From Alphaproteobacteria bacterium (GTDB lineage: Bacteria > Pseudomonadota > Alphaproteobacteria > Rhizobiales > Rhizobiaceae), in NCBI GenBank assembly GCA_018823835.1, contig JAHJHT010000004.1:124001-188000 (forward strand): a DNA stretch of 64,000 nt, written 5' to 3'. Below the pieces are notes generated by a model that did not search any database, was not told where the DNA came from, and saw only the letters and a program-made list of their open reading frames with translations. Below, one piece after another: positions 1 to 64,000 of this stretch. A program made the translations under genes and the position numbers. Positions within the stretch are counted from its first letter, which is position 1, and each line of letters opens with the position of its first letter.

Positions 1-148
1 TTGGTCTTTTGGGATTTGTCGGCCATGCAAGTCGCTCTTCGGATGGGTTCTGGTGCCAGATAGTCCGCGCGCGTCGTAACCGATGCGCCGTTGAGCGGCA
101 AGGGCGGGCTGGCACCGGCCGCCGCCGCCAAAGAAGGCAGGAAGGGTA

Positions 149-829
149 TTGCGGCTGCTGCGCACCTGCTATGGGCAGCGGATGTTGGAAGAATCACGCG
201 CGGAATTCATGCTTCGCTGGCATCTTTACAGGCGCTGGAAGAAGCCGCCCAGTACAAGGCGACAGGCGGAATACAGCTTTCACAAGATGCTCGACGGCGT
301 TGCTGCCGACAGCATTTTCCTGGATCTCGGCGCCAATGTCGGACACGTCTCGGCAAAGGCGCTGGAGCACAACCTGAAAGTGATCGCCTTCGAGCCTGAT
401 CCGGCAGCGTTGACCCTGCTTCGCAGTCGCTTCGGCAACAATCCGAACATCGAGATCATCCCGAAGGCAGTGGGCGCTTCCAACCGCGCGGCCAAGCTTC
501 ACCGCAGGACCGGGGACCTGACCGAGTGGTCGTCCCTGATCGAATTCGACTTCCATGCCGACGATCTGGCAGTCGATGTCGAAGTTGTCGATCTGGTCGA
601 TTTCGTCCGACAGCTGCCGAGGCCGGTAGGCGTCATGAAAATGGATATTGAAGGGGCAGAGGCGGAGTGTCTCGAGGCGCTGCTCGATTCAGGTCTGCAT
701 CGGTCCGTCGGCACCATCCTGGTCGAGACGCATGATCGATTTTCCAACGATCTCGCTGCACGCCTCGATGCGATCCGTGCCCGGATCGAGGGCGAAGGCA
801 TCGACAATATCGATCTGACGTGGGTCTGA
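149..829 (+). CDS. FkbM-family SAM-dependent methyltransferase
   Basis: A 226-residue protein with the FkbM methyltransferase pattern: a SAM-binding glycine motif (FLDLGANVGHVS, about residues 56-67), an acidic residue after the second strand (AFEPDP) and the FkbM-typical MKMDIEGAE segment near residue 168. Family members O-methylate sugars or small metabolites; the substrate cannot be read here. No transmembrane segment or signal peptide is visible. The first ATG at 149 was used, but a start at the internal Met encoded at 182 is possible because no clear ribosome binding site decides it. The glycosyltransferase on the opposite strand nearby may hint at glycan modification, which is inference only. 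The 148 bases before it hold nothing I can support. Confidence 0.8.
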   Translation: MRLLRTCYGQRMLEESRAEFMLRWHLYRRWKKPPSTRRQAEYSFHKMLDGVAADSIFLDLGANVGHVSAKALEHNLKVIAFEPDPAALTLLRSRFGNNPNIEIIPKAVGASNRAAKLHRRTGDLTEWSSLIEFDFHADDLAVDVEVVDLVDFVRQLPRPVGVMKMDIEGAEAECLEALLDSGLHRSVGTILVETHDRFSNDLAARLDAIRARIEGEGIDNIDLTWV

Positions 830-925
830 CGTCCGGAAATGATACAAAACTGCCGCATTCGCAGCATTGAACCGACACAATCGCGACCGATAAGCCAGCC
901 TAGGAAAATGGGCCCGGGGCTTATC

Positions 926-1180
926 ATGACGACCACTGGCATGCGCCGCGAAAGCGCGGACACCCGTTACGGGGCACGATCACGGCTGCGTCCGGCCGAG
1001 ACCGTGCGGCGGCCGAACGCCGAGGTGGCCGCAGGTCCGTTCGGCATTCCCGCGAACGGCGCCGCGCGAACCGGCAGCACGACGGGCGCCATGCTGACCG
1101 CGCTGTTGATCGTCTATCCCGCCTTCGCGACCGTCACCGTCATTGCGCTCGGCCTGCTGCTCGGACCGGCCGGCGCCTGA
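926..1180 (+). CDS. Small hypothetical protein with C-terminal membrane segment
   Basis: An 84-residue frame rich in Arg and Ala in its first half, ending in one strongly hydrophobic stretch (about residues 55-80, containing LTALLIVYPAFATVTVIAL) that could be a membrane anchor. A longer version from 839 exists, but its extra residues look uncoded. No family is recognised. It ends 16 bases before the convergent glycosyltransferase gene. The hydrophobic run and third-position GC bias favour a real gene, but there is no clear ribosome binding site, so the call is weak. Confidence 0.35.
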   Translation: MTTTGMRRESADTRYGARSRLRPAETVRRPNAEVAAGPFGIPANGAARTGSTTGAMLTALLIVYPAFATVTVIALGLLLGPAGA

Positions 1181-1196
1181 GCTCCAAGCGGTCCGG

Positions 1197-2138
1197 TCAG
1201 GCAAGCGTCTCGCCGTCGATGACACGCTGGTATAGCTCCAGATAGCCCGCTGCCGTGGCGGAGATCGGGAACTTGTCGGCTGCGTATTGCCGGATGCTCT
1301 CGGGCTTGAGCGACGCGACCTCTTCGAGCGCCTCGGCGAATTGATCGTCGGTTTCGAACAGGCGCCCGGACTCTGCCGATACGGTTTCGGGCAAGGCGCC
1401 CCATGGTGTCGAAAGCACCGGTGTCCCGCAAAGCATCGCCTCCACCGGTGCCATGCCGAATGCCTCTTCGATCGAAATCGGGTTCAGGAATGCTCTTGCC
1501 GAGCCGAGGAGTTCCACCTTGCCCTGTCCGTCGACCGAGCCGTGGATTCGGTATCGCGATGCAAAAGACTTCAGGAAGAGACGGTTTCGACGATTCTCGC
1601 TGCGAGCCAGCATGTCAACGCGCCGACCGCCAGCAAGATCGAGCTTGAAGTCAAAGCGTTCGGCAAGATCCATGGCGCGCGCCAAGCCCTTGTCCGGCCG
1701 TGCGAAACCGGCAAGGAAAAGCAGCCGGTCCGTTTTCGGACTCAGGTGGTAGTCGTCGACGGGAAAGCCGTTGTAGACGAAGGTTTCGCGGCCGTGGCTC
1801 TCGGCATGACGGCGGCTCACAAAGTTCCAGTTGCCACGCTCGCAATTGACGGTTCGACTGCCGCTGTGGCCGGTGTTCAGGATCTTGAACGGCATGTCCT
1901 CGTCGTACCAGCCGTGCCGGTGCACGATATCGCTGTCCGGAGGGACCAGCCCTGCCACCTCGGACGCCTCCCGCACCGCGCGCACCTCGCAGAATGGATG
2001 GCTCGACCCGGCGGGAGCCAGGATGGTAACCCGGTGGCCGAGGCGGACCAGTTCACGCGCCAGCCACTGGACCTGCCTGCCCGTTCCGCCGTAGCCGACT
2101 ACGGGGATCATCTCTTCAACAATAAGGGTGATCTTCAT
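1197..2138 (-). CDS. Glycosyltransferase, GT4-like (group 1)
   Basis: A 313-residue GT-B fold glycosyltransferase. The N-terminal domain opens with MKITLIVEEMIPVVGYGGTG, the usual nucleotide-sugar fold start with a Gly-rich loop. The C-terminal domain carries the GT4 signature ISIEEAFGMAPVEAM (two Glu spaced by seven residues) followed by CGTPVLSTPWGALPE. It is somewhat shorter than typical GT4 enzymes (350-400 residues), with a compact linker between domains. It would transfer a sugar from an activated donor at the cytoplasmic face; donor and acceptor are unknown. It appears monocistronic and faces the FkbM region head to head at its 3' end. Confidence 0.85.
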   Translation of the reverse strand: MKITLIVEEMIPVVGYGGTGRQVQWLARELVRLGHRVTILAPAGSSHPFCEVRAVREASEVAGLVPPDSDIVHRHGWYDEDMPFKILNTGHSGSRTVNCERGNWNFVSRRHAESHGRETFVYNGFPVDDYHLSPKTDRLLFLAGFARPDKGLARAMDLAERFDFKLDLAGGRRVDMLARSENRRNRLFLKSFASRYRIHGSVDGQGKVELLGSARAFLNPISIEEAFGMAPVEAMLCGTPVLSTPWGALPETVSAESGRLFETDDQFAEALEEVASLKPESIRQYAADKFPISATAAGYLELYQRVIDGETLA

Positions 2139-2237
2139 CTGTCATTGCCCCACAGGTCAGCCCACAGGGAAACGAACCTGGGTACAGTCACCCGGGACTG
2201 CCTGAAGCGTAGTTGCTAATCAACCCCGACGCGGCGC

Positions 2238-2651
2238 TTAAGTTCCCTGCCTGTCGAGGTGATAGGTCAGCGCCATGGCGATGCAGTGCGCCAGGATATC
2301 GCGGTCAACAGCGCCGCCCGGCGTCAGAAGAATCGCACGGTTGCCTTCAAAGACGAGGCCTTGCGGGTAAATCTCGCGAAAGCGGTTCACCAGTCCCGTG
2401 CGGCAGATGAAATAGAGGCCCACGCGACCATCGGCCGACGGCGCCAGCCTGACAGAGCTTCCTACATTTGCCTTTTGCGGGGTGAAGGACGGCTGGCCCC
2501 ATTTCAGCGATTCCGCGAGTTGCCCGACGCGGGGCAATTCTTTCGCCACCCGGTGAATCAGCGCCCGAAGGCGCAGCATTTCCGTCCGCGCCGGCTCCGG
2601 GGCCGAGGCGAGGAACGCATCGACCGCCTGCTCACGGACGGACGAAGTCAT
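2238..2651 (-). CDS. DUF1801 domain protein
   Basis: A 137-residue protein of the DUF1801 (YdhG-like) family. It shows the family core around residues 45-60 (ESLKWGQPSFTP) and the mid-protein strand pair GLYFICRTGLVNRF. These small alpha/beta proteins have no agreed biochemical role. Its start overlaps the end of tag by 20 bases on the same strand, so the two are very probably co-transcribed and translationally coupled. That suggests, without proof, a link to DNA-damage functions. No membrane segment or signal is seen. Confidence 0.75.
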   Translation of the reverse strand: MTSSVREQAVDAFLASAPEPARTEMLRLRALIHRVAKELPRVGQLAESLKWGQPSFTPQKANVGSSVRLAPSADGRVGLYFICRTGLVNRFREIYPQGLVFEGNRAILLTPGGAVDRDILAHCIAMALTYHLDRQGT

Positions 2652-3273
2652 TGCGCTCCTTCTCGATCGCGTCGCGGCAGATGCAGCCCTCCAGGTGGTC
2701 GTTGACGAGGCCCATGGCCTGCATGAAGGCGTAGACCGTGGTCGGGCCGACGAAGGACCAGCCGCGCTTCTTCAGCTCCTTGGAAATGCGGACCGAGACG
2801 GCGGTGGTCGGATTGGCCCGCAGATGCGCCAGGTCCATCCGTGCCGGCCGCTCTTCCGGACCAGGCTCGAAGCGCCAGAACCATGAAGCCAGCGAGCCGA
2901 ACTCGTCGGCCATTTCGCGGGCGCGCTGCGCATTGTTGATGGTCGAGACGATCTTGCCGCGATGGCGCACGATGCCGGCGTCCTGCAGCAGGCGCTCGAT
3001 GTCGGCGTCGCCGAACTCGGCGACCTTGTCGAATTCGAAATTGGCGAAGCCGGCGCGGAAGTTCTCGCGCTTGCGCAGGATTGTCAGCCAGGACAGGCCG
3101 GACTGAAACCCCTCGAGGCAGATCTTCTCGAACAACCGGCGGTCTTCCGAGACGGGGCGGCCCCATTCATGGTCATGGTAGTGCAGGTAGTCGGGAAGGT
3201 TGCCGTGCCAGAAACAGCGCATGCGGCCGTCCGGCCCCTCGATCAATCCGGTGCTGTTTTCGTCCAAAGCCAT
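2632..3273 (-). CDS. tag: DNA-3-methyladenine glycosylase I
   Basis: A 213-residue Tag enzyme that removes 3-methyladenine from alkylated DNA as the first step of base excision repair. The zinc-snap ligands known from E. coli Tag are all visible: Cys20 (RCFW), His33 (HYHDHEWG), and the C-terminal His and Cys in VNDHLEGCICRD. The base-recognition stretch FEKICLEGFQSGLSW is intact. Length is about 20 residues above E. coli Tag because of an N-terminal extension; a start at Met18 (MRCFWH) would remove it. DUF1801 follows with a 20-base overlap. Confidence 0.95.
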   Translation of the reverse strand: MALDENSTGLIEGPDGRMRCFWHGNLPDYLHYHDHEWGRPVSEDRRLFEKICLEGFQSGLSWLTILRKRENFRAGFANFEFDKVAEFGDADIERLLQDAGIVRHRGKIVSTINNAQRAREMADEFGSLASWFWRFEPGPEERPARMDLAHLRANPTTAVSVRISKELKKRGWSFVGPTTVYAFMQAMGLVNDHLEGCICRDAIEKERNDFVRP

Positions 3274-3369
3274 TCGTTAACGCCTGATCGGCCCCTGTTT
3301 AGATGGCCTTTACCAGATTCCTGAACCCGGCGGTAACCACACCAAAAGCTTTACTGACAAAACGGCATT

Positions 3370-3386
3370 TGAATCATTTCGATTCA
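3370..3386. promoter_or_regulatory. Short dyad upstream of the L,D-transpeptidase gene
   Basis: TGAATC and GATTCA are perfect inverted 6-base arms separated by 5 bases, about 85 bases before the transpeptidase start, in the 196-base gap between tag and that gene. It could be an operator. No regulator is assigned, and a chance dyad of this size is possible. Confidence 0.25.
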
Positions 3387-3469
3387 CCTTTCGGTTGCCG
3401 TCACGCGCCAACATGATCGCCGAGCCCGAGGCAATTCCTCGCCAAGCGTCCCCGTGTTGAGAGCGTGTC

Positions 3470-4234
3470 ATGAAGAAACTTGTTGTGCTTGTCAGTTCGG
3501 CCTTGATTGCCGTTTCCGCCATCCCGGCCTCCGCCAACGACCGTTATGCCGAGCGTCCGCCGGTAGTCGTGAGCCCCGATCTCTCGGCGCCCTGGCTTTT
3601 GCAGCTTGGCCGCACGCCGGGCAAGGTGCTCAGGCGGCAGCAGCCGGCGGTCATTCAGCGCGAGGCAGACCGGCGGATCCGTAGCCTGATGGGCGGCCGG
3701 CAGGACCCGGTTCGCACCTCCGCGGTGATCGGGCGGCAGCCGCAGCCAAAGCCGCAGCGCCAGGCGCAGCCCCAGATGGATCCGATGTTCCTGCCGCAGG
3801 TGGTAGACTATGACGGGCCGCACAAGCCGGGCACCATCATCATCGACACCAACCAGAACTTCCTGTTCCTGGTCGAGCAGGGCGGCAAGGCGCGGCGCTA
3901 CGGCGTCGGCACCGGCAAGCCCGGCTTTGAGTGGGCCGGCACGCACAAGATCACGCAGAAGCGCGAGTGGCCGGACTGGCGCCCGCCGGCGGAGATGATT
4001 GCCCGCGAGCGCGCCAAGGGCCGCAACCTGCCGGTGCACATGGCGGGCGGGCCGGAGAATCCGCTCGGCGCACGCGCTCTCTATCTCGGCTCGACGCTCT
4101 ACCGCATCCACGGCACTAACCAGCCCTGGACGATCGGGCGCGCCGTGTCGTCGGGCTGCATCCGCATGCGCAACGAGGACGTGATCGAGCTCTACGAAAG
4201 GGCCGGCGTCGGCACGACGGTCATCGTCATTTAA
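3470..4234 (+). CDS. L,D-transpeptidase (YkuD domain), exported
   Basis: A 254-residue periplasmic enzyme. Residues 1-22 form a signal peptide ending ASA before NDR. Residues 40-110 are a Gln/Pro/Arg-rich linker, and residues 115-254 form the YkuD domain with catalytic His214 (HGTNQPW) and Cys230 in SSGCIRM, so the active site is complete. Such enzymes make 3-3 cross-links in peptidoglycan or attach proteins to it, and rhizobia carry many paralogues. It is monocistronic and followed by a hairpin terminator. The exact role (cross-linking versus protein anchoring) cannot be told from sequence. Confidence 0.9.
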   Translation: MKKLVVLVSSALIAVSAIPASANDRYAERPPVVVSPDLSAPWLLQLGRTPGKVLRRQQPAVIQREADRRIRSLMGGRQDPVRTSAVIGRQPQPKPQRQAQPQMDPMFLPQVVDYDGPHKPGTIIIDTNQNFLFLVEQGGKARRYGVGTGKPGFEWAGTHKITQKREWPDWRPPAEMIARERAKGRNLPVHMAGGPENPLGARALYLGSTLYRIHGTNQPWTIGRAVSSGCIRMRNEDVIELYERAGVGTTVIVI

Positions 4235-4283
4235 CATTCACAGGTCGGGGGACGGGCCGGGCGTGGGGGCACGGCCTGCCGGC

Positions 4284-4320
4284 AAGGGCGGAGCGGCCAG
4301 CAAAAGGCCGCCCGCCCTTT
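4284..4320 (+). terminator. Rho-independent terminator after the transpeptidase gene
   Basis: Arms AAGGGCG...CGCCCTT and inner GCGGCC...GGCCGC form an imperfect stem around an AGCAAAA loop, followed by TTTCCTGTTT. It lies 50 bases after the stop codon. Confidence 0.6.
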
Positions 4321-4445
4321 CCTGTTTCAGCACGGCCCGACCTGAGCGGCGCGCGCGTCGCGGGATGGCCAGCCCGTTTCGCATTTGTCGTGTTGCGCTC
4401 CTGGCGCGTGCTCGATAGTGGCGATCCATCAACAGGACTCCTCCC

Positions 4446-5366
4446 ATGTCGATCGAAGACACGCGCACCCTGAAGGGCGGCCCGGTTGCCGCCCGCATCA
4501 TCGCCGAAGTGCGCGAGGCCGCGGCGCTTTCAACCGAGCAGGGTTTTCCGCCGAAGCTGGTCTCGGTAACGGTCGGCGATGTCGATGCGGTCGACGTCTA
4601 TGTGCGCAACCAGCGCGCCAAGGCCGAGACGGCCGGCATCGGTTTCGAGGAGCGGCGCTTTCCCGCCGAGGTAACGGCCGCCGAACTGGAGGCGGCGATC
4701 CACGCCATGAACGCCGACCCGCGCGTTACCGGCATCATCATCCAGCGGCCGACACCGGCGCATATCCCGATCAAGGCGATCCAGGCTTCCGTGCATCCCC
4801 TGAAGGACGTCGAGGGCATGCACCCGGCCTCGATCGGCAACATCGTCTACAACGAGCTCGATCTTGCGCCCTGCACGGCGGCGGCATCGGTCGAGCTGCT
4901 GAAGGAGACCGGGCTCGACCTCAAGGGGCTCGAGGTGGTCGTGGTCGGCCATTCCGAGATCGTCGGAAAGCCAATCGCGTTCCTGCTGATGAGCGAGGGG
5001 GCGACGGTGACGGTGTGCCACCATATGACCCGCTCGGTCGCCGCGCATGCCCGCCGGGCCGACGCGCTGTTCGTCGCTGTCGGCAAGCCCCGGCTGATCA
5101 AGGCCGACATGGTGAAGCCCGGCGCAGCGGTCATCGACATCGGCATCAACAGCGAGACATTGCCCGACGGGTCGACCCGGATCGTTGGCGATGTCGACAC
5201 CGACAGCGTGCGGCAGGTCGCGTCGTGGATCACGCCGGTGCCGGGCGGCGTCGGGCCGGTGACGGTCGCGATCCTGCTACGCAACACCATCGTCGCGCTC
5301 AACCGGCAGCGCTCGCTCTACCAGGCGACCTACGGTGTCGAGCGCGACAGTCTGGCGGCCGAGTAG
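4446..5366 (+). CDS. folD: FolD-like methylenetetrahydrofolate dehydrogenase, divergent paralogue
   Basis: A 306-residue FolD-family protein, which normally interconverts 5,10-methylene-, methenyl- and 10-formyl-tetrahydrofolate. The Rossmann motif is clear (VVVGHSEIVGKPIAFLL, residues 165-181), as is the C-terminal signature ITPVPGGVGPVT. Two folate-site residues differ from the canonical enzyme. In YVRNQ (52-56) the catalytic Lys expected at position 56 is Gln, and KDVDG is KDVEG, putting Glu at 123 where Asp is expected. Tyr52 and Gln100 are kept. By known mutant work on bifunctional enzymes, loss of this Lys removes cyclohydrolase activity, so this may be only a dehydrogenase. It ends directly against the convergent glcF stop codon. 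A second, canonical folD elsewhere is likely. Confidence 0.8.
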   Translation: MSIEDTRTLKGGPVAARIIAEVREAAALSTEQGFPPKLVSVTVGDVDAVDVYVRNQRAKAETAGIGFEERRFPAEVTAAELEAAIHAMNADPRVTGIIIQRPTPAHIPIKAIQASVHPLKDVEGMHPASIGNIVYNELDLAPCTAAASVELLKETGLDLKGLEVVVVGHSEIVGKPIAFLLMSEGATVTVCHHMTRSVAAHARRADALFVAVGKPRLIKADMVKPGAAVIDIGINSETLPDGSTRIVGDVDTDSVRQVASWITPVPGGVGPVTVAILLRNTIVALNRQRSLYQATYGVERDSLAAE

Positions 5367-6695
5367 CTATTCGGCGGCTTGCAGCGCTGCCGTGGCCGGC
5401 AGGCCCTTCGGCCGTTTGCCGCCATAGGCCCAGTCGAGCAACTCGATCGTGTGGACGATGGGCAGGGAGGCGGCCGAGGCGATCTGCGTGATGCAGCCGA
5501 TGTTGCCGGTGGCGACAAGCGCGGCACCCGTGGCCTCAATGTTCTTCACCTTGCGCTCGCGCAGCCTGGCCGAAATTTCCGGCTGCATGATGTTGTAGGT
5601 GCCAGCCGAGCCGCAGCAGAGATGCCCCTCCCGCGGCTCGCGCACGACGAAGCCGGCCTTGGTGAGCAATTCCTTCGGCTGGCGGACGATCTTCTGGCCA
5701 TGCTGCATCGAGCAGGCAGAGTGGTAGGCGACCTCAAGGCCCGATTTTTGCGGCGGCTCGGGCAGGTCGAGCGTCGCCAGATATTCCGTGATGTCCTTCG
5801 CCAGCTCGGAAACCCTTTTCGCCTTCTCGGCATAGGCAGGGTCGAGCCTGAGCATGAAGCCGTAATCCTTGATCGTCGTGCCGCAGCCCGAGGTGGTGAC
5901 GATGATGGCGTCGAGCCCGCCCCGATCGATCTCGCGCGTCCAGGCGTCGACGTTGCGGCGCGCCGAGGCCAGCGCCTGCTCCTCGCGGCCCATGTGATGC
6001 ACCAGCGCGCCGCAGCAGCCCTCGCCCCTCGGGACAACGACGTCGATGCCAAGCCTGGTGAGCAGCGATATCGCCGCCTCGTTGATGCCGGGATCGAGCA
6101 CCGGCTGGGCACAGCCGGTGAGGATGGCGACGCGGCCGAGCGACACGCCTTCGGCCGGATGATTGCCGGGGCGCGAGGTCGGCGATTTCGGCGGCACGGT
6201 GGCGGGCGCGAGCCTCAGCATCGCCGCCAGAGGCTTCAGCGATGGCGTGCGCTCGAACAGGCCGGCAAATGGCTGGCCGAGCCGCGCCAGCCCTAGCGCC
6301 AGCCGGAAGCGGCCGGGCTTCGGCAGCACGAAGGCAAGCAGCGAGCGGATGAAGCGGTCGGCCGGTGCGCGGGTGTAGGTCTTCTGGATATGCGCGCGGG
6401 CGTGATCAACGAGGTGCATGTAGTTTACACCCGACGGGCAGGTCGTCATGCAGGCGAGGCAGGACAGGCAGCGGTCGATATGGGTGACGATCTGCTCGTC
6501 GGCCGCGCGGCCGTTCTCCAGCATGTCCTTGATCAGGTAGATGCGCCCGCGCGGACTATCGAGCTCGTTGCCGAGCGTCACATAGGTCGGGCATGTGGCC
6601 GTGCAGAAGCCGCAATGCACGCATTTGCGCAGGATTTTTTCCGACTCCTCGACATGCGGGTCGGCCAGCTGCTCGGCGGTGAATGTGGTCTGCAC
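5367..6695 (-). CDS. glcF: Glycolate oxidase iron-sulfur subunit GlcF
   Basis: A 442-residue GlcF, the electron-transfer subunit of membrane-associated glycolate oxidase. Two [4Fe-4S] motifs are intact near the N terminus: Cys25/28/31/35 (CVHCGFCTATCP) and Cys76/79/82/86 (CLSCLACMTTCP). Two CCG cysteine-rich domains follow in the C-terminal half (GEGCCGALVHHMG and HLCCGSAGTYN). The start was set at a GTG (6693-6695) preceded by GAGG about 12 bases upstream. A much longer frame exists but runs antisense-like through the preceding gene. It is the last gene of the glcD-glcE-membrane protein-glcF unit. Confidence 0.95.
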   Translation of the reverse strand: MQTTFTAEQLADPHVEESEKILRKCVHCGFCTATCPTYVTLGNELDSPRGRIYLIKDMLENGRAADEQIVTHIDRCLSCLACMTTCPSGVNYMHLVDHARAHIQKTYTRAPADRFIRSLLAFVLPKPGRFRLALGLARLGQPFAGLFERTPSLKPLAAMLRLAPATVPPKSPTSRPGNHPAEGVSLGRVAILTGCAQPVLDPGINEAAISLLTRLGIDVVVPRGEGCCGALVHHMGREEQALASARRNVDAWTREIDRGGLDAIIVTTSGCGTTIKDYGFMLRLDPAYAEKAKRVSELAKDITEYLATLDLPEPPQKSGLEVAYHSACSMQHGQKIVRQPKELLTKAGFVVREPREGHLCCGSAGTYNIMQPEISARLRERKVKNIEATGAALVATGNIGCITQIASAASLPIVHTIELLDWAYGGKRPKGLPATAALQAAE

Positions 6696-6727
6696 GCGAT
6701 GACGATTCCTCGACTTGGGCTTTCGCC

Positions 6728-7108
6728 CTAGATGATCCAGCTCTCGGGATTCTTGATCGGCTCGTTGCGGCCCAGCGCCTGCAGCCCGATGATGCAGCGG
6801 ACGATGAACCAGACGGCGACCGCGAACATCAGCAGGAAGCCGATGGCGAGCAGCATCAGCACGGCTGATACGAGCGCATAGAGCAGGCCGATCCAGAATG
6901 TGCGGATCAGCCAGGTGTAGTGGCTCTCGATGAAGCCGCCGGCCTTGCCGCGGTTGACATAGGCCAGCACGATGCCGACCAGTCCGCTCACGCCGATGAC
7001 GAGTCCGGCCAGATAGAGAATGTAGATGACCATCACGTTGGTCGGGCCGGGCTCGAGCCAGCCGTCGGTCTTGCGCGGCGTCGACGGTTGGGGATTGCTG
7101 TCGCTCAT
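6728..7108 (-). CDS. DUF4870-like small membrane protein inside the glc operon
   Basis: A 126-residue integral membrane protein with about three hydrophobic segments: residues 25-48 (VMVIYILYLAGLVIGVSG), 70-85 and 88-108. Its pattern, including GKAGGFIESHYTWLIRTF, matches the DUF4870 type. Its ATG shares the ATGA overlap with the glcE stop, so it is translationally coupled to glcE. It precedes glcF by about 30 bases. Function is not known. Placement between two catalytic subunits suggests a membrane anchor or assembly partner for the oxidase, which is inference. Confidence 0.8.
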   Translation of the reverse strand: MSDSNPQPSTPRKTDGWLEPGPTNVMVIYILYLAGLVIGVSGLVGIVLAYVNRGKAGGFIESHYTWLIRTFWIGLLYALVSAVLMLLAIGFLLMFAVAVWFIVRCIIGLQALGRNEPIKNPESWII

Positions 7109-8373
7109 GACTCGCTCCTCTCCTCTTCGGTTGCGGCAACCTTAGCAGACGGCGCGCCGGACACCATGCGGCCCGGGCTGAGTATCCCCTTGGGATCGAA
7201 CTCGGCCTTCAGCCGCGCGGCCAGTGCGGCGAGCGGGGCCGGCTGCGGCTCGAAGACGGGAACGGCGGCGCGCCAGGCGGGGCTGGCGCGCATCAGCGTG
7301 GCATGGCCGCCGCCGAAATCGGCAATGAGCCTGCGCAGCGTCTCGGCCTCGGGCTCGGCCTCCATGCGCAGCCAGACAAGACCGCCCTGCCAGTCGTAAT
7401 AGGCGTCGGCGCCGGTTTCCATGCGCAGCGCCAGAACCATCTTGTGCGCTTCGGACGGCGCCATAGAGACGCGCCAGACCGGACGCTCGGTGCCGTCGGC
7501 GAAGGGGACGCAGTCGCGGATGTCGCGCCACAGGGGTTTCGAAAACTGCGCTCCGACTTCCGACAGCGGACCGGCATTTTCGAGCAGCCGCTTCAGCGTA
7601 TCGACGCGGTAGGCGACCGACGGCCCAAACCCCTCGACGCGCAGCAGCGTCGCCGCATCGTCGCCGCGCATGTCGCTGGCGACGCGCTGCGTGACGCCAT
7701 AGGGCAGATGCGCGGCGGCCGACACCTCGGCGCTCGAGCCGAGCGCCAGGGCCATTGCGGCGGTCGCAAGCTCGTCTGTCAGGCCGCGGATGACGAGCGT
7801 CGTCTGCGTTTCGGCCGCAGGCAGCACTTTCACGGTAATGTCGGTCACGACGGCGAGCGTGCCCCAGGATCCGGCCATCAGCTTGGAGAGGTCGTAGCCG
7901 GTAACATTCTTGACGACGCGTCCGCCCGACTTGAACAGCTCGCCTCGACCCGACACCGCGTTGACGCCCAGCACGTGGTCACGCACCGCGCCCGCGCGCA
8001 GCCGGCGCGGACCGGAAAGATTGGTGGCGAGCGCGCCGCCGATCGTTCCGGTCTTGTCGGTCTGGGTGGGCGTACCGCCGAAGAGGCGCGTGCAGTTCAT
8101 CGGTTCGAAGGCCAGTTCCTGCCGGTGCTTGGCCAGGAGGCGCTCAATGTCGATCAGCGGCGTGCCGGCCTTGGCCGACAGGACCAGTTCCTCGGGCTCG
8201 TAAAGCGTGACGCCGGACAGGCCCGACAGGTCGAGCGCATGCTCGCACTGCATCGGCCGGCCAATGCCCCGCCGCGAGCCATGGCCGAAGATTTCGAGCG
8301 GCGCGTCTTCCGACAGCGCCCACTTCACGGCGTCCAGCACGTCGGTCTGGGAAAAGGGCATGAAGGTGGTCAT
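7105..8373 (-). CDS. glcE: Glycolate oxidase FAD-binding subunit GlcE
   Basis: A 422-residue GlcE with an N-terminal FAD-binding PCMH domain. The segment GSRRGIGRP near residue 35 sits in the FAD pyrophosphate site. The segments GGALATNLSGPRRLRAG and GGRVVKNVTGYDLSKLMAGS are typical of GlcE. With GlcD and GlcF it oxidises glycolate (and often D-lactate) to glyoxylate, passing electrons to the quinone pool. The start at 8373 (MTTFMPFSQ) fits family length; a longer frame upstream overlaps glcD and was dropped. The gene lies 11 bases after glcD on the minus strand. Confidence 0.95.
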   Translation of the reverse strand: MTTFMPFSQTDVLDAVKWALSEDAPLEIFGHGSRRGIGRPMQCEHALDLSGLSGVTLYEPEELVLSAKAGTPLIDIERLLAKHRQELAFEPMNCTRLFGGTPTQTDKTGTIGGALATNLSGPRRLRAGAVRDHVLGVNAVSGRGELFKSGGRVVKNVTGYDLSKLMAGSWGTLAVVTDITVKVLPAAETQTTLVIRGLTDELATAAMALALGSSAEVSAAAHLPYGVTQRVASDMRGDDAATLLRVEGFGPSVAYRVDTLKRLLENAGPLSEVGAQFSKPLWRDIRDCVPFADGTERPVWRVSMAPSEAHKMVLALRMETGADAYYDWQGGLVWLRMEAEPEAETLRRLIADFGGGHATLMRASPAWRAAVPVFEPQPAPLAALAARLKAEFDPKGILSPGRMVSGAPSAKVAATEEERSES

Positions 8374-8384
8374 GGGGCGGGCCG

Positions 8385-9881
8385 TCAAAACCTCGGAATA
8401 TTCGGGAACGGCAGCTTGCCGCCGGAAATGTGCATGCGGCCGAGTTCGGCGCAGCGGCGCAACTGCGGGAAGACCTTGCCGGGGTTGAGCAGATGGTTGG
8501 GGTCGAAGGCGCATTTGACGCGCATCTGCTGGTCGAGGTCGATCTCGTTGAACATTTCCGGCATCAGGTCACGCTTCTCGACGCCGACGCCATGCTCGCC
8601 AGTCAGCACGCCGCCGACCTCGACGCAGAGCCGCAGGATGTCGGCGCCGAAGCTCTCGGCCTTGTCGAGCTCGCCCGGGACGTTGGCATCGTAAAGGATC
8701 AGCGGATGCAGGTTGCCGTCGCCGGCGTGAAAGACGTTGGCGACACGCAGGCCGTATTTCTCCGACATCTCGCGCATGCCGGCCAGCACCCGCGGCAGCT
8801 GCTTGCGCGGGATGGTGCCGTCCATGCAGTAATAGTCGGGCGAGATGCGGCCGACCGCCGGGAAGGCCGCCTTGCGCCCGGCCCAGAAATTCAGCCGCTC
8901 GGCCTCCGACGTCGAGATCTGGCAGGTTGTCGAGCCGTTCTTGTGCGCGATCTGCTCGACCAGTCCGATCAGGTGGTCGACCTCGACGCCCGGACCATCG
9001 AGTTCGACGATCAGCAGCGCCTCGCATTCGAGCGGATAGCCGGCATGGACGAAATCCTCGGCGGCGTGGATGGCCGGCCGATCCATCATCTCCATGCCGC
9101 CCGGGATGATGCCTGCTCCGATGATGTCGGCGACGCATTGCCCGCCCTGCTCGCTCGACGGAAAGCCGATCAGCAGCGCGCGCGCCGTCTCCGGCTTCTT
9201 CAGGATGCGCACCGTGACCTCGGTGACGACGCCGAGCAGGCCCTCCGAACCGGTCATGACGCCAAGCAGGTCGTAGCCTTCCGAATCGAGATGCCGGCCG
9301 CCGAGGCGCACGACCTCGCCATCCATCAGCACCATCTCGATGCCCAGCACGTTGTTGGCGGTCAGGCCATACTTCAGGCAGTGCACGCCGCCGGAATTCT
9401 CCGCGACATTGCCGCCGATCGAGCAGGCGATCTGCGAAGACGGATCGGGGGCGTAATAGAAGCCCTCCTGCTCGACGGCGGTCGAGATGCCGAGATTTGT
9501 GACGCCCGGCTGGGCGACGACGACACGGTTCGGATAGTCGATCCCGAGGATGCGGTTGAAGCGGCTCATGACGAGCAGCACGGCGTCCTCCAGCGGCAGC
9601 GCGCCGCCCGACAGCGAGGTGCCCGAGCCGCGCGGCACGACGCGGATGTTGCGCTCGTTGCAGAATTTAAGGATGCGCGACACCTGGCCGACGGTTTCCG
9701 GCAGCACGACGACCAGCGGCAATTGCCTGTAGGCGGTCAGCCCGTCACTTTCGAAGGCGCGCATTTCGTTGACTGCATCGACGACGCCCTCCCCCGGCAC
9801 GATGGCGCGCAGGCCGGCGACGATCTCGTCGCGGCGCCGCATCGTTTCGGCATCGGGCTTCGGCATGGCCAGGCCGGACAT
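8385..9881 (-). CDS. glcD: Glycolate oxidase catalytic subunit GlcD
   Basis: A 498-residue FAD-linked oxidase, almost identical in length to E. coli GlcD (499). The PCMH FAD domain shows VVPRGSGTSLSGGALP and SIGGNVAENSGGVHCLKYG. The C-terminal cap carries VFHAGDGNLHP and GGVLTGEHGVGVEKR, the expected substrate and FAD-proximal histidine segments. The start at 9881 was chosen because GGGGA lies 5-6 bases upstream; an in-frame ATG at 9902 would lie inside the operator-like dyad. First gene of the glc unit, and presumably controlled through that dyad. Confidence 0.95.
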   Translation of the reverse strand: MSGLAMPKPDAETMRRRDEIVAGLRAIVPGEGVVDAVNEMRAFESDGLTAYRQLPLVVVLPETVGQVSRILKFCNERNIRVVPRGSGTSLSGGALPLEDAVLLVMSRFNRILGIDYPNRVVVAQPGVTNLGISTAVEQEGFYYAPDPSSQIACSIGGNVAENSGGVHCLKYGLTANNVLGIEMVLMDGEVVRLGGRHLDSEGYDLLGVMTGSEGLLGVVTEVTVRILKKPETARALLIGFPSSEQGGQCVADIIGAGIIPGGMEMMDRPAIHAAEDFVHAGYPLECEALLIVELDGPGVEVDHLIGLVEQIAHKNGSTTCQISTSEAERLNFWAGRKAAFPAVGRISPDYYCMDGTIPRKQLPRVLAGMREMSEKYGLRVANVFHAGDGNLHPLILYDANVPGELDKAESFGADILRLCVEVGGVLTGEHGVGVEKRDLMPEMFNEIDLDQQMRVKCAFDPNHLLNPGKVFPQLRRCAELGRMHISGGKLPFPNIPRF

Positions 9882-9900
9882 CGCATTCCCCGCAAGGTTC

Positions 9901-9925
9901 AACTGGTAAAAAGGTTTTACCTGTT
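9901..9925. promoter_or_regulatory. FadR/GntR-type operator of the glc operon
   Basis: A 25-bp dyad: outer arms AAC...GTT and inner GGTAAAA (9905-9911) against TTTTACC (9915-9921). The core AGGT-TTT-ACCT (9912-9922) is the GGT-N3-ACC shape used by FadR-subfamily GntR regulators. On the minus strand a possible promoter is TTGCGC (9937-9942), a 17-base spacer and TAAAAC (9914-9919), so the dyad covers the -10. It matches 18 of 25 positions of the dyad at 11395-11419 in front of the FadR-type regulator gene. Confidence 0.65.
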
Positions 9926-9993
9926 AATCGCAGCCAGCGCAAACCTCTTACGCGCGCGGTCAGGCTTTGGGAAACGGACGACGGCCGGCGGCG

Positions 9994-11292
9994 CTATTCG
10001 TGCACGCGCCGGGCCTTGCGGACAAGCCACCAGACCACGAGGAGCGCTACCGGCACAGAGGCCGCGGTGATCAGTTCGGGGGCAACCACTTTTCCGAAGA
10101 CGCTGGTTCCCTTGGCGAGGTAGCCGATCAGGCCGACCACGTAGTAGGAGACGGCGGCCACCGAAAGACCCTCGACGGTCTGCTGCAGGCGCAGTTGCAG
10201 CCGGGCGCGGTTGTTCATCGAGGCGAGCAGGTCGCGGTTCTGCTTTTCCACCTCGACATCGACCCAGGTGCGCAGCAACTGGGTCGCGCGGGTCAGCTTG
10301 CGCGACAGATTGGCCTGGCGCTCCTCGACCGAGCGGCAGGTGCGCATTGCCGGCGCGACGCGCCGCTGCAGGAAGGTCGCCCAGGTGTCATAGCCAGGCA
10401 CCGCCACCTCGTCGAGCGCCAGCAGACGCTCGGCGACGATGCCGTCATAGGCGCGGCTGGCGCCGAATCGGTAGAGGCTGGACGCCGCGTCGGCTTCGAG
10501 TTCTGCTGCAAGCTCGGTCAGTTCGGCCAGCAGTTCCTGGCTGTTGCGGCTGTCCGGCGCCTTCATGGCCGCCGTGATGGCCGCCAGCCGGTCCTCGATG
10601 CGCCGCACCCGCGCCGACAGGGACTGCGCCAGCGGCAGGCCGAGCAGCGCCAGCGTGCGGTAGGTCTCGATGTCCATCAGGCGCTGGCAGAGCGCTCCCG
10701 TGCGCTGCGGGGTCAACCCGCGCTCCAGCACGAGAATGCGCGTCAGGCCGTCGCCGTCCTGCCTGAAATCGGTGACGATCGCGGCCTTTTCATTCTCGAC
10801 CAAGGAGTAGCAGAGGCTTGAGGCGTCGAAGCCGGCAATCAGCTTCTCGGCAGCCGGCGTCCACTTGCGGATCTCCAGCCGGATGCCGGAGATCACCGTG
10901 CCCGGCGGGCTGAAGCCGTTGCCGAACGGGCTTTCCTCCGGCGAGCGACCCGTCGAGGCGAGTGGGCCTTCATAGAGATAGGTCGAGAACTCGGTATGGC
11001 GCTCCCAGCGCAGCGTGCCCTTGCCCCAGTTCATCGCGTGGTGGCGGGCCTGCCTGTCGGGCGCGGCCGCACCCAATCGACGGGACAGTTCCGACAGCAC
11101 GGCGCGGTCGACGGCTGCACCGCCCTCGGTCATGAAGGCCAGCTGGATCAGCGCGCGCGGCTGTTCGATCGGCGGGTGCGGGCGGGAGTGGACTTCGCCG
11201 ATCGCTTCGGAGCGACCGCCATAGGCCGGAAAACCCATCACGCTGCCGGTCAGCGTGGATGGCGTCCTGATTTCTTCGGGCGTATCGGACAC
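9994..11292 (-). CDS. DUF3422 family membrane-anchored protein
   Basis: A 432-residue DUF3422 protein. The N-terminal soluble part contains the family's EVHSRPHPPIEQPR and HHAMNWGKGTLRWERHTEFS. Long helical stretches follow at about 240-370, and the C terminus has two membrane segments (about 380-400 and 410-428, including PVALLVVWWLV). Biochemical function is unknown. It lies on the same strand as glcD, ends 112 bases before it, and starts opposite the FadR-type regulator. Operator-like dyads sit both before it and after it, which suggests membership in the glycolate/lactate regulon. Confidence 0.85.
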   Translation of the reverse strand: MSDTPEEIRTPSTLTGSVMGFPAYGGRSEAIGEVHSRPHPPIEQPRALIQLAFMTEGGAAVDRAVLSELSRRLGAAAPDRQARHHAMNWGKGTLRWERHTEFSTYLYEGPLASTGRSPEESPFGNGFSPPGTVISGIRLEIRKWTPAAEKLIAGFDASSLCYSLVENEKAAIVTDFRQDGDGLTRILVLERGLTPQRTGALCQRLMDIETYRTLALLGLPLAQSLSARVRRIEDRLAAITAAMKAPDSRNSQELLAELTELAAELEADAASSLYRFGASRAYDGIVAERLLALDEVAVPGYDTWATFLQRRVAPAMRTCRSVEERQANLSRKLTRATQLLRTWVDVEVEKQNRDLLASMNNRARLQLRLQQTVEGLSVAAVSYYVVGLIGYLAKGTSVFGKVVAPELITAASVPVALLVVWWLVRKARRVHE

Positions 11293-11394
11293 TGGCGGGC
11301 TCCCTCGGTTTTCCGCCTACAGCAAGTCTGCGGCAATTCCCATGCGGAACGTTGTCGCGGACAGGCTTTCAGGAAAGCGCAGGCGGCGGTCCGA

Positions 11395-11419
11395 AACTGG
11401 ATAAATTATTTGACCAGTT
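11395..11419. promoter_or_regulatory. FadR/GntR-type operator between DUF3422 and the lut regulator
   Basis: A 25-bp inverted repeat AACTGG-N13-CCAGTT, extending by one base on each side (11394-11420). It overlaps a plausible plus-strand promoter: -35 TTGACC (11410-11415), an 18-base spacer and -10 TATCCT (11434-11439). It has the same length and half-site spacing as the dyad before glcD. It lies in the divergent gap, so it could control both the regulator-lutABC unit and DUF3422, and probably gives autoregulation. Confidence 0.65.
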
Positions 11420-11471
11420 TGCCCCGATCGCACTATCCTGCCACCCTCCGATCCATTTCCGGGACCACGCC

Positions 11472-12263
11472 TTGGGCGCGATATTTTCCAGAATAGAGCA
11501 TTCGCGCACCGCCGACGAGGTGGTGCAGCAGATAGAGAGCCTGATCCTCGAAGGCGTGCTGAGGGTGGGCGACCGGCTGCCCGGCGAACGCGAGCTGGCC
11601 AAGCAATTCGAGGTGTCGCGCCCGATCCTGCGGGACGCACTGAAATTGCTCGAAGCCCGCGGACTGCTGGTGACGCGGCATGGCGGCGGCACGCATGTCG
11701 CGGACGTGATCGGGCAGGTCTTCACTCAGCCGGTCATGGAACTGATCTCGACCCACCCCAAGGCGGCGCGCGACTATCTCGAATACCGGCGCGAGATCGA
11801 AGGCGTCGCTGCGGACTACGCGGCGCGGCGCGCCACGGCGGACGACCTTGCGCTGCTCGACGCCATCGTGGCGCGCATGAAGGCCGCGCATGGCGCGAAC
11901 GACCTGGCCGAGGAAGCCGCGATCGACGTCGAGTTCCACAACGCCATCGGCGAGTGCGCGCACAACATCATCCTGCTGCACACGCTGCGTTCCTGCTACC
12001 GCCTGTTGTCTGACGGCGTGTTCCAGAACCGGCTGCTCCTGTTCGCGCAGCCCGGCGCGCGCGACGCGCTGCTGGACCAGCACCTGGCGATCCATGACGC
12101 CGTGCGGCGCGGCGACGCGAAGGCGGCGCGCGAGGCGGCGATGGACCACATAACCTATGTCGAGAAGGGCATGGCCGAGGCGGAGCGCACGGGCGACTGG
12201 GAACGCGTATCGCGGCTGCGGCTGCGGCAACGAACCGAAAAGACTGGAGAAAAGAGTGCCTGA
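11472..12263 (+). CDS. FadR-subfamily GntR transcription regulator of the lut/glc block
   Basis: A 263-residue GntR regulator with a winged helix N-terminal domain (GDRLPGERELAKQFEVSRPILRDAL is the HTH region, about residues 33-57) and an all-helical FCD ligand domain. That domain carries the expected metal/ligand residues in DVEFHNAIGE and the C-terminal QHLAIHDAVRRGD. The start is set at TTG 11472 (GAIFSRIEH follows). The in-frame ATG at 11352 would place the operator inside the gene. Its end overlaps lutA by 8 bases, so it is the first gene of the lut operon. Ligands in this family include glycolate, lactate and pyruvate; which one acts here is not readable. Confidence 0.85.
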   Translation: MGAIFSRIEHSRTADEVVQQIESLILEGVLRVGDRLPGERELAKQFEVSRPILRDALKLLEARGLLVTRHGGGTHVADVIGQVFTQPVMELISTHPKAARDYLEYRREIEGVAADYAARRATADDLALLDAIVARMKAAHGANDLAEEAAIDVEFHNAIGECAHNIILLHTLRSCYRLLSDGVFQNRLLLFAQPGARDALLDQHLAIHDAVRRGDAKAAREAAMDHITYVEKGMAEAERTGDWERVSRLRLRQRTEKTGEKSA

Positions 12264-13020
12264 TCAAAATCCCCGCGTCGGGCTGTTCGTGACTTGCCTC
12301 GTCGATCTCTTCCGACCGTCGGTCGGCTTTGCCGCGATCAAGCTGCTGGAAGATGCAGGCTGCACCGTCGAGGTGCCGATGACGCAGACCTGCTGCGGCC
12401 AGCCGGCCTACAATTCCGGCGACCGGGCGGACAGCAGGGCAATCGCGGAAAACACGATCGAGGCCTTCGAGGAATTCGACTACGTTGTCGCGCCCTCAGG
12501 CTCCTGCGCCGGCATGCTGAAGAAGCACTATCCGGGGCTGTTTTCCGGCGAACCTGATTGGGAAGCGCGGGCAAGGGACTTTTCGGCCAAGGTGCACGAG
12601 CTGGTCAGCTTCCTGGCCGACGTGCGCGGCGTCACAGCGGTGGCCGGCAGCGAGGCCGGCAGCGTCACCTACCATGATTCCTGCTCGGGCCTGCGCGAGC
12701 TCAACATCAAGGCGCAGCCGCGCAAGCTGCTGCGCTCAATCGACGGGCTGGAACTGGTCGAGCTGAAGGATGCCGACGTGTGCTGCGGCTTCGGCGGCAC
12801 GTTCTGCGTCAAATATCCCGACATTTCCAACGCCATCGTCGAGCAGAAGACCGGCTGCATCGAGGCGTCGGGCGCACAGACGCTGCTGGCCGGCGATCTC
12901 GGCTGCCTGATGAACATGGCCGGCAAGCTGAAGCGGCAGGGATCGGCCGTCGAGGTGAGGCACGTCGCCGAGGTGCTGGCCGGGATGACCGATGCAGCCC
13001 CCATCGGCGGGAAGGGATAG
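12256..13020 (+). CDS. lutA: Lactate utilisation protein LutA (CCG-domain)
   Basis: A 254-residue LutA/YkgE protein, a heterodisulfide-reductase-like subunit of the L-lactate oxidising complex. Two CCG-type cysteine motifs are present: QTCCGQPAYNSG near residue 37 with CAGMLKKHYP, and HDSCSGLRE with DVCCGFGGTFCVKYPDIS near residues 170-190. The start is GTG 12256, with GGAG 6-7 bases upstream, overlapping the regulator stop by 8 bases. lutB follows 4 bases after the stop. It acts in the cytoplasm with LutB and LutC to convert L-lactate to pyruvate. Confidence 0.92.
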   Translation: MPDQNPRVGLFVTCLVDLFRPSVGFAAIKLLEDAGCTVEVPMTQTCCGQPAYNSGDRADSRAIAENTIEAFEEFDYVVAPSGSCAGMLKKHYPGLFSGEPDWEARARDFSAKVHELVSFLADVRGVTAVAGSEAGSVTYHDSCSGLRELNIKAQPRKLLRSIDGLELVELKDADVCCGFGGTFCVKYPDISNAIVEQKTGCIEASGAQTLLAGDLGCLMNMAGKLKRQGSAVEVRHVAEVLAGMTDAAPIGGKG

Positions 13021-13024
13021 GCGC

Positions 13025-14452
13025 ATGCAGATCACCTCCCCCGCCTTCAAGCAGAACGCCAAGGGCGCGCTGGCCGACGTGCAGTTGCAGCAGGCTCTCG
13101 GCAATGTGCGCTCGGGCTTCATCGACAAGCGGCTTAAGGCGGTCGAGGCGCTGCCGGAATTCGAGGCGCTGCGCGACAGTGCCCGCGCCATCAAGGACCA
13201 TGCGCTGGCCAATCTCGACCTCTATCTCGAAGCCTACGAGAAAAAGGTCGTCGCCTCCGGCGGCCATGTGCACTGGGCCGAGAGTGCGGAGGACGCGCGC
13301 AACATCATCCTCGACATCTGCCGCAAGGCCAACGCCAAGACGGTGACCAAGGGCAAGTCGATGATCACCGAGGAGATCGCGCTCAACGACTTCCTCGAGG
13401 AGAAGGGCATCCGCCCGGTCGAGACCGACCTTGGCGAATACATCATCCAGCTGCGCCACGAGCATCCGAGCCACATCATCGCGCCGGCCGTGCACGTCAC
13501 CCAGAGCCAGGTCGAGGCCGACTTCCGCCGCGTGCATACGCATCTCGATGCCGCACGCGATCTCAGGGAGCCGGAAGCGCTGCTCAACGAGGCGCGCAAG
13601 GTGCTGCGTGAAGAATACTTCGCCGCTGATGTCGGAATCACCGGCGCCAATTTTCTGATTGCCGAGACAGGCACCTCGATCATCGTCACCAACGAGGGCA
13701 ATGGCGACCTGACGCAGATCCTGCCCAAGATGCACATCGCGGTGGCCTCGATCGAGAAGATCGTGCCGACGCTGGAGGATGCCAGCCAGATCCTGCGCGT
13801 TCTGGCGCGCTCGGCGACCGGCCAGGACATGAGCGTCTACACCACCATGTCGACCGGACCACGGCGCGAGGGCGATGTCGACGGGCCGGGGGAATACCAT
13901 GTGGTGTTGCTGGACAATGGCCGCTCGTCGATGCTCGGCACGGAATTCCAGGAAATGCTGCGCTGCATTCGCTGCGGCGCCTGCATGAACCACTGCCCGG
14001 TCTATCACGCGGTCGGCGGCCACGCCTATGGCTGGGTCTATCCCGGCCCGATGGGCGCGGTGCTGACGCCGTCGCTGATCGGCGTCGACAAGGCCGGGCA
14101 CCTGCCCAACGCCTCGACTTTCTGCGGCCGCTGCGAGAGCGTCTGCCCGATGAAGATACCGCTGCCCAAGATGATGCGGCACTGGCGCGAGCGCGAATTC
14201 GAGCGCGGCCTGAATCCGGCCGCAGCGCGCAGCGGGCTGAAGTTCTGGGCCTTCTTCGCGAGACGCCCGGCGCTCTACCAGGCGATGACGGCCATCGGCA
14301 TGCCGCTGCTGTCGCTGCTTGGCGGCAAGAGCCACCGCTTCGGCTGGCTGCCGCTGGCCGGCGGATGGACCAGGCACCGCGAACTGCCGGCGCCGCAGGG
14401 CAAAACCTTCATGCAGCAGGTGCGCAGCGCCAGGTCGGCAGGTGCACGATGA
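13025..14452 (+). CDS. lutB: Lactate utilisation iron-sulfur protein LutB
   Basis: A 475-residue LutB/YkgF protein. The N-terminal LUD domain (residues 60-290) includes GKSMITEEIALNDFLEEKG and ETGTSIIVTNEGNGD. Two [4Fe-4S] motifs follow at about 319-330 (CIRCGACMNHCPVY) and 369-377 (CGRCESVCPMKIP). Length agrees with the Bacillus LutB family. The start at 13025 has AAGGGA just upstream; an earlier in-frame ATG overlaps lutA and was not used. The stop shares ATGA with the lutC start, so these two are translationally coupled. Confidence 0.95.
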   Translation: MQITSPAFKQNAKGALADVQLQQALGNVRSGFIDKRLKAVEALPEFEALRDSARAIKDHALANLDLYLEAYEKKVVASGGHVHWAESAEDARNIILDICRKANAKTVTKGKSMITEEIALNDFLEEKGIRPVETDLGEYIIQLRHEHPSHIIAPAVHVTQSQVEADFRRVHTHLDAARDLREPEALLNEARKVLREEYFAADVGITGANFLIAETGTSIIVTNEGNGDLTQILPKMHIAVASIEKIVPTLEDASQILRVLARSATGQDMSVYTTMSTGPRREGDVDGPGEYHVVLLDNGRSSMLGTEFQEMLRCIRCGACMNHCPVYHAVGGHAYGWVYPGPMGAVLTPSLIGVDKAGHLPNASTFCGRCESVCPMKIPLPKMMRHWREREFERGLNPAAARSGLKFWAFFARRPALYQAMTAIGMPLLSLLGGKSHRFGWLPLAGGWTRHRELPAPQGKTFMQQVRSARSAGAR

Positions 14453-15123
14453 GCGGTCGCGAGGCAATTCTGGGCAAGGTTCGGACGGCGCTCAAGGCGA
14501 AGGCCGGCGATACGGTGCGGCTGGCGGCGGTAAACGAACGCATGGCCAAGTCGGCGCCCGGGATCATCCCGGCGCGCGGGCAGCTGCCGGCGAAGGAGCG
14601 GATCGACCTGTTCTGCGCCCAGGCCGTGAAACTCTTCGCCAGCGTCGAGCGGCTGGCGAGCGCCGACGCGGTGCCCGCGGCGGTGGCAGGCTACCTCAGG
14701 CAGAAGAACCTGCCGCAATCGGTGCGCATGGGCGACGACCCACGGCTGTCCGACCTGCCCTGGTCGCAGGAGGGCGCGCTCGAGGTCAGGCACGGTCCGT
14801 CGGACGGCAATGACGAGGTTGGCGTCAGCCACGCCTTCGGCGGCGTCGCAGAGACCGGAACCGTGGTGATGGTGTCGGGCGCCGACAATCCGACGACGAT
14901 CAACTTCCTGCCCGAGCACCATATCGTGGTGATCGACGCAACCTCGATCCAGGGCGATCTGGAAACGGCGATCGCCGGGATCCGCGCGCGTTTCGGCAAG
15001 GGCGAGATGCCGCGTACCGTCAACCTGATCTCCGGACCTTCCCGCTCCGGCGACATCGAGCAGAAACTGATCCTTGGCGCGCATGGGCCGCGCGCGCTGC
15101 ACCTGATCGTGGTCGGCGGATAA
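14449..15123 (+). CDS. lutC: Lactate utilisation protein LutC (LUD domain)
   Basis: A 224-residue LutC/YkgG protein with a single LUD domain. The family segments GVSHAFGGVAETGTVVM and NLISGPSRSGDIEQKLILG are present. It completes the LutABC L-lactate oxidation complex. Its ATG overlaps the lutB stop (ATGA), and its own TAA stop is followed directly by the TTG start of the phosphoesterase. The genome region thus carries both a Glc and a Lut system, so lactate and glycolate oxidation may be jointly regulated. Confidence 0.92.
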   Translation: MSGREAILGKVRTALKAKAGDTVRLAAVNERMAKSAPGIIPARGQLPAKERIDLFCAQAVKLFASVERLASADAVPAAVAGYLRQKNLPQSVRMGDDPRLSDLPWSQEGALEVRHGPSDGNDEVGVSHAFGGVAETGTVVMVSGADNPTTINFLPEHHIVVIDATSIQGDLETAIAGIRARFGKGEMPRTVNLISGPSRSGDIEQKLILGAHGPRALHLIVVGG

Positions 15124-15876
15124 TTGGCTGGGGGCGGCATTCATTTCCTCGACGCGCGCGGACCCGATGACACAGTGGTCTATGCGATCGGCGACGTGCA
15201 CGGGCGGCTCGACCTGCTTACCCGTCTCTACGATTCGATCGCGGCCGACCGCAAGAAGCGCGCGGCCAGCGACTGGCTGATCGTCCATCTGGGCGACTAT
15301 GTCGACCGCGGCCCTGACTCCAAGGGCGTGATCGACTTCATCCTGGCCGCGGGAAACGATCAGAGGCGCATCGCCAGCGTGGCGGGCAACCACGACCTGT
15401 CGATGCTCGACTTCCTCAAGGAGGGCACGCCCGACGGGGTCTTCGTGGAGTATGGAGGCAAGCAGACGGCGCGCTCCTACGGGGTCGATCTCGATTTTTC
15501 CAGCCCGAAGGCCTTTGCCGCCTCGCATGCGAAGCTGGCGGCGGCCGTGCCACAGAGCCACCGGGACTTTCTGCAGGCGCTTCCCTACACGCACGTTGCT
15601 GGCGACTTCTTCTTCTGCCACGCCGGGATCCGGCCGGGCATCGCACTCGACGCGCAGGTGCCGTCAGACCTGATCTGGATCCGCCGCGAATTCCACCGCC
15701 ATGTCGGGCTCTACGAGAAGATCGTGGTGCATGGCCATACGCCGGTGGTCGAGCCGGAGGTCATGCCAAATCGCGTCAATGTCGACACGGGCGCCTATGC
15801 GTCGGGCGTGCTGACCGCCCTCGTCATCGAGGGTTCGGACAAGCAGATACTGTCGGTGGGGAACGCCTCAGCGTGA
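15124..15876 (+). CDS. Calcineurin-like metallophosphoesterase (PPP/Bsu family)
   Basis: A 250-residue serine/threonine-phosphatase-like metallophosphoesterase. All metal-binding motifs are intact: AIGDVHGRLD (about 20-29), GDYVDRGPDS (57-66), GNHDLS near 88, CHAGIRPG near 165 and VHGHTPV near 200. Close relatives are bacterial PrpA-like phosphatases and diadenosine tetraphosphatases. It starts at TTG with no gap after the lutC stop; no usable ATG or GTG lies ahead of the first motif. This places it as the fifth gene of the lut transcript. A link of a protein or nucleotide phosphatase to lactate use is unexplained. Confidence 0.85.
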   Translation: MAGGGIHFLDARGPDDTVVYAIGDVHGRLDLLTRLYDSIAADRKKRAASDWLIVHLGDYVDRGPDSKGVIDFILAAGNDQRRIASVAGNHDLSMLDFLKEGTPDGVFVEYGGKQTARSYGVDLDFSSPKAFAASHAKLAAAVPQSHRDFLQALPYTHVAGDFFFCHAGIRPGIALDAQVPSDLIWIRREFHRHVGLYEKIVVHGHTPVVEPEVMPNRVNVDTGAYASGVLTALVIEGSDKQILSVGNASA

Positions 15877-16005
15877 AGCAGTAACGCCGTAACCGTCGAT
15901 CGGCGCGTGGCCGCTGGAGGCGTCAGCGGCATAGATGCCAAGTCCGCCGAGGGCGATAGCCGACAGCATGACGAAGGAAAGAAACACAGCTTTCACGGGA
16001 TTCAT
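15868..16005 (-). CDS. Small 45-residue membrane or secreted protein
   Basis: A short frame on the minus strand coding MNPVKAVFLSFVMLSAIALG at its start, then GLGIYAADASSGH and a short polar tail. It reads as a signal peptide or single membrane anchor (residues 5-25). It overlaps the convergent phosphoesterase by 9 bases. The orderly Lys-then-hydrophobic N terminus followed by an AADA-like cleavage zone supports a real product. The ribosome binding site is weak (GAG six bases or less upstream). No family is recognised. Confidence 0.45.
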   Translation of the reverse strand: MNPVKAVFLSFVMLSAIALGGLGIYAADASSGHAPIDGYGVTASR

Positions 16006-16313
16006 CTCAGGTTCTTGCTCTCGCCACATCTGGCACAAATAGGGTTACTAATCAGTTGCGATCCAGATTGCGTCGTCAGAGCGGTTGATCCGCTCATTGA
16101 TAGGCAAGTCCTGTATCCTCTCCATGTCGCGGGGAGCGAAAACTGCATCGACGAGAATCAAATTCTCCTCCCAGAGACGCCGACCATCTACGCAGCCCGG
16201 GACCGTCAGGCCAGAGCGAATTCATGCTTACGCCACGAAAGAAACCGGTCGTGCCAAATATGCAACGCCGGTCGGACCCGGCCCCTCTCCAAATTGGCAG
16301 CAGGGTCTGATTC
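16006..16313. other. Intergenic region without recognised gene
   Basis: 308 bases between the 45-residue gene and the amidotransferase. Composition is lower in GC than the flanks. Overlapping frames on both strands lack codon bias or family features. I see no RNA gene or clear repeat; it presumably holds the promoter of the 45-residue gene near 16006-16060. Confidence 0.5.
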
Positions 16314-17012
16314 TCACACGATGGCGACCCAGGCGCGCGCCAGCGCCAGGCCGGTCCGGTCCGCGTCCTCGGCATGCCTGGCCTCCGCTGCCGCATGGCG
16401 GGCCGGCCAGTCGGGCTGGCTCTTCGCGATCGTCTCGGCGAAATCGGCATTCCACTGCCTAACCATCGCGCGGTCGGCCTCGAAGTGAAACTGGATGCCA
16501 TAGGCGGCGCGGCCGATCCTGAAGGCCTGGTTGTGGGCAACCATGTTGCCGGCCAGCCTGGTGCCGGTGCGCGGCAGGGTGAAGGTATCGTCGTGCCACT
16601 GGAAGATCGGGAAGCGCTCGGGGGCGGCGGAGAGGACCGGGTCGTCGGCCGCCTCGGGGGTCAGCGCCACGTCGCACCAGCCGAACTCGCTGGCCGCGCC
16701 GATCAGGTTGTCGGCGCCATAGGCACGCGCCAGCAACTGGCTGCCGAGGCAGATCCCGAGCAAGGCGCGCCCGCTATCGGCGAAATCGCGCATCAGCGCC
16801 AACAGTTCCGGGAAATAGGGCGAGCTGGCATCATCAAGGGCGTTCTGGCCGCCGCCGAGCACCACGATGGCGTCGTGGTCCGCAGCATCTGCCGGCAACG
16901 GATCGCCCAGATGCGCATAACGGATGTCCATCTGCGCGCCAGCCTCCGCGAGCGCCACGCCGATCTGGCCGAGGCCGGTTTTCTCAAAATTCTGGACGAT
17001 GAGGACGCGCAT
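16314..17012 (-). CDS. Class I glutamine amidotransferase domain protein
   Basis: A 232-residue stand-alone glutamine amidotransferase. The nucleophile elbow GICLGSQ (Cys near residue 87) is intact, as are the catalytic His and Glu in YGIQFHFEAD near residue 172. The substrate-side segment FQWHDDTFTLP is the type found in the GMP-synthase-like, YfeJ-type group. The start is supported by AAGGA 5-6 bases upstream. Such single-domain enzymes hydrolyse gamma-glutamyl bonds or feed ammonia to a partner synthetase; none is adjacent. The next gene is divergent. Confidence 0.85.
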   Translation of the reverse strand: MRVLIVQNFEKTGLGQIGVALAEAGAQMDIRYAHLGDPLPADAADHDAIVVLGGGQNALDDASSPYFPELLALMRDFADSGRALLGICLGSQLLARAYGADNLIGAASEFGWCDVALTPEAADDPVLSAAPERFPIFQWHDDTFTLPRTGTRLAGNMVAHNQAFRIGRAAYGIQFHFEADRAMVRQWNADFAETIAKSQPDWPARHAAAEARHAEDADRTGLALARAWVAIV

Positions 17013-17086
17013 GCTATTCCTTTGTCAGGTGAATTGCCCGCCGAGCGATAGCACGCAGTCCGGCGGGCAAGAAGAGAGGAGAGACT

Positions 17087-17761
17087 ATGCCACTCCAGAA
17101 CCGGGTCGATCCGTTCGGCGACATCCACGCCGTCACGGAACGCGGCCTGTTCACCGGCAACCGAGGCATCATCCATGACCCGGCCACCAAGACGCTTCTG
17201 AAGAAGCGCTGGACGACGAAGACCTGGATCATCTGCGCCTGCGATTTCCAGGACCGGCGGCGCGAACCGATGGGACGCAACAGCGTGGGAGACAGGGCCG
17301 GCTGGACGGAGCTGTTCTTTCTCGACGAAGTGACGGCGCTGGCAGCCGGGCACCGGCCTTGCTTTTTCTGCCAACGTGAAAAGGCAAAGGCCTTTGCAGC
17401 GGCCTACGGCACGGCGTTTGGCATTGCGGCGCCGCGCGCGCCCGATATCGATGCGCGGCTGCACCGCGAAAGGCTGGCGTCCGGCGGCAGCATGGTGGAG
17501 CTCGACCGCCAGGGCCTCGGGCTGTTGCCCGACGGCGCCGTGATCTTTGACGGGCAATACGATTATGCGATCCGTGGCGGCGAGGCGCTGCGCTGGAGTT
17601 TTGGCGGCTACGACCGGGCGATCCCCTTCGCGAATTTCGGACCGCAGGAGATGTGCGTGGTGACACCGGCGACGACGATTGCCGTTCTCAGCCGAGGCTA
17701 TCGCCCTGTCTGGCACCCCACTGCCGAGGTCGGCGTGGCGCTCATCGGCGATGCGGCATAG
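17087..17761 (+). CDS. Conserved hypothetical protein with CFFC motif
   Basis: A 224-residue soluble protein I do not recognise as a named family, though it has the look of a conserved alphaproteobacterial protein. Features: FTGNRGIIHDP near residue 22, TWIICACDFQDRRREPMGR near 46, and a CxxC pair in GHRPCFFCQREKA (about 88-100), a possible metal or redox site. Conserved-looking tail segments include FGPQEMCVVTPATT and PVWHPTAE. AGGAG precedes the ATG closely, so the start is good. It begins 74 bases from the divergent amidotransferase gene. No function is proposed. Confidence 0.7.
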   Translation: MPLQNRVDPFGDIHAVTERGLFTGNRGIIHDPATKTLLKKRWTTKTWIICACDFQDRRREPMGRNSVGDRAGWTELFFLDEVTALAAGHRPCFFCQREKAKAFAAAYGTAFGIAAPRAPDIDARLHRERLASGGSMVELDRQGLGLLPDGAVIFDGQYDYAIRGGEALRWSFGGYDRAIPFANFGPQEMCVVTPATTIAVLSRGYRPVWHPTAEVGVALIGDAA

Positions 17762-17818
17762 GGCGTATCGGAACCGGTCGGCAGGCCAGTGGTTCTGTGA
17801 ACAGATTCAGGCAGTCGA

Positions 17819-18277
17819 ATGTCCGATAATACCGAAAAACCTTCTCTCCCGGCCGGTGTCACGTCGCGCCAACTGGTGGCCTCCATGGAGGCGCTTGGCC
17901 TCGTCATGTCTTTCGTGGCGCGGGAACCGCCATTCTCGGAGTACCGGGCGGGACGTCTCGTCATGGCGCTCAAGCATCAGTTGTCGACGCGCAACCACGT
18001 CTGCCTGCTCAGGGACGATACGCTGGTCGGCTATTGCGGCTGGCTCAGGATCACCGTCGAACAGGGCGAGCGCTGGCTGAAGGGCGAGGCCACGCTCAAG
18101 CCGGTGGACCCGGCGAAGGCCAACGCCTTCGCGCTGACCATCGTCTCGGTCGCTTCAAACGAATATCTGATGCCGATCATCAGGGCCTGCAGGCGCCTGC
18201 ATCCGGACCAGCGGGTATTCTTCAAGCGCGACACTGCCGCCGGCGGCAGCCGCAAGGCAACCGTCCACAGCAAGTAG
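17819..18277 (+). CDS. Hypothetical protein, possibly HlyC-like acyltransferase
   Basis: A 152-residue protein. The order of features (an N-terminal helix, DDTLVGYCGWLRI near residue 66, and RVFFKRDTAAGGSRK near 138) faintly resembles toxin-activating lysine acyltransferases such as HlyC, where a GYxSWA segment and a basic C-terminal strand occur. The similarity is by eye and weak; it could equally be a GNAT-like or unrelated protein. No RTX toxin gene is nearby. The gene starts 57 bases after the CFFC protein on the same strand and may share its transcript. Confidence 0.5.
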   Translation: MSDNTEKPSLPAGVTSRQLVASMEALGLVMSFVAREPPFSEYRAGRLVMALKHQLSTRNHVCLLRDDTLVGYCGWLRITVEQGERWLKGEATLKPVDPAKANAFALTIVSVASNEYLMPIIRACRRLHPDQRVFFKRDTAAGGSRKATVHSK

Positions 18278-18293
18278 CGGCGCCGATCGCAAT

Positions 18294-19181
18294 CTAGTTC
18301 AAGGGTATCGTGAATTTCGCGAAGGGTCCGTGAGCAATGACCGTCGTGCCGCCATCCTCGACGAAATCGGTTATGCCGTCGCTGCCGACATTGAAGCGGT
18401 TTGCAGCGAGGTTGCCAAAACCCTGGGCCCTGTAGCCGATGGTGAAACTCGAGCCGTCGGACATGGCCTTGTTCAGCCCGACGGATGCGTCGACGTTCCA
18501 GATCGTCACCGACTCCGAGTAGCTGGTCCGCGCTGGCGACAGGAAGCCAATCTCGTAATCGGTGCTGCGTTCGCCGAACAGCGCCGCAACGCCAACCGAG
18601 CCGACAAGGCTCAGCGCGCGCTCGACATTCACCGGCACCGACGCCTCGACACCGACACGCGGCCCAATCGCCCACGTCTTGTCCGTAAACTCACCGACGT
18701 CCGGAACATCCGACCAATTCGATTTGCCCGAGGCGGTGAGCCCCCGCACGCCTGCCGAAAACCTGAGATCCATCGCCGAATTCCATTCGGGACGGTAGCC
18801 GACCTCGATATCCGCCAAGCCGACGACAAGATCCTGCTCGGCAAAGGTGAATCCGCCGCGGTCGGAGGCGTCACCAAACGACAGGACACCGACGCCAACC
18901 TTGTGATCCCAGGTCTGGTCGAACTGCTTGCCAGCCTCAAACCGGGCCTCGAAGCCATCGTCGCCGGGCGCGAGGGAATCAAGATCCCCCAGCTTGTCGT
19001 CGTCTCTGAAATCCAGGCTCTCGTCGCTGGCCGAAAAGGCGACGCCGCCCTCGACACTGACCCACCAACCCTGCTTGCCGGGCTCGGCCCCGGCATCCTG
19101 AGCAAGGGCGGCCTGCGGCACCATCGACGAGGCAGCAGCCAGCGCGGCCAGGCAGCAAGCGGACAAAAGGATCTTACGCAT
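18294..19181 (-). CDS. Putative outer-membrane beta-barrel protein
   Basis: A 295-residue exported protein. Residues 1-28 form a signal peptide (MRKILLSACCLAALAAAS... ending ALAQ). The rest is rich in alternating hydrophobic/aromatic and polar residues (for example WWVSVEGGVAF, WDHKVGVGVLSF, SFTIGYRAQGFG), which indicates beta-strands, and it has Gly/Asp-rich turns. It resembles Lpg1974-type pore-forming outer-membrane proteins in layout only; the family call is tentative. An upstream in-frame start at 19403 would add residues with no signal peptide, so 19181 was chosen. It is convergent with the hypothetical gene before it, with 16 bases between. Confidence 0.7.
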   Translation of the reverse strand: MRKILLSACCLAALAAASSMVPQAALAQDAGAEPGKQGWWVSVEGGVAFSASDESLDFRDDDKLGDLDSLAPGDDGFEARFEAGKQFDQTWDHKVGVGVLSFGDASDRGGFTFAEQDLVVGLADIEVGYRPEWNSAMDLRFSAGVRGLTASGKSNWSDVPDVGEFTDKTWAIGPRVGVEASVPVNVERALSLVGSVGVAALFGERSTDYEIGFLSPARTSYSESVTIWNVDASVGLNKAMSDGSSFTIGYRAQGFGNLAANRFNVGSDGITDFVEDGGTTVIAHGPFAKFTIPLN

Positions 19182-19392
19182 AGGGTCCCCACAGGCGAAA
19201 CAGCGACTCTCTACCCTGGATTGCAGAGACGACGCAACGGCATGCGTAGCGATATTCGCAAGAAAAACAGTCTGTTGCACGCTCGCAACAGGGCCAGGCC
19301 TGTACTGACATCGCGCAGGCTTCAACCCGCGACCTGCTGGTGTGCCGACCAAGCCGCTTGACCGGCAGGCAACCCTGCCGCATTGCTCGGCG

Positions 19393-20127
19393 ATGCGCGC
19401 CAACTACAAAATGCAGCGGCTTTTCGTGCCGCAGGACCTTGCCCAGGGCATCGCCGTCGAGGCGGGCCCGGAGCAGAGCCACTATCTGATCCATGTCCTT
19501 CGCATGGCCGAAGGTGCCGAACTTCTTCTCTTCAACGGGCGTGACGGCGAATGGCTGGCGCGCGTCGCGACAAAGACCAAGAAGGCGGTGCGGCTGGAAG
19601 CTGTCGAGCAGACCCGGCCGCAGCCAGCCTCGCCCGATCTTCTCTACTGCTTTGCGCCGCTGAAGCAGGGACGGCTGGACTATCTCGTCCAGAAGGCGGT
19701 GGAGATGGGAGCCGGCGTGCTGCAGCCGGTCATCACGCAGCATACGCAGGTGACAAAGTTCGGCACCGAGCGCCTTGCCGCCAATGCCGTCGAGGCGGCC
19801 GAGCAATGCGGCATCCTTGCCATTCCCGAAGTCCGCGAACCCGTGAAGTTCGAAAAGCTTCTGGCCGGCTGGGAGAAGGACCGGCGGCTGATCTTCTGCG
19901 ACGAGAGTGCGCAGACCAACAATCCCCTGCCGGCGCTGCAAGGCATCGCCGGGAAGAAGCTCGCATTACTTGTCGGGCCGGAAGGGGGATTTTCGGACGA
20001 CGAACGCAAGATGCTGCGCGCCCTGCCCTTCGTGACGGCCATCCCGCTCGGACCGCGCATCCTGCGGGCCGACACGGCCGCTGTGGCTGCATTGGCGGTC
20101 ATTCAGGCGACGGTGGGCGACTGGTAG
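19393..20127 (+). CDS. rsmE: 16S rRNA m3U1498 methyltransferase RsmE
   Basis: A 244-residue SPOUT methyltransferase that methylates N3 of U1498 in 16S rRNA. An N-terminal PUA-like domain (residues 6-75, with [10 protein letters not shown]) is followed by the knotted SAM domain with [14 protein letters not shown] and [16 protein letters not shown], the diagnostic RsmE signatures. The start [11 protein letters not shown] matches the length of rhizobial RsmE; the Met seven residues later is an alternative. It is followed by gshA after 136 bases, an arrangement seen in rhizobia. Confidence 0.93.
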
Positions 20128-20263
20128 GCGTTCGCCCGACGCTTTGCGAGCCCCCCTCCATCAATTCCTCTTGACCCCTGGTTCAGCGTTTTTCGCTTGA
20201 TCCGCTCCTGACATTTCGTCCATCAAGCGCCGGCGATCTCCAGGGTCGCGACGAGGAAGCATC

Positions 20264-21637
20264 ATGGCGCGCGACACAACCGATTTCCGGCCGATCGAAA
20301 GCATCGACGAACTGGTCGCGCATCTGGCCGAGGGCAACAAGCCGCGCCAAGAATGGCGCATCGGCACCGAGCACGAGAAATTCCCCTTCTATGTCGATGG
20401 CAATGCGCCGGTACCCTATGGCGGCTCCAACGGCATCCGCGCCATCCTCGAAGGTATGCAGGAGAAGCTCGGCTGGGATCCGATCATGGATGCCGGCCGC
20501 ATCATCGGGCTGGTCGAGCCGACCGGCCAGGGCGCCATCAGCCTGGAGCCCGGCGGCCAGTTCGAGCTGTCCGGGGCGCCGCTGGAGACGATCCACCAGA
20601 CCTGCCGCGAAGGTAATGCGCACCTGGCGCAGGTGCGCGAGATCGCCGAGCCGATGGGCATCCGCTTCCTCGGCCTCGGCGGGAGCCCGAAATGGTCGCT
20701 CGCCGAGACACCCAAGATGCCGAAGTCTCGCTACGACATCATGACCCGTTACATGCCCAAGGTCGGCACCAAGGGTCTCGACATGATGTACCGCACCTGC
20801 ACCATCCAGGTGAATCTCGACTTCGAGAGCGAGGCCGATATGCGCCGCAAGATGCAGGTCTCGCTGAAGCTGCAGCCGCTGTCGACGGCGCTGTTTGCCA
20901 ATTCGCCCTTCACCGAGGGCCGTCCCAACGGCTTCCTGAGCTGGCGCGGCGATATCTGGCGCGACACCGACAACCAGCGCTCCGGCCTGCTCGAATTCTG
21001 CTTCGCCCCCGATTTCGGTTTCTTCGACTATGTCGACTGGGCGCTCGACGTGCCGATGTATTTCGTCATCCGCGACGGCCATTACCACGACATGACGCAC
21101 ATGACCTTCCGCCAGTTCATGGCCGGGGCCGCGCATAACGAGATCGCCGACGGCGTGCCGACGATCGGCGACTGGGCGAACCATCTGTCGACGCTGTTTC
21201 CCGATGTCCGGCTGAAACGCTTCCTGGAAATGCGCGGCGCCGACGGCGGCCCGTGGCGGCGCATCTGCGCGCTGCCGGCCTTCTGGGTCGGCTTGCTCTA
21301 CGATGCCGAGGCGCTAGAGGCGGCCGAGGCGCTGACGCGCGACTGGAGTTTCGACGAAGTCCTGGCGATGCGCGATGCGGTTCCGGAAAAGGGCATGGCA
21401 ACGCCGTTCCGAAATTCGACGCTGCGCGAGATGGCGCGCGAGGTGCTCAATATCTCGCGAACCGGCCTTACCAACCGCGACCGGAAGAACCGCGACGGTT
21501 ACGACGAGACCAGCTTTCTCAGCACGCTTGACGAGGTGGTCGCCCGCGGCACAACGAGCGCTGAAGAGATGCTCTCGGCCTACCACACCCGCTGGGGCGG
21601 ATCGATCGAGCCTGCCTTCCTCGAATACGCCTACTGA
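20264..21637 (+). CDS. gshA: Glutamate-cysteine ligase, class II (plant/alphaproteobacterial type)
   Basis: A 457-residue enzyme making gamma-glutamylcysteine, the first step of glutathione synthesis. Recognisable segments are EWRIGTEHEKFPFY (nucleotide/metal site, about residues 30-43), EPGGQFELSG near 103, and DFESEADMRRKM followed by LQPLSTALFANSPFTEGRPNG. This is the type shared by alphaproteobacteria and plants, not the E. coli type. GAGGA 7-8 bases before the ATG fixes the start. The frame is complete and of normal length. Confidence 0.95.
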   Translation: MARDTTDFRPIESIDELVAHLAEGNKPRQEWRIGTEHEKFPFYVDGNAPVPYGGSNGIRAILEGMQEKLGWDPIMDAGRIIGLVEPTGQGAISLEPGGQFELSGAPLETIHQTCREGNAHLAQVREIAEPMGIRFLGLGGSPKWSLAETPKMPKSRYDIMTRYMPKVGTKGLDMMYRTCTIQVNLDFESEADMRRKMQVSLKLQPLSTALFANSPFTEGRPNGFLSWRGDIWRDTDNQRSGLLEFCFAPDFGFFDYVDWALDVPMYFVIRDGHYHDMTHMTFRQFMAGAAHNEIADGVPTIGDWANHLSTLFPDVRLKRFLEMRGADGGPWRRICALPAFWVGLLYDAEALEAAEALTRDWSFDEVLAMRDAVPEKGMATPFRNSTLREMAREVLNISRTGLTNRDRKNRDGYDETSFLSTLDEVVARGTTSAEEMLSAYHTRWGGSIEPAFLEYAY

Positions 21638-21730
21638 CCGCCCGCTATCGCGCTGCGGCGGCGAAACCGTCCCGCTGCTTTGCGCGGGCTGCCTCGATCG
21701 GATAATGTGGTCTCAAAGGAGACCACGTTC

Positions 21731-22669
21731 ATGCTTCCCCTCTTCGACATGCTGGCAAATGCGCAGAACGGCCATGCGATGGAACAATTGTCCCGGCAGT
21801 TCGGCCTGTCGCAGCAGCAGACGCAGGCCGCCGTCGAGGCGCTGATGCCCGCCTTCAGCCAGGGGCTGAAACGCAACGCCTCCGATCCCTATGGCGTCGC
21901 CGCGTTCATGAGCGCCATGGCGTCGGGCAACCATGCGAAATACTTCGAGGACGCCCAGAAGGCCTTCGCGCCCCAGGGCGTCGACGAGGGCAACGGCATA
22001 TTGGGGCACCTCTTCGGCTCGAAGGACCTTTCGCGCGCGGTGGCGGCACAGGCGGCGCAGGCAACCGGCGTCGGCCAGCAGGTGCTGCAGCAGATGCTGC
22101 CGGTCATCGCCTCGATGATCATGGGCGGGCTCTACAAGCAGACCACCAACCAGATGCCCGGTGCCCAGCAGGCGGCCGGCTTCGGTGGTGCCGGAAATCC
22201 GCTCGGCGAGATCATCGAGCAGATGATGAAGCAGGGCGGCGACATGATGGCCGGACGTACGCCGCAGCCGGCGCCCCAGCCGCGGCAGGCTCAGCCGGCG
22301 GATCCGTTCGACAATCCGTTCGGCAAGGTGCTCAAGGACATGTTCGGCGGCGGCATGCCACAGCAGCCGGCACCGCAGCAGCGGCGCCAGCCCGAGCCGC
22401 AGGCGCAGAATCCATGGGGCGACAACCCGCTTGGCAAGATCTTCGAGGAGATGATGCAGGGGGGCCAACCCCGGCAGCAACCGGCACCCCCGCCCGAACC
22501 CAAACCGCGGGCGCGGCAGAAGAAGGCGCCCGAAAGGCCTGTCAAGAACCCCTACGACGATCTGTTCGGCCAGATGTTCGAGACCGGCGCCAAGCAGCGC
22601 GACGAATACGAGAAGAATATCGGATCGATCTTCGACCAGTTCTCCAAAGGGATGGACCGCTACCGCTAG
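21731..22669 (+). CDS. DUF937 protein with four short C-terminal repeats
   Basis: A 312-residue soluble protein. Residues 1-135 form the helical DUF937 domain (LSRQFGLSQQQTQAAVEALM, LGHLFGSKDLSRAVAAQAAQ). The C-terminal half is low-complexity Pro/Gln/Arg-rich with four related elements at 156-170, 195-208, 232-245 and 273-286. The first three follow NP(L/F)G-x-(I/V)-x-x-x-M(M/F)xxG and the fourth is NPYDDLFGQMFETG. These look like short amphipathic helices on flexible linkers. AAGGAG lies 9 bases before the ATG. Function of DUF937 is unknown. It overlaps nothing and lies 93 bases after gshA. Confidence 0.8.
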   Translation: MLPLFDMLANAQNGHAMEQLSRQFGLSQQQTQAAVEALMPAFSQGLKRNASDPYGVAAFMSAMASGNHAKYFEDAQKAFAPQGVDEGNGILGHLFGSKDLSRAVAAQAAQATGVGQQVLQQMLPVIASMIMGGLYKQTTNQMPGAQQAAGFGGAGNPLGEIIEQMMKQGGDMMAGRTPQPAPQPRQAQPADPFDNPFGKVLKDMFGGGMPQQPAPQQRRQPEPQAQNPWGDNPLGKIFEEMMQGGQPRQQPAPPPEPKPRARQKKAPERPVKNPYDDLFGQMFETGAKQRDEYEKNIGSIFDQFSKGMDRYR

Positions 22670-22687
22670 CGGCTGAGCGCGGTCGGC

Positions 22688-24604
22688 CTAGCGGGCGCGT
22701 CTCGCGCGCTGCCCGGTTGCGGCCGTCCGGCTGGCGATGCTGCGCGTCTTGTCGGACGGGCGATGGGCAAAGCGGGTGAGCAGTTCCGCCGTGATTGCAG
22801 CCGATGCCGGGCGGGCGAAGTAGTAGCCCTGCCCCATGGTGCAACCCATTTCCATCAGCCTCTCGGCTTGCTCCTTGGTCTCGACGCCCTCGGCAACGAT
22901 GCGCATGCCGAGTTTGCGGGAGATGTCGAGGAGGGCCTGAACGATGACCGCGCTCGACGGGTCGTCGACGATCCTGTCGATGAAAGACTTGTCGATCTTC
23001 ATGATGTCGACCGGGAAGTCCAGCAGATGGGTCAGGGAGGCGAAGCCGGTGCCGAAGTCGTCGAGCGCAACGAGAATGCCTTTGCAACGCAGGCTCTTGA
23101 TCTCGTCGGCCACCATGTCGTCGTTGACGAAGACGGCCTCGTTCACTTCCAGGATGAGATGCCGCAGCGCCTCCTCACCATCGGAAAAGGCTGCCGCGAC
23201 ACGTCGCTCGAGATCGCCTTTCTGGAGGTCGGCGGTGGTGATGTTAAAGCCAACATGCTGGAGCGGAAGTCCGAGGGCCAGCCAGTGGCGGATATCGGCT
23301 GCGACCTGGACCAGCATCTGGCTGGTCAGGGCGTAGGCAATGCGCGGATCGCTCAGTGCGCAATGGAATTCAGCCGCCGCCATGATGCCGCCGTCGCGTG
23401 TCCTGATGCGCGCAAGCGCCTCCAGACCGACGATCTCGGCTGTCCCGAGGCGGACGATCGGCTGGTAATGCGGCAGGATGCGGCCTTCTGCCAAGGCTTC
23501 GTCGACCTCGGCGATGGCGCGCAAGCGCTGCGTCATCGTGGTGCGCATGCCCTGGCGGAATGAGACGAAGCCGCCGCGGTTGACGTCCTTCGCATGGTAG
23601 AGCGCGAAATCGGCATTCTGGTAGAGCGTGTTCTTGTCGGAGCCGGTCTCGCCCTGGAACACGCCGCCCGCCGTCAGCGAAGGCTGCAGCGTCATGCCCT
23701 GGTATTCGACCGGCTGGCCGACCGCCTGGATAAGCGACTGGGCGATTGCGACCATCTGGGGCTCGGACTCGCATGCACGCAGGATGAAGGCGAACTCGTC
23801 GCCACCCAGCCTGAAGACCTCGACGTCCGGACTCACCGACTTCAGGCGCGTCGATGCGATGCGGATCAGTTCGTCGCCGGCGGCGTGACCCAGCGTGTCA
23901 TTGACCCGCTTCAGATGGTCCAGGTCGGCGAAGAGCAGGGCGAATTGCCTCTGTTCGGCGGTCATCTCCTCAAGACGGACGTCGAAACTCGCGCGGTTGG
24001 GAAGCCCCGACATCGCGTCGATGAAGGCTTCGTCATGGGCTCGCCGACGGAATTCGTTGTTCTCTATCAGCACTGCGCAAAGATGCGTGCAGCGCGCAAC
24101 GATCTGGCGCTCGTGAGCCGTCGGACCGCGCGGTTTGCGATAGTAGAAGGCGAAGGTGCCGACGACGCGGCCGTCGCGCGTCTTGATGGGGCTCGACCAG
24201 CAGGCGCGCAGACCGAGCGGCAGGGCGAGCGCCTTGAAATCGGCCCACAATTCGTCGTTTTCAATATCGTCGACCTCGACAGGCTCTCCGCGAAAAGCCG
24301 CTGTTCCACAGGAGCCGACCTTCGGTCCAACCGGCAGACCGTCAAGCGCTGCCGAATAGTGCTCCGGGAGGCTCGGGGCGGCCAGTGGCCTCAGTTTTCG
24401 TTCGTCATCGACATAAAGGATCGAGCAAATGACTTCCGGAGCGAAGGTTTCCGCGCGCCTGCACAGCAGATCTCCGACTTCGCCCGCATCTTCACCATAG
24501 GCGACCATCTCCAGAACATCGCTCAGGAGGTCGATCAGCAGGGCTTTGGCTGGACGTTGGGGCATCGAGTACAGTTGGTCCGGGCGAGAATGCAGCTCCA
24601 TCAA
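22688..24604 (-). CDS. GAF-GGDEF-EAL bifunctional c-di-GMP enzyme
   Basis: A 638-residue cytoplasmic protein. It has a GAF domain (about 25-185, with GSCGTAAFRGEPVEVDDI), then GGDEF (190-350, intact GGDEF at 267-271), then EAL (365-620, EAL at 395-397). The EAL catalytic set looks complete (FNITTADL, ILEVNEAVF, DDFGTGF, MKIDKSFI, VAEGVETKEQ, QGYYFARP), so both synthesis and breakdown of c-di-GMP are possible. The inhibitory RxxD site before GGDEF is missing (Val where Arg is expected). The GAF domain would sense a small ligand. The 266 bases upstream hold no gene I can support. Confidence 0.92.
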   Translation of the reverse strand: MMELHSRPDQLYSMPQRPAKALLIDLLSDVLEMVAYGEDAGEVGDLLCRRAETFAPEVICSILYVDDERKLRPLAAPSLPEHYSAALDGLPVGPKVGSCGTAAFRGEPVEVDDIENDELWADFKALALPLGLRACWSSPIKTRDGRVVGTFAFYYRKPRGPTAHERQIVARCTHLCAVLIENNEFRRRAHDEAFIDAMSGLPNRASFDVRLEEMTAEQRQFALLFADLDHLKRVNDTLGHAAGDELIRIASTRLKSVSPDVEVFRLGGDEFAFILRACESEPQMVAIAQSLIQAVGQPVEYQGMTLQPSLTAGGVFQGETGSDKNTLYQNADFALYHAKDVNRGGFVSFRQGMRTTMTQRLRAIAEVDEALAEGRILPHYQPIVRLGTAEIVGLEALARIRTRDGGIMAAAEFHCALSDPRIAYALTSQMLVQVAADIRHWLALGLPLQHVGFNITTADLQKGDLERRVAAAFSDGEEALRHLILEVNEAVFVNDDMVADEIKSLRCKGILVALDDFGTGFASLTHLLDFPVDIMKIDKSFIDRIVDDPSSAVIVQALLDISRKLGMRIVAEGVETKEQAERLMEMGCTMGQGYYFARPASAAITAELLTRFAHRPSDKTRSIASRTAATGQRARRAR

Positions 24605-24870
24605 CGCCGCGCCGCCTTAAGAAAGCGTCAATAGAGCTCACGATGAATGCATGGAATGACTTTACGTCATGCAGCAAGCAGGCCTGTTCTCAAAATAGTT
24701 AGAGTTCAAAAGGATATCTGGTCTGCCGACTGCGGCTGCAGACAGGGCCGACCACTAGATTGTGTCGACTAGATTTCTTTACATTACTGTCCAACAAAGC
24801 CAACTCTTGTCGGAACCGGAAGTGCATTTCGGATCGGCCATATTTCGGCTTCCCGCAAGCATCGGTGCCC

Positions 24871-25722
24871 TCAGCCCCTGGCGCGCATGACCTGCTCGAA
24901 GCCGTCGGCGAGCGCAGGTGCGCCCTCCTCGAGCCTCTTGCGCAGCGCGCGCGGCCGGCCGGGCGTGCGGTTCGCGTCTAGCAGGATCGCCTGCCCGTCA
25001 TGCATGACGAAATCGAACTTGCCGTAGTCAAAGCCGAGTTTCTCACGGATGGCGCGGAGTTGATCCGGCACCTGCACTTCCTCGCTTCGCAGCGTGTCCT
25101 TTCCCTTGGCGATGCGGCTCGAGGCGACATAGCGGGCGCAGCGTCCGCGATCGCCGCAGAACACCCAGAACCGCGCGGCAAACCCGTCGGGCTCCGGTTC
25201 GGCCAGAAAGCGCTCGACGATCAGGGCCGGGTCGTCGAAGGCGGATTCGGGAACGAGCGAGAGGCTGTCGTAGACCTTGTAGTCTGTCGGCGCCGGGGGC
25301 ATCGGACCGGGCAGAGGCCTGCCGGCCCGCAGGGCGTGGCGATAATGGCGGCGTTCGGCGAGCCCGGCGCGGTTCAGGTCGGTCTTGACGATGACGGGGC
25401 CCGGCCAGTCGTCGCTGCGCGACAGCAGCGCACCACTGATCCGGCGCTTCGAGATATCGGCCGTCGCGAGGTTCAGGCAGACGGGAAAGCGGGCGGCATA
25501 GTCGACATAGTCCTGCGGCACGACGGTGCTGTCGACATGCAGCAGCGCGGCATCGCCCTCGGCCGCGCGGGCCAGGCCCTGCTGAAGGATGACGGTATGA
25601 CCCCGACGCTGCAGTTCACGCATCACGTCGAATATCTGGAACGCGCTGGTCTTGACGAAAAACGGCCAGCGCCGACGCAGGAAATGGTCGAACTCATGCG
25701 TGATGATGACGATTCTGGCCAT
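24871..25722 (-). CDS. ATP-grasp-like protein, substrate unknown
   Basis: A 283-residue protein. The N terminus MARIVIITHEFDHF looks like a pre-ATP-grasp Rossmann start. Near residue 107, GPVIVKTDLNRAGLAE is the lysine-bearing nucleotide segment, and FDYGKFDFVMHDGQAILLDANRTPGRP (near 230-256) supplies the acidic and Asn metal ligands of ATP-grasp ligases. Such enzymes join a carboxylate to an amine or thiol using ATP. It is divergent from the methyltransferase gene, with 108 bases between. A second, unrelated ATP-grasp gene sits near 60.1 kb. Confidence 0.7.
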   Translation of the reverse strand: MARIVIITHEFDHFLRRRWPFFVKTSAFQIFDVMRELQRRGHTVILQQGLARAAEGDAALLHVDSTVVPQDYVDYAARFPVCLNLATADISKRRISGALLSRSDDWPGPVIVKTDLNRAGLAERRHYRHALRAGRPLPGPMPPAPTDYKVYDSLSLVPESAFDDPALIVERFLAEPEPDGFAARFWVFCGDRGRCARYVASSRIAKGKDTLRSEEVQVPDQLRAIREKLGFDYGKFDFVMHDGQAILLDANRTPGRPRALRKRLEEGAPALADGFEQVMRARG

Positions 25723-25830
25723 GCAGTCGAACGATGTCGGTTGTCCCGGCGACAGACTAGCCGCGATTGCGGCGGATGCGAGGACAGGGTATTCCCACGC
25801 TTCACATGCTCACGCAACGGAAACCTGCCG

Positions 25831-26628
25831 ATGGCGAAGCACTGGGATGCCTACGACCGGCGCTGGCAGCAGCTTGGCGCCCCGCTCCGCCCACCGCCGG
25901 ATGTTGTGCGTGCCGTCGAACGCGTTCTCGAACCCGCCGGAAAGACGGTGCTGCTTCTCGGCGTCACGCCCGAACTCAGCGACCTCAGCCGCAGCATGAT
26001 CGCTGTCGATTCCTCGGCTTCGATGATCGCCAGGATCTGGCCGGGCAATGATGGCTCCCGACGGGCCATGCTCGGCGACTGGCTCGCACTCCCGGTCGAG
26101 GCCGGCAGCATGGACTGCGTCGTCGGCGATGGCTGCCTCAGTGCCGTGGACAGCCGCGATGCGAGGCTCGGGCTCCTGCGCGAGATCGCGCGGGTCCTGG
26201 CACCCGACGGCGCCGCGAGTGTCCGGCTTTTCGCAGCGCCCGAACAGCGCGAGACCCTCGACACGGTCCGCAGGGATACGCAGGCCGGGGCGGTCGCCAA
26301 TTTTCATGTGCTGAAGTGGCGCGCCGCCATGGCCTGCGTATCGGAGGACGCCGACTGCCGGATAGGTGTCCAGAGCATTCTCGATACGATCCATGGCCTG
26401 TTTCCGGATCGCGACGCGCTTGCCTCGCTCACCGGCTGGTCCCGCGACACGATCGACACCATCGATCTCTATGCCGGCTCACCTGCCGTCTACACCTTCG
26501 CGACGGCCGACATACTGGCCGAGGAGGCATCCCACTACTTCGAGGACGTCTCGCTGGTTGCCAGCGGCGACTATCCTCTCGCCGAACGCTGCCCGCTGTT
26601 GGTAATGCGCAGGCCGAAGGTCTCCTGA
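25831..26628 (+). CDS. Class I SAM-dependent methyltransferase
   Basis: A 265-residue protein with a degenerate class I methyltransferase fold: GKTVLLLGVTPELSDL (motif I, about residues 37-52), MIAVDSSASMIARIWPG, and MDCVVGDGCLSAVDSRDAR with LLREIARVLAPDGAASVRLF. The glycine loop is GVTPE rather than GxGxG, similar to ubiE-like variants. The C-terminal third is unassigned. The start at 25831 follows the usual MAKHWDAYDRRW opening; the long upstream extension is antisense to the ATP-grasp gene and was rejected. Substrate unknown. Confidence 0.75.
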   Translation: MAKHWDAYDRRWQQLGAPLRPPPDVVRAVERVLEPAGKTVLLLGVTPELSDLSRSMIAVDSSASMIARIWPGNDGSRRAMLGDWLALPVEAGSMDCVVGDGCLSAVDSRDARLGLLREIARVLAPDGAASVRLFAAPEQRETLDTVRRDTQAGAVANFHVLKWRAAMACVSEDADCRIGVQSILDTIHGLFPDRDALASLTGWSRDTIDTIDLYAGSPAVYTFATADILAEEASHYFEDVSLVASGDYPLAERCPLLVMRRPKVS

Positions 26629-26760
26629 CGGCGGTCATTACCGGGAGTTTCTCCAAAGGAGGGCCTACAAGCCGCGTCCTGCGTCAATTGCGGGACTGTC
26701 GCCGGCGGAGCCCATCGGCTATGGGCGCGCAACAACTCTTCTTTCAGGCTTCTCCGCACC

Positions 26761-28383
26761 ATGATCCGTCTCGAAAACATCAGCAAGCAGAACGGGCAGC
26801 AGCTCGTCTTCATCGAAGCTTCGGCCACCCTCCTCAAGGGCGAGAAGGTCGGGCTGGTTGGCCCCAACGGCGCGGGCAAGACGACGCTGTTTCGCATGAT
26901 GACCGGCGAAGAGCAGCCCGACGAGGGCCAGGTGTCTGTCGAGCGCGGCATCACCATCGGCTATTTCAGCCAGGATGTCGGCGACATGGCCGGCCTATCC
27001 GCCGTGGCGGCGGTGATGGACGGCGCGGGACCGGTCAGCGAACTGGCGGCCGAACTCGCCGAACTGGAAGCCGCGATGAGCGACCCGGAGCGCGCCGACG
27101 AGATGGACGCGATCATCGAGCGCTACGGCGAGGTGCAGGGGCGCTTCGAGGAACTCGACGGCTACGCGCTGGACGGCCGGGCGCGCGAAGTGCTGGACGG
27201 CCTCGGCTTCAGCCAGGAGATGATGGACGGCGACGTTGGCAAGCTGTCGGGCGGCTGGAAGATGCGCGTGGCGCTGGGACGGATTCTGCTGATGCGTCCC
27301 GACGCCATGCTGCTCGACGAGCCGAGCAACCATCTCGACCTCGAAAGCCTGATCTGGCTCGAAGAATTCCTGAAAGGTTACGAAGGCGCCCTGCTGATGA
27401 CCTCGCATGACCGCGAGTTCATGAATCGCATCGTCAACAAGATCGTCGAGATCGATGGCGGCGCGCTGACCTCGCATTCGGGCGACTACGAGTTCTACCA
27501 GCAGCAGCGGGCGCAAAGCGAAAAGCAGATGCAGGCGCAGTTCGAGCGCCAACAGGCGATGCTGGCCAAGGAAATCGCCTTCATCGAGCGCTTCAAGGCG
27601 CGCGCCAGCCACGCCGCGCAGGTGCAGAGCCGGGTAAAGAAGCTGGAGAAGATCGACCGCGTCGAGCCGCCGAAGCGACGCCAGACGGTGAATTTCGAGT
27701 TCCAGCCTGCGCCGCGCTCCGGCGAGGACGTGGCGACGCTGAAAGGCGTGCACAAAAGTTATGGCAGCCGGACGATCTACGAGGGGCTCGACTTCCAGGT
27801 TCGACGGCGCGAGCGCTGGGCTGTGATGGGAATCAACGGCGCCGGTAAATCGACGCTGCTGAAGCTGATTGCAGGGGCGGCCGAACCGGATGACGGGACG
27901 GTGGCGCGCGGACCGAGCGTCAAGATGGGCTATTTCGCGCAGCATGCGATGGAGCTTCTCGATGGCGACCGCACCGTGTTCCAGTCGCTGGAGGACGATT
28001 TTCCGCAGGCCGGCCAGGCGCCGCTCAGGGCGCTCGCCGGCTGCTTCGGCTTTTCGGGTGACGAGATCGAGAAGAAGTGCCGCGTGCTTTCAGGCGGCGA
28101 GAAGGCGCGGCTGGTGATGGCCAAGATGCTGTTCGACCCGCCGAACTTCCTGGTGCTGGACGAGCCGACCAACCATCTCGATATTGCGACGAAGGAAATG
28201 CTGGTGACAGCACTTTCGGAATTCCAGGGCGCCATGCTGTTCGTCTCGCATGACCGGCATTTCCTTGCGGCACTGTCCAACCGCGTGCTGGAACTGACGC
28301 CGGATGGCATCCACACCTATGGCGGCGGCTATACCGAATATGTCGCGCGCACCGGCCACGAGGCGCCGGGTCTGCGAAGCTGA
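26761..28383 (+). CDS. ABC-F family ATPase
   Basis: A 540-residue soluble protein with two ATP-binding cassettes and no membrane part. Cassette 1 has Walker A GPNGAGKTTL (near 37), signature LSGGWKMRVAL and Walker B LLDEPSNHLDL. Cassette 2 has GINGAGKSTLL (near 360), LSGGEKARLVM and VLDEPTNHLDI. The linker between them (about 250-310) is a Gln/Lys-rich helical hairpin, the P-site tRNA interaction motif region of ABC-F factors. These act on ribosomes rather than in transport. Length fits the YbiT/YheS/EttA range; I do not assign a subfamily. Confidence 0.92.
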   Translation: MIRLENISKQNGQQLVFIEASATLLKGEKVGLVGPNGAGKTTLFRMMTGEEQPDEGQVSVERGITIGYFSQDVGDMAGLSAVAAVMDGAGPVSELAAELAELEAAMSDPERADEMDAIIERYGEVQGRFEELDGYALDGRAREVLDGLGFSQEMMDGDVGKLSGGWKMRVALGRILLMRPDAMLLDEPSNHLDLESLIWLEEFLKGYEGALLMTSHDREFMNRIVNKIVEIDGGALTSHSGDYEFYQQQRAQSEKQMQAQFERQQAMLAKEIAFIERFKARASHAAQVQSRVKKLEKIDRVEPPKRRQTVNFEFQPAPRSGEDVATLKGVHKSYGSRTIYEGLDFQVRRRERWAVMGINGAGKSTLLKLIAGAAEPDDGTVARGPSVKMGYFAQHAMELLDGDRTVFQSLEDDFPQAGQAPLRALAGCFGFSGDEIEKKCRVLSGGEKARLVMAKMLFDPPNFLVLDEPTNHLDIATKEMLVTALSEFQGAMLFVSHDRHFLAALSNRVLELTPDGIHTYGGGYTEYVARTGHEAPGLRS

Positions 28384-28387
28384 TGCG

Positions 28388-28415
28388 AAAAAGCCCGGTC
28401 CTTTTCGGACCGGGC
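28388..28415 (-). terminator. Rho-independent terminator for the DUF1127 gene
   Basis: Perfect arms GCCCGGTCC (28393-28401) and GGACCGGGC (28407-28415) with a 5-base loop. On the minus strand it is followed by TTTTT (28388-28392). It also lies 10 bases after the ABC-F stop, so it may end both transcripts, but the plus side lacks a T run. Confidence 0.8.
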
Positions 28416-28481
28416 AATGTGCAGGCTGGGCCGGAGGGGGAGCCGGCGGGTTTTCGGGGAGCCTGCGTAAGGGTTACCGGG

Positions 28482-28769
28482 TTAGGCCGTCAGGCGGGCA
28501 AGCGCCTCGACGCGCCTCGTCTCCGCCATCGAGCCCAGATGCGACGTCGGATCGCTGCCGAAGGGCAGGTCGATTGCAACGTTGAGGTCGGCGCGCGTCA
28601 AGCCGATATCGGCGAGCTCTGCATCCGACATCTCGCCGAGGCGATAGAAGGCGCGGCGGTTTTTCCAGGCCCGCAGGAATTTCACGATCGCGTTCACCAC
28701 AACCGTCGCGATGGACGGGCGTGCGGTCGCCGGCATCGAATGCGTGACGTCGTGGGTGAGCGTGGTCAT
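28482..28769 (-). CDS. DUF1127 small protein
   Basis: A 95-residue protein with the DUF1127 domain at residues 32-72. The diagnostic pattern is WKNRRAFYRLGEMSDAELADIGLTRADL. Short DUF1127 proteins of rhizobia and relatives are linked in published work to RNA turnover and phosphate or stress responses; the role here is open. It is divergent from the LysR-type gene and ends before a strong minus-strand terminator. Confidence 0.9.
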   Translation of the reverse strand: MTTLTHDVTHSMPATARPSIATVVVNAIVKFLRAWKNRRAFYRLGEMSDAELADIGLTRADLNVAIDLPFGSDPTSHLGSMAETRRVEALARLTA

Positions 28770-28936
28770 GGTCTTTCTCCTTGAATGCGGGCAAGAGTCC
28801 TCCGATCCGGCGCGACCGCCCGATGGCTGGTCCCGTTCCGGTCCTGCTGCTGATCCTGCCGCTGCTGACCCTGCGACATTGCCATCGGGTCATTGATTTA
28901 TCCAACGAATGTTTTTAATCTTTATCATCAGCAAGG

Positions 28937-29908
28937 ATGATGGATCCCCCGATGGCCGCGCCCCTCGATCTCGACCAGCTCCAGACCTTCATAACCATCT
29001 CCGACACCGGCAGCTTCACCCGCGCCGCCGACGAGGTGCACCGCACCCAGTCGGCCGTGTCGATGCAGATGCGCCGCTTGGAGGAGCGCATCGGCAAGCC
29101 GCTGTTCGAGAAGGACGGCAGAACCAACAAGCTGACCGAGGAAGGCGAGCGTCTGCTGTCCTATGCGCGGCGGATGATGCATCTCAACCGCGAGACACTG
29201 AGCGCCTTTGACGATCGGGCGCTGGAGGGCACGTTGCGCATCGGCACGCCCGACGACTATGCCGACCGTTTCCTGCCCGAGATCATGGCGCGTTTTGCGC
29301 GTTCGAACCCGCGCGTCGAACTGACCGTCATCTGCGAGCCGACGCCTGGGCTGGTGGACCACATCAAGCGCGGCAATCTCGATCTCGCCATCGTGACCCA
29401 CAATGCCGAACGCGGACAGTCCGAAGTGGTGCGACGCGAACCGTTGCTGTGGGTGGCATCGGCCAATCACGCCATCCACGAGGAAACGATCCTGCCAATG
29501 GCATTCGGCCGGCCCACCTGCGTGTGGCGCCGCTCGGCCTGCCAGGTTCTCGATCAGATGAACCGTGAATACCGCATCCTGTTCACGAGCTGGTCGGCCA
29601 CCGTGATTACCGCGGCCGTGCTGTCGGGACTGGCGATCTCCGTGTTGCCGGAGTGTGCGCTGCGGCCCGGAATGCGCGTGCTCAGCGATGCCGACGGCTT
29701 CGGCGCGCTGCCCGACTGCAAGATCGGCATCATCCGCGGTGCTTCGGCGAGACCGGAACTTGTGGATGCAATCGCCAGGCACATTTCCGACAGCCTGGAC
29801 AACATCTCCGTGCCGATGACTGACGCGCCGGCAGGCTTCGACATGGCTGCGCTGGCCGCCTCTCGCGGGCGCAAGACGAAGCCCGGCCACATCCTTCCGG
29901 GCTGGTAA
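28937..29908 (+). CDS. LysR-family transcription regulator
   Basis: A 323-residue LysR regulator. The N-terminal winged helix is clear (LDQLQTFITISDTGSFTRAA then TQSAVSMQMRRLEERIGKPL, about residues 12-55). The effector domain follows from about 90 to 290. The C-terminal tail after 300 is basic. The exact start is uncertain among the Met codons at 28937, 28940 and 28952; AAGG lies directly ahead of the first. It is divergent from DUF1127 with a 167-base gap. An AT-rich imperfect dyad (ATT...AAT around 28890-28910) could be its operator. Target genes unknown, with DUF1127 the first candidate. Confidence 0.9.
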   Translation: MMDPPMAAPLDLDQLQTFITISDTGSFTRAADEVHRTQSAVSMQMRRLEERIGKPLFEKDGRTNKLTEEGERLLSYARRMMHLNRETLSAFDDRALEGTLRIGTPDDYADRFLPEIMARFARSNPRVELTVICEPTPGLVDHIKRGNLDLAIVTHNAERGQSEVVRREPLLWVASANHAIHEETILPMAFGRPTCVWRRSACQVLDQMNREYRILFTSWSATVITAAVLSGLAISVLPECALRPGMRVLSDADGFGALPDCKIGIIRGASARPELVDAIARHISDSLDNISVPMTDAPAGFDMAALAASRGRKTKPGHILPGW

Positions 29909-29984
29909 ATTCGCGGTCCGGAAAGCAATCATTAACCGCAAGCGGCCAGTCTCAGTCGGCACCCTGCACCCGACGGAGACAAGC

Positions 29985-30188
29985 ATGACCCGCATCCTGG
30001 CCGTAACGATGGTTTCCGTAATGCTTGCCGGCTGCGGATCGACCAAGGTGACGCGGACCGCCTCTGGCGCCGCGATCGGTGCGGGAACCGGCGCCGTTGC
30101 CGGTGCAGCGATCGCCGGAACGCCCGGCGCGCTGATCGGCGGCATCGGCGGCGCTGCGACGGGCGCCATCATCGGCGCGAACAAGTAG
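29985..30188 (+). CDS. Small glycine-zipper lipoprotein
   Basis: A 67-residue lipoprotein. The signal peptide ends in a lipobox LAGC (Cys near residue 17). The mature part is a glycine zipper ([19 protein letters not shown] then [18 protein letters not shown]) of the OsmB/Rickettsia 17-kDa antigen kind. It is likely anchored in the outer membrane, with the zipper inserted or oligomerised there. It stands alone between LysR and xseA on the same strand. Confidence 0.85.
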
Positions 30189-30265
30189 CATCGGGAAGGC
30201 ACGGCCACCGGTGGCATCCGGCGACGGCACTTGACCCTCGCCCGGGAATCCGCACGAATCGCCCG

Positions 30266-31837
30266 ATGAGCGATCAGGCAACCGATTCGAAGACCAACGC
30301 CGCCGAATTCACCGTGAGCGAAATTTCCGGCGCGCTGAAACGCACCGTCGAGGACGCGTTCGGCAATGTGCGGGTGCGCGGCGAGATTTCCGGCTACCGC
30401 GGCCCGCACGGCTCCGGCCACGCCTATTTCAGCCTGAAGGACGACCGCGCCAAGATCGACGCGGTTGTCTGGAAGGGCACGATGGGCCGCCTGAAATTCC
30501 GCCCCGAAGAGGGGATGGAGGTCATCGCCTCGGGCAAGCTGACGACCTACCCCGGATCGTCGAAATACCAGATCGTCATCGACAATCTCGAGCCCGCCGG
30601 CGCAGGCGCGCTGATGGCGCTGCTGGAGGAGCGCAAGAAGCGTCTGGCCGAGGAAGGCCTGTTCGACGCCGGCCGCAAGCAGCTGCTGCCGCACATGCCG
30701 ATGGTGATCGGCGTCATCACGTCACCGACGGGCGCGGTCATCCGCGACATCATCCACCGCATCAAGGACCGCTTCCCGCTGCATGTCATCGTCTGGCCGG
30801 TGCGCGTGCAGGGTGAGACGAGCGGCGCGGAAGTGACCGCAGCGGTCGAGGGCTTCAATGCGCTGCCCGCAGACGGACCGATACCACAACCCGACGTGCT
30901 TATCGTGGCGCGCGGCGGCGGCAGCCTCGAGGATCTGTGGGGCTTCAACGACGAGGCGCTGGCCCGCGCGGTAGCAGCATCGCACATCCCCATCATCTCG
31001 GCGGTCGGCCACGAGACCGACTGGACGCTGATCGACCTTGCCGCCGACATGCGGGCGCCGACGCCGACGGGCGCGGCTGAGATGGCGGTGCCGGTGAAGG
31101 CAGAGCTGGAGGCGACGCTGGCCAGCCTGTCGGCGCGCCTGCGCGCCTGCACGACACGCAATTTCGACCGCAAGCGAGCTGCGCTCCGCGCAGCGATGCG
31201 CGCCCTGCCCTCGCCCGACCAGCTTCTGGCACTGCCACGCCGCCGCTTCGACGAGGCGACGAGCCGGCTCGGCCGGGCGCTGACCGTCGCCACCGAACGC
31301 AAGCGGGCGCGGCTCGGCGCGGTCAGGCTGACGCCGGCGACGCTGTCGCGCCGAATCGGCGAGGCGCGCAGGGCCAGCAACCGCGATTTTTCCCGCGCAC
31401 AGAATGCGCTGTCGGGCCTTGTGCGCGAGAGGCGGGCCCATTTCAGGCGGGTCGTGGCGCGGCTGTCGCCCGAGCCGGTGGCGCGACGCAACCGGCGCGC
31501 TGCCGACACCCTGGACGCCTTGGTGAAGCGCGGCGACCAGGCGATCGGCTTCTGGCTGGAGCGGCTTCGCGCCAAGCTGACCCAGGCCGAGCGGTTGCTG
31601 TCGACGCTGAAACTGTCGGACGAGGCGATCCTCGAGCGCGGCTACGCGCTGGTCATGGACGCGGACGGCGCGGTGCTGCGGCGCGCCGCGGACGTCTCGC
31701 CCGGAACGGAACTGTCGCTGCGCTTTGCCGACGGCGTGGCCGGGGCCATCGCGACCAGCGAGGCCGCACGGCCGAAACCGTCGCCGAAGCCGGCAAGCAA
31801 ACCGAAAATGCCCGGCAGCCAGGGCTCGCTTTTCTGA
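30266..31837 (+). CDS. xseA: Exodeoxyribonuclease VII large subunit
   Basis: A 523-residue XseA. An N-terminal OB-fold (residues 10-110, [20 protein letters not shown] and [21 protein letters not shown]) is followed by the catalytic domain with [36 protein letters not shown] and [18 protein letters not shown] long basic coiled-coil region (300-440) leads to the C-terminal segment ILERGYALV. With XseB (not in this window) it degrades single-stranded DNA in repair. It is slightly long because of a Lys/Pro-rich tail of about 25 residues. The P1 peptidase begins 7 bases after its stop. Confidence 0.95.
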
Positions 31838-31844
31838 GGCCAAT

Positions 31845-32963
31845 GTGAACAATCCCCATCTCGTTACCCCTTCCGGCAAGCCGCGTGCGCGCGGCTTGGG
31901 CATTTCCTTCGACGGCGAACCGGGGACGCACAACGCGATCACGGACGTGCCCGGCGTGTCACTCGGCTACACCACGCTGATCTCCGGTGAAGGCTCGCTC
32001 GATGTCGGCAAGGGACCGGTGCGGACCGGCGTGACGGCGATCCTGCCGCGGCCGCGCGAGCGGCTGGCCGAGCCGGTGTTTGCCGGCATGTTCAGCCAGA
32101 ACGGCGATGGCGAGCTGACGGGCTCGCACCTGATCGAGGAACTCGGCGCGTTCAATTTTCCCATAACCATCACGAACACCCATTCCTGCGGCGTGACGCG
32201 AGACGGCACGCTGCGCTGGATGCAGAAGGCGCTGCCCGAAGCGCTCGACAGCGCCTGGGCGCTGCCGGTGGCGGGCGAGACCTATGACGGGTTCCTGAAC
32301 GACATCAACGGCCACCACGTCGCCTTCGAGCATGTCTATTCGGCGCTCGACCAGGCGTCCGGCGGACCGGTCGAGGAAGGCAGCGTCGGCGGCGGCACCG
32401 GCATGATCACCTTCGGCTTCAAGGCCGGTTCGGGTACGGCATCGCGGATGGTCGAGTGGAATGGCGGGCGTTACACGGTCGGCGTCTTCGTGCAGGCGAA
32501 TTTCGGCACGCGGCACAATCTGACGGTGCGCGGAGTCCGCGTCGGGCCGGAACTCGCCGAACCAGCGATCCGCGAAGGCACACCGCGCGCCGAAAAGAGC
32601 TCGATCATTGCCATCGTGGCGACCGACGCGCCCTTCATGCCGCACCAGATGAAGCGGCTTGCCAAGCGCGTGCCGCTCGGCATCGCGCTGACCGGCGGCT
32701 ATGGCTACACCACGTCGGGCGACATCTTTCTCGCCTTCTCCACGGCGAACGCGGAGGCCGCAACGGGAAAGTCGGGAACGCTGCTGCAGGCGGCCTATAT
32801 TCCCGACATCGACATCAATCCCTTCTTCGACGCGGTGGTTCAGGCGACCGAGGAAGCGATCCTCAACAGCCTGACGGCCAACGAGGACATGACCGGGCGC
32901 GACGGCAACTTCGTGCCGGCGCTGCCAAAGGATCGGCTGATCGAAAAACTCGGGTCGGCTTGA
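31845..32963 (+). CDS. P1 family (DmpA-type) aminopeptidase
   Basis: A 372-residue member of peptidase family S58/P1. These N-terminal nucleophile hydrolases cut themselves before a Ser to become active. The expected cleavage site is visible in EEGSVGGGTGMITFGFKAG near residue 180, and the N-terminal ITDVPGVSLGYTTL and TNTHSCGV segments are also typical. The start is GTG 31845 with GAGG 6 bases ahead; a longer frame overlaps xseA. Substrates are N-terminal D- or L-amino acids or beta-peptides. There is no signal peptide, so it is cytoplasmic. Likely co-transcribed with xseA. Confidence 0.9.
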   Translation: MNNPHLVTPSGKPRARGLGISFDGEPGTHNAITDVPGVSLGYTTLISGEGSLDVGKGPVRTGVTAILPRPRERLAEPVFAGMFSQNGDGELTGSHLIEELGAFNFPITITNTHSCGVTRDGTLRWMQKALPEALDSAWALPVAGETYDGFLNDINGHHVAFEHVYSALDQASGGPVEEGSVGGGTGMITFGFKAGSGTASRMVEWNGGRYTVGVFVQANFGTRHNLTVRGVRVGPELAEPAIREGTPRAEKSSIIAIVATDAPFMPHQMKRLAKRVPLGIALTGGYGYTTSGDIFLAFSTANAEAATGKSGTLLQAAYIPDIDINPFFDAVVQATEEAILNSLTANEDMTGRDGNFVPALPKDRLIEKLGSA

Positions 32964-33043
32964 CGTCCCCCGCTCATCGCCGCGATCATGGCGCCGAGGA
33001 CAGGGAGGCCGTCGAAAGCCGCCGAAGGCACCGGGGGGAGCCG

Positions 33044-33091
33044 ATGAAAAGCAGATACCACCGCCACCCGGCAGAGCGGGTGACGCCATGA
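33044..33091 (+). CDS. Possible 15-residue leader peptide before the PfkB gene
   Basis: A tiny frame coding MKSRYHRHPAERVTP. Its ATG is preceded by GGGGGGAG at an ideal distance. Its TGA overlaps the ATG of the kinase gene (ATGA). This is the layout of a coupling leader that loads ribosomes for the next gene, which itself has only a modest ribosome binding site. It is basic and His/Arg-rich. No homologue is known to me, and it could be chance. Confidence 0.35.
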   Translation: MKSRYHRHPAERVTP

Positions 33092-34032
33092 CATACGATG
33101 CATCGTTTATCGGGCTCTACATCCTCGACGTTCTCGGCCGGCCGGTCGAGCGCATCCCCGATCGCGGCAATGTCGACTTCATCGACGAGATCCGCCTCAC
33201 CGTCGCGGGCACCGCCGGCGGGACCGTCATCGACGCGGCGAAGCTCGGGCTGAAGGCGCTGGCCGTCGGTGCTGTCGGCGACGACGAGAAGGCCGACTGG
33301 GTGTTGATGACGCTTGGCAAGTTCGGCGTCGACACCTCGGCCATGCAGCGCATCGCCGGCGTGCCGACCTCGGCGTCGATCCTCAACGTGCGCCCGAACG
33401 GCGACCGCCCGGCGCTGCATGTGCGCGGCGCTTCAGACCATTTCGATGTCCTGCCCACCGACTACGACCGCGTGCTCGATGCGCCGATCGTGCATCTCGG
33501 CGGCACCGGCCTGCTGAGCAGGCTCGACGGACAGCGCAGCACCGACCTCTTGGCCGAAGCCAAGCGGCGCGGTCGGACCACCACGCTCGACCTCCTGGCC
33601 GGCAACGCCTCGACGGCGCATCTGGTGCTGCCCCTGCTGCCGCATGTCGACTATTTCATGCCCTCGATCGAGGAAGCGCAGGACATGTCGGGCCTCGAGG
33701 GACCGGAAGCCTGCGCTGAATTCTATCTCGGCAGGGGAGCGACGGCCTGCATCTTCACGCTCGGCAGCGAGGGCGCCTATTATGCCGACCGTGAGGGAAC
33801 TCGGCTGAAATCGCCGGCCTATTCAATCGACGTCGTGGACACGACCGGCTGCGGCGATGCCTTCGATGCGGGCTTCATTGCCGCGCTGCATCACCAGATG
33901 GATCTCGAGACGGCACTGCGTTTCGCCCAGGCAAGCGCGGCCTTGGTCGCCACTGGTCTCGGGTCAGATGCCGGCATCCGCTCTTTCGAGCAAACGATGG
34001 AGACGATGCGGAGCCTGCCGATCAGGGGCTGA
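33088..34032 (+). CDS. PfkB-family carbohydrate kinase
   Basis: A 314-residue ribokinase-like sugar or nucleoside kinase. The PfkB N-terminal Gly pair is in VAGTAGGTVIDAAKLG (about 38-53). The C-terminal signature DTTGCGDAFDAGF (about 253-265) contains the catalytic Asp and anion hole, with Cys where Ala is more usual. No substrate-specific features are readable. The start is overlapped by a possible 15-residue leader, and the gene is followed by a hairpin terminator. A transcript with the upstream peptidase is possible (124-base gap). Confidence 0.88.
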   Translation: MTYDASFIGLYILDVLGRPVERIPDRGNVDFIDEIRLTVAGTAGGTVIDAAKLGLKALAVGAVGDDEKADWVLMTLGKFGVDTSAMQRIAGVPTSASILNVRPNGDRPALHVRGASDHFDVLPTDYDRVLDAPIVHLGGTGLLSRLDGQRSTDLLAEAKRRGRTTTLDLLAGNASTAHLVLPLLPHVDYFMPSIEEAQDMSGLEGPEACAEFYLGRGATACIFTLGSEGAYYADREGTRLKSPAYSIDVVDTTGCGDAFDAGFIAALHHQMDLETALRFAQASAALVATGLGSDAGIRSFEQTMETMRSLPIRG

Positions 34033-34059
34033 GATTCGCAAGCCATGGCCGAAACGAAG

Positions 34060-34087
34060 AAGGCCGCGCTGTATTGGCGCGGCCTTT
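34060..34087 (+). terminator. Terminator after the PfkB kinase gene
   Basis: Arms AAGGCCGCG (34060-34068) and CGCGGCCTT (34078-34086) around a 9-base loop, then TTT. It begins 28 bases after the stop codon and also separates the convergent beta-barrel gene. Confidence 0.6.
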
Positions 34088-34144
34088 CAATCCGGTGGGC
34101 AGCGCCGGCAAGATGCGGCGCTGCCATTCATGGTAGAGGCAATC

Positions 34145-34987
34145 CTAGAACAGCGGGACCAGCATGTTCGAACGCCAGGTGTCCATCGTGGCGCCGTTGC
34201 GATCCTCTTCAAGCAGGGTGCCCGTGCCGAAGCTCGCGCGCAGGCCGACGACTACCTTATGCGTATCGACGTCTAAATCGCCCCAATCAACCGACGTGGT
34301 GTCGAACTGGTAGCGCCCGAAGACGGAAAGCGGCGAACCGTCGAAGCGGTACATTGCCTGGAGGGCGGCGGAAAAGGTGTTGAGTTCGCCATCCTCGCCG
34401 TCAGCCGAAATCTGGTGAAAGCCGATCTCGCCGTCGAAGCGCAGATTGTCCTGGGCGAAATAGCGAACGACGCCGCGAACGCCCATCTGGTCGAGGTTCA
34501 CCGGAGCCTCATCGATCTCCAACTGGCCATAGTAGGCCTGGCCATAGAGAGTTAGCCGGTCAAAATAGATCTGCGCCTCGGGGCCAACTCGCCAGTCCCA
34601 GATGTCGCCGAAGAAACCGTCGTCACCGGAGAACTCGTAGGTCGTCGCATCGGCAAAGACGCCCAGCGCATAGGACGACGGGTCGCGCCAGTTCACATGG
34701 ACGGCGCCACCCAAGGCGTAGAGCGTGCCGTCCTCGCTAACCGCATCTGCCGTCAGGCCACCCTGCACGTTCCAGAAGTCCGCGAAAGGCACGTTGACCT
34801 GGCCGCTTCCGCCGAAAGTCCACGCGGAGTCATCGAAGTCGTCAAAATTGACCCAGACACCGCCGACGTAAATCTGGCCATAGCCAGACACGCTTCGTAC
34901 GGCCTGCTCGACCTCGTAAACCGGATCTGCTGCCAGGGCCGTCGAGGCCATCATTGCGAAAAAGGTGGTGGATAGTACGCGTTTCAT
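34145..34987 (-). CDS. Putative outer-membrane beta-barrel protein
   Basis: A 280-residue exported protein with a signal peptide (residues 1-19, ending ALA before ADPVYE). It has regularly spaced amphipathic strands with many Tyr, Phe and Trp (for example GYGQIYVGGVWVNF, RLTLYGQAYYGQLEI, VVVGLRASFGTG). It ends in LVPLF, and a C-terminal Phe is the usual outer-membrane assembly signal. No named family is recognised. Asp-rich turns suggest surface loops or periplasmic turns. It is convergent with the PfkB gene and has its own upstream region of about 245 bases. Confidence 0.7.
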   Translation of the reverse strand: MKRVLSTTFFAMMASTALAADPVYEVEQAVRSVSGYGQIYVGGVWVNFDDFDDSAWTFGGSGQVNVPFADFWNVQGGLTADAVSEDGTLYALGGAVHVNWRDPSSYALGVFADATTYEFSGDDGFFGDIWDWRVGPEAQIYFDRLTLYGQAYYGQLEIDEAPVNLDQMGVRGVVRYFAQDNLRFDGEIGFHQISADGEDGELNTFSAALQAMYRFDGSPLSVFGRYQFDTTSVDWGDLDVDTHKVVVGLRASFGTGTLLEEDRNGATMDTWRSNMLVPLF

Positions 34988-35232
34988 TCCAAGTCCCCAA
35001 TGCTATTGACTTCGGCTTCCTAATACAGGCTCTCCCATCAAGTCACCCCTCTACGTCTCTGTTAACGCATGACAATCAGGCAGCGTGTTCGATCTGCAAC
35101 AGGTCGTCGACACGCCCGAAGGCGTTCGCACCACGCGCCTGTTCCGAGCTGGCGTTCCGCTGCGGCATGGAACCTAACGGCTTGCCGCCTGTTCTTGCTG
35201 GCAACCCTCGAGATGCAAAGGGTCATGCCAAG

Positions 35233-35568
35233 ATGGACAGTAACCAACGCACCGATCACATCTACAATCGCGCGCACGCGCTTGCCGTGACTGGCTATGG
35301 CCCTGGCGATGTCGTCGAGAAGCTGGTGGAAGAAGGCTACCCCGAGGCGGCTTCGATGCTCGACAGCGAGTTGATCCGCGCCGATCTGAGTCGGCTGGCC
35401 GACACGTCCGCCTCCTCGGACATCATTGCCATGCTTTGGAGTTTCGACGCGATGGCTCTGGCCGAAAAGTCGAAGCTGCAGCCGACACGAGACCCGGTCG
35501 GCGGTTTGCCCGGACGCTCACGGACCCACCGGCGTCAACAGGGCACCAGGCGACAGGCGACAGGGTAG
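35233..35568 (+). CDS. Hypothetical protein, 111 residues
   Basis: An unrecognised small helical protein. The first 75 residues have clear coding bias (DSNQRTDHIYNRAHALAVTG, then VVEKLVEEGYPEAASMLDSE); the last 30 are Arg/Gln-rich and may be less constrained. A start at 35233 has AAGGG about 12 bases upstream. A longer form from 35167 is possible. No signal or membrane segment. It is the only gene I can support between the beta-barrel gene and tRNA-His; 34988-35232 shows nothing else. Confidence 0.45.
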   Translation: MDSNQRTDHIYNRAHALAVTGYGPGDVVEKLVEEGYPEAASMLDSELIRADLSRLADTSASSDIIAMLWSFDAMALAEKSKLQPTRDPVGGLPGRSRTHRRQQGTRRQATG

Positions 35569-35630
35569 CCGAGGAACATCTCGCAGTCCCGCACGCGGGC
35601 AAGCAATCGGACAATTTCGGGGTTTTGGAA

Positions 35631-35707
35631 TGGTACGGTTGGGTGGGCTCGAACCACCGACCTCCGGATCCACAATCCGGCGCTCTAACCAACTGAGCTA
35701 CAACCGC
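35631..35707 (-). tRNA. tRNA-His (GTG anticodon)
   Basis: A 77-base tRNA gene with encoded CCA (35631-35633). The acceptor stem is GCGGTTG with CAACCGT, followed by A73. The D-arm is AGCTCAGTTGGTTAGAGC. The anticodon stem CCGGA/TCCGG encloses TTGTGGA, giving anticodon GTG for His. The T-arm contains GGTTCGAGCC. There is no extra 5' G at position -1: the first pair is G1-U72 and the discriminator is A73. This is the unusual form known for alphaproteobacterial tRNA-His, whose histidyl-tRNA synthetase does not need G-1. Confidence 0.97.
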
Positions 35708-35730
35708 ACGCCCTGCCTTTGGCGTAGCGG

Positions 35731-35759
35731 TGCATACGGGCTATCGAAACTTAATTCAA
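35731..35759 (-). promoter_or_regulatory. Promoter of tRNA-His
   Basis: On the minus strand: -35 TTGAAT (35754-35759), a spacer of exactly 17 bases, and -10 TATGCA (35731-35736), ending 23 bases before the mature tRNA. The -10 is only a half match, so this is a reasonable but unproven promoter. Confidence 0.45.
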
Positions 35760-35857
35760 GCCGGTTCTGCGCGCAAAAACGACGCGGAAGGCCTTGTGCC
35801 TCCATGCCCTTGGCATGCCAGACGGCGGTCAGGCCGCCCACAGACACGCAGGCACAG

Positions 35858-35962
35858 AAAAAGGCCGGCGGGAGGAGGTGCCGGCCTTTTCCTTTTACGA
35901 GCCGGCGGGAGGAGGTGCCGGCTGGTCACCCCGGAAGGAAGCGGGAGGAGGTGCCGCCTTCC
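35858..35962 (-). ncRNA. Triple-hairpin RNA after the phasin gene, cuckoo/CcsR-like
   Basis: Three successive hairpins lie 26 bases after the phasin stop. All three have the same 10-base loop, ACCTCCTCCC on the transcribed (minus) strand. Loops are at 35943-35952, 35907-35916 and 35870-35879, a period of 36-37 bases. Stems: GGAAGG/CCTTCC plus an inner GC pair (35933-35962), AGCCGGC/GCCGGCT (35900-35923), and an 11-bp AAAAGGCCGGC stem with a T run (35858-35890) that is a textbook terminator. The CUCCUCCC loop is the hallmark of alphaproteobacterial cuckoo/CcsR small RNAs. It could be processed from the phasin 3' UTR. The loop also matches the anti-Shine-Dalgarno sequence. Confidence 0.7.
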
Positions 35963-35987
35963 AGGTATCTGCTGTCGCCTTAACTGA

Positions 35988-36452
35988 TCAGGCGACCTTA
36001 AGTTCCTTCATCGCCTTCTCGAAGGCGGTCTTGGCGGGCTTGGAGATTTCCTCGGCAGCCTTGGTGGCGGTCGCCTGGAATTCCTTGGCCTGCTCGACGC
36101 CGCTCTCTACCTGCTTGCGCAGGAACGAGGTCTGTAGCTCGAAGACCTCCGAAAGGGTCTTGGCGCCGACGAGGGCCTCGAGGTGGTTGAAGCCGGCATC
36201 GGCATTGGCGCGCAGTGCGGAAATGGTCTTCATCGACATCTCGTTCGACACGGACTTGGCGGTCTCGAGGGTCGATTCAACCGTCTTCTGGGTCTCTTCG
36301 GCGCCGGACTTCATCTTGGCGTAGGCTTCCTTCGACTGCTCGACGCCCTTTTCTGCAAAAGCGCGGATCTGGTCGGTAGCCTTGGATGCGTCAAAGGTCG
36401 GGAACTCGACGTTTTCCATGAATTCGTTGGTCTTCTCTGCTGTCTTGGCCAT
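35988..36452 (-). CDS. Phasin (polyhydroxybutyrate granule protein)
   Basis: A 154-residue phasin. It is helical and Ala/Lys/Glu-rich with no membrane segment, showing AKTAEKTNEFMENVEFPTFD, the central EQSKEAYAKMKSGAEETQK, and the C-terminal FLRKQVESGVEQAKEFQATA typical of the Phasin_2 group. Phasins coat polyhydroxyalkanoate granules and control their size. AGGACAGGAAA precedes the ATG. It has its own sigma70 promoter with a PhaR-like dyad and a 3' array of CUCCUCCC-loop hairpins. Acetoacetyl-CoA synthetase, another polyhydroxybutyrate-cycle enzyme, lies 7.5 kb away. Confidence 0.93.
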   Translation of the reverse strand: MAKTAEKTNEFMENVEFPTFDASKATDQIRAFAEKGVEQSKEAYAKMKSGAEETQKTVESTLETAKSVSNEMSMKTISALRANADAGFNHLEALVGAKTLSEVFELQTSFLRKQVESGVEQAKEFQATATKAAEEISKPAKTAFEKAMKELKVA

Positions 36453-36510
36453 TTTCCTGTCCTTTGTTAGAAGCGGCTTGCTGGAAAGCCGTCTGATTGG
36501 TGATGCTGCT

Positions 36511-36561
36511 TATATAGACCATGCCATGGTGCATTGCAACATTTTTGTTGCGCTGCACCAT
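36511..36561 (-). promoter_or_regulatory. Phasin promoter with overlapping PhaR-like operator
   Basis: On the minus strand: -35 TTGCAA (36534-36539), exactly 17 bases, and -10 TATATA (36511-36516). A 36-bp imperfect palindrome (36526-36561) covers the -35. Its arms are ATGGTGCA-TT-GCAAC and GTTGC-GC-TGCACCAT. Each arm holds a TGC-N3-GCA element (TGCATTGCA, TGCGCTGCA), the core reported for PhaR repressors that sense polyhydroxybutyrate. Repression until granules form is the expected logic. Confidence 0.7.
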
Positions 36562-36697
36562 AAATTCCTGACGGCGGTTAACCAAGCCGCCAAATAGCCC
36601 GCTTTGCGCCCTCTGCTTTATGGACGCTGGAGGCGACCCGCATTACTAATAAACGGTTAATGGCCGCGTACCGTCAGAGAGGGGTCCTGTTCCGCGT

Positions 36698-39600
36698 ATG
36701 CCTTCTGCTTCCTATTCCTTCCTCGATGTCGCTGCCCTTGACGGCGTGCGCGAACGTTTCGCTTCTGGCGACGCGCTGGCCATCCTGTCGAGCGACCTCG
36801 ACGAGGTGATCTGGGCGAACGGTCCGGGCGCAGCCCTGCTCGGCTATGCCGACATCGAGGATGGCATCGGGGCCGCATCGCGGCTCGGCATGGCGACGCG
36901 CCGGCAGATCGCCGCGACGCGCGGCTTCCCGAAAATCGGGCGCGACCGGCCGGTGCAACTGCGCATGACGACGGGCATGACGAGCCGCATGGTCTCATTC
37001 CTCGCCAGCTCGCTGGTGCTGCCCGACGGCGAGGCGGCGATCCTGCTTGCCGCACCGGCGCCGACCGGCGGCGCGCGCAGCGAGCGCGACATTGCCGAAC
37101 GGGCGATCGGCGGTTTTGCCGAAGTCGGCCATTTTGCCGCCTTCCTGGACGCCGACGGCAATGTCGAGGCCGCCTCGGCCGGCTTCGACGCGCTTGGCCT
37201 AGGGCACGACACGCTGGCGGACCTCGTGCGGCAGGCAGCCAGAGAGGCCGATCGCATCGTCAAGCAGATGATTCCCGGCGCCAGCGGCTCCCTGCCGGCC
37301 GGCCTGGCGCGGCTGACCGAAAGGCGCAACCTGCTCGTCGTCATCGACGAGGGCGTCTCCGGGCCCGACACGAGCGAGCCCGCCATGGCGCCTCAGGCTG
37401 AAACTCCCGCTCCGTCAACGACTGCCGGTGAGGCCCCGGCCGAAGCCAAGCTATCAGGCAGCGAGACGCCGTCGCATGACAGCTGGTACTTCAGCGAGGC
37501 CGGCAAGCGGCAGCCGCCGGGCGCCGAAAGGCCTGACAGTGCGGGCATGCCCACTGAAGAGCCGACCGAAATCGCCCCGACGGGCGAAGCCGGCACGCCA
37601 ACGGCAGACCCTGCCTCCTCGGATCTGCCCTTAAACTCAGAGCCCGCCAACACAGTCGAGCCAGAAAACGATATCGCGACGGTGCCGCCGTCTCCTTCCA
37701 CTGCTCGTCCATCATCTGCCACCGGGCCGGTTCGCTTCGTCTGGCGCACCGACGCCGAGGGCAAGTTCAGCCAGATCTCGCCGGAATTCGCGGACGCGGT
37801 AGGCGAGGAAGCCGCCGATATCGTCGGCCGGAGCTTCGACGAGGTAGCCAGGGCCCTGGGTCTCGATCCCAAGGGCGACATTGCCGGCCTGCTGGCGCGG
37901 CGCGACACCTGGTCGGGCCGCAGCGTGATGTGGCCTGTCTCCGGCACCGACCTGCAGGTACCCGTCGATCTCGCTGCCCTGCCGGTCTACGACCGCAACC
38001 GTGCCTTCGAGGGCTTTCGCGGCTTCGGCGTCGCGCGCACCGGCGATGCCACGGTCGATCCGCGGGCGACCGGCCTGGCGCTGACGATGACACCCGCCGA
38101 GGACGTCGCCGCCGCCTCGGGCGCTGCGCAGGAAGAGATCGAGACGGAGCCGCAGGAGGACGTCGCGGCGAGCGACCCTGCCTCCGACAAGCCATCCGAA
38201 CCGCCGGCAGACCCTTTCCGCGGCGAGGTACCGGCGCTCAGCATCGTGCCTGCGCAAGACCGACGCTTCACCGACAAGGTGATCCGGCTGGCCGAGCGCC
38301 GCCCGACGGCCGACAACGACAAGGGCCTTTCTTCCGGCGAGCGCCTCGCCTTCCAGCAGATCGGCGAGCGGCTGAAGAAAGACGGCGCGTCGACGCGTGG
38401 ATCGCCGCCGGCAACGGAAGACTCTCCCGCCGAAACCGACGAGACGACGCAGGCCGTTCAGGCGCCCGGCGCACCGGTCGAGGCCGAGACGCCCGACGCT
38501 CCCGAAGTGCCGGATATCGCAGCGGTAGACCCCGAAGCGGAGCCGACGGGTGATACGGAGGCCGACACAAACGATCTGCGCCGCCTCGACGGCGCGGACG
38601 AGGCTGTGCCTTCCGCCGACGATGAGGGGGAGCCGCTGTCGGCCGGCGCGCCGGCTGCCGGGGAGGATGCGACCGATTCCTCGCCGGCACGGGAAACTAC
38701 GCCCGAGGAGCCGGCAGCCGAGAAGCCCGGCAGGCCCGGAATGTCGCTGCTCGACTTCGCGCAATGGGACGCCCAGCAGGCACCCGACACGGAGGCATCC
38801 GGGCAATCCGCCGAGGCTCCCGACGAGCCGTCGGCCGAAATCCAGGCAGACCAGTCCTCAGAGACGAAGGACGAGGCGCCGCGCGCCGAGAAAGACGACG
38901 AACCGGCGTCGAGGCGGGCGCCCGGCTGGCGCAAGTTCACGCTGGTCGAGATGGAAGAAGCCGCGGGTCTCGATGTTTCGACGCCCGAGCCGGCGCGGAC
39001 GGAAGGGCCCTCCGCGGACGCCGAGCAGCCCTCCGCCAAGGAGGATCCGTCCGGGCCAGCCATCGAAGGGGCACCGGACGAACCCGCCGACAGGCATGGC
39101 AAGGCAGCCGCCGCCGCGCTGGCCGACGTCGCGCCGAAATCCGCAGCCGGCCTGTCGATCCTCGAAAAGCTGCCGGTGCCCGTGCTGGTTCACTCCGGCG
39201 ACACGCTGCACTACGCCAATGACGAGTTCGCCGCGCTGACCGGCTACGGGTCGGTGGAGGAACTCGCGGACGCCGGCGGCATCGGCGTGCTTTTCGCCGA
39301 CAGCTATGAAGACGAGGACGCGCCCGAAAAGGTCGACCGGCAGTTGCGCCTGAAGACGCGCGACGGCGAGGAAATCCCTGTCGAGGCCTTCCTGCAGTCA
39401 GTGCCGTGGAACGGCGGCAAGGCGCTCCTGCTGGTGCTTTCGCGCAGCAAGGAGGGTGGATTCGCCGCCGGCCAGTCACCGCTGATCGCCGAACTCGAGG
39501 CGCGCGTCGCCGAAATGCGCACCATCATCGACACGGCGACCGACGGCGTCGTGCTGATCTCGCCTGATGGCACGATCCGCTCGATCAGCCGCCCCGCCGA

Positions 39601-40612
39601 GGCGCTGTTCGGCTTCGAGAGCGACGAGGTCGTGGGAAAGCATTTCGCCTCGCTGTTTGCCATCGAAAGCCAGCGCGCCGCGCGCGACTATCTTGCCGGC
39701 CTTTCCGAGAACGGCGTGGCGAGCGTGCTCAACGACGGGCGCGAGGTGATCGGGCGCGAAGCGGAAGGCCGCTTCATCCCCTTGTTCATGACCATCGGCA
39801 AGCTGCCGGGCGAAAGTGGCTATTGCGCCGTGGTGCGCGACATCACGCAGTGGAAGCGCGCTGAGGAAGACCTCACCCAGGCGCGCGCGCTTGCCGAACG
39901 GGCATCCTCGCAGAAGACCGACTTCCTCGCCCGCGTCAGCCATGAGATCCGCACGCCGCTCAACGCCATCATCGGTTTTTCCGAGCTGATGATGGACGAG
40001 AAGTTCGGTCCGGTCGCCAACGACCGCTACCGCGACTACCTGCGCGACATCAACCGTTCGGGCAACCACGTGCTCGACCTCGTCAACGACCTGCTCGACA
40101 TTTCCAAGATCGAGGCCGGCCAGCAGGAAATGGCTTACGAGGCGGTATCGCTCAACGACACGCTGTCGGAGACCGTGGCGATGATGCAGCCGCAGGCCAA
40201 CCGCGAGCGCGTCATCATCCGCTCGAGCTTTGCCTCCAGCCTGCCCGACGTGGTGGCCGACTTGCGCAGCGTGCGCCAGATCGCGCTCAACATCCTGTCC
40301 AACGCGGTGCGCTACACGCAGGCCGGCGGCCAGGTGATCGTCTCGACCGCCTATGAGGCGGCGGGCGAAGTCGTCATGCGGGTGCGCGACACCGGCATCG
40401 GAATGTCGTCGTCGGAGATCGAGCAGGCGCTGAAGCCGTTCAAGCAGATCAATTCATTGAAGCGGGCGCGCGGCGACGGCACCGGTCTCGGCCTGCCGCT
40501 GACCAAGGCGATGGTCGAGGCCAATCGGGCGAAATTCACCATCAACTCGACGCCCGGCGAAGGCACGCTGGTCGAAATCAGCTTTCCGCCAACGCGGGTT
40601 CTGGCCGACTGA
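36698..40612 (+). CDS. Long PAS-domain sensor histidine kinase, PdhS-like
   Basis: A 1,304-residue cytoplasmic kinase with no membrane segment or signal peptide. Order: a PAS-like N-terminal module (10-120), a second PAS-like stretch near 345-450, long acidic Pro/Ala/Glu-rich low-complexity parts (230-330 and 460-815), PAS domains at about 820-920 and 940-1060, then HisKA with phospho-His1082 (SHEIRTPLNAI). The HATPase follows with NAVRYTQ, DTGIGMSSSEI and GDGTGLGLPL. The kinase core and FSELMMDEKFGPVANDRYRDY resemble the DivJ/PleC/PdhS family that acts on DivK in alphaproteobacterial cell-cycle control. It is divergent from the phasin gene. The PdhS identity is inference. Confidence 0.85.
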   Translation: MPSASYSFLDVAALDGVRERFASGDALAILSSDLDEVIWANGPGAALLGYADIEDGIGAASRLGMATRRQIAATRGFPKIGRDRPVQLRMTTGMTSRMVSFLASSLVLPDGEAAILLAAPAPTGGARSERDIAERAIGGFAEVGHFAAFLDADGNVEAASAGFDALGLGHDTLADLVRQAAREADRIVKQMIPGASGSLPAGLARLTERRNLLVVIDEGVSGPDTSEPAMAPQAETPAPSTTAGEAPAEAKLSGSETPSHDSWYFSEAGKRQPPGAERPDSAGMPTEEPTEIAPTGEAGTPTADPASSDLPLNSEPANTVEPENDIATVPPSPSTARPSSATGPVRFVWRTDAEGKFSQISPEFADAVGEEAADIVGRSFDEVARALGLDPKGDIAGLLARRDTWSGRSVMWPVSGTDLQVPVDLAALPVYDRNRAFEGFRGFGVARTGDATVDPRATGLALTMTPAEDVAAASGAAQEEIETEPQEDVAASDPASDKPSEPPADPFRGEVPALSIVPAQDRRFTDKVIRLAERRPTADNDKGLSSGERLAFQQIGERLKKDGASTRGSPPATEDSPAETDETTQAVQAPGAPVEAETPDAPEVPDIAAVDPEAEPTGDTEADTNDLRRLDGADEAVPSADDEGEPLSAGAPAAGEDATDSSPARETTPEEPAAEKPGRPGMSLLDFAQWDAQQAPDTEASGQSAEAPDEPSAEIQADQSSETKDEAPRAEKDDEPASRRAPGWRKFTLVEMEEAAGLDVSTPEPARTEGPSADAEQPSAKEDPSGPAIEGAPDEPADRHGKAAAAALADVAPKSAAGLSILEKLPVPVLVHSGDTLHYANDEFAALTGYGSVEELADAGGIGVLFADSYEDEDAPEKVDRQLRLKTRDGEEIPVEAFLQSVPWNGGKALLLVLSRSKEGGFAAGQSPLIAELEARVAEMRTIIDTATDGVVLISPDGTIRSISRPAEALFGFESDEVVGKHFASLFAIESQRAARDYLAGLSENGVASVLNDGREVIGREAEGRFIPLFMTIGKLPGESGYCAVVRDITQWKRAEEDLTQARALAERASSQKTDFLARVSHEIRTPLNAIIGFSELMMDEKFGPVANDRYRDYLRDINRSGNHVLDLVNDLLDISKIEAGQQEMAYEAVSLNDTLSETVAMMQPQANRERVIIRSSFASSLPDVVADLRSVRQIALNILSNAVRYTQAGGQVIVSTAYEAAGEVVMRVRDTGIGMSSSEIEQALKPFKQINSLKRARGDGTGLGLPLTKAMVEANRAKFTINSTPGEGTLVEISFPPTRVLAD

Positions 40613-40675
40613 GACGTACGGCGCGTCGCCGCCATCCGAGAGCGCCTGAGTCGCCGGAAAGCGCCGGGCAGCTAC

Positions 40676-40692
40676 CTTAGAATAATTCTAAG
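40676..40692. promoter_or_regulatory. Irr-type iron control element upstream of fbpA
   Basis: A perfect 17-bp palindrome built on TTAGAA-N3-TTCTAA, flanked by C and G, located 127 bases before the fbpA start. This is the shape of the ICE motif bound by Irr in Rhizobiales and Rhodobacterales. A possible promoter follows (TTGACT at 40718-40723, 17 bases, CATAGA). Irr would repress under low iron or activate uptake, depending on site position. Confidence 0.6.
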
Positions 40693-40818
40693 CTGTTGAA
40701 ATCGTATCGAGTTTATCTTGACTAATCTTGTCCATTTATCCATAGAGGCTCCGTCCTGAAAGGGGCGAACCGCCATCTGAGCCCAGGGCCTTGAACCCGG
40801 GTGTCCAGGAGATATGTC

Positions 40819-41868
40819 ATGAAGCTTCCGACGTTCCCGCTGAAAGCCGCCTGCCTCGCAGCGCTTGCCGCAACCGCCATGCTTCCCGTCCAGGCCATGG
40901 CCGACGGCGTGGTGAACATCTACACCTATCGCCAGCCGGAGCTGATCCAGCCCGTGCTCGACGCCTTCACCGCCGAGACCGGCATCGACACGCAGGTGCT
41001 GTTCCTCGACAAGGGTCTCGAGGAGCGCATCGCCGCTGAAGGCCAGAATTCGCCGGCCGACCTGATCATGACGGTCGACATTGCCCGCCTCACCGCCGCC
41101 AAGGAAAAGGGCATCACCCAGGCGCTCGACGACGCCATCGTCAACGGCAACCTGCCGGCCGAGTACCGCGATCCGGAGGGCCACTGGTTCGGCCTGACCA
41201 AGCGCGGCCGCGTCGTCTACGCCTCGAAGGACCGCGTGACGGACACCGCCCTCAGCTACGCCGATCTGGCCGACCCGAAGTGGAAGGGCCGAATCTGCGT
41301 CCGCTCCGGCCAGCACGATTACAATCTCGCGCTGTTTTCGGCGATGATCGAACATTGGGGTGCCGAAAAGGCCGAGGAGTGGATGACCGGCTTCAAGGCC
41401 AACCTCGCGCGCAAGCCGGACGGCAACGATCGCGGCCAGGCCAGTGCGATCTACGCCGGCGAATGCGACATCGCGCTCGGCAACACCTACTATGTCGGCC
41501 TGATGCGGACCAACGAGAAGGAACCTGCCGAGAAGGACTGGGGTAACGCGATCAACGTGATCTTCCCGACCTTCGAAAACGGCGGCACGCACGTCAACAT
41601 CTCGGGCGCGGCACTGGCCAAGCATTCGCCAAACCGCGACAATGCCGTGAAGCTCTTGGAATTTTTGTCCAGCCACGAGGCGCAGCAGATCTACGCCGAG
41701 AAGAACTTCGAGTATCCGGTCGAGCCCGGCCTGGAGCCGTCGGAGATCGTCAAGTCCTTCGGCAAGCTGAACGCCGACACGCTGCCGCTCGCCGACATCG
41801 CCAAGCATCGCAAGGCGGCTTCCGAGATGGTCGACAGGGTTGGCCTCAATGACGGCCCGAGCAGCTAG
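40819..41868 (+). CDS. fbpA: Ferric iron ABC transporter substrate-binding protein
   Basis: A 349-residue periplasmic binding protein. The signal peptide covers residues 1-28 (ending QAMA before DGVVNIYTYR). The family opening VNIYTYRQPELIQPVLDAF and the iron-ligand tyrosine pair in GNTYYVGLM mark it as FbpA/FutA/IdiA type. The start is the ATG at 40819 with AGGAG 8 bases upstream. A GTG at 40801 in the same frame is less likely. It is followed by a hairpin and the permease gene. An Irr-type box upstream supports iron control. Confidence 0.9.
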   Translation: MKLPTFPLKAACLAALAATAMLPVQAMADGVVNIYTYRQPELIQPVLDAFTAETGIDTQVLFLDKGLEERIAAEGQNSPADLIMTVDIARLTAAKEKGITQALDDAIVNGNLPAEYRDPEGHWFGLTKRGRVVYASKDRVTDTALSYADLADPKWKGRICVRSGQHDYNLALFSAMIEHWGAEKAEEWMTGFKANLARKPDGNDRGQASAIYAGECDIALGNTYYVGLMRTNEKEPAEKDWGNAINVIFPTFENGGTHVNISGAALAKHSPNRDNAVKLLEFLSSHEAQQIYAEKNFEYPVEPGLEPSEIVKSFGKLNADTLPLADIAKHRKAASEMVDRVGLNDGPSS

Positions 41869-41894
41869 CAGAGCGCTTCACGGGCATTAATCCA

Positions 41895-41920
41895 GCCGGG
41901 CCGGCAACGGCCCGGCCTTT
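41895..41920 (+). terminator. Attenuator-like hairpin between fbpA and fbpB
   Basis: Perfect 9-bp arms GCCGGGCCG (41895-41903) and CGGCCCGGC (41908-41916) with a GCAA tetraloop, then CTTTCC. It stands 26 bases after the binding-protein gene and before the permease. It may cut most transcripts, giving excess binding protein, or protect its 3' end. Confidence 0.6.
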
Positions 41921-41931
41921 CCATTTCAGGG

Positions 41932-43662
41932 GTGGCGTATCCATTGGCGGGACTTCTGGGCACAAGCGAGATCTTGCCGCAAGGCACGCCGCCCGTCGTC
42001 GCGTCGGGCGCGGTGAAGCGCCCCAGCCATCCCTGGCTGCGCGCCCTTGCGCTCGGCGTCTGCGCAGTCGTTCTGCTGCCGATCGTGTCGCTTGCCTATG
42101 TGGCCTTGTCGGGCAGCGGCGAGGACTGGCCGCATCTCTTCCGCAACGTGCTGCCGGGCGCCAGCGCGACGACGCTCTACCTGCTCGCAATGGTCGCAGC
42201 CGCCACCGCCGTGACCGGCGTTGCGACGGCCTGGATGGTGGTTGCCTACGAATTCCCGCTGCGCCGCACGCTGGCCTGGGCGCTGGTGCTGCCGCTCGCC
42301 GTCCCGTCCTACCTAGCTGCCTATGCCTTCGGGGAATTCTTCCACTTCACAGGCCCCGTGCAGGGGGCTCTGCGCGCCGTCTTCGGCTTCGAGAGTTTTC
42401 GCGACTACTGGTTTCCCGATATCCGCACGACGCCCGGCTGTGCCTTCGTGCTGTCCTCGGTGCTCTATCCTTATGTCTACCTGACAACGCGCATCGTCTT
42501 CCTGATGCAGGGCCGCAACATTGCCGACGTGGCGCGAACGCTCGGCGCACGGCCGGCCAAAGTGTTCTGGCGCGTTCTCCTGCCGGTTGCACGGCCGGCC
42601 ATCCTTGCAGGCGTCGCCCTGGTGATGATGGAGACGATCAACGACATCGGTGCGGCCGAGTATCTCGGCGTCCACACGCTGACCTTCGCCGTCTACACGA
42701 CATGGCTGAACCGCGGCAGCCTCGAGGGCGGCGCGCAGATCGCGCTGCTGATGCTGGTGCTGGTATTCCTCATCCTTTTTGCCGAACAGTGGGGCCGTCG
42801 CCGCCAGCGCTTCCACACCGGGCGCGCCACCCACATGAAGGTATATCCGCCGCGCGTGCGCCTCAGCAGGACGGCCGGCCCGTTGGCGACCCTCGGTGTC
42901 TCGCTTCCGGTCCTGTGCGGCTTCGGCATCCCGATCTCGGTGTTCGGCCAGTATGCCTGGCGCCGGATGGACCAGTTCTGGTCGCCGGGCCTTGCCGACG
43001 CCTTCTTCAACAGCCTGATGACGGCGACCTTCACGGCTGCGCTGACCGTCGTGCTGGCTCTGTTCCTGCTCAATGCCGTGCGGCTGACCCGATCGCAGGG
43101 CGTGACGGCGACCGTTCGCCTGGCCTCGGTCGGCTATGCCCTGCCCGGCGGCATTCTCGGGCTCGGCCTGCTCTTTGCCCTGGCGCGCTTCGACAACACG
43201 CTGGACAGCTTCGCTCGCGACTATTTCGGCTTCTCGACCGGACTGCTGCTCACCGGGTCGGCGGCCGCCGTGGTCATGGCCTGCAGCATCCGCTTCCTGG
43301 CGCTTGCCGAGGGCGCCATCCGCTCCGGCCTGGAGAAACTGCCCGGTCATCTCGACGAAGCTGCGCGGAGCCTCGGCAAGACGCCGGCCGAGAGCGCCCG
43401 GGTCGTCCTGCTGCCGCTTCTGAAGCCGGCGATCTTCACCGCCTCGGTGCTGGTCTTCGTCGACACGATCAAGGAACTGTCGGCAACGATCCTGCTGCGG
43501 CCCTTCGGCTTCACGACGCTTGCCACCTACGTTTACGAGAATGCCTCACGCGGTGTTCCGCAAGATGGCGCGGCGGCGGCGATCGTCATCATCCTGACGG
43601 CGCTCATTCCGGTCCTGCTGCTGTCAGGGGCGCTGGCGCGCGACCGCGAGGCCAGCCTCTAG
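41932..43662 (+). CDS. fbpB: Ferric iron ABC transporter permease, fused two-domain
   Basis: A 576-residue inner-membrane protein with about 12 transmembrane segments in two permease domains (about 40-290 and 320-570). Each ends in the EAA-type cytoplasmic loop that contacts the ATPase: DVARTLGARPAKVFWRVLLP and DEAARSLGKTPAESARVVLL. This is the FbpB/SfuB layout. The start given is GTG 41932; a TTG at 41944 has better spacing from AGGGG. No ATP-binding gene follows in the next 300 bases or in the opposite-strand neighbours, so FbpC must come from elsewhere. Confidence 0.9.
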   Translation: MAYPLAGLLGTSEILPQGTPPVVASGAVKRPSHPWLRALALGVCAVVLLPIVSLAYVALSGSGEDWPHLFRNVLPGASATTLYLLAMVAAATAVTGVATAWMVVAYEFPLRRTLAWALVLPLAVPSYLAAYAFGEFFHFTGPVQGALRAVFGFESFRDYWFPDIRTTPGCAFVLSSVLYPYVYLTTRIVFLMQGRNIADVARTLGARPAKVFWRVLLPVARPAILAGVALVMMETINDIGAAEYLGVHTLTFAVYTTWLNRGSLEGGAQIALLMLVLVFLILFAEQWGRRRQRFHTGRATHMKVYPPRVRLSRTAGPLATLGVSLPVLCGFGIPISVFGQYAWRRMDQFWSPGLADAFFNSLMTATFTAALTVVLALFLLNAVRLTRSQGVTATVRLASVGYALPGGILGLGLLFALARFDNTLDSFARDYFGFSTGLLLTGSAAAVVMACSIRFLALAEGAIRSGLEKLPGHLDEAARSLGKTPAESARVVLLPLLKPAIFTASVLVFVDTIKELSATILLRPFGFTTLATYVYENASRGVPQDGAAAAIVIILTALIPVLLLSGALARDREASL

Positions 43663-43667
43663 CACAC

Positions 43668-43696
43668 AAAAAAAGGGCGCTCCGTGAGGAGCGCCC
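43668..43696 (-). terminator. Terminator after the acetoacetyl-CoA synthetase gene
   Basis: Perfect 9-bp arms GGGCGCTCC (43675-43683) and GGAGCGCCC (43688-43696) with a GTGA loop, followed on the minus strand by seven T (43668-43674). The 220 bases between it and the synthetase stop hold no gene. It can also stop fbpB transcripts. Confidence 0.75.
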
Positions 43697-43916
43697 TGAA
43701 GAAAAGTGATGCTGCGATAACGGGGCTTGAGCGAACTGTTCTCCTCGGGGGCTGAGGAGGGGGATTTCTCCCTCAAGTTGGGATCGACTATCGCGCCAGA
43801 GAGCTTAACAGGTCCTTACCAGACTCGTTGAATCTTTACGAAAGTGTACCACTCATGAAATCTAGGTAAATTTAGCAAACATCTTTCGTTAACCATGCGA
43901 AGCCGGTGCATAGACC

Positions 43917-45875
<1,959 letters not shown>

Positions 45876-46098
45876 TATTTGTTCTCCAATGCGCATCCTT
45901 TTTGCATATGGCGGCGCACCGGAACAAGATGCTGTATGGATTCGCCGCAAGGCTCTCGGCGAGTCGCGCAATGCCATCGCCCGGACACAAAGGCCTGAGA
46001 TGCCTCGAGCCGGCGATGGACCGATTTAGTCAACGATCCGATGGGCGCGAGCGGTTGCAAGCAAGCACACAACGATCCGGCCGGGGCTGACGAACGAC

Positions 46099-47937
46099 AT
46101 GCCCTCACCCCTCCTGCGACGCAGCATCTGGGCGCTTGGCCTCGCCGTGCTCCTTGTCGTCGCGGCGGCGGTCGCCCTGCCCTATTTCGCCTCGACCCGA
46201 ATCGTGCGCGACCGCATCGCCAAGGAGATCGGTGACTGGAGCGGCCTCGTCGTTTCGATCGGGGGCAATCCGCAGTTCACCGTCTGGCCGCGCTTCCAGG
46301 CGGTGCTGACCGACGTCTCGATGACGCGGCCCGACGAGCGCGGCGAGCCGGTGCTGGCGACGGAGCGGATGGAGATAAGCCTGTCGGCGTTCGCCGCACT
46401 TGCCGGCAATGTCGAGTTTTCGACCGCACGCCTGGTGCGCCCTACGCTTCGCGTTGCGCTTGCCCCCAACGGCCTGCCGGTTGCCGCCCTGCCGCGCAGC
46501 GGCCGCATCGGCCAGTCGCTGGCGATTGCCCGCGGCATCGTCGCCGAGGACCGCCTGGCGCCCAATACCGCGCGGCTGCCGGATGACCGCTTCGGCACCG
46601 TGGCCTTCACGGACGGCCGCATCGTCTCCGGCACGGGAAGCGCCGTGACCGAACTCGTCTCCGGCCTCGCCGGCAACCTGCAATGGGAGCGGCTGGACGG
46701 GCAGGCAAAACTTGCCGCCACAGGCGTCTGGCGTGGCGAGGCGTTTTCGCTCGACGCCGCCGCGGCAGGCCCTCTGCTGATGCTCGGGGGTGGCGAAAGC
46801 CCGCTCACCATTGCCTTCAAGTCGGCGCCTACAACATTGTCCTTCGAGGGCAAGGCGAGCCTGTCGGAGAACGCCTATTTCGACGGACGCGCCAGCTTCA
46901 CCACCCCATCGATGCTGAGGATGATCGAGTGGACAAATGCCGACATCCTGCACGGCACCGAGATCGGCGCCGTCAGCATCAGAAGCAATGTCAGCGGCGA
47001 CGCCCAGCGCATCCGCTTCGAGGAGGCCGTTATCGCGCTTGACGGCAATCCGGGCACGGGCACGCTGGACCTGCTTCTCACCGGCGAACTGCCGGTGGTG
47101 GCCGGCACGCTCGCCTTCGACGCCATCGACTTGAAATCCTTCTTGTCTGCCTTCACGCCGCTGGAACACGCGGCCGGCAGCGGACCGGGCGACGTCGACA
47201 GGGATTTCGCCAGCCGCCTCAACCTCGACCTCCGCCTGTCGGCGCGGCAGGCAACGGCGGGGTCGCTGACGCTGGCCGACGTCGCCGCGACGGCGCGGGT
47301 CAATGACGGTTTCGCCGCCTTCGACATCTCGGACGCCAGCGCCTTCGGCGGCAATGTCCAGACCGGGCTGCGCTTCGACCGCAAGCCGGAGGGCACCCAG
47401 ATCGAGCTTCGTCTCCTGGCATCGGAGATCGACGGCGGCGCCTTCGGCGCAGCGGCCGGCATAACCCGTCTGGTGCCGGTCGGGCGCGGTACCGTCTCGG
47501 TCATCCTCAAGGGCCAGGGCACGACCTGGGAGGAGATCATGGAACATGCCAACGGCTCGGTCGCGGCGAGCTTCGGCGCTGGCGCGCTGGCAGGCCTCGA
47601 TATGGACCGTTTCGTCACGCTGCTCGGCGAAGGCCAGAGTTTTCCGCTCGAAGAGGTTGCGAAGGGCAGCTTCCCGATCGAGGCGATGGAGGTGAAGGCG
47701 AGCGTCGCTGACGGGGTGGCAAGCATCGAGACGGCAAAGGCGAGGTCCGCAGCGCGCCAGGTCACGCTCTCGGGCACGGTGCCCTACAGGGGCGGCAGCC
47801 TGGCGCTCTCCGGCTCGGTCGGCCCGGCCGCCGGGCCAGCCGGGGAAGAAGCGGCCAAGCCACTGCCCTTCCACGTCGGCGGCGCCTGGAACAATCCCTT
47901 CATAGCACCGACTGCCGAGGCGCTGTCGGCCGAGTAG
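46099..47937 (+). CDS. AsmA family protein
   Basis: A 612-residue protein with an N-terminal membrane anchor (residues 9-32, IWALGLAVLLVVAAAVALPYF) and a large periplasmic part of repeated beta-strands. The N-terminal AsmA domain includes WSGLVVSIGGNPQFTVWP, and the C-terminal AsmA_2 region near 470-560 includes MEHANGSVAASFGAGALAGLD. AsmA-like proteins are thought to bridge the periplasm in lipid movement to the outer membrane or to affect its assembly. It is convergent with potI, with 6 bases between stop codons. Confidence 0.88.
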   Translation: MPSPLLRRSIWALGLAVLLVVAAAVALPYFASTRIVRDRIAKEIGDWSGLVVSIGGNPQFTVWPRFQAVLTDVSMTRPDERGEPVLATERMEISLSAFAALAGNVEFSTARLVRPTLRVALAPNGLPVAALPRSGRIGQSLAIARGIVAEDRLAPNTARLPDDRFGTVAFTDGRIVSGTGSAVTELVSGLAGNLQWERLDGQAKLAATGVWRGEAFSLDAAAAGPLLMLGGGESPLTIAFKSAPTTLSFEGKASLSENAYFDGRASFTTPSMLRMIEWTNADILHGTEIGAVSIRSNVSGDAQRIRFEEAVIALDGNPGTGTLDLLLTGELPVVAGTLAFDAIDLKSFLSAFTPLEHAAGSGPGDVDRDFASRLNLDLRLSARQATAGSLTLADVAATARVNDGFAAFDISDASAFGGNVQTGLRFDRKPEGTQIELRLLASEIDGGAFGAAAGITRLVPVGRGTVSVILKGQGTTWEEIMEHANGSVAASFGAGALAGLDMDRFVTLLGEGQSFPLEEVAKGSFPIEAMEVKASVADGVASIETAKARSAARQVTLSGTVPYRGGSLALSGSVGPAAGPAGEEAAKPLPFHVGGAWNNPFIAPTAEALSAE

Positions 47938-47943
47938 TCGCGA

Positions 47944-48762
47944 TCAGGCGCGCTGCGCCGCCTGTTCGTCGCGCTGCCGCTGGATTTCGCGCCGCTTGTT
48001 GATCAGCGACGCGGCGATTACCCCGACAGCAACAACCCCGATCATGAGCGTACAGGCGGCATTGATCTCCGGCGTCACGCCGAGCCGCACCTGGCTGTAG
48101 ATCTTCATCGGCAGTGTGGTGGCGCCGGGTCCCGAGGCGAAGCTGGCAATGACCAGATCGTCGAGCGACAGCGTGAAGGCGAGCATCCAGCCCGACACGA
48201 TGGCCGGAGCGATGACCGGCAGAGTGATCTGGAAGAAGGTCTTGACCGGCGGCGCGCCGAGGTCCATCGCGGCCTCCTCGAGCGAGCGGTCGAAACTGAC
48301 CAGCCGCGACTGCACGACTACCGCCACGAAGCACATCGAGAAGGTGATGTGGGCAAGCGTCACGGTAAGAAAACCGCGGTCGAGCCCGATGGCCACGAAC
48401 AAGAGCAGCAGCGACAGGCCAGTGACGACTTCCGGCATGACGAGTGGCGCAAACACCATGCCGGAAAACAGGATGCGGCCGCGGAAGCGCGTGTAGCGAG
48501 TCAGTGTAAGCGCCGCCATTGTGCCCAGCACCGTGGCGACCGTGGCAGAGATGACGCCGACACGGGCCGTGACCCAGGCAGCGTCCATCAGTCCCTGATT
48601 GTTGAACAGCGAGCCGTACCACTTGGTCGAGAAGCCGCCCCATACTGTCACCAGCTTGGACTCGTTGAACGAGAAGATGATGAGCAGCACGATCGGCAGG
48701 TAGAGAAAGGCAAAACCCAGCACGATCGAACTGATGTTGAAGCGGCTCCATCCACTGTTCAT
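47944..48762 (-). CDS. potI: Putrescine ABC transporter permease PotI
   Basis: A 272-residue inner-membrane permease with six hydrophobic segments and the EAA loop LEEAAMDLGAPPVKTFFQIT near residue 165. It pairs with PotH to form the channel of a PotFGHI putrescine importer. Its ATG overlaps the potH stop (ATGA), so the two are made in step. Last gene of the operon, converging on the AsmA gene. Confidence 0.93.
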   Translation of the reverse strand: MNSGWSRFNISSIVLGFAFLYLPIVLLIIFSFNESKLVTVWGGFSTKWYGSLFNNQGLMDAAWVTARVGVISATVATVLGTMAALTLTRYTRFRGRILFSGMVFAPLVMPEVVTGLSLLLLFVAIGLDRGFLTVTLAHITFSMCFVAVVVQSRLVSFDRSLEEAAMDLGAPPVKTFFQITLPVIAPAIVSGWMLAFTLSLDDLVIASFASGPGATTLPMKIYSQVRLGVTPEINAACTLMIGVVAVGVIAASLINKRREIQRQRDEQAAQRA

Positions 48763-49733
48763 CGCGACTGCTCCTGGGCGCGTGCCTGTGCCGCCTGGAA
48801 GATCATGATCGGCACGATCAGCAGCAGCAGCAGGATCACAGCCACAGCGGACGAAACCGGCCAGTCACGGTTGTTGAAGAACTCGTTCCACAGCGTCTTG
48901 CCGATCATCAGCGTCTGCGAGCCACCGAGCAGGTCGGGGATCACGAACTCGCCGACGGCTGGGATGAAGACCAGCATGCAGCCGGCGATGACGCCGGGCA
49001 GCGACAGCGGGAAGGTGATTTTCCAGAAGGCGCTGATCGGGGGGCAGCCGAGATCCTGCGCCGCCTCGATCAGCGAATAGTCCATCTTTTCCAGCGCTGC
49101 GTAGAGCGGCAGGATCATGAAGGGCAGGTAAGAGTAGACGATGCCGATGTAGATCGCCGTGTTGGTGTTCATGATGAGCAGCGGATCGTCGATGATGCCG
49201 ATTGCCTGCAGGAACTGGTTGAGCAGGCCCTCCGGCTTGAGGATGCCGATCCAGGCATAGACGCGGATCAGGAACGAGGTCCAGAAGGGCAGGATGACCA
49301 GCATCAGGAGCGTCGGGCGCAGGTTCGCTGGCGCGCGCGCCATGCCGTAGGCGATGGGATAGCCGACCAGCAGGGTGAGCAGGGTCGAAATCCCGGCGAT
49401 GACGATGCTCGAGACATAGGCGTTGAAATAGAGCGCATCCTCGGTCAGCCATAGATAGTTGTCGATGCTCATCTGGCCGAGCTGCGAGAAGAACCCGCTG
49501 ATCCCGTCCTCCAGGCTGAACGCCGGTACATAGGGCGGCATGGCGATCGCAGTCTGCGACAGCGAAATCTTGAAGACGATGATGAAGGGAACGAGGAAGA
49601 AGACCAGCAGCCACAGGTATGGAACGATGATGACCAGACGGCTGACCAGGCCGGACAGAAAACGCGAGGCGAGCGGCCGGGCGGCCGCGGCGTCGATGTT
49701 CATGGTGTCGGCGGATGCGGCAAGGTTCGACAT
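48759..49733 (-). CDS. potH: Putrescine ABC transporter permease PotH
   Basis: A 324-residue permease with six transmembrane segments (first at about 33-55, VIIVPYLWLLVFFLVPFIIV) and the EAA loop IEAAQDLGCPPISAFWKITF near 235. A cytoplasmic N-terminal extension of about 30 residues precedes the first segment, usual for PotH. The start at 49733 has GGAG 5 bases upstream, and that ribosome binding site overlaps the potG stop codon. Together with PotI it forms the membrane channel for putrescine. Confidence 0.93.
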   Translation of the reverse strand: MSNLAASADTMNIDAAAARPLASRFLSGLVSRLVIIVPYLWLLVFFLVPFIIVFKISLSQTAIAMPPYVPAFSLEDGISGFFSQLGQMSIDNYLWLTEDALYFNAYVSSIVIAGISTLLTLLVGYPIAYGMARAPANLRPTLLMLVILPFWTSFLIRVYAWIGILKPEGLLNQFLQAIGIIDDPLLIMNTNTAIYIGIVYSYLPFMILPLYAALEKMDYSLIEAAQDLGCPPISAFWKITFPLSLPGVIAGCMLVFIPAVGEFVIPDLLGGSQTLMIGKTLWNEFFNNRDWPVSSAVAVILLLLLIVPIMIFQAAQARAQEQSR

Positions 49734-49741
49734 GGTCGCTC

Positions 49742-50881
49742 CTACCTCGTCAGCACGACGCCGGCGTCCGGCGGGAAGGAGATCCAGGCGCGGTCGTTCC
49801 AGCTCAGCGCTTCCTCGACTGCGCGCGAACTGTTGAGTGCGCTGGCCTTGACGACCTGCCCGTCGTCAAGCCTGACGTGGTAGATAGTCATGTCGCCGAG
49901 ATAGGCGAGATCGTAGACCTCGCCCTCCATGGCATTCGCGGCACCCTCGGGCCGGCGCGACGAGACCCTGATCTTTTCCGGCCGGATGGCGAAGGCGACG
50001 GCATTGCCGGCAGCCGCCTCGCCAGCATTGCCGACGACGATCTCGGCCCCGCTGGCGCCGGTGATGCGCACGCTGTCGTCGTCGCGGGCCGCGACAGTGC
50101 CCTCGAACATGTTCACATTGCCGACGAAGCCGGCAACGAAGCGCGAGATCGGCGCCTCGTAGACCTCGGCGGGGGTTGCCACCTGCATCACCTCGCCTTT
50201 GTCGAGAATGGCGATGCGGTCGGCCATGGTCATGGCTTCCTCCTGGTCGTGGGTCACCACCACGAAGGTCAAGCCGAGCGACTGCTGCAGATCCATCAGT
50301 TCGAACTGGGTCTCCTCGCGCAGCTTCTTGTCGAGCGCGCCGAGCGGCTCGTCGAGCAGCAGCACCTTGGGCCGCTTGGCCACCGAGCGGGCGAGCGCGA
50401 CGCGCTGGCGCTGGCCGCCGGAGAGCTGGTGCGGCTTGCGTTTGGAGAATTGCTCCAGCTTGACGAGCTTCAGCATCTCGGCGACGCGCTGCTCGATCTG
50501 CGCCCGGGGCATGCCTTCCTGCTTCAACCCGAAGCCGATATTGGCCTCGACGGTCATGTGCGGAAACAGCGCGTAGGACTGGAACATCATGTTGACGGGC
50601 CGGCGGTAGGGCGGGATGCCGCGCATGTCCTGACCGTCGAGCAGGATGCGGCCAGAGGTGGGCTCGTCGAATCCTGCCAGCATTCGCAAGAGCGTGGACT
50701 TGCCGCAGCCAGACGCGCCGAGCAGGGCAAAGAATTCCTTCTCGTAGATCGACAGCGACAGGTTGTTGACGGCGGTGAAGTCGCCGAACCGCTTGGTCAC
50801 GTTCTCAAAGACGATGTAGGGCGTCGCCGATGGGTCGTTCCAGGGCGCGAACTCCCTCCTGATGCTGCCAAGCGATTTCAT
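49742..50881 (-). CDS. potG: Putrescine ABC transporter ATP-binding protein PotG
   Basis: A 379-residue ATPase. Walker A is GASGCGKSTLLRML (near 63), the signature is HQLSGGQRQRVALARS (near 158), and Walker B is VLLLDEPLGALD with switch His in VVVTHDQEEA. A TOBE domain follows (300-375, including AFAIRPEKIRVS). It powers the PotH-PotI channel. GGAGGGG 3-4 bases before ATG 50881 is a strong ribosome binding site; a longer frame from 50908 lacks one. Confidence 0.95.
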   Translation of the reverse strand: MKSLGSIRREFAPWNDPSATPYIVFENVTKRFGDFTAVNNLSLSIYEKEFFALLGASGCGKSTLLRMLAGFDEPTSGRILLDGQDMRGIPPYRRPVNMMFQSYALFPHMTVEANIGFGLKQEGMPRAQIEQRVAEMLKLVKLEQFSKRKPHQLSGGQRQRVALARSVAKRPKVLLLDEPLGALDKKLREETQFELMDLQQSLGLTFVVVTHDQEEAMTMADRIAILDKGEVMQVATPAEVYEAPISRFVAGFVGNVNMFEGTVAARDDDSVRITGASGAEIVVGNAGEAAAGNAVAFAIRPEKIRVSSRRPEGAANAMEGEVYDLAYLGDMTIYHVRLDDGQVVKASALNSSRAVEEALSWNDRAWISFPPDAGVVLTR

Positions 50882-50915
50882 GTCCCCTCCGGACGCCGGT
50901 TGCCCCACTTTAAGT

Positions 50916-50942
50916 AAAAAGCCCCGGCGTTTGCGCCGGGGC
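50916..50942 (-). terminator. Attenuator-like hairpin between potF and potG
   Basis: On the minus strand, perfect 9-bp arms (plus-strand GCCCCGGCG 50921-50929 and CGCCGGGGC 50934-50942) are followed by TTTTT (50916-50920). It lies 11 bases after the potF stop. It likely reduces read-through so that the binding protein is made in excess over potGHI. Confidence 0.75.
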
Positions 50943-50953
50943 CCCCTGGATGG

Positions 50954-52051
50954 TCACTGACCGGTAACGATCTTGGTCCAGATGCGGGTGACGCGACGCT
51001 GCGTCTTGGGGTCGAGCGGAACGGTGGTGAACAGGTTCGCCATCGTCTCCTCATCCGGATAGACCGCCGGATCGTCGATCACTTCCTCATCGAGCAGGGC
51101 CTGCGAGGCCTTGTTGCCATTGGCGTAGAAGACGTAGTTGGAAGCCTTGGCGATGACGTCTGGCCGCATGATGTAGTTGAGGAACTCATGCGCTTCCTCG
51201 ACATGCGGCGCGTCGGCGGGGATCGCCATCTGATCGAACCACATCTGCGCGCCTTCCTTGGGGATCGAGTAGTCGATCGCCACGCCCTGATCGGCTTCCG
51301 CTGCACGATCGCGGGCCTGGAAGACGTCGCCCGACCAGCCGACTGCCAGGCAGATGTCGCCATTGGCGAGGCCGTTAATGTATTCGGACGAATGGAACTT
51401 GCGGATCGACGGCCGGATGCTGAGAAGAAGTTCCTCGGCCTTGGCGAGTTCGTCCGCGTCGGTCGAGTTCGGGTCGAGCTTGAGATACTTCAGCGCCGCC
51501 GGGATCATCTCGGCCGGGGCGTCCAGCATGTAGACGCCGCAATCGGCGAGCTTGGCGAGGTTTTCCGGCTTGAACACGACGTCCCAGGTGTCGATCTTCT
51601 CGATGCCCAGCGCATCCTGCACCTTCTTGACGTTGTAGCCGATGCCGGTCGTACCCCACATGTAGTTGATCGAGTATTCGTTGCCCGGATCGTAGACGGC
51701 GGTGCGCTCGGCCACCACGTCCCACATGTTGGACAGGTTGGGCAGCTTCGACTTGTCGAGCTTCTGGAACACGCCTGCCTGAATCTGGCGGGCGAGGAAG
51801 GTACCGGTCGGGACCACGACATCGTAGCCTGTGCCACCGGCGAGCAGCTTCGTTTCAAGGATTTCGTTGGAATCGAAGACGTCATAGACGACCTTGATGC
51901 CGGTTTCCTTGGTGAACTCCTCGATGATGGAATCGTCGATGTAGTCGGACCAGTTGTAGACGTTCACGACGCGATCCTGCGCCTGTGCGGCGCCCGTCCA
52001 TGCGATCAATGCGACGGTCGCCGCCGATAGCCAAAAACCTGTTGTCTTCAT
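50954..52051 (-). CDS. potF: Putrescine-binding periplasmic protein PotF
   Basis: A 365-residue binding protein with a signal peptide (residues 1-24, ending AQAQ before DRVVNVYNWSDYID). The VYNWSDYIDDSIIEEF opening and the TGYDVVVPTGTFLARQIQAG segment are typical of PotF/PotD, and Trp and Asp residues of the polyamine site are visible (WSDY, WGTTGIGYN, FDQMAIP). It delivers putrescine or related polyamines to PotHI. The start is the ATG at 52051; an upstream frame adds 18 unsupported residues. First gene of potFGHI; it is followed by a hairpin. Confidence 0.93.
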   Translation of the reverse strand: MKTTGFWLSAATVALIAWTGAAQAQDRVVNVYNWSDYIDDSIIEEFTKETGIKVVYDVFDSNEILETKLLAGGTGYDVVVPTGTFLARQIQAGVFQKLDKSKLPNLSNMWDVVAERTAVYDPGNEYSINYMWGTTGIGYNVKKVQDALGIEKIDTWDVVFKPENLAKLADCGVYMLDAPAEMIPAALKYLKLDPNSTDADELAKAEELLLSIRPSIRKFHSSEYINGLANGDICLAVGWSGDVFQARDRAAEADQGVAIDYSIPKEGAQMWFDQMAIPADAPHVEEAHEFLNYIMRPDVIAKASNYVFYANGNKASQALLDEEVIDDPAVYPDEETMANLFTTVPLDPKTQRRVTRIWTKIVTGQ

Positions 52052-52202
52052 CTTGCATTCCCCTTTTTCTTGCCGGCCGAACACGCACCTCCCATGGCAT
52101 CCCACCTGCTATGAGGTTCAGCCTATTGACGTTTTTCGGTCTCGACAAGGAGCAATCGACTTCCCATGCGGCAATGCAATATGCGGCGCGGGAGCCTCGC
52201 GG

Positions 52203-53168
52203 TCAGTGCGGCGAGGGCATGCCGGTGACGCCCGGCTTCTGCGGCCGCTGCTGGCGACGAAATTCCATGCCGATGTGGACGAGCAAGGCAGCAAAGACGA
52301 CGGCGCCACCTATCACGGTGCGCGTCGAAGGCACCTCGCCGTGGATCAGCCAGACCCAGATCGGGCCGAGCAGCGTTTCGAAGGTGCCGAGCAGGGCGGC
52401 GAAGGCCGCCGCGATCAGGCGCGCCCCGGTGGCGAAGAAGGCCAGGCCGAGGCCGAGATTGAGGGCGCCGAAGGCAAACAGAAGGGCGAAATCGGGGGCC
52501 GAGACGGCAAAGCCCGAGGCCTGCGTGGCGGCGAAGGCGGCGCCGATGGCGGTGCCCAGGCAGGTGGCCGGCGTCATGCGCACATGGGCGAAGCGGCGCG
52601 TGATGACTGTGGCGATGGAGAAGGCGACGGCGATCAGCAACGCCAGGCCGTCGCCGACCGGCGAGACCGAGCCGCCAAGCGAATCCGAGACCATGATGGC
52701 GACCCCGCCGATCACGGCGGCAATGGCCACCCAAGTGGGCAGCGACACTTTCTCGCGGAAGAGGATGAAGGCGAGCAGCGCCGCGATCAGTGGAACGCCT
52801 GCCTGCATCAGGAGGATGTTGGCGACCGTGGTGTAGGCGAGCGCCACCACGAAGGAGGTCGAGGCGGTGGCGAAGCAGAAGGCGACGGCGATGCCCGGCA
52901 GTCCCATGTCGCGGAACAGCCTCAGCGTGCCGCGCGCGCCGTCGCGCAACAGCATGAAGCCGAGCAGGAATGCGGCCGCCCAGAGCGAGCGCCAGAAGAC
53001 GACCGTCCAGGAATCGGCGGTCTCGATGAAGCGGGCAATGGCGCCGCCAAAACTCCAGAATAGTGCCGACAGGAAGACAAGCAGGAAGCCGCGGCGCTCG
53101 TCGCCCTGCCCCACCGGCGCAGGGACGGCAGCGGTGGGCGGCAAGGATGCAGCCGGCTTGTTGTTCAT
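52203..53168 (-). CDS. EamA/DMT-family transporter
   Basis: A 321-residue inner-membrane protein with ten predicted hydrophobic helices in two EamA repeats (about 28-155 and 170-300). The first opens with GFLLVFLSALFWSFGGAIARF and the second ends near LLGPIWVWLIHGEVPS. DMT proteins export or import small metabolites; the substrate is not readable. It lies upstream of potF on the same strand with a 151-base gap, so a separate promoter is likely. The N-terminal 25 residues are Pro/Ala-rich and cytoplasmic. Confidence 0.88.
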   Translation of the reverse strand: MNNKPAASLPPTAAVPAPVGQGDERRGFLLVFLSALFWSFGGAIARFIETADSWTVVFWRSLWAAAFLLGFMLLRDGARGTLRLFRDMGLPGIAVAFCFATASTSFVVALAYTTVANILLMQAGVPLIAALLAFILFREKVSLPTWVAIAAVIGGVAIMVSDSLGGSVSPVGDGLALLIAVAFSIATVITRRFAHVRMTPATCLGTAIGAAFAATQASGFAVSAPDFALLFAFGALNLGLGLAFFATGARLIAAAFAALLGTFETLLGPIWVWLIHGEVPSTRTVIGGAVVFAALLVHIGMEFRRQQRPQKPGVTGMPSPH

Positions 53169-53342
53169 CTTCGGTCGCCGATCGCAAGGGCCAGGGTCGT
53201 GGCGGCAGGCCGCTCTGCTTTCACCGCTATTCAATAGAGTCGGCGCTGGCGTGGTCCAGCACTTGCTTCCTCTTGTGACAAGCCGCTGCGTGGCTACATG
53301 CTAGGCGGCGGGGCGATCGCGTTGCAGACAGGAGATTTTTCG

Positions 53343-54320
53343 GTGAAAGCAGCTTGGTACGAGAAGAATGGCGCTGCGCGCGACGTGCTGGTCGTCGGCG
53401 AGATGCAGACGCCGGAACCCGGCGCCGGCGAGGTGCGTGTCAAGCTCGCGACCTCGGGCGTCAACCCGTCCGACGTGAAGAGCCGGCGCGGCCGGCCGAT
53501 GGTCGGGCCGCGCATCGTGCCGCATTCGGACGGTGCCGGTGTCGTCGACAAGGTCGGTTCCGGCGTGCCGGAAAACCGTCTCGGCGAACGCGTCTGGATC
53601 TGGAACGGCCAGTGGAAGCGGGCGAACGGCACGGCGGCCGAGCATATCGTGCTGCCGTCGGCGCAGGCCGTCGCCCTGCCCGACGGGACGGATTTCGATG
53701 CCGGGGCGTGCCTCGGCATTCCGGCACTGACAGCTCTTCATGCCGTCGGACTGCATGGCGACATCGCCGGCAAGACGCTGCTGGTGACGGGGGCCGCAGC
53801 GGCGGTCGGGCACTACGCCGTGCAGATTGCCAAGCTGCGCGGCGCGCGGGTGATCGGCACCGCTTCCAGGGACAGGCAGGCCCACGCGCGCGACGCCGGC
53901 GTGGACGAGGTGATCGACTATCGCAACGAGGATGTCGCAGAGCGCGTCAGGACGCTGACCGGCGACAAGGGCGCCGACGGCGTGATCGACATTGATCTGT
54001 CGACGACGGCCACCCTGTTGCCGAAGGGCCTGCTGGCGCCGCATGGCAAGCTGGTCTGCTACGGCTCGAATGTGGCGGGAGATATCCCGATCTCCTTCCC
54101 GGCGATGCTGTGGGGCAGCCTGACGCTGCAGGTCTTCGTGGTCTACGAGTTGCTGGCGAACGAACGGGAGGTAGCGGTTGCAGAACTGACGCGGTTGCTG
54201 AAAGCCGGAGCGCTGAAACACTCGATCGGCGCGCGCTACGGGCTGGGCGAGATTGTCGCCGCGCACAAGGCCGTCGAGGGCGGGCGCGTCAACGGCAATG
54301 TGGTGCTGACGATCGCGTAG
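53343..54320 (+). CDS. Zinc-free MDR oxidoreductase, quinone-reductase-like
   Basis: A 325-residue medium-chain dehydrogenase/reductase of the quinone oxidoreductase type. The N-terminal catalytic domain starts MKAAWYEKNGAARDVLVVGE. The NADPH-binding loop is LLVTGAAAAVGHYAVQIAKL (about 140-160). The structural and catalytic zinc cysteines are absent, as expected for QOR. The start is GTG 53343 with GGAG about 9 bases upstream; the frame can be opened to 53298 without support. It ends one base before the convergent regulator gene. Substrate unknown. Confidence 0.88.
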   Translation: MKAAWYEKNGAARDVLVVGEMQTPEPGAGEVRVKLATSGVNPSDVKSRRGRPMVGPRIVPHSDGAGVVDKVGSGVPENRLGERVWIWNGQWKRANGTAAEHIVLPSAQAVALPDGTDFDAGACLGIPALTALHAVGLHGDIAGKTLLVTGAAAAVGHYAVQIAKLRGARVIGTASRDRQAHARDAGVDEVIDYRNEDVAERVRTLTGDKGADGVIDIDLSTTATLLPKGLLAPHGKLVCYGSNVAGDIPISFPAMLWGSLTLQVFVVYELLANEREVAVAELTRLLKAGALKHSIGARYGLGEIVAAHKAVEGGRVNGNVVLTIA

Positions 54321-54321
54321 C

Positions 54322-55752
54322 CTACTGGAAATCGAAAGCGGAGAGGCCCGTCACCATCTCGTCCAGCCCGAGCGGCCGCGTCACCGGCGGCTCGGCGCGG
54401 GCGAGGCAGCCGACGCGCTCGCAGAGCCGGCAGGCGGGACCGATCGGCACGGCGACCGGCGCCTTGCCCGTCCCTGCCGGGAGCGCCGCGCCATAGACGA
54501 TCTCGTCGCCGAAGCCGATGTCGCAGCCGAGCAGCATGGCGGTGCGGCGCGGCCGCTCATTGAAGGCGCCCTGCGGGCCCTCCAGCGTGCGGGCGATGGT
54601 CACGAACTCGGCGCCGTCCGGCATTTCGACCGCCTCGACGAGAATCCGGCCGGGCTGCGCGAAGGCGGCATGCACGGCAAGTTTTGGGCAGCCGCCGCCG
54701 AACCGGCTGTGCGGAAAGCCCTGGGCGCCGGCACGACGGAAGCGGTTGCCGGCATTGTCGATCTCCAGCATGAAAAAGGGCACGCCCGAGGCGCCGGGCC
54801 GCTGCAGCATGGTCAGCCGGTTGGCCGTCTGCTCGAAGGAGACGCCGAAACGCGACCTCAGCACATCCACGTCGTAGCGGGCGCGCACCGCCGCCGCCTG
54901 GAAAGCCTGGTAGGGCATCATCAGCGCGTGCGCGGCGTAGCGGCCGAGCTCGAAGCGGGCGAGCCGGCGAGCCTCGTCCGACGACAGCGGCAGGGCGTGG
55001 ATCTCGGCGGCAACAGCGACCGAGATGCGGATCAGGCAGGCCTCCATCGCCACCTCGCGCAGCTGGTCGAAGGGCGACAGGCGCTCCGACAGGAAGAGGC
55101 GCTGCGAATGACGGTCGTAGCGACGGCGCCAGTTGGGCATGGTGGCGACTGGCAGAACCTTCACGACGATGCCGTATTCGCGCTTCAGCCAGGCCTTCAG
55201 CGCGCCGAACAGGTCGTCGCCCGGATCAAGCAGCGCGGTGAAGGCTTCGGCCTCCTCCTCGAGAGCGGGAAAATGGTTGGCGCGGCGCTCGAAGATCTCG
55301 CGCACCTCGTCGATCGGCAGGCGCGCGCCCGACAGCGCGGTCGCCTTGCCCTCGCGCGCCAGCACCTCGTTCAGCCCCGACAGACGCTCGGCCTGTTCGC
55401 GGTAGGCGCGGAACAGTTTTATGACCGCTGCCGAGGCATTGGGCGCGGCCTCGGCGATCTCTATCAGTTCCTGGTCGCCGGGCAGCTCGCCAGCCAGCAG
55501 CGGATCTGAAAACACCTCCTTGAGGGCGGCGATCGAGCCCCCCGCCTCGCCCTGCAACTCATGCGGATCGATCTTGTAAACGGAGGCGAGCTTGAGGATG
55601 AGCTGAACGGTCAGCGGCCGCTGGTTGCGCTCGATGAGGTTGAGATAGCTGGGTGAGATGCCGAGCCCCTCGGCCATCGCCGTCTGGGTCAGGCCCTTGG
55701 CGGTGCGGATGCGGCGGATGCGCGGTCCAGCGAAAATCTTCTGCTCAGCCAT
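54322..55752 (-). CDS. ScfR/RamB-type short-chain fatty-acyl regulator (XRE family)
   Basis: A 476-residue regulator. The XRE helix-turn-helix is at residues 10-63 (TAKGLTQTAMAEGLGISPSY). An IrrE-peptidase-like domain (155-300) has lost the HExxH metal motif (ARFELGRYAAHALMMPY). The C-terminal DUF2083 domain has cysteines in GGGCPKLAVH and CRLCERVGCLAR, similar to the cluster ligands of mycobacterial PrpR. Relatives (RamB, PrpR) control isocitrate lyase and propionate genes in response to short-chain acyl-CoA. It is divergent from aceA with a 238-base gap, so aceA is the obvious target. Confidence 0.85.
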   Translation of the reverse strand: MAEQKIFAGPRIRRIRTAKGLTQTAMAEGLGISPSYLNLIERNQRPLTVQLILKLASVYKIDPHELQGEAGGSIAALKEVFSDPLLAGELPGDQELIEIAEAAPNASAAVIKLFRAYREQAERLSGLNEVLAREGKATALSGARLPIDEVREIFERRANHFPALEEEAEAFTALLDPGDDLFGALKAWLKREYGIVVKVLPVATMPNWRRRYDRHSQRLFLSERLSPFDQLREVAMEACLIRISVAVAAEIHALPLSSDEARRLARFELGRYAAHALMMPYQAFQAAAVRARYDVDVLRSRFGVSFEQTANRLTMLQRPGASGVPFFMLEIDNAGNRFRRAGAQGFPHSRFGGGCPKLAVHAAFAQPGRILVEAVEMPDGAEFVTIARTLEGPQGAFNERPRRTAMLLGCDIGFGDEIVYGAALPAGTGKAPVAVPIGPACRLCERVGCLARAEPPVTRPLGLDEMVTGLSAFDFQ

Positions 55753-55825
55753 TCGACCTCTTTGACAGGAAATTTACTGCCTGAACCATGGGCGCGACAG
55801 GATGCGTTTCTTTACAGATTTGACA

Positions 55826-55924
55826 GATTTACACCGGTGGTTGGTAAAAGCCAACACAGATTTTCCCTTATCTTTCGGTCTAAAAGGCGAATTTGATGGC
55901 TATGCGTGCGCTGCAATGTAAATC
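55826..55924. promoter_or_regulatory. Divergent promoter region of aceA and its regulator
   Basis: The 238-base gap holds GATTTACA (55826-55833) and its inverted copy TGTAAATC (55917-55924), plus a TTTACAGAT element at 55811-55819. Repeated TTTACA words in an otherwise GC-rich region are candidate operator half-sites for the adjacent regulator. No promoter is clear enough to assign. Confidence 0.35.
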
Positions 55925-55990
55925 AAGTCACATCGAGATCGTCAGGTAGCGGCGATCCAAACCCACGGCACTAACACTGGAGAGCATGCC

Positions 55991-57304
<1,314 letters not shown>

Positions 57305-57334
57305 CCAACCGAACCCCAATTCAGGAGAAAAGCA

Positions 57335-57577
57335 ATGAACGTCAGACCGCAAGTCAAGGAACGCACCGAGGAACAGTCGTCGTCGATGAGCGCCGACCAG
57401 CAAGCGGCAACCCGGATGCTCGCCAACGACCTCCACCGCCTCAACCAGGCCGTCATGAAGGCGGTCGAGGCCGGCGTGTCGGTCGAGCTGGTCCGCTCGG
57501 CCCGCCACCACGGCGGCAACGGCAACTGGGGCGACCTGCTGATCCCGGTTATCGTCACCCAGCAGACACAGGGCTGA
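57335..57577 (+). CDS. Small conserved protein downstream of aceA
   Basis: An 80-residue soluble protein with a helical core (ATRMLANDLHRLNQAVMKAV, about 25-44) and a Gly/His/Asn stretch (ARHHGGNGNWGDLLIP). AGGAG lies 6-7 bases before the ATG. The 30-base gap after aceA suggests one transcript. I do not recognise a named family; the conserved-looking pattern and position suggest a rhizobial accessory of unknown role. The 222 bases after it show only an imperfect GC-rich hairpin near 57590-57635. Confidence 0.75.
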   Translation: MNVRPQVKERTEEQSSSMSADQQAATRMLANDLHRLNQAVMKAVEAGVSVELVRSARHHGGNGNWGDLLIPVIVTQQTQG

Positions 57578-57799
57578 GGAGGCGAGCGGCGCGCAGATGA
57601 CCTCCCTGCGCGTCGCCCTGCTCCCCGGCGCCTCGTCTCCACTCGCGTCGCGACGTGCCGGCGCCCGGGTTCCGGCCACTGCTTCAATTCGGTGTGAGAG
57701 CCGCAGGTTTTAACTAGCGGTTGCAATCGTCCCGACATATGATTTCAGTTGCAGGGCCGGCGGGCGACCGGGCCCTGTTCTTGCTGCATCGGGGGGTAG

Positions 57800-58294
57800 A
57801 TGACGACATTGCGGGTCGAGCCGGGATTTGACCAGGACAGGAGCCTGGCGACAGATGCCGCGTCGCGGCTTTCGCCCGATCTTTCCAAGGTTCTTGTCGT
57901 CGGCCAATCGCAGATCAACCGTATCGTCGTCTGCAAGATCGTCGAACGCTCCGGCCTGAAGCCGGTCTCCGAAACGCCGGTCACGGCCGTTCGCGTACTG
58001 CCACTGATGTTTCCCGGTCTGGTCATACTGGACGGCGGACCCGATAATTCCGACTGCGACGCGGTCATCTCGGGCATTGCCGCCTTGCGTCGCGTCGCCG
58101 GCAAGAAGCTCCCAGCCGCGATCCTGCTTTCAACGCGCAGCGGTGATACGGCTAGCCTGGCGCTTGCGGAGGCGATCGACGCGGTGGTGACGAAACCGTT
58201 CACGACAGACCAGTTGCAGCCTGTCGTCGAGCGGCTGCTCAGCGCGGCGCGAGCAGCCGACCCGCAGGAGGCGACCGCAAGCAAGCAGCGCTGA
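57800..58294 (+). CDS. Receiver-domain protein with degenerate acidic pocket
   Basis: A 164-residue single-domain response-regulator-like protein. The REC fold spans residues 28-150. The phosphoacceptor-like Asp is kept in GLVILDGGPD (near 77), the Thr/Ser position is in LLSTRSG and the conserved Lys in VTKPFTTDQL. The paired acidic residues that bind magnesium at the first strand are replaced (VLVVGQSQIN instead of VVDD). It may therefore be a pseudo-receiver that signals by binding. There is no output domain. GGGGGG precedes the ATG. It lies between the aceA unit and the PuuA-like gene, with no link visible. Confidence 0.75.
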   Translation: MTTLRVEPGFDQDRSLATDAASRLSPDLSKVLVVGQSQINRIVVCKIVERSGLKPVSETPVTAVRVLPLMFPGLVILDGGPDNSDCDAVISGIAALRRVAGKKLPAAILLSTRSGDTASLALAEAIDAVVTKPFTTDQLQPVVERLLSAARAADPQEATASKQR

Positions 58295-58427
58295 TCACTG
58301 ATCGTACCCGCCCAGACCAATTGCGTGGGGGACAAGATGTCTGCTGCGGCGCAGGATTCTCGCGCCCCCTTCCCTTCACCGTTACCGGGCGGCTATAGTC
58401 GGCTATTCGAAACATGATTGGTGATTG

Positions 58428-59861
58428 ATGCCGCCTGCAAGAAAGGAAGCCCGTCCCTCCAGCCGCGTGGGACGCGCGCGTACCCCGGCGTTCGTGAAGA
58501 ACATCCGAGGGGTAAAGAACTGGAAAGAAGTTAGCGGCTGGCTGGAATGGCGCGGTATCGAAGACATCGAATGCATCACGCCCGACCAGGCGGGCATCGC
58601 GCGCGGCAAGATGATGCCGTCGAACAAGTTCACCTCCAACACCTCGCTGGCGCTGCCTTCAGCTCCCTTCATGATGACGATCTCGGGCGGCTATCCGGAG
58701 AACGGCAACGGCTTCGCCTATCCGGAGGATGACGGCGACCTCAAGCTGATGCCCGACCTGTCGACGCTGTCGGTGGTGCCCTGGGAGGAAGACCCGACCG
58801 CACAGGTCATCTGCGACCTCGTCCACCAGGACGGCCGCTATGTCGAGTTCACGCCGCGCAACGTGCTGCGCCGCGTGGTTGCCGCCTACGACAAGCAGGG
58901 ACTGACGCCGGTCGTCGCGCCGGAAATCGAGTTCTACCTCGTGCGCAAGAACCCCGATCCCGACTACCCGCTGACCCCGCCGGTCGGCCGGTCGGGACGC
59001 GCAATCGGTGGCGGCGCGGGCTATTCCATTGCCGGGGTCAACGAGTTCGACGAGCTCATCGACGACATCTACCACTTCTCCGAAAGCCAGGGTCTCGAGA
59101 TCGATACGCTGATCCACGAAGAGGGTGCGGGCCAGCTCGAGATCAACCTCCGGCACGGCGATCCGGTGAAGCTCGCCGACCAGGTCTTCCTGTTCAAGCG
59201 CACGATCCGCGAGGCCGCGCTCAAACACGAGACCTATGCCACCTTCATGGCCAAGCCGATGCAGGGCCAGCCGGGCTCGGCGATGCACATCCACCAGTCG
59301 ATCATCTCCAGCAAGACAGGCAAGAACCTGTTTTCGGCCGAGGATGGCAGCGAGACAGACGCCTTCTTCCACTTCATCGGCGGCATGCAGAGGCACGTGC
59401 CGAGCGCGCTGGTGATGTTTGCGCCCTACGTCAACTCCTATCGCCGCCTGACGCAGGGCGTGTCAGCGCCGGTCAATACGAAGTGGGGTTACGACAACCG
59501 CACCACGGCGTTTCGCGTGCCGCGCTCCGACCCCGCGGCCAGGCGCGTGGAGAACCGCATCCCCTCGTCGGACGCGAACCCTTATCTCGCACTGGCGGCT
59601 TCGCTCGCCTGCGGCCTGATCGGCATGACCAAGAAGATCAAGCCGGACGACCCGATCGTGACCACGGCTAACGAGGACGAGATCGACCTGCCGCGCGGTC
59701 TGCTCGAGGCGGTTGACCTGTTCGAGGCGGACGAGGACCTGCGCGATGCGCTGGGTGCCAGCTTCGTGTCGACCTATGCGGCGATCAAGCGGGCCGAGTT
59801 CGAGACCTTCATGAAGGTCATCAGCCCGTGGGAACGCGAGTTCCTGCTGCTCAACGTGTGA
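58428..59861 (+). CDS. puuA: Glutamine-synthetase family, probable gamma-glutamylputrescine synthetase
   Basis: A 477-residue glutamine-synthetase-fold enzyme. Metal and substrate segments are present: APEIEFYLV (about 165-173), EEGAGQLEINLRHGDP (near 232), GSAMHIHQSI (near 285), NRTTAFRVPRSDP (near 360) and RVENRIPSSDANPYLALA. The adenylylation Tyr region of GlnA type I is absent. This subgroup ligates glutamate to amines. With a putrescine importer and a PuuB-like oxidase nearby, the best guess is gamma-glutamylputrescine synthetase. The start is ATG 58428 (a TTG three bases earlier is also in frame). The specific substrate is inference. Confidence 0.75.
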   Translation: MPPARKEARPSSRVGRARTPAFVKNIRGVKNWKEVSGWLEWRGIEDIECITPDQAGIARGKMMPSNKFTSNTSLALPSAPFMMTISGGYPENGNGFAYPEDDGDLKLMPDLSTLSVVPWEEDPTAQVICDLVHQDGRYVEFTPRNVLRRVVAAYDKQGLTPVVAPEIEFYLVRKNPDPDYPLTPPVGRSGRAIGGGAGYSIAGVNEFDELIDDIYHFSESQGLEIDTLIHEEGAGQLEINLRHGDPVKLADQVFLFKRTIREAALKHETYATFMAKPMQGQPGSAMHIHQSIISSKTGKNLFSAEDGSETDAFFHFIGGMQRHVPSALVMFAPYVNSYRRLTQGVSAPVNTKWGYDNRTTAFRVPRSDPAARRVENRIPSSDANPYLALAASLACGLIGMTKKIKPDDPIVTTANEDEIDLPRGLLEAVDLFEADEDLRDALGASFVSTYAAIKRAEFETFMKVISPWEREFLLLNV

Positions 59862-60056
59862 GCGAGGGCGCGGCTCATGGAGCATGGCGCTGCCGCCATG
59901 TGACCGGACTGTTGGCGAGCATCACAGCCAGCAGACGAGGCTCGTCCAGTGGCGCGTTGCGGACAGGTCCGGGCCGCCCGGGTCGCGCCTGAACTCCGGT
60001 TCAATCGGGCAAAAAACCGACCGGTTCGCCGGACATGGAACATGATCGGATTGAAC

Positions 60057-61130
60057 TCAGCTTGAACTTTCAGCAACGAGCCAGTCGATTATGGCTCCCG
60101 CGACGTCCTGGCTTGCCCCTTCGCGCACGACATGGAAATTGGCGATACCCGGCGCCGAATTCACGTCCAGAATCCAGTGGTTTGAATCGGTTGCCGGCGC
60201 GCCGGGATCGGCAATCATCACATCCACAGCAGTGATGACCAGATCAGGAATGGCTTCGACCGCCCTCCTGACCCGGTCGGCATAGCCGGGATGCAGACCG
60301 GGCGGACACCCGATGCCGTCCGCGCCAGTCGGAATATTGGAAGTCGCACGAAGAAAGACCCGCATGTCGGGGCCAGGAACGGACCCTCTGGTCAATCCTG
60401 CCATCGCCAGCATCCGGTCCGCTTCCGCATCCATGATGATCGGGGACCAGATCGGCAGCCCCGCAGCAATCGTTGCTTCGTTTCTCAAAGCCACGAGTTC
60501 TGCGACTGTCGCCGTGCCGTCGCCCACGACACTGGCAGGACGGTCGAGGCGTGTCGCGACAAGTTCGCCGCCCACGAACATGAAGCGGACGGCAGAACCC
60601 CTGACACTTTGCTCGACCAGTATGTTCTCAAAAGCGTTACCCGCGCTGGAGAAGGCCTGCTCAAAATGGAGCATATCGCTGATATGCGGCACAACGCCTG
60701 CGCCCTTGAGGCCGTTGGTGGGCTTTATGCAGGCATCGCCACCGAGCGAGAGAAAGAATTCGCGCGCTGCGCCGATTTCGCTTCGCGAGAACAACCTACC
60801 CTCTGGAACGGAGTATCCGGCCTGTCGCAAGTGCTCGTTGACGATATGCTTGTTGCCGGTCACGTGCAGCGCCTTGCCGTTCACATGACGCCAGCGACGG
60901 CGCAAGAAGCCCCTCCGGCAATAGATGACCGCCTTGCGGTGCATGTAGACGCGGCGGCCAATCCTGAGGCGGAGCCACAGTTGCAAGGGTACGGACCTGC
61001 GCGGGCGGAATTCAACCTGGTCGGCGGCGATGCCCCGCGCTCTCGCAGCGTGAAACAGAAATCCGCTGTTGACGTCCGCCGCCCAGGCTTGAAGATCGAA
61101 TGCAATCGGTTTCACTGATGCGTCGGTCAT
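60057..61130 (-). CDS. ATP-grasp protein, cyanophycin-synthetase-like ligase module
   Basis: A 357-residue ATP-grasp ligase. Segments match the cyanophycin synthetase/glutathione-synthetase type: TGNKHIVNEHLRQAGYSVPEG near 90, the nucleotide-binding GGDACIKPTNGLKGAGV near 130, ENILVEQSVRGSAVRFMFVGG near 167, RPASVVGDGTATVAELV near 197, and the metal-site end NHWILDVNSAPGIANFHV. It would join an amino acid through its carboxylate. The Mur-ligase domain that follows ATP-grasp in cyanophycin synthetase is absent here but present as a separate gene at 62561-63877. Substrate unknown. It is divergent from puuB. Confidence 0.75.
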   Translation of the reverse strand: MTDASVKPIAFDLQAWAADVNSGFLFHAARARGIAADQVEFRPRRSVPLQLWLRLRIGRRVYMHRKAVIYCRRGFLRRRWRHVNGKALHVTGNKHIVNEHLRQAGYSVPEGRLFSRSEIGAAREFFLSLGGDACIKPTNGLKGAGVVPHISDMLHFEQAFSSAGNAFENILVEQSVRGSAVRFMFVGGELVATRLDRPASVVGDGTATVAELVALRNEATIAAGLPIWSPIIMDAEADRMLAMAGLTRGSVPGPDMRVFLRATSNIPTGADGIGCPPGLHPGYADRVRRAVEAIPDLVITAVDVMIADPGAPATDSNHWILDVNSAPGIANFHVVREGASQDVAGAIIDWLVAESSS

Positions 61131-61277
61131 GATCGCCTCCTACCGCCTAGACCACGACTCCTCAATCCCTCGTTTGGGCGCTGGATATTATCCGCCGGAC
61201 CGTTCTTGCAAACGTTCGGGGATAAACCGATAGTCGGCCGGAACACATAACCGCCCCCCCCAAACCAGACAGAAATA

Positions 61278-62564
61278 ATGACATACCAATCCCCGATCTC
61301 CCCCGGCTATTCCTGGTACGAGGAGACTGCCGGCCCGCGGCCGGAATATCCGACGCTCGACGGCGACCGGACGGTCGATGTCGTCGTCATCGGCGGCGGT
61401 TTCACCGGCCTGTCGGCAGCCACGCATCTGGCCAAGGCAGGAACCAGCGTCGCCCTGATCGAGGCGCACCGCTTCGGCGATGGCGCATCGGGCCGAAACG
61501 GCGGCCAGCTCGGAACCGGCCAGCGTGCCGGCGCGGAGGAACTGGAGGCCGAGTTCGGCTTCGAACGCGCCAAGGCGCTGTTCGACGTTGCCGAGGAAGC
61601 CAAAGCGCATCTGCTCGATTTCGCCGCCACCAACAAGATCGACATCGATTTCCGGCCCGGCCACCTCAACGTGTCGCACAAGAAGCGCGAGTTGCCCGAG
61701 TACAAGGAACATGTCGAGGCGATGACCACGCGCTTCGGCTACAAACACCTGACATATATGGATGCCGCCGAAGCAGCCGAGCGGCTGGGGTCCGATCACT
61801 ATTATGGCGGGGTGCGCGACACCGGCACCGGCCATATTCACCCGCTCAAGCTGGTCATCGGCACGGCGCGGGTCGCGGCGGAAGCCGGCGCCCAGCTATT
61901 CGAAAACACGCGCTCAACGGGCATTTCCGTCAATGGCGGCAAGGTGATCGTCACGACGGCGAGCGGCACGATCACGGCCCAGAAGTGCCTGATCGCGGTC
62001 AACGCCTATGGTGGCAACCTGGAGCCGAAGAGCGCTGCCCATGTCATGCCGATCGGCTCCTTCATCGGCGCCACTGTGCCGCTTGGCGACGACAGCCCGG
62101 TGCTGCCCGGCTGGGAATCAGCATCGGACTCGCGCTTCGTGGTACGCTATTTCCGTAAGTCGCCTGACGGGCGCCTGCTGTTTGGCGGGCGCGAGATTTA
62201 TGGCGTCAACGACCCCAAAGACATTCACATCCACATCCGCAAGCAGATCGCCGAGATTTACCCGGCGCTGAAGGATGTCGAGATCACGCATGGCTGGGGC
62301 GGCTTTGTCGGCATAACCATGCCGCGCAAGCCCTATGTGCGCGAAGTGATGCCGAACGTCATTTCGGCGGGTGGTTATTCCGGCCACGGCGTCATGCTGT
62401 CGAACTATGTCGGCAAGCTTTACGCCGAGACCGTTGCCGGCAACCGCGACCGGCTGAAGCTGTTCGAGGAACTGAAGATTCCGGCCTTTCCAGGCGGCCG
62501 GCGGTTTCGCGCGCCGCTGCTGTTCTTGGCGCTCAACTGGTTCGCACTGCGCGACCGGATCTAG
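61278..62564 (+). CDS. puuB: FAD-dependent oxidoreductase, probable gamma-glutamylputrescine oxidase
   Basis: A 428-residue DAO-family flavoprotein. The FAD Rossmann motif is VDVVVIGGGFTGLSAATHLA (about 34-53) followed by ALIEAHRFGDGASGRNGGQ, the PuuB-type RNGGQ loop. C-terminal segments GGRETYG-like (FGGREIYG) and GGYSGHGVMLSNYVG complete the fold. PuuB oxidises gamma-glutamylputrescine to the aldehyde. Pairing with the PuuA-like gene 1.4 kb upstream and potFGHI supports this role. Its TAG stop shares a CTAG with the stop of the opposite-strand Mur-ligase gene. Confidence 0.8.
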   Translation: MTYQSPISPGYSWYEETAGPRPEYPTLDGDRTVDVVVIGGGFTGLSAATHLAKAGTSVALIEAHRFGDGASGRNGGQLGTGQRAGAEELEAEFGFERAKALFDVAEEAKAHLLDFAATNKIDIDFRPGHLNVSHKKRELPEYKEHVEAMTTRFGYKHLTYMDAAEAAERLGSDHYYGGVRDTGTGHIHPLKLVIGTARVAAEAGAQLFENTRSTGISVNGGKVIVTTASGTITAQKCLIAVNAYGGNLEPKSAAHVMPIGSFIGATVPLGDDSPVLPGWESASDSRFVVRYFRKSPDGRLLFGGREIYGVNDPKDIHIHIRKQIAEIYPALKDVEITHGWGGFVGITMPRKPYVREVMPNVISAGGYSGHGVMLSNYVGKLYAETVAGNRDRLKLFEELKIPAFPGGRRFRAPLLFLALNWFALRDRI

Positions 62565-63877
62565 TCACGGTCGAGGCCGGGTCCGCCATCCATCGTCAGG
62601 CGCCGACGCTTCTCGCGCCGGCTGAGCGTGGAATGTTCCTCGAAGGGCAGGTCAAAGAGACCGCAGCTGCGACAGTCCACCTGCTTGCCGCAGGCATCGA
62701 CCCAGCACTGGACGTCATGCGTGAAGCTCAGCGCGATACGTTCGAGATGCAGGTTCGACGAACCCTTGATGAGGATCAGTTCGTCGGCAACCGCCGTGTG
62801 GCGGATGTGATCTGCGGCGGGTTTGACCGAGACGAATTCGTGGAACCTGCCGGTATCCCGGTCTTCCTGCGAGGCCCGCGAACGGTGCGAATTGTCGCCT
62901 ACGAAGATCACCTCGTCGCTGGCCTCGCTGGCCGCCTGGTACGCATTGCCGTATTTGCGCGTGGAACCGGCATAATCGGAGATGTGGCCGAGCACGATGC
63001 GCTTGCGCCCTGCGGTGGCGGCGCCGATCATGTCGAAGGCCAGGTTGAGCGAGTGCCAGGGCGCCTTGGCGGTATCGAGAATGAAGTCCGGGCCGCCCGG
63101 GATGGCCATCACCTCGCCCCGAATGATCAGCGGCGCAAAGGTTGCGGCCTGGCTGGCCACGACCTCCGGCGCGATGCCCAGTTCGAGCGCAGTCGCGGCC
63201 GCGGCGGCGACCGGCATCCAGAAGTGGGTGGCCGGGAAGCGTGTTTTCAGCGCCAGGTCGCCGGCAGGCCCGCGCAGGGTGAAGCTCAGCGTGTCGGGAT
63301 AGGCCGCGTGGATGTCGAAGACCCGGTAATCCGCCTCCGGCGAGGTGCCGAAGGTAACTACGCGCTCGCCGGTCAGCGCCGCCATGCCGCGGACATTCTC
63401 GTCGTCGGCGTTGAGGACGACGAGGCCGCCGGGCAGCACGCCCTGGACGAGTGCGGCCTTCTCGGCGGTGACGGCCTCGATCTTGCGGAAGGCGGAATAG
63501 TGCTCGAGCCGGACCAGCGTGACGATGCCGACATGCGGCTTCAGCAGCGCCGTCATGGGGCCGATATCGCCGGGGCCCGCGGCGCCTAGCTCGACGACGA
63601 CGTAGTCAATGCCGCTGTGATCCCTCCGCAGGAATCGCGTCAGCATCCCCATGGTATTGCGGAACAGCTGGCTCGCGGCCGGCGCCTGGCCGGAGATCAT
63701 ATGGGCGAGCAGCGCGGTGGTGGTGGACTTGCCGGAGCTGCCGGTTATGCCGATGTACCGGGCGGTACTGCGCTTGCGCGCACGGCGGGAAAGGAATGCC
63801 CGGTACGCGACTTTGGCGCGCCTGAGCCTCGGCCTAAGCCAGTTCCTGAAGGGTCCGTTCTTATCGAGAAGACGCAT
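62561..63877 (-). CDS. Mur-ligase family protein with C-terminal cysteine cluster
   Basis: A 438-residue Mur-ligase-like enzyme, closest by eye to MurF or the cyanophycin synthetase ligase domain. The ATP loop is YIGITGSSGKSTTTALLAHM (about 40-60), with GIDYVVVELGAAGPGDIG, GIVTLVRLEHYSAF and the central AEKAALVQ. FILDTAKAPWHSL and RKRIVLGHISDYAG follow. Unusual is a C-terminal cluster Cys391, Cys396, Cys402, Cys405 (CWVDACGKQVDCRSC) that could bind zinc. No UDP-muramoyl-binding N-terminal domain is present, so it is not a normal cell-wall Mur enzyme. Start at 63877 (MRLLDKNGPF). The remaining 123 bases of the window hold nothing else I can support. Confidence 0.78.
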   Translation of the reverse strand: MRLLDKNGPFRNWLRPRLRRAKVAYRAFLSRRARKRSTARYIGITGSSGKSTTTALLAHMISGQAPAASQLFRNTMGMLTRFLRRDHSGIDYVVVELGAAGPGDIGPMTALLKPHVGIVTLVRLEHYSAFRKIEAVTAEKAALVQGVLPGGLVVLNADDENVRGMAALTGERVVTFGTSPEADYRVFDIHAAYPDTLSFTLRGPAGDLALKTRFPATHFWMPVAAAAATALELGIAPEVVASQAATFAPLIIRGEVMAIPGGPDFILDTAKAPWHSLNLAFDMIGAATAGRKRIVLGHISDYAGSTRKYGNAYQAASEASDEVIFVGDNSHRSRASQEDRDTGRFHEFVSVKPAADHIRHTAVADELILIKGSSNLHLERIALSFTHDVQCWVDACGKQVDCRSCGLFDLPFEEHSTLSRREKRRRLTMDGGPGLDRD

Positions 63878-64000
63878 GCAGAATGATCCGATTTGACGGC
63901 AAAAACTGGCAAGAAATGCCGAAAAATAGCCAAGTCTTCGAGGAGAGTTGGCCGTCCTAGCTGAAAAGCAGCCCGATACGCGGGTATTCTGCACGAGTTG

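Follow-up and report, generated by a model that had tools for sequence, protein, structure and literature searches.

What is the element that follows the phasin gene in this alphaproteobacterial contig, and does it have anything to do with carbon storage? We counted CCTCCTCCC exactly three times in the window (the whole 64-kb stretch of DNA that was analyzed), always on the minus strand, when 0.83 occurrences are expected by chance over the whole window according to shuffled sequences (Table 1). Each of three hairpins exposes the loop sequence ACCTCCTCCC, with a loop spacing of 37 and 36 nt, and hairpin 1 begins 22 nt past the phasin stop codon. The predicted RNA fold (minimum free energy of −63.4 kcal/mol, z = −4.9, a stability reached by 0 of 200 shuffles) contains the three hairpins with every 10-nt loop open. 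The third stem, AAAAGGCCGGC/GCCGGCCTTTTT followed by a U-run, has the shape of an intrinsic terminator, and hairpin 3 is, according to this folding model, the intrinsic terminator of the phasin unit. Motif count and RNA fold confirm in this respect the original prediction of three same-loop hairpins behind a phasin gene, the last one being a terminator.

Table 1. Positions of the features discussed in the text, numbered along the window.
Feature	Position	Strand	Remark
αr14 small RNA (RF02344), full-length match	35857..35969	−	cmscan against Rfam
CCTCCTCCC occurrences	35870-35878, 35907-35915, 35943-35951	−	
Hairpin 1	35930..35965	−	Loop ACCUCCUCCC at 35943-35952; RNA fold
Hairpin 2	35897..35926	−	Loop ACCUCCUCCC at 35907-35916; RNA fold
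Hairpin 3 and U-run	35856..35893	−	Third loop at 35870-35879; RNA fold; stem followed by TTTTT
Phasin gene, 154 aa, αr14 host gene	35988..36452	−	TIGR01985, PF09361
tRNA-His, downstream	35634..35707	−	Anticodon GTG by inspection; marks the conserved phasin-[αr14]-tRNA order
Distal PhaR-type box, TGCAGCGCA (YGCRNYGCR)	36549..36557	−	Motif from PMC12542648
Proximal PhaR-type box, TGCAATGCA	36530..36538	−	Overlaps the likely −35
Likely −35 of the phasin promoter, TTGCAA	36534-36539	−	
Likely −10 of the phasin promoter, CTATAT	36512..36517	−	

A search with cmscan placed the locus in αr14 (RF02344), with a score of 68.9 bits over model positions 1–123 and a gathering score, i.e. the curated cut-off, of 58.8 bits. 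The locus is therefore an above-threshold member of this family, whose founder is NfeR1 of Sinorhizobium meliloti and which consists of three hairpins carrying the same ultraconserved CCUCCUCCC anti-Shine-Dalgarno motif on highly different stems (PMC10746234, PMC7143759, PMC8844928). The window copy has these traits: motif count and RNA fold give three hairpins whose CCUCCUCCC motifs are all unpaired, and alignments of relatives reveal hypervariable stems and ultraconserved loops. Only tRNA and ar14 reached a threshold in the Rfam scan of the window, with no match to any cuckoo family or to the MmgR (αr8) family. The family that had been proposed, the two-hairpin cuckoo/CcsR RNAs, came near without being the right one, which is αr14 with its three hairpins. 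The host gene encodes a phasin (TIGR01985, 139.9 bits for a cut-off of 99.7; PF09361, 5e-16) and not the DUF1127 (CcaF1-like) protein that marks the location of CcsR/cuckoo RNAs. A kinship in layout with the CcsR-like RNAs is nonetheless real because other αr14 copies of this genome follow DUF1127 genes. Likewise, three hairpins beside a phasin gene had been taken for an undescribed arrangement; the three hairpins are the norm of αr14, which is defined by them, and it is the phasin host that a literature search of limited reach did not find described. In other words, the RNA family is already known and the phasin 3′-UTR setting is the variant.

The genome contains five well-scoring αr14 copies, including the one behind the phasin gene. 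A tandem pair and a degenerate single copy lie behind DUF1127 genes, and another copy (L004) is without protein host and has an NfeR1-like upstream sequence. DUF1127 genes associated with CcsR-like RNAs correspond to the known CIN1 layout (PMC10253847). Elsewhere, two loci (L198 and L203) carry four tandem αr14 RNAs, i.e. 12 loops, behind a DUF1127 gene. On the other side of the phasin gene of the window, the divergent neighbor (36698-40612, plus strand) codes for a PdhS-like cell-division histidine kinase of 1304 aa, whose score of 1118 bits against NF041593 is below the 2000-bit cut-off.

We then looked at the phasin-αr14 order in 61 relatives, among which 28 genomes of the family have a strong phasin (TIGR01985) hit. 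Eleven of these 28, nearly all from different genera, carry phasin and αr14 head-to-tail on the same strand with 34–57 nt between profile ends, an order expected by chance about once in 7,500 per genome by a rough estimate. A set of 80 phasin loci was retrieved by name; in 37 of them, CTCCTCCC loops begin no more than 99 nt past the stop codon, and nearly all of these 37 are from Mesorhizobium, Chelativorans, Aquibium and Rhizobiaceae (Mesorhizobium/Phyllobacteriaceae side), and RF02344 scored above threshold in 9 of the 16 loci scanned. The phasins of Rhizobium, Shinella and Ensifer are without the three loops; the downstream tRNA is kept where checked, and a plain terminator is found at those 3′ ends that were read. 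On a phasin tree, in which the window copy is represented by a relative with 92% identity (L009), the αr14 trait requires 4 changes versus 24 with shuffled labels. A clade of Mesorhizobium phasins that lacks the RNA seems to be paralogous, since M. camelthorni has both forms (L033 with, L041 without). The prediction that a phasin 3′ UTR yields a regulatory RNA, one with anti-Shine-Dalgarno loops, is supported.

Two further features were observed at these phasin 3′ ends. In L010, L025, L026, L028 and similar long-spacer Mesorhizobium loci, αr14 is preceded, about 15–45 nt past the phasin stop codon, by an additional hairpin whose A[AT]CAAAAGGTC loop is near-constant and whose stem changes; this hairpin is absent from the window. 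Phasins of the Rhizobium/Peteryoungia type (L056, L058-L061, L063, L081) display one AATCCTCCCAAG stretch followed by a plain terminator, which may be what remains of an αr14 that was lost.

The alignment of phasin 3′ regions revealed conserved loops on stems that vary with compensatory changes, some copies having lost loops. That the loop is invariant and the stems differ had been noted for the three hairpins of the window, and it also holds across relatives, with an identity of 1.00 for the loops and of ~0.5, ~0.7 and ~0.85 for stems 1, 2 and 3, respectively. The 8-nt loop core is identical in all 14 phasin-linked copies that have three full loops. In the 14-sequence alignment, 21 of 34 stem pairs have changes on both sides, and 89% of the cells pair compared to at most 61% after sliding of the partner. 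Such two-sided changes affect 10 of the 12 stem pairs of hairpin 1; the core stem of hairpin 2 is 99% paired (at most 46% in control slides) and 5 of its 7 pairs are compensatory, and hairpin 3 has 4 compensatory pairs. These observations weigh against the idea that the hairpins only stabilize or end the phasin mRNA, the loops being an old αr14 leftover devoid of a role in trans: the loops are letter-perfect while the stems fall to ~50% identity with compensatory changes, and a terminator requires neither three hairpins nor that particular loop. We consider this idea improbable, even if the orthologous phasins of Rhizobium, Shinella and Ensifer have a plain terminator upstream of the same tRNA and loop 2 or 3 is lost in some copies from Phyllobacteriaceae. 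In L030, L037, L038, L039 and L048, the loop of hairpin 2 or 3 is lost or shortened and the hairpin itself is kept; the constraint is thus not uniform, with one or two loops missing from L030, L037, L038 and L048.

Could αr14 be an autonomous gene that merely lies behind the phasin gene, comparable to NfeR1 with its location between SMc02051 and tig? NfeR1, the founder, has a sigma70 promoter of its own, as does a portion of the αr14 copies; membership in the family, a matter of sequence and structure, does not depend on such a promoter. The longer spacer of many Mesorhizobium loci (97–99 nt) could hold one. In the window, however, only the 22 nt separating the stop codon from hairpin 1 are available, and the short gap is conserved in the 11 genomes. 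Furthermore, a crude scan found sites scoring at least 9 of 12 promoter-consensus letters in the spacer of 0 of 52 phasin-linked copies, compared to 22% of the αr14 copies without phasin or DUF1127 host and ~4% of shuffles; the score of the phasin-linked copies, window spacer included, is at or below the shuffled level. An autonomous gene is therefore unlikely in our view. Alternatively, a primary transcript might start within the end of the phasin gene, at a promoter that is weak or unusual.

Two PhaR-type boxes located 19 nt apart surround the likely −35 element of the phasin promoter, and at least two YGCRNYGCR boxes are present in 78 of 80 related phasin promoters. A hexamer of the TATA type resembling CTATAT is seen again at this place in the phasin promoters of relatives. 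YGCRNYGCR is the tested site of PhaR (AniA) in S. meliloti, two copies of which flank the phaP1 −35 (PMC12542648), and the genome under study encodes PhaR and a PHB synthase. As judged from sequence, these boxes suggest a PhaR-controlled phasin-αr14 transcript. The proposed link to carbon storage gains plausibility from the position of the RNA, the conservation of this position and the two putative PhaR boxes. The window copy may be poorly expressed given that only one of the six S. meliloti αr14 copies is clearly transcribed (PMC7143759). As a separate observation, 25 of 45 αr14 copies without protein host (e.g. L151, L156, L166, L188, L191) have a PhaR-type YGCRNYGCR box in the 160 nt that precede loop 1, where ~4% are expected in shuffles; which protein binds there is uncertain because the box may overlap an LsrB site (TGCA-N6-GCAT).

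The activity of NfeR1 provides a guide to candidate targets. NfeR1 pairs with the ribosome-binding sites of ntrB and ABC-transporter mRNAs and in this way represses them, its three motifs being redundant (PMC10746234, PMC7143759, PMC8844928). Based on complementarity only, GGGAGGAGG is found 2–9 nt before an ATG at 9 positions of the genome versus 2 for the reversed control. This small list partly consists of spurious ORFs; five sites precede recognizable genes, coding for an MnhE antiporter subunit, an ABC permease, an FGGY sugar kinase, a molybdopterin dehydrogenase subunit and an HD-domain protein. Although NfeR1 of S. meliloti is proven to target ntrB, we found no clear GGAGGAGG site at the likely ntrB start of this genome, and the start of phaC, with a plain AGGAGG, is a weak candidate only. 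Direct pairing of a loop with the ribosome-binding site of the phasin gene itself was rejected (only −5.5 kcal/mol).

The loop also resembles the 3′ tail of 16S rRNA, CCUCCU, and the original prediction had raised the possibility of a sponge or mimic of the 16S anti-Shine-Dalgarno end. One may also think of a sponge that titrates another RNA or protein, in place of an mRNA-pairing RNA. A role as sponge or mimic of the 16S tail is not needed because NfeR1 pairs with the translation-initiation regions of specific mRNAs, which its loops repress, and the predicted pairing is lost in a variant with mutations in all three loops (PMC10746234). A CsrA-type sponge would in addition need GGA loops, which are absent. 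We regard a mimic or sponge as very improbable.

We thus favor as the probable explanation an αr14 RNA derived from the 3′ UTR of a PhaR-controlled phasin transcript, in which hairpin 3 acts as the terminator and the loops repress mRNAs of the GGGAGGAGG type. Its expression, processing and targets we infer as follows. Formation of PHB granules would titrate PhaR and allow transcription of the phasin unit, hairpin 3 would end the phasin-αr14 transcript, and an endonuclease, perhaps RNase E by analogy with the release of CcsR1-4 from the ccaF1 transcript (PMC8625941), would liberate an RNA of ~110–120 nt. The three open CCUCCUCCC loops could then pair redundantly with purine-rich, GGGAGGAGG-like ribosome-binding sites of transport and metabolic mRNAs and block their translation, as for NfeR1, so that carbon storage would be coupled to a cut in the translation of nutrient-uptake genes. 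If the 3′-UTR origin is true, phasin genes would represent a second kind of αr14 host mRNA besides DUF1127 genes, and PhaR would tie an anti-Shine-Dalgarno regulator of uptake genes to carbon storage in Mesorhizobium and relatives, nitrogen-fixing legume symbionts among them. More tentatively, and with considerable doubt, one may imagine a PHB-sensing branch in which titrated PhaR derepresses a phasin mRNA with a dual output, granule protein and anti-Shine-Dalgarno αr14, storage silencing uptake and nitrogen genes and free-standing αr14 genes with PhaR-like boxes belonging to the same circuit.

Among the known systems that come close, NfeR1 (Smr14C2, SmelC397) shares with the window copy three hairpins, identical CCUCCUCCC loops, hypervariable stems, a length of ~115–123 nt and a third hairpin that serves as terminator. 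NfeR1 differs in being free-standing between SMc02051 and tig under its own LsrB/NtrC-controlled promoter, whereas the window copy resides in a phasin 3′ UTR with no evident promoter. CcsR/cuckoo RNAs carry CUCCUCCC loops and two hairpins per RNA. CcsR1-4/cuckoo, encoded behind ccaF1 (DUF1127) at the CIN1 locus, resemble the present case, under the reading favored here, as stem-loop small RNAs liberated from a protein gene's 3′ UTR, and αr14 copies of this genome also follow DUF1127 genes; their host encodes a DUF1127 RNA-binding protein and each RNA has two hairpins, instead of a phasin host and three hairpins. MmgR, which the original prediction had invoked, is likewise a small RNA tied to PHB and phasins, PhaR-regulated and endowed with one anti-Shine-Dalgarno loop. 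It is a parallel and not a homolog because it belongs to αr8 (PMC7143759), a different family, and it is a free-standing gene that acts on phasin levels in trans. Finally, AbcR1 and AbcR2 have one CUCCUCCC loop and share the target SMc03121 with NfeR1, but differ by their architecture, their dependence on Hfq and their organization as tandem free-standing genes.
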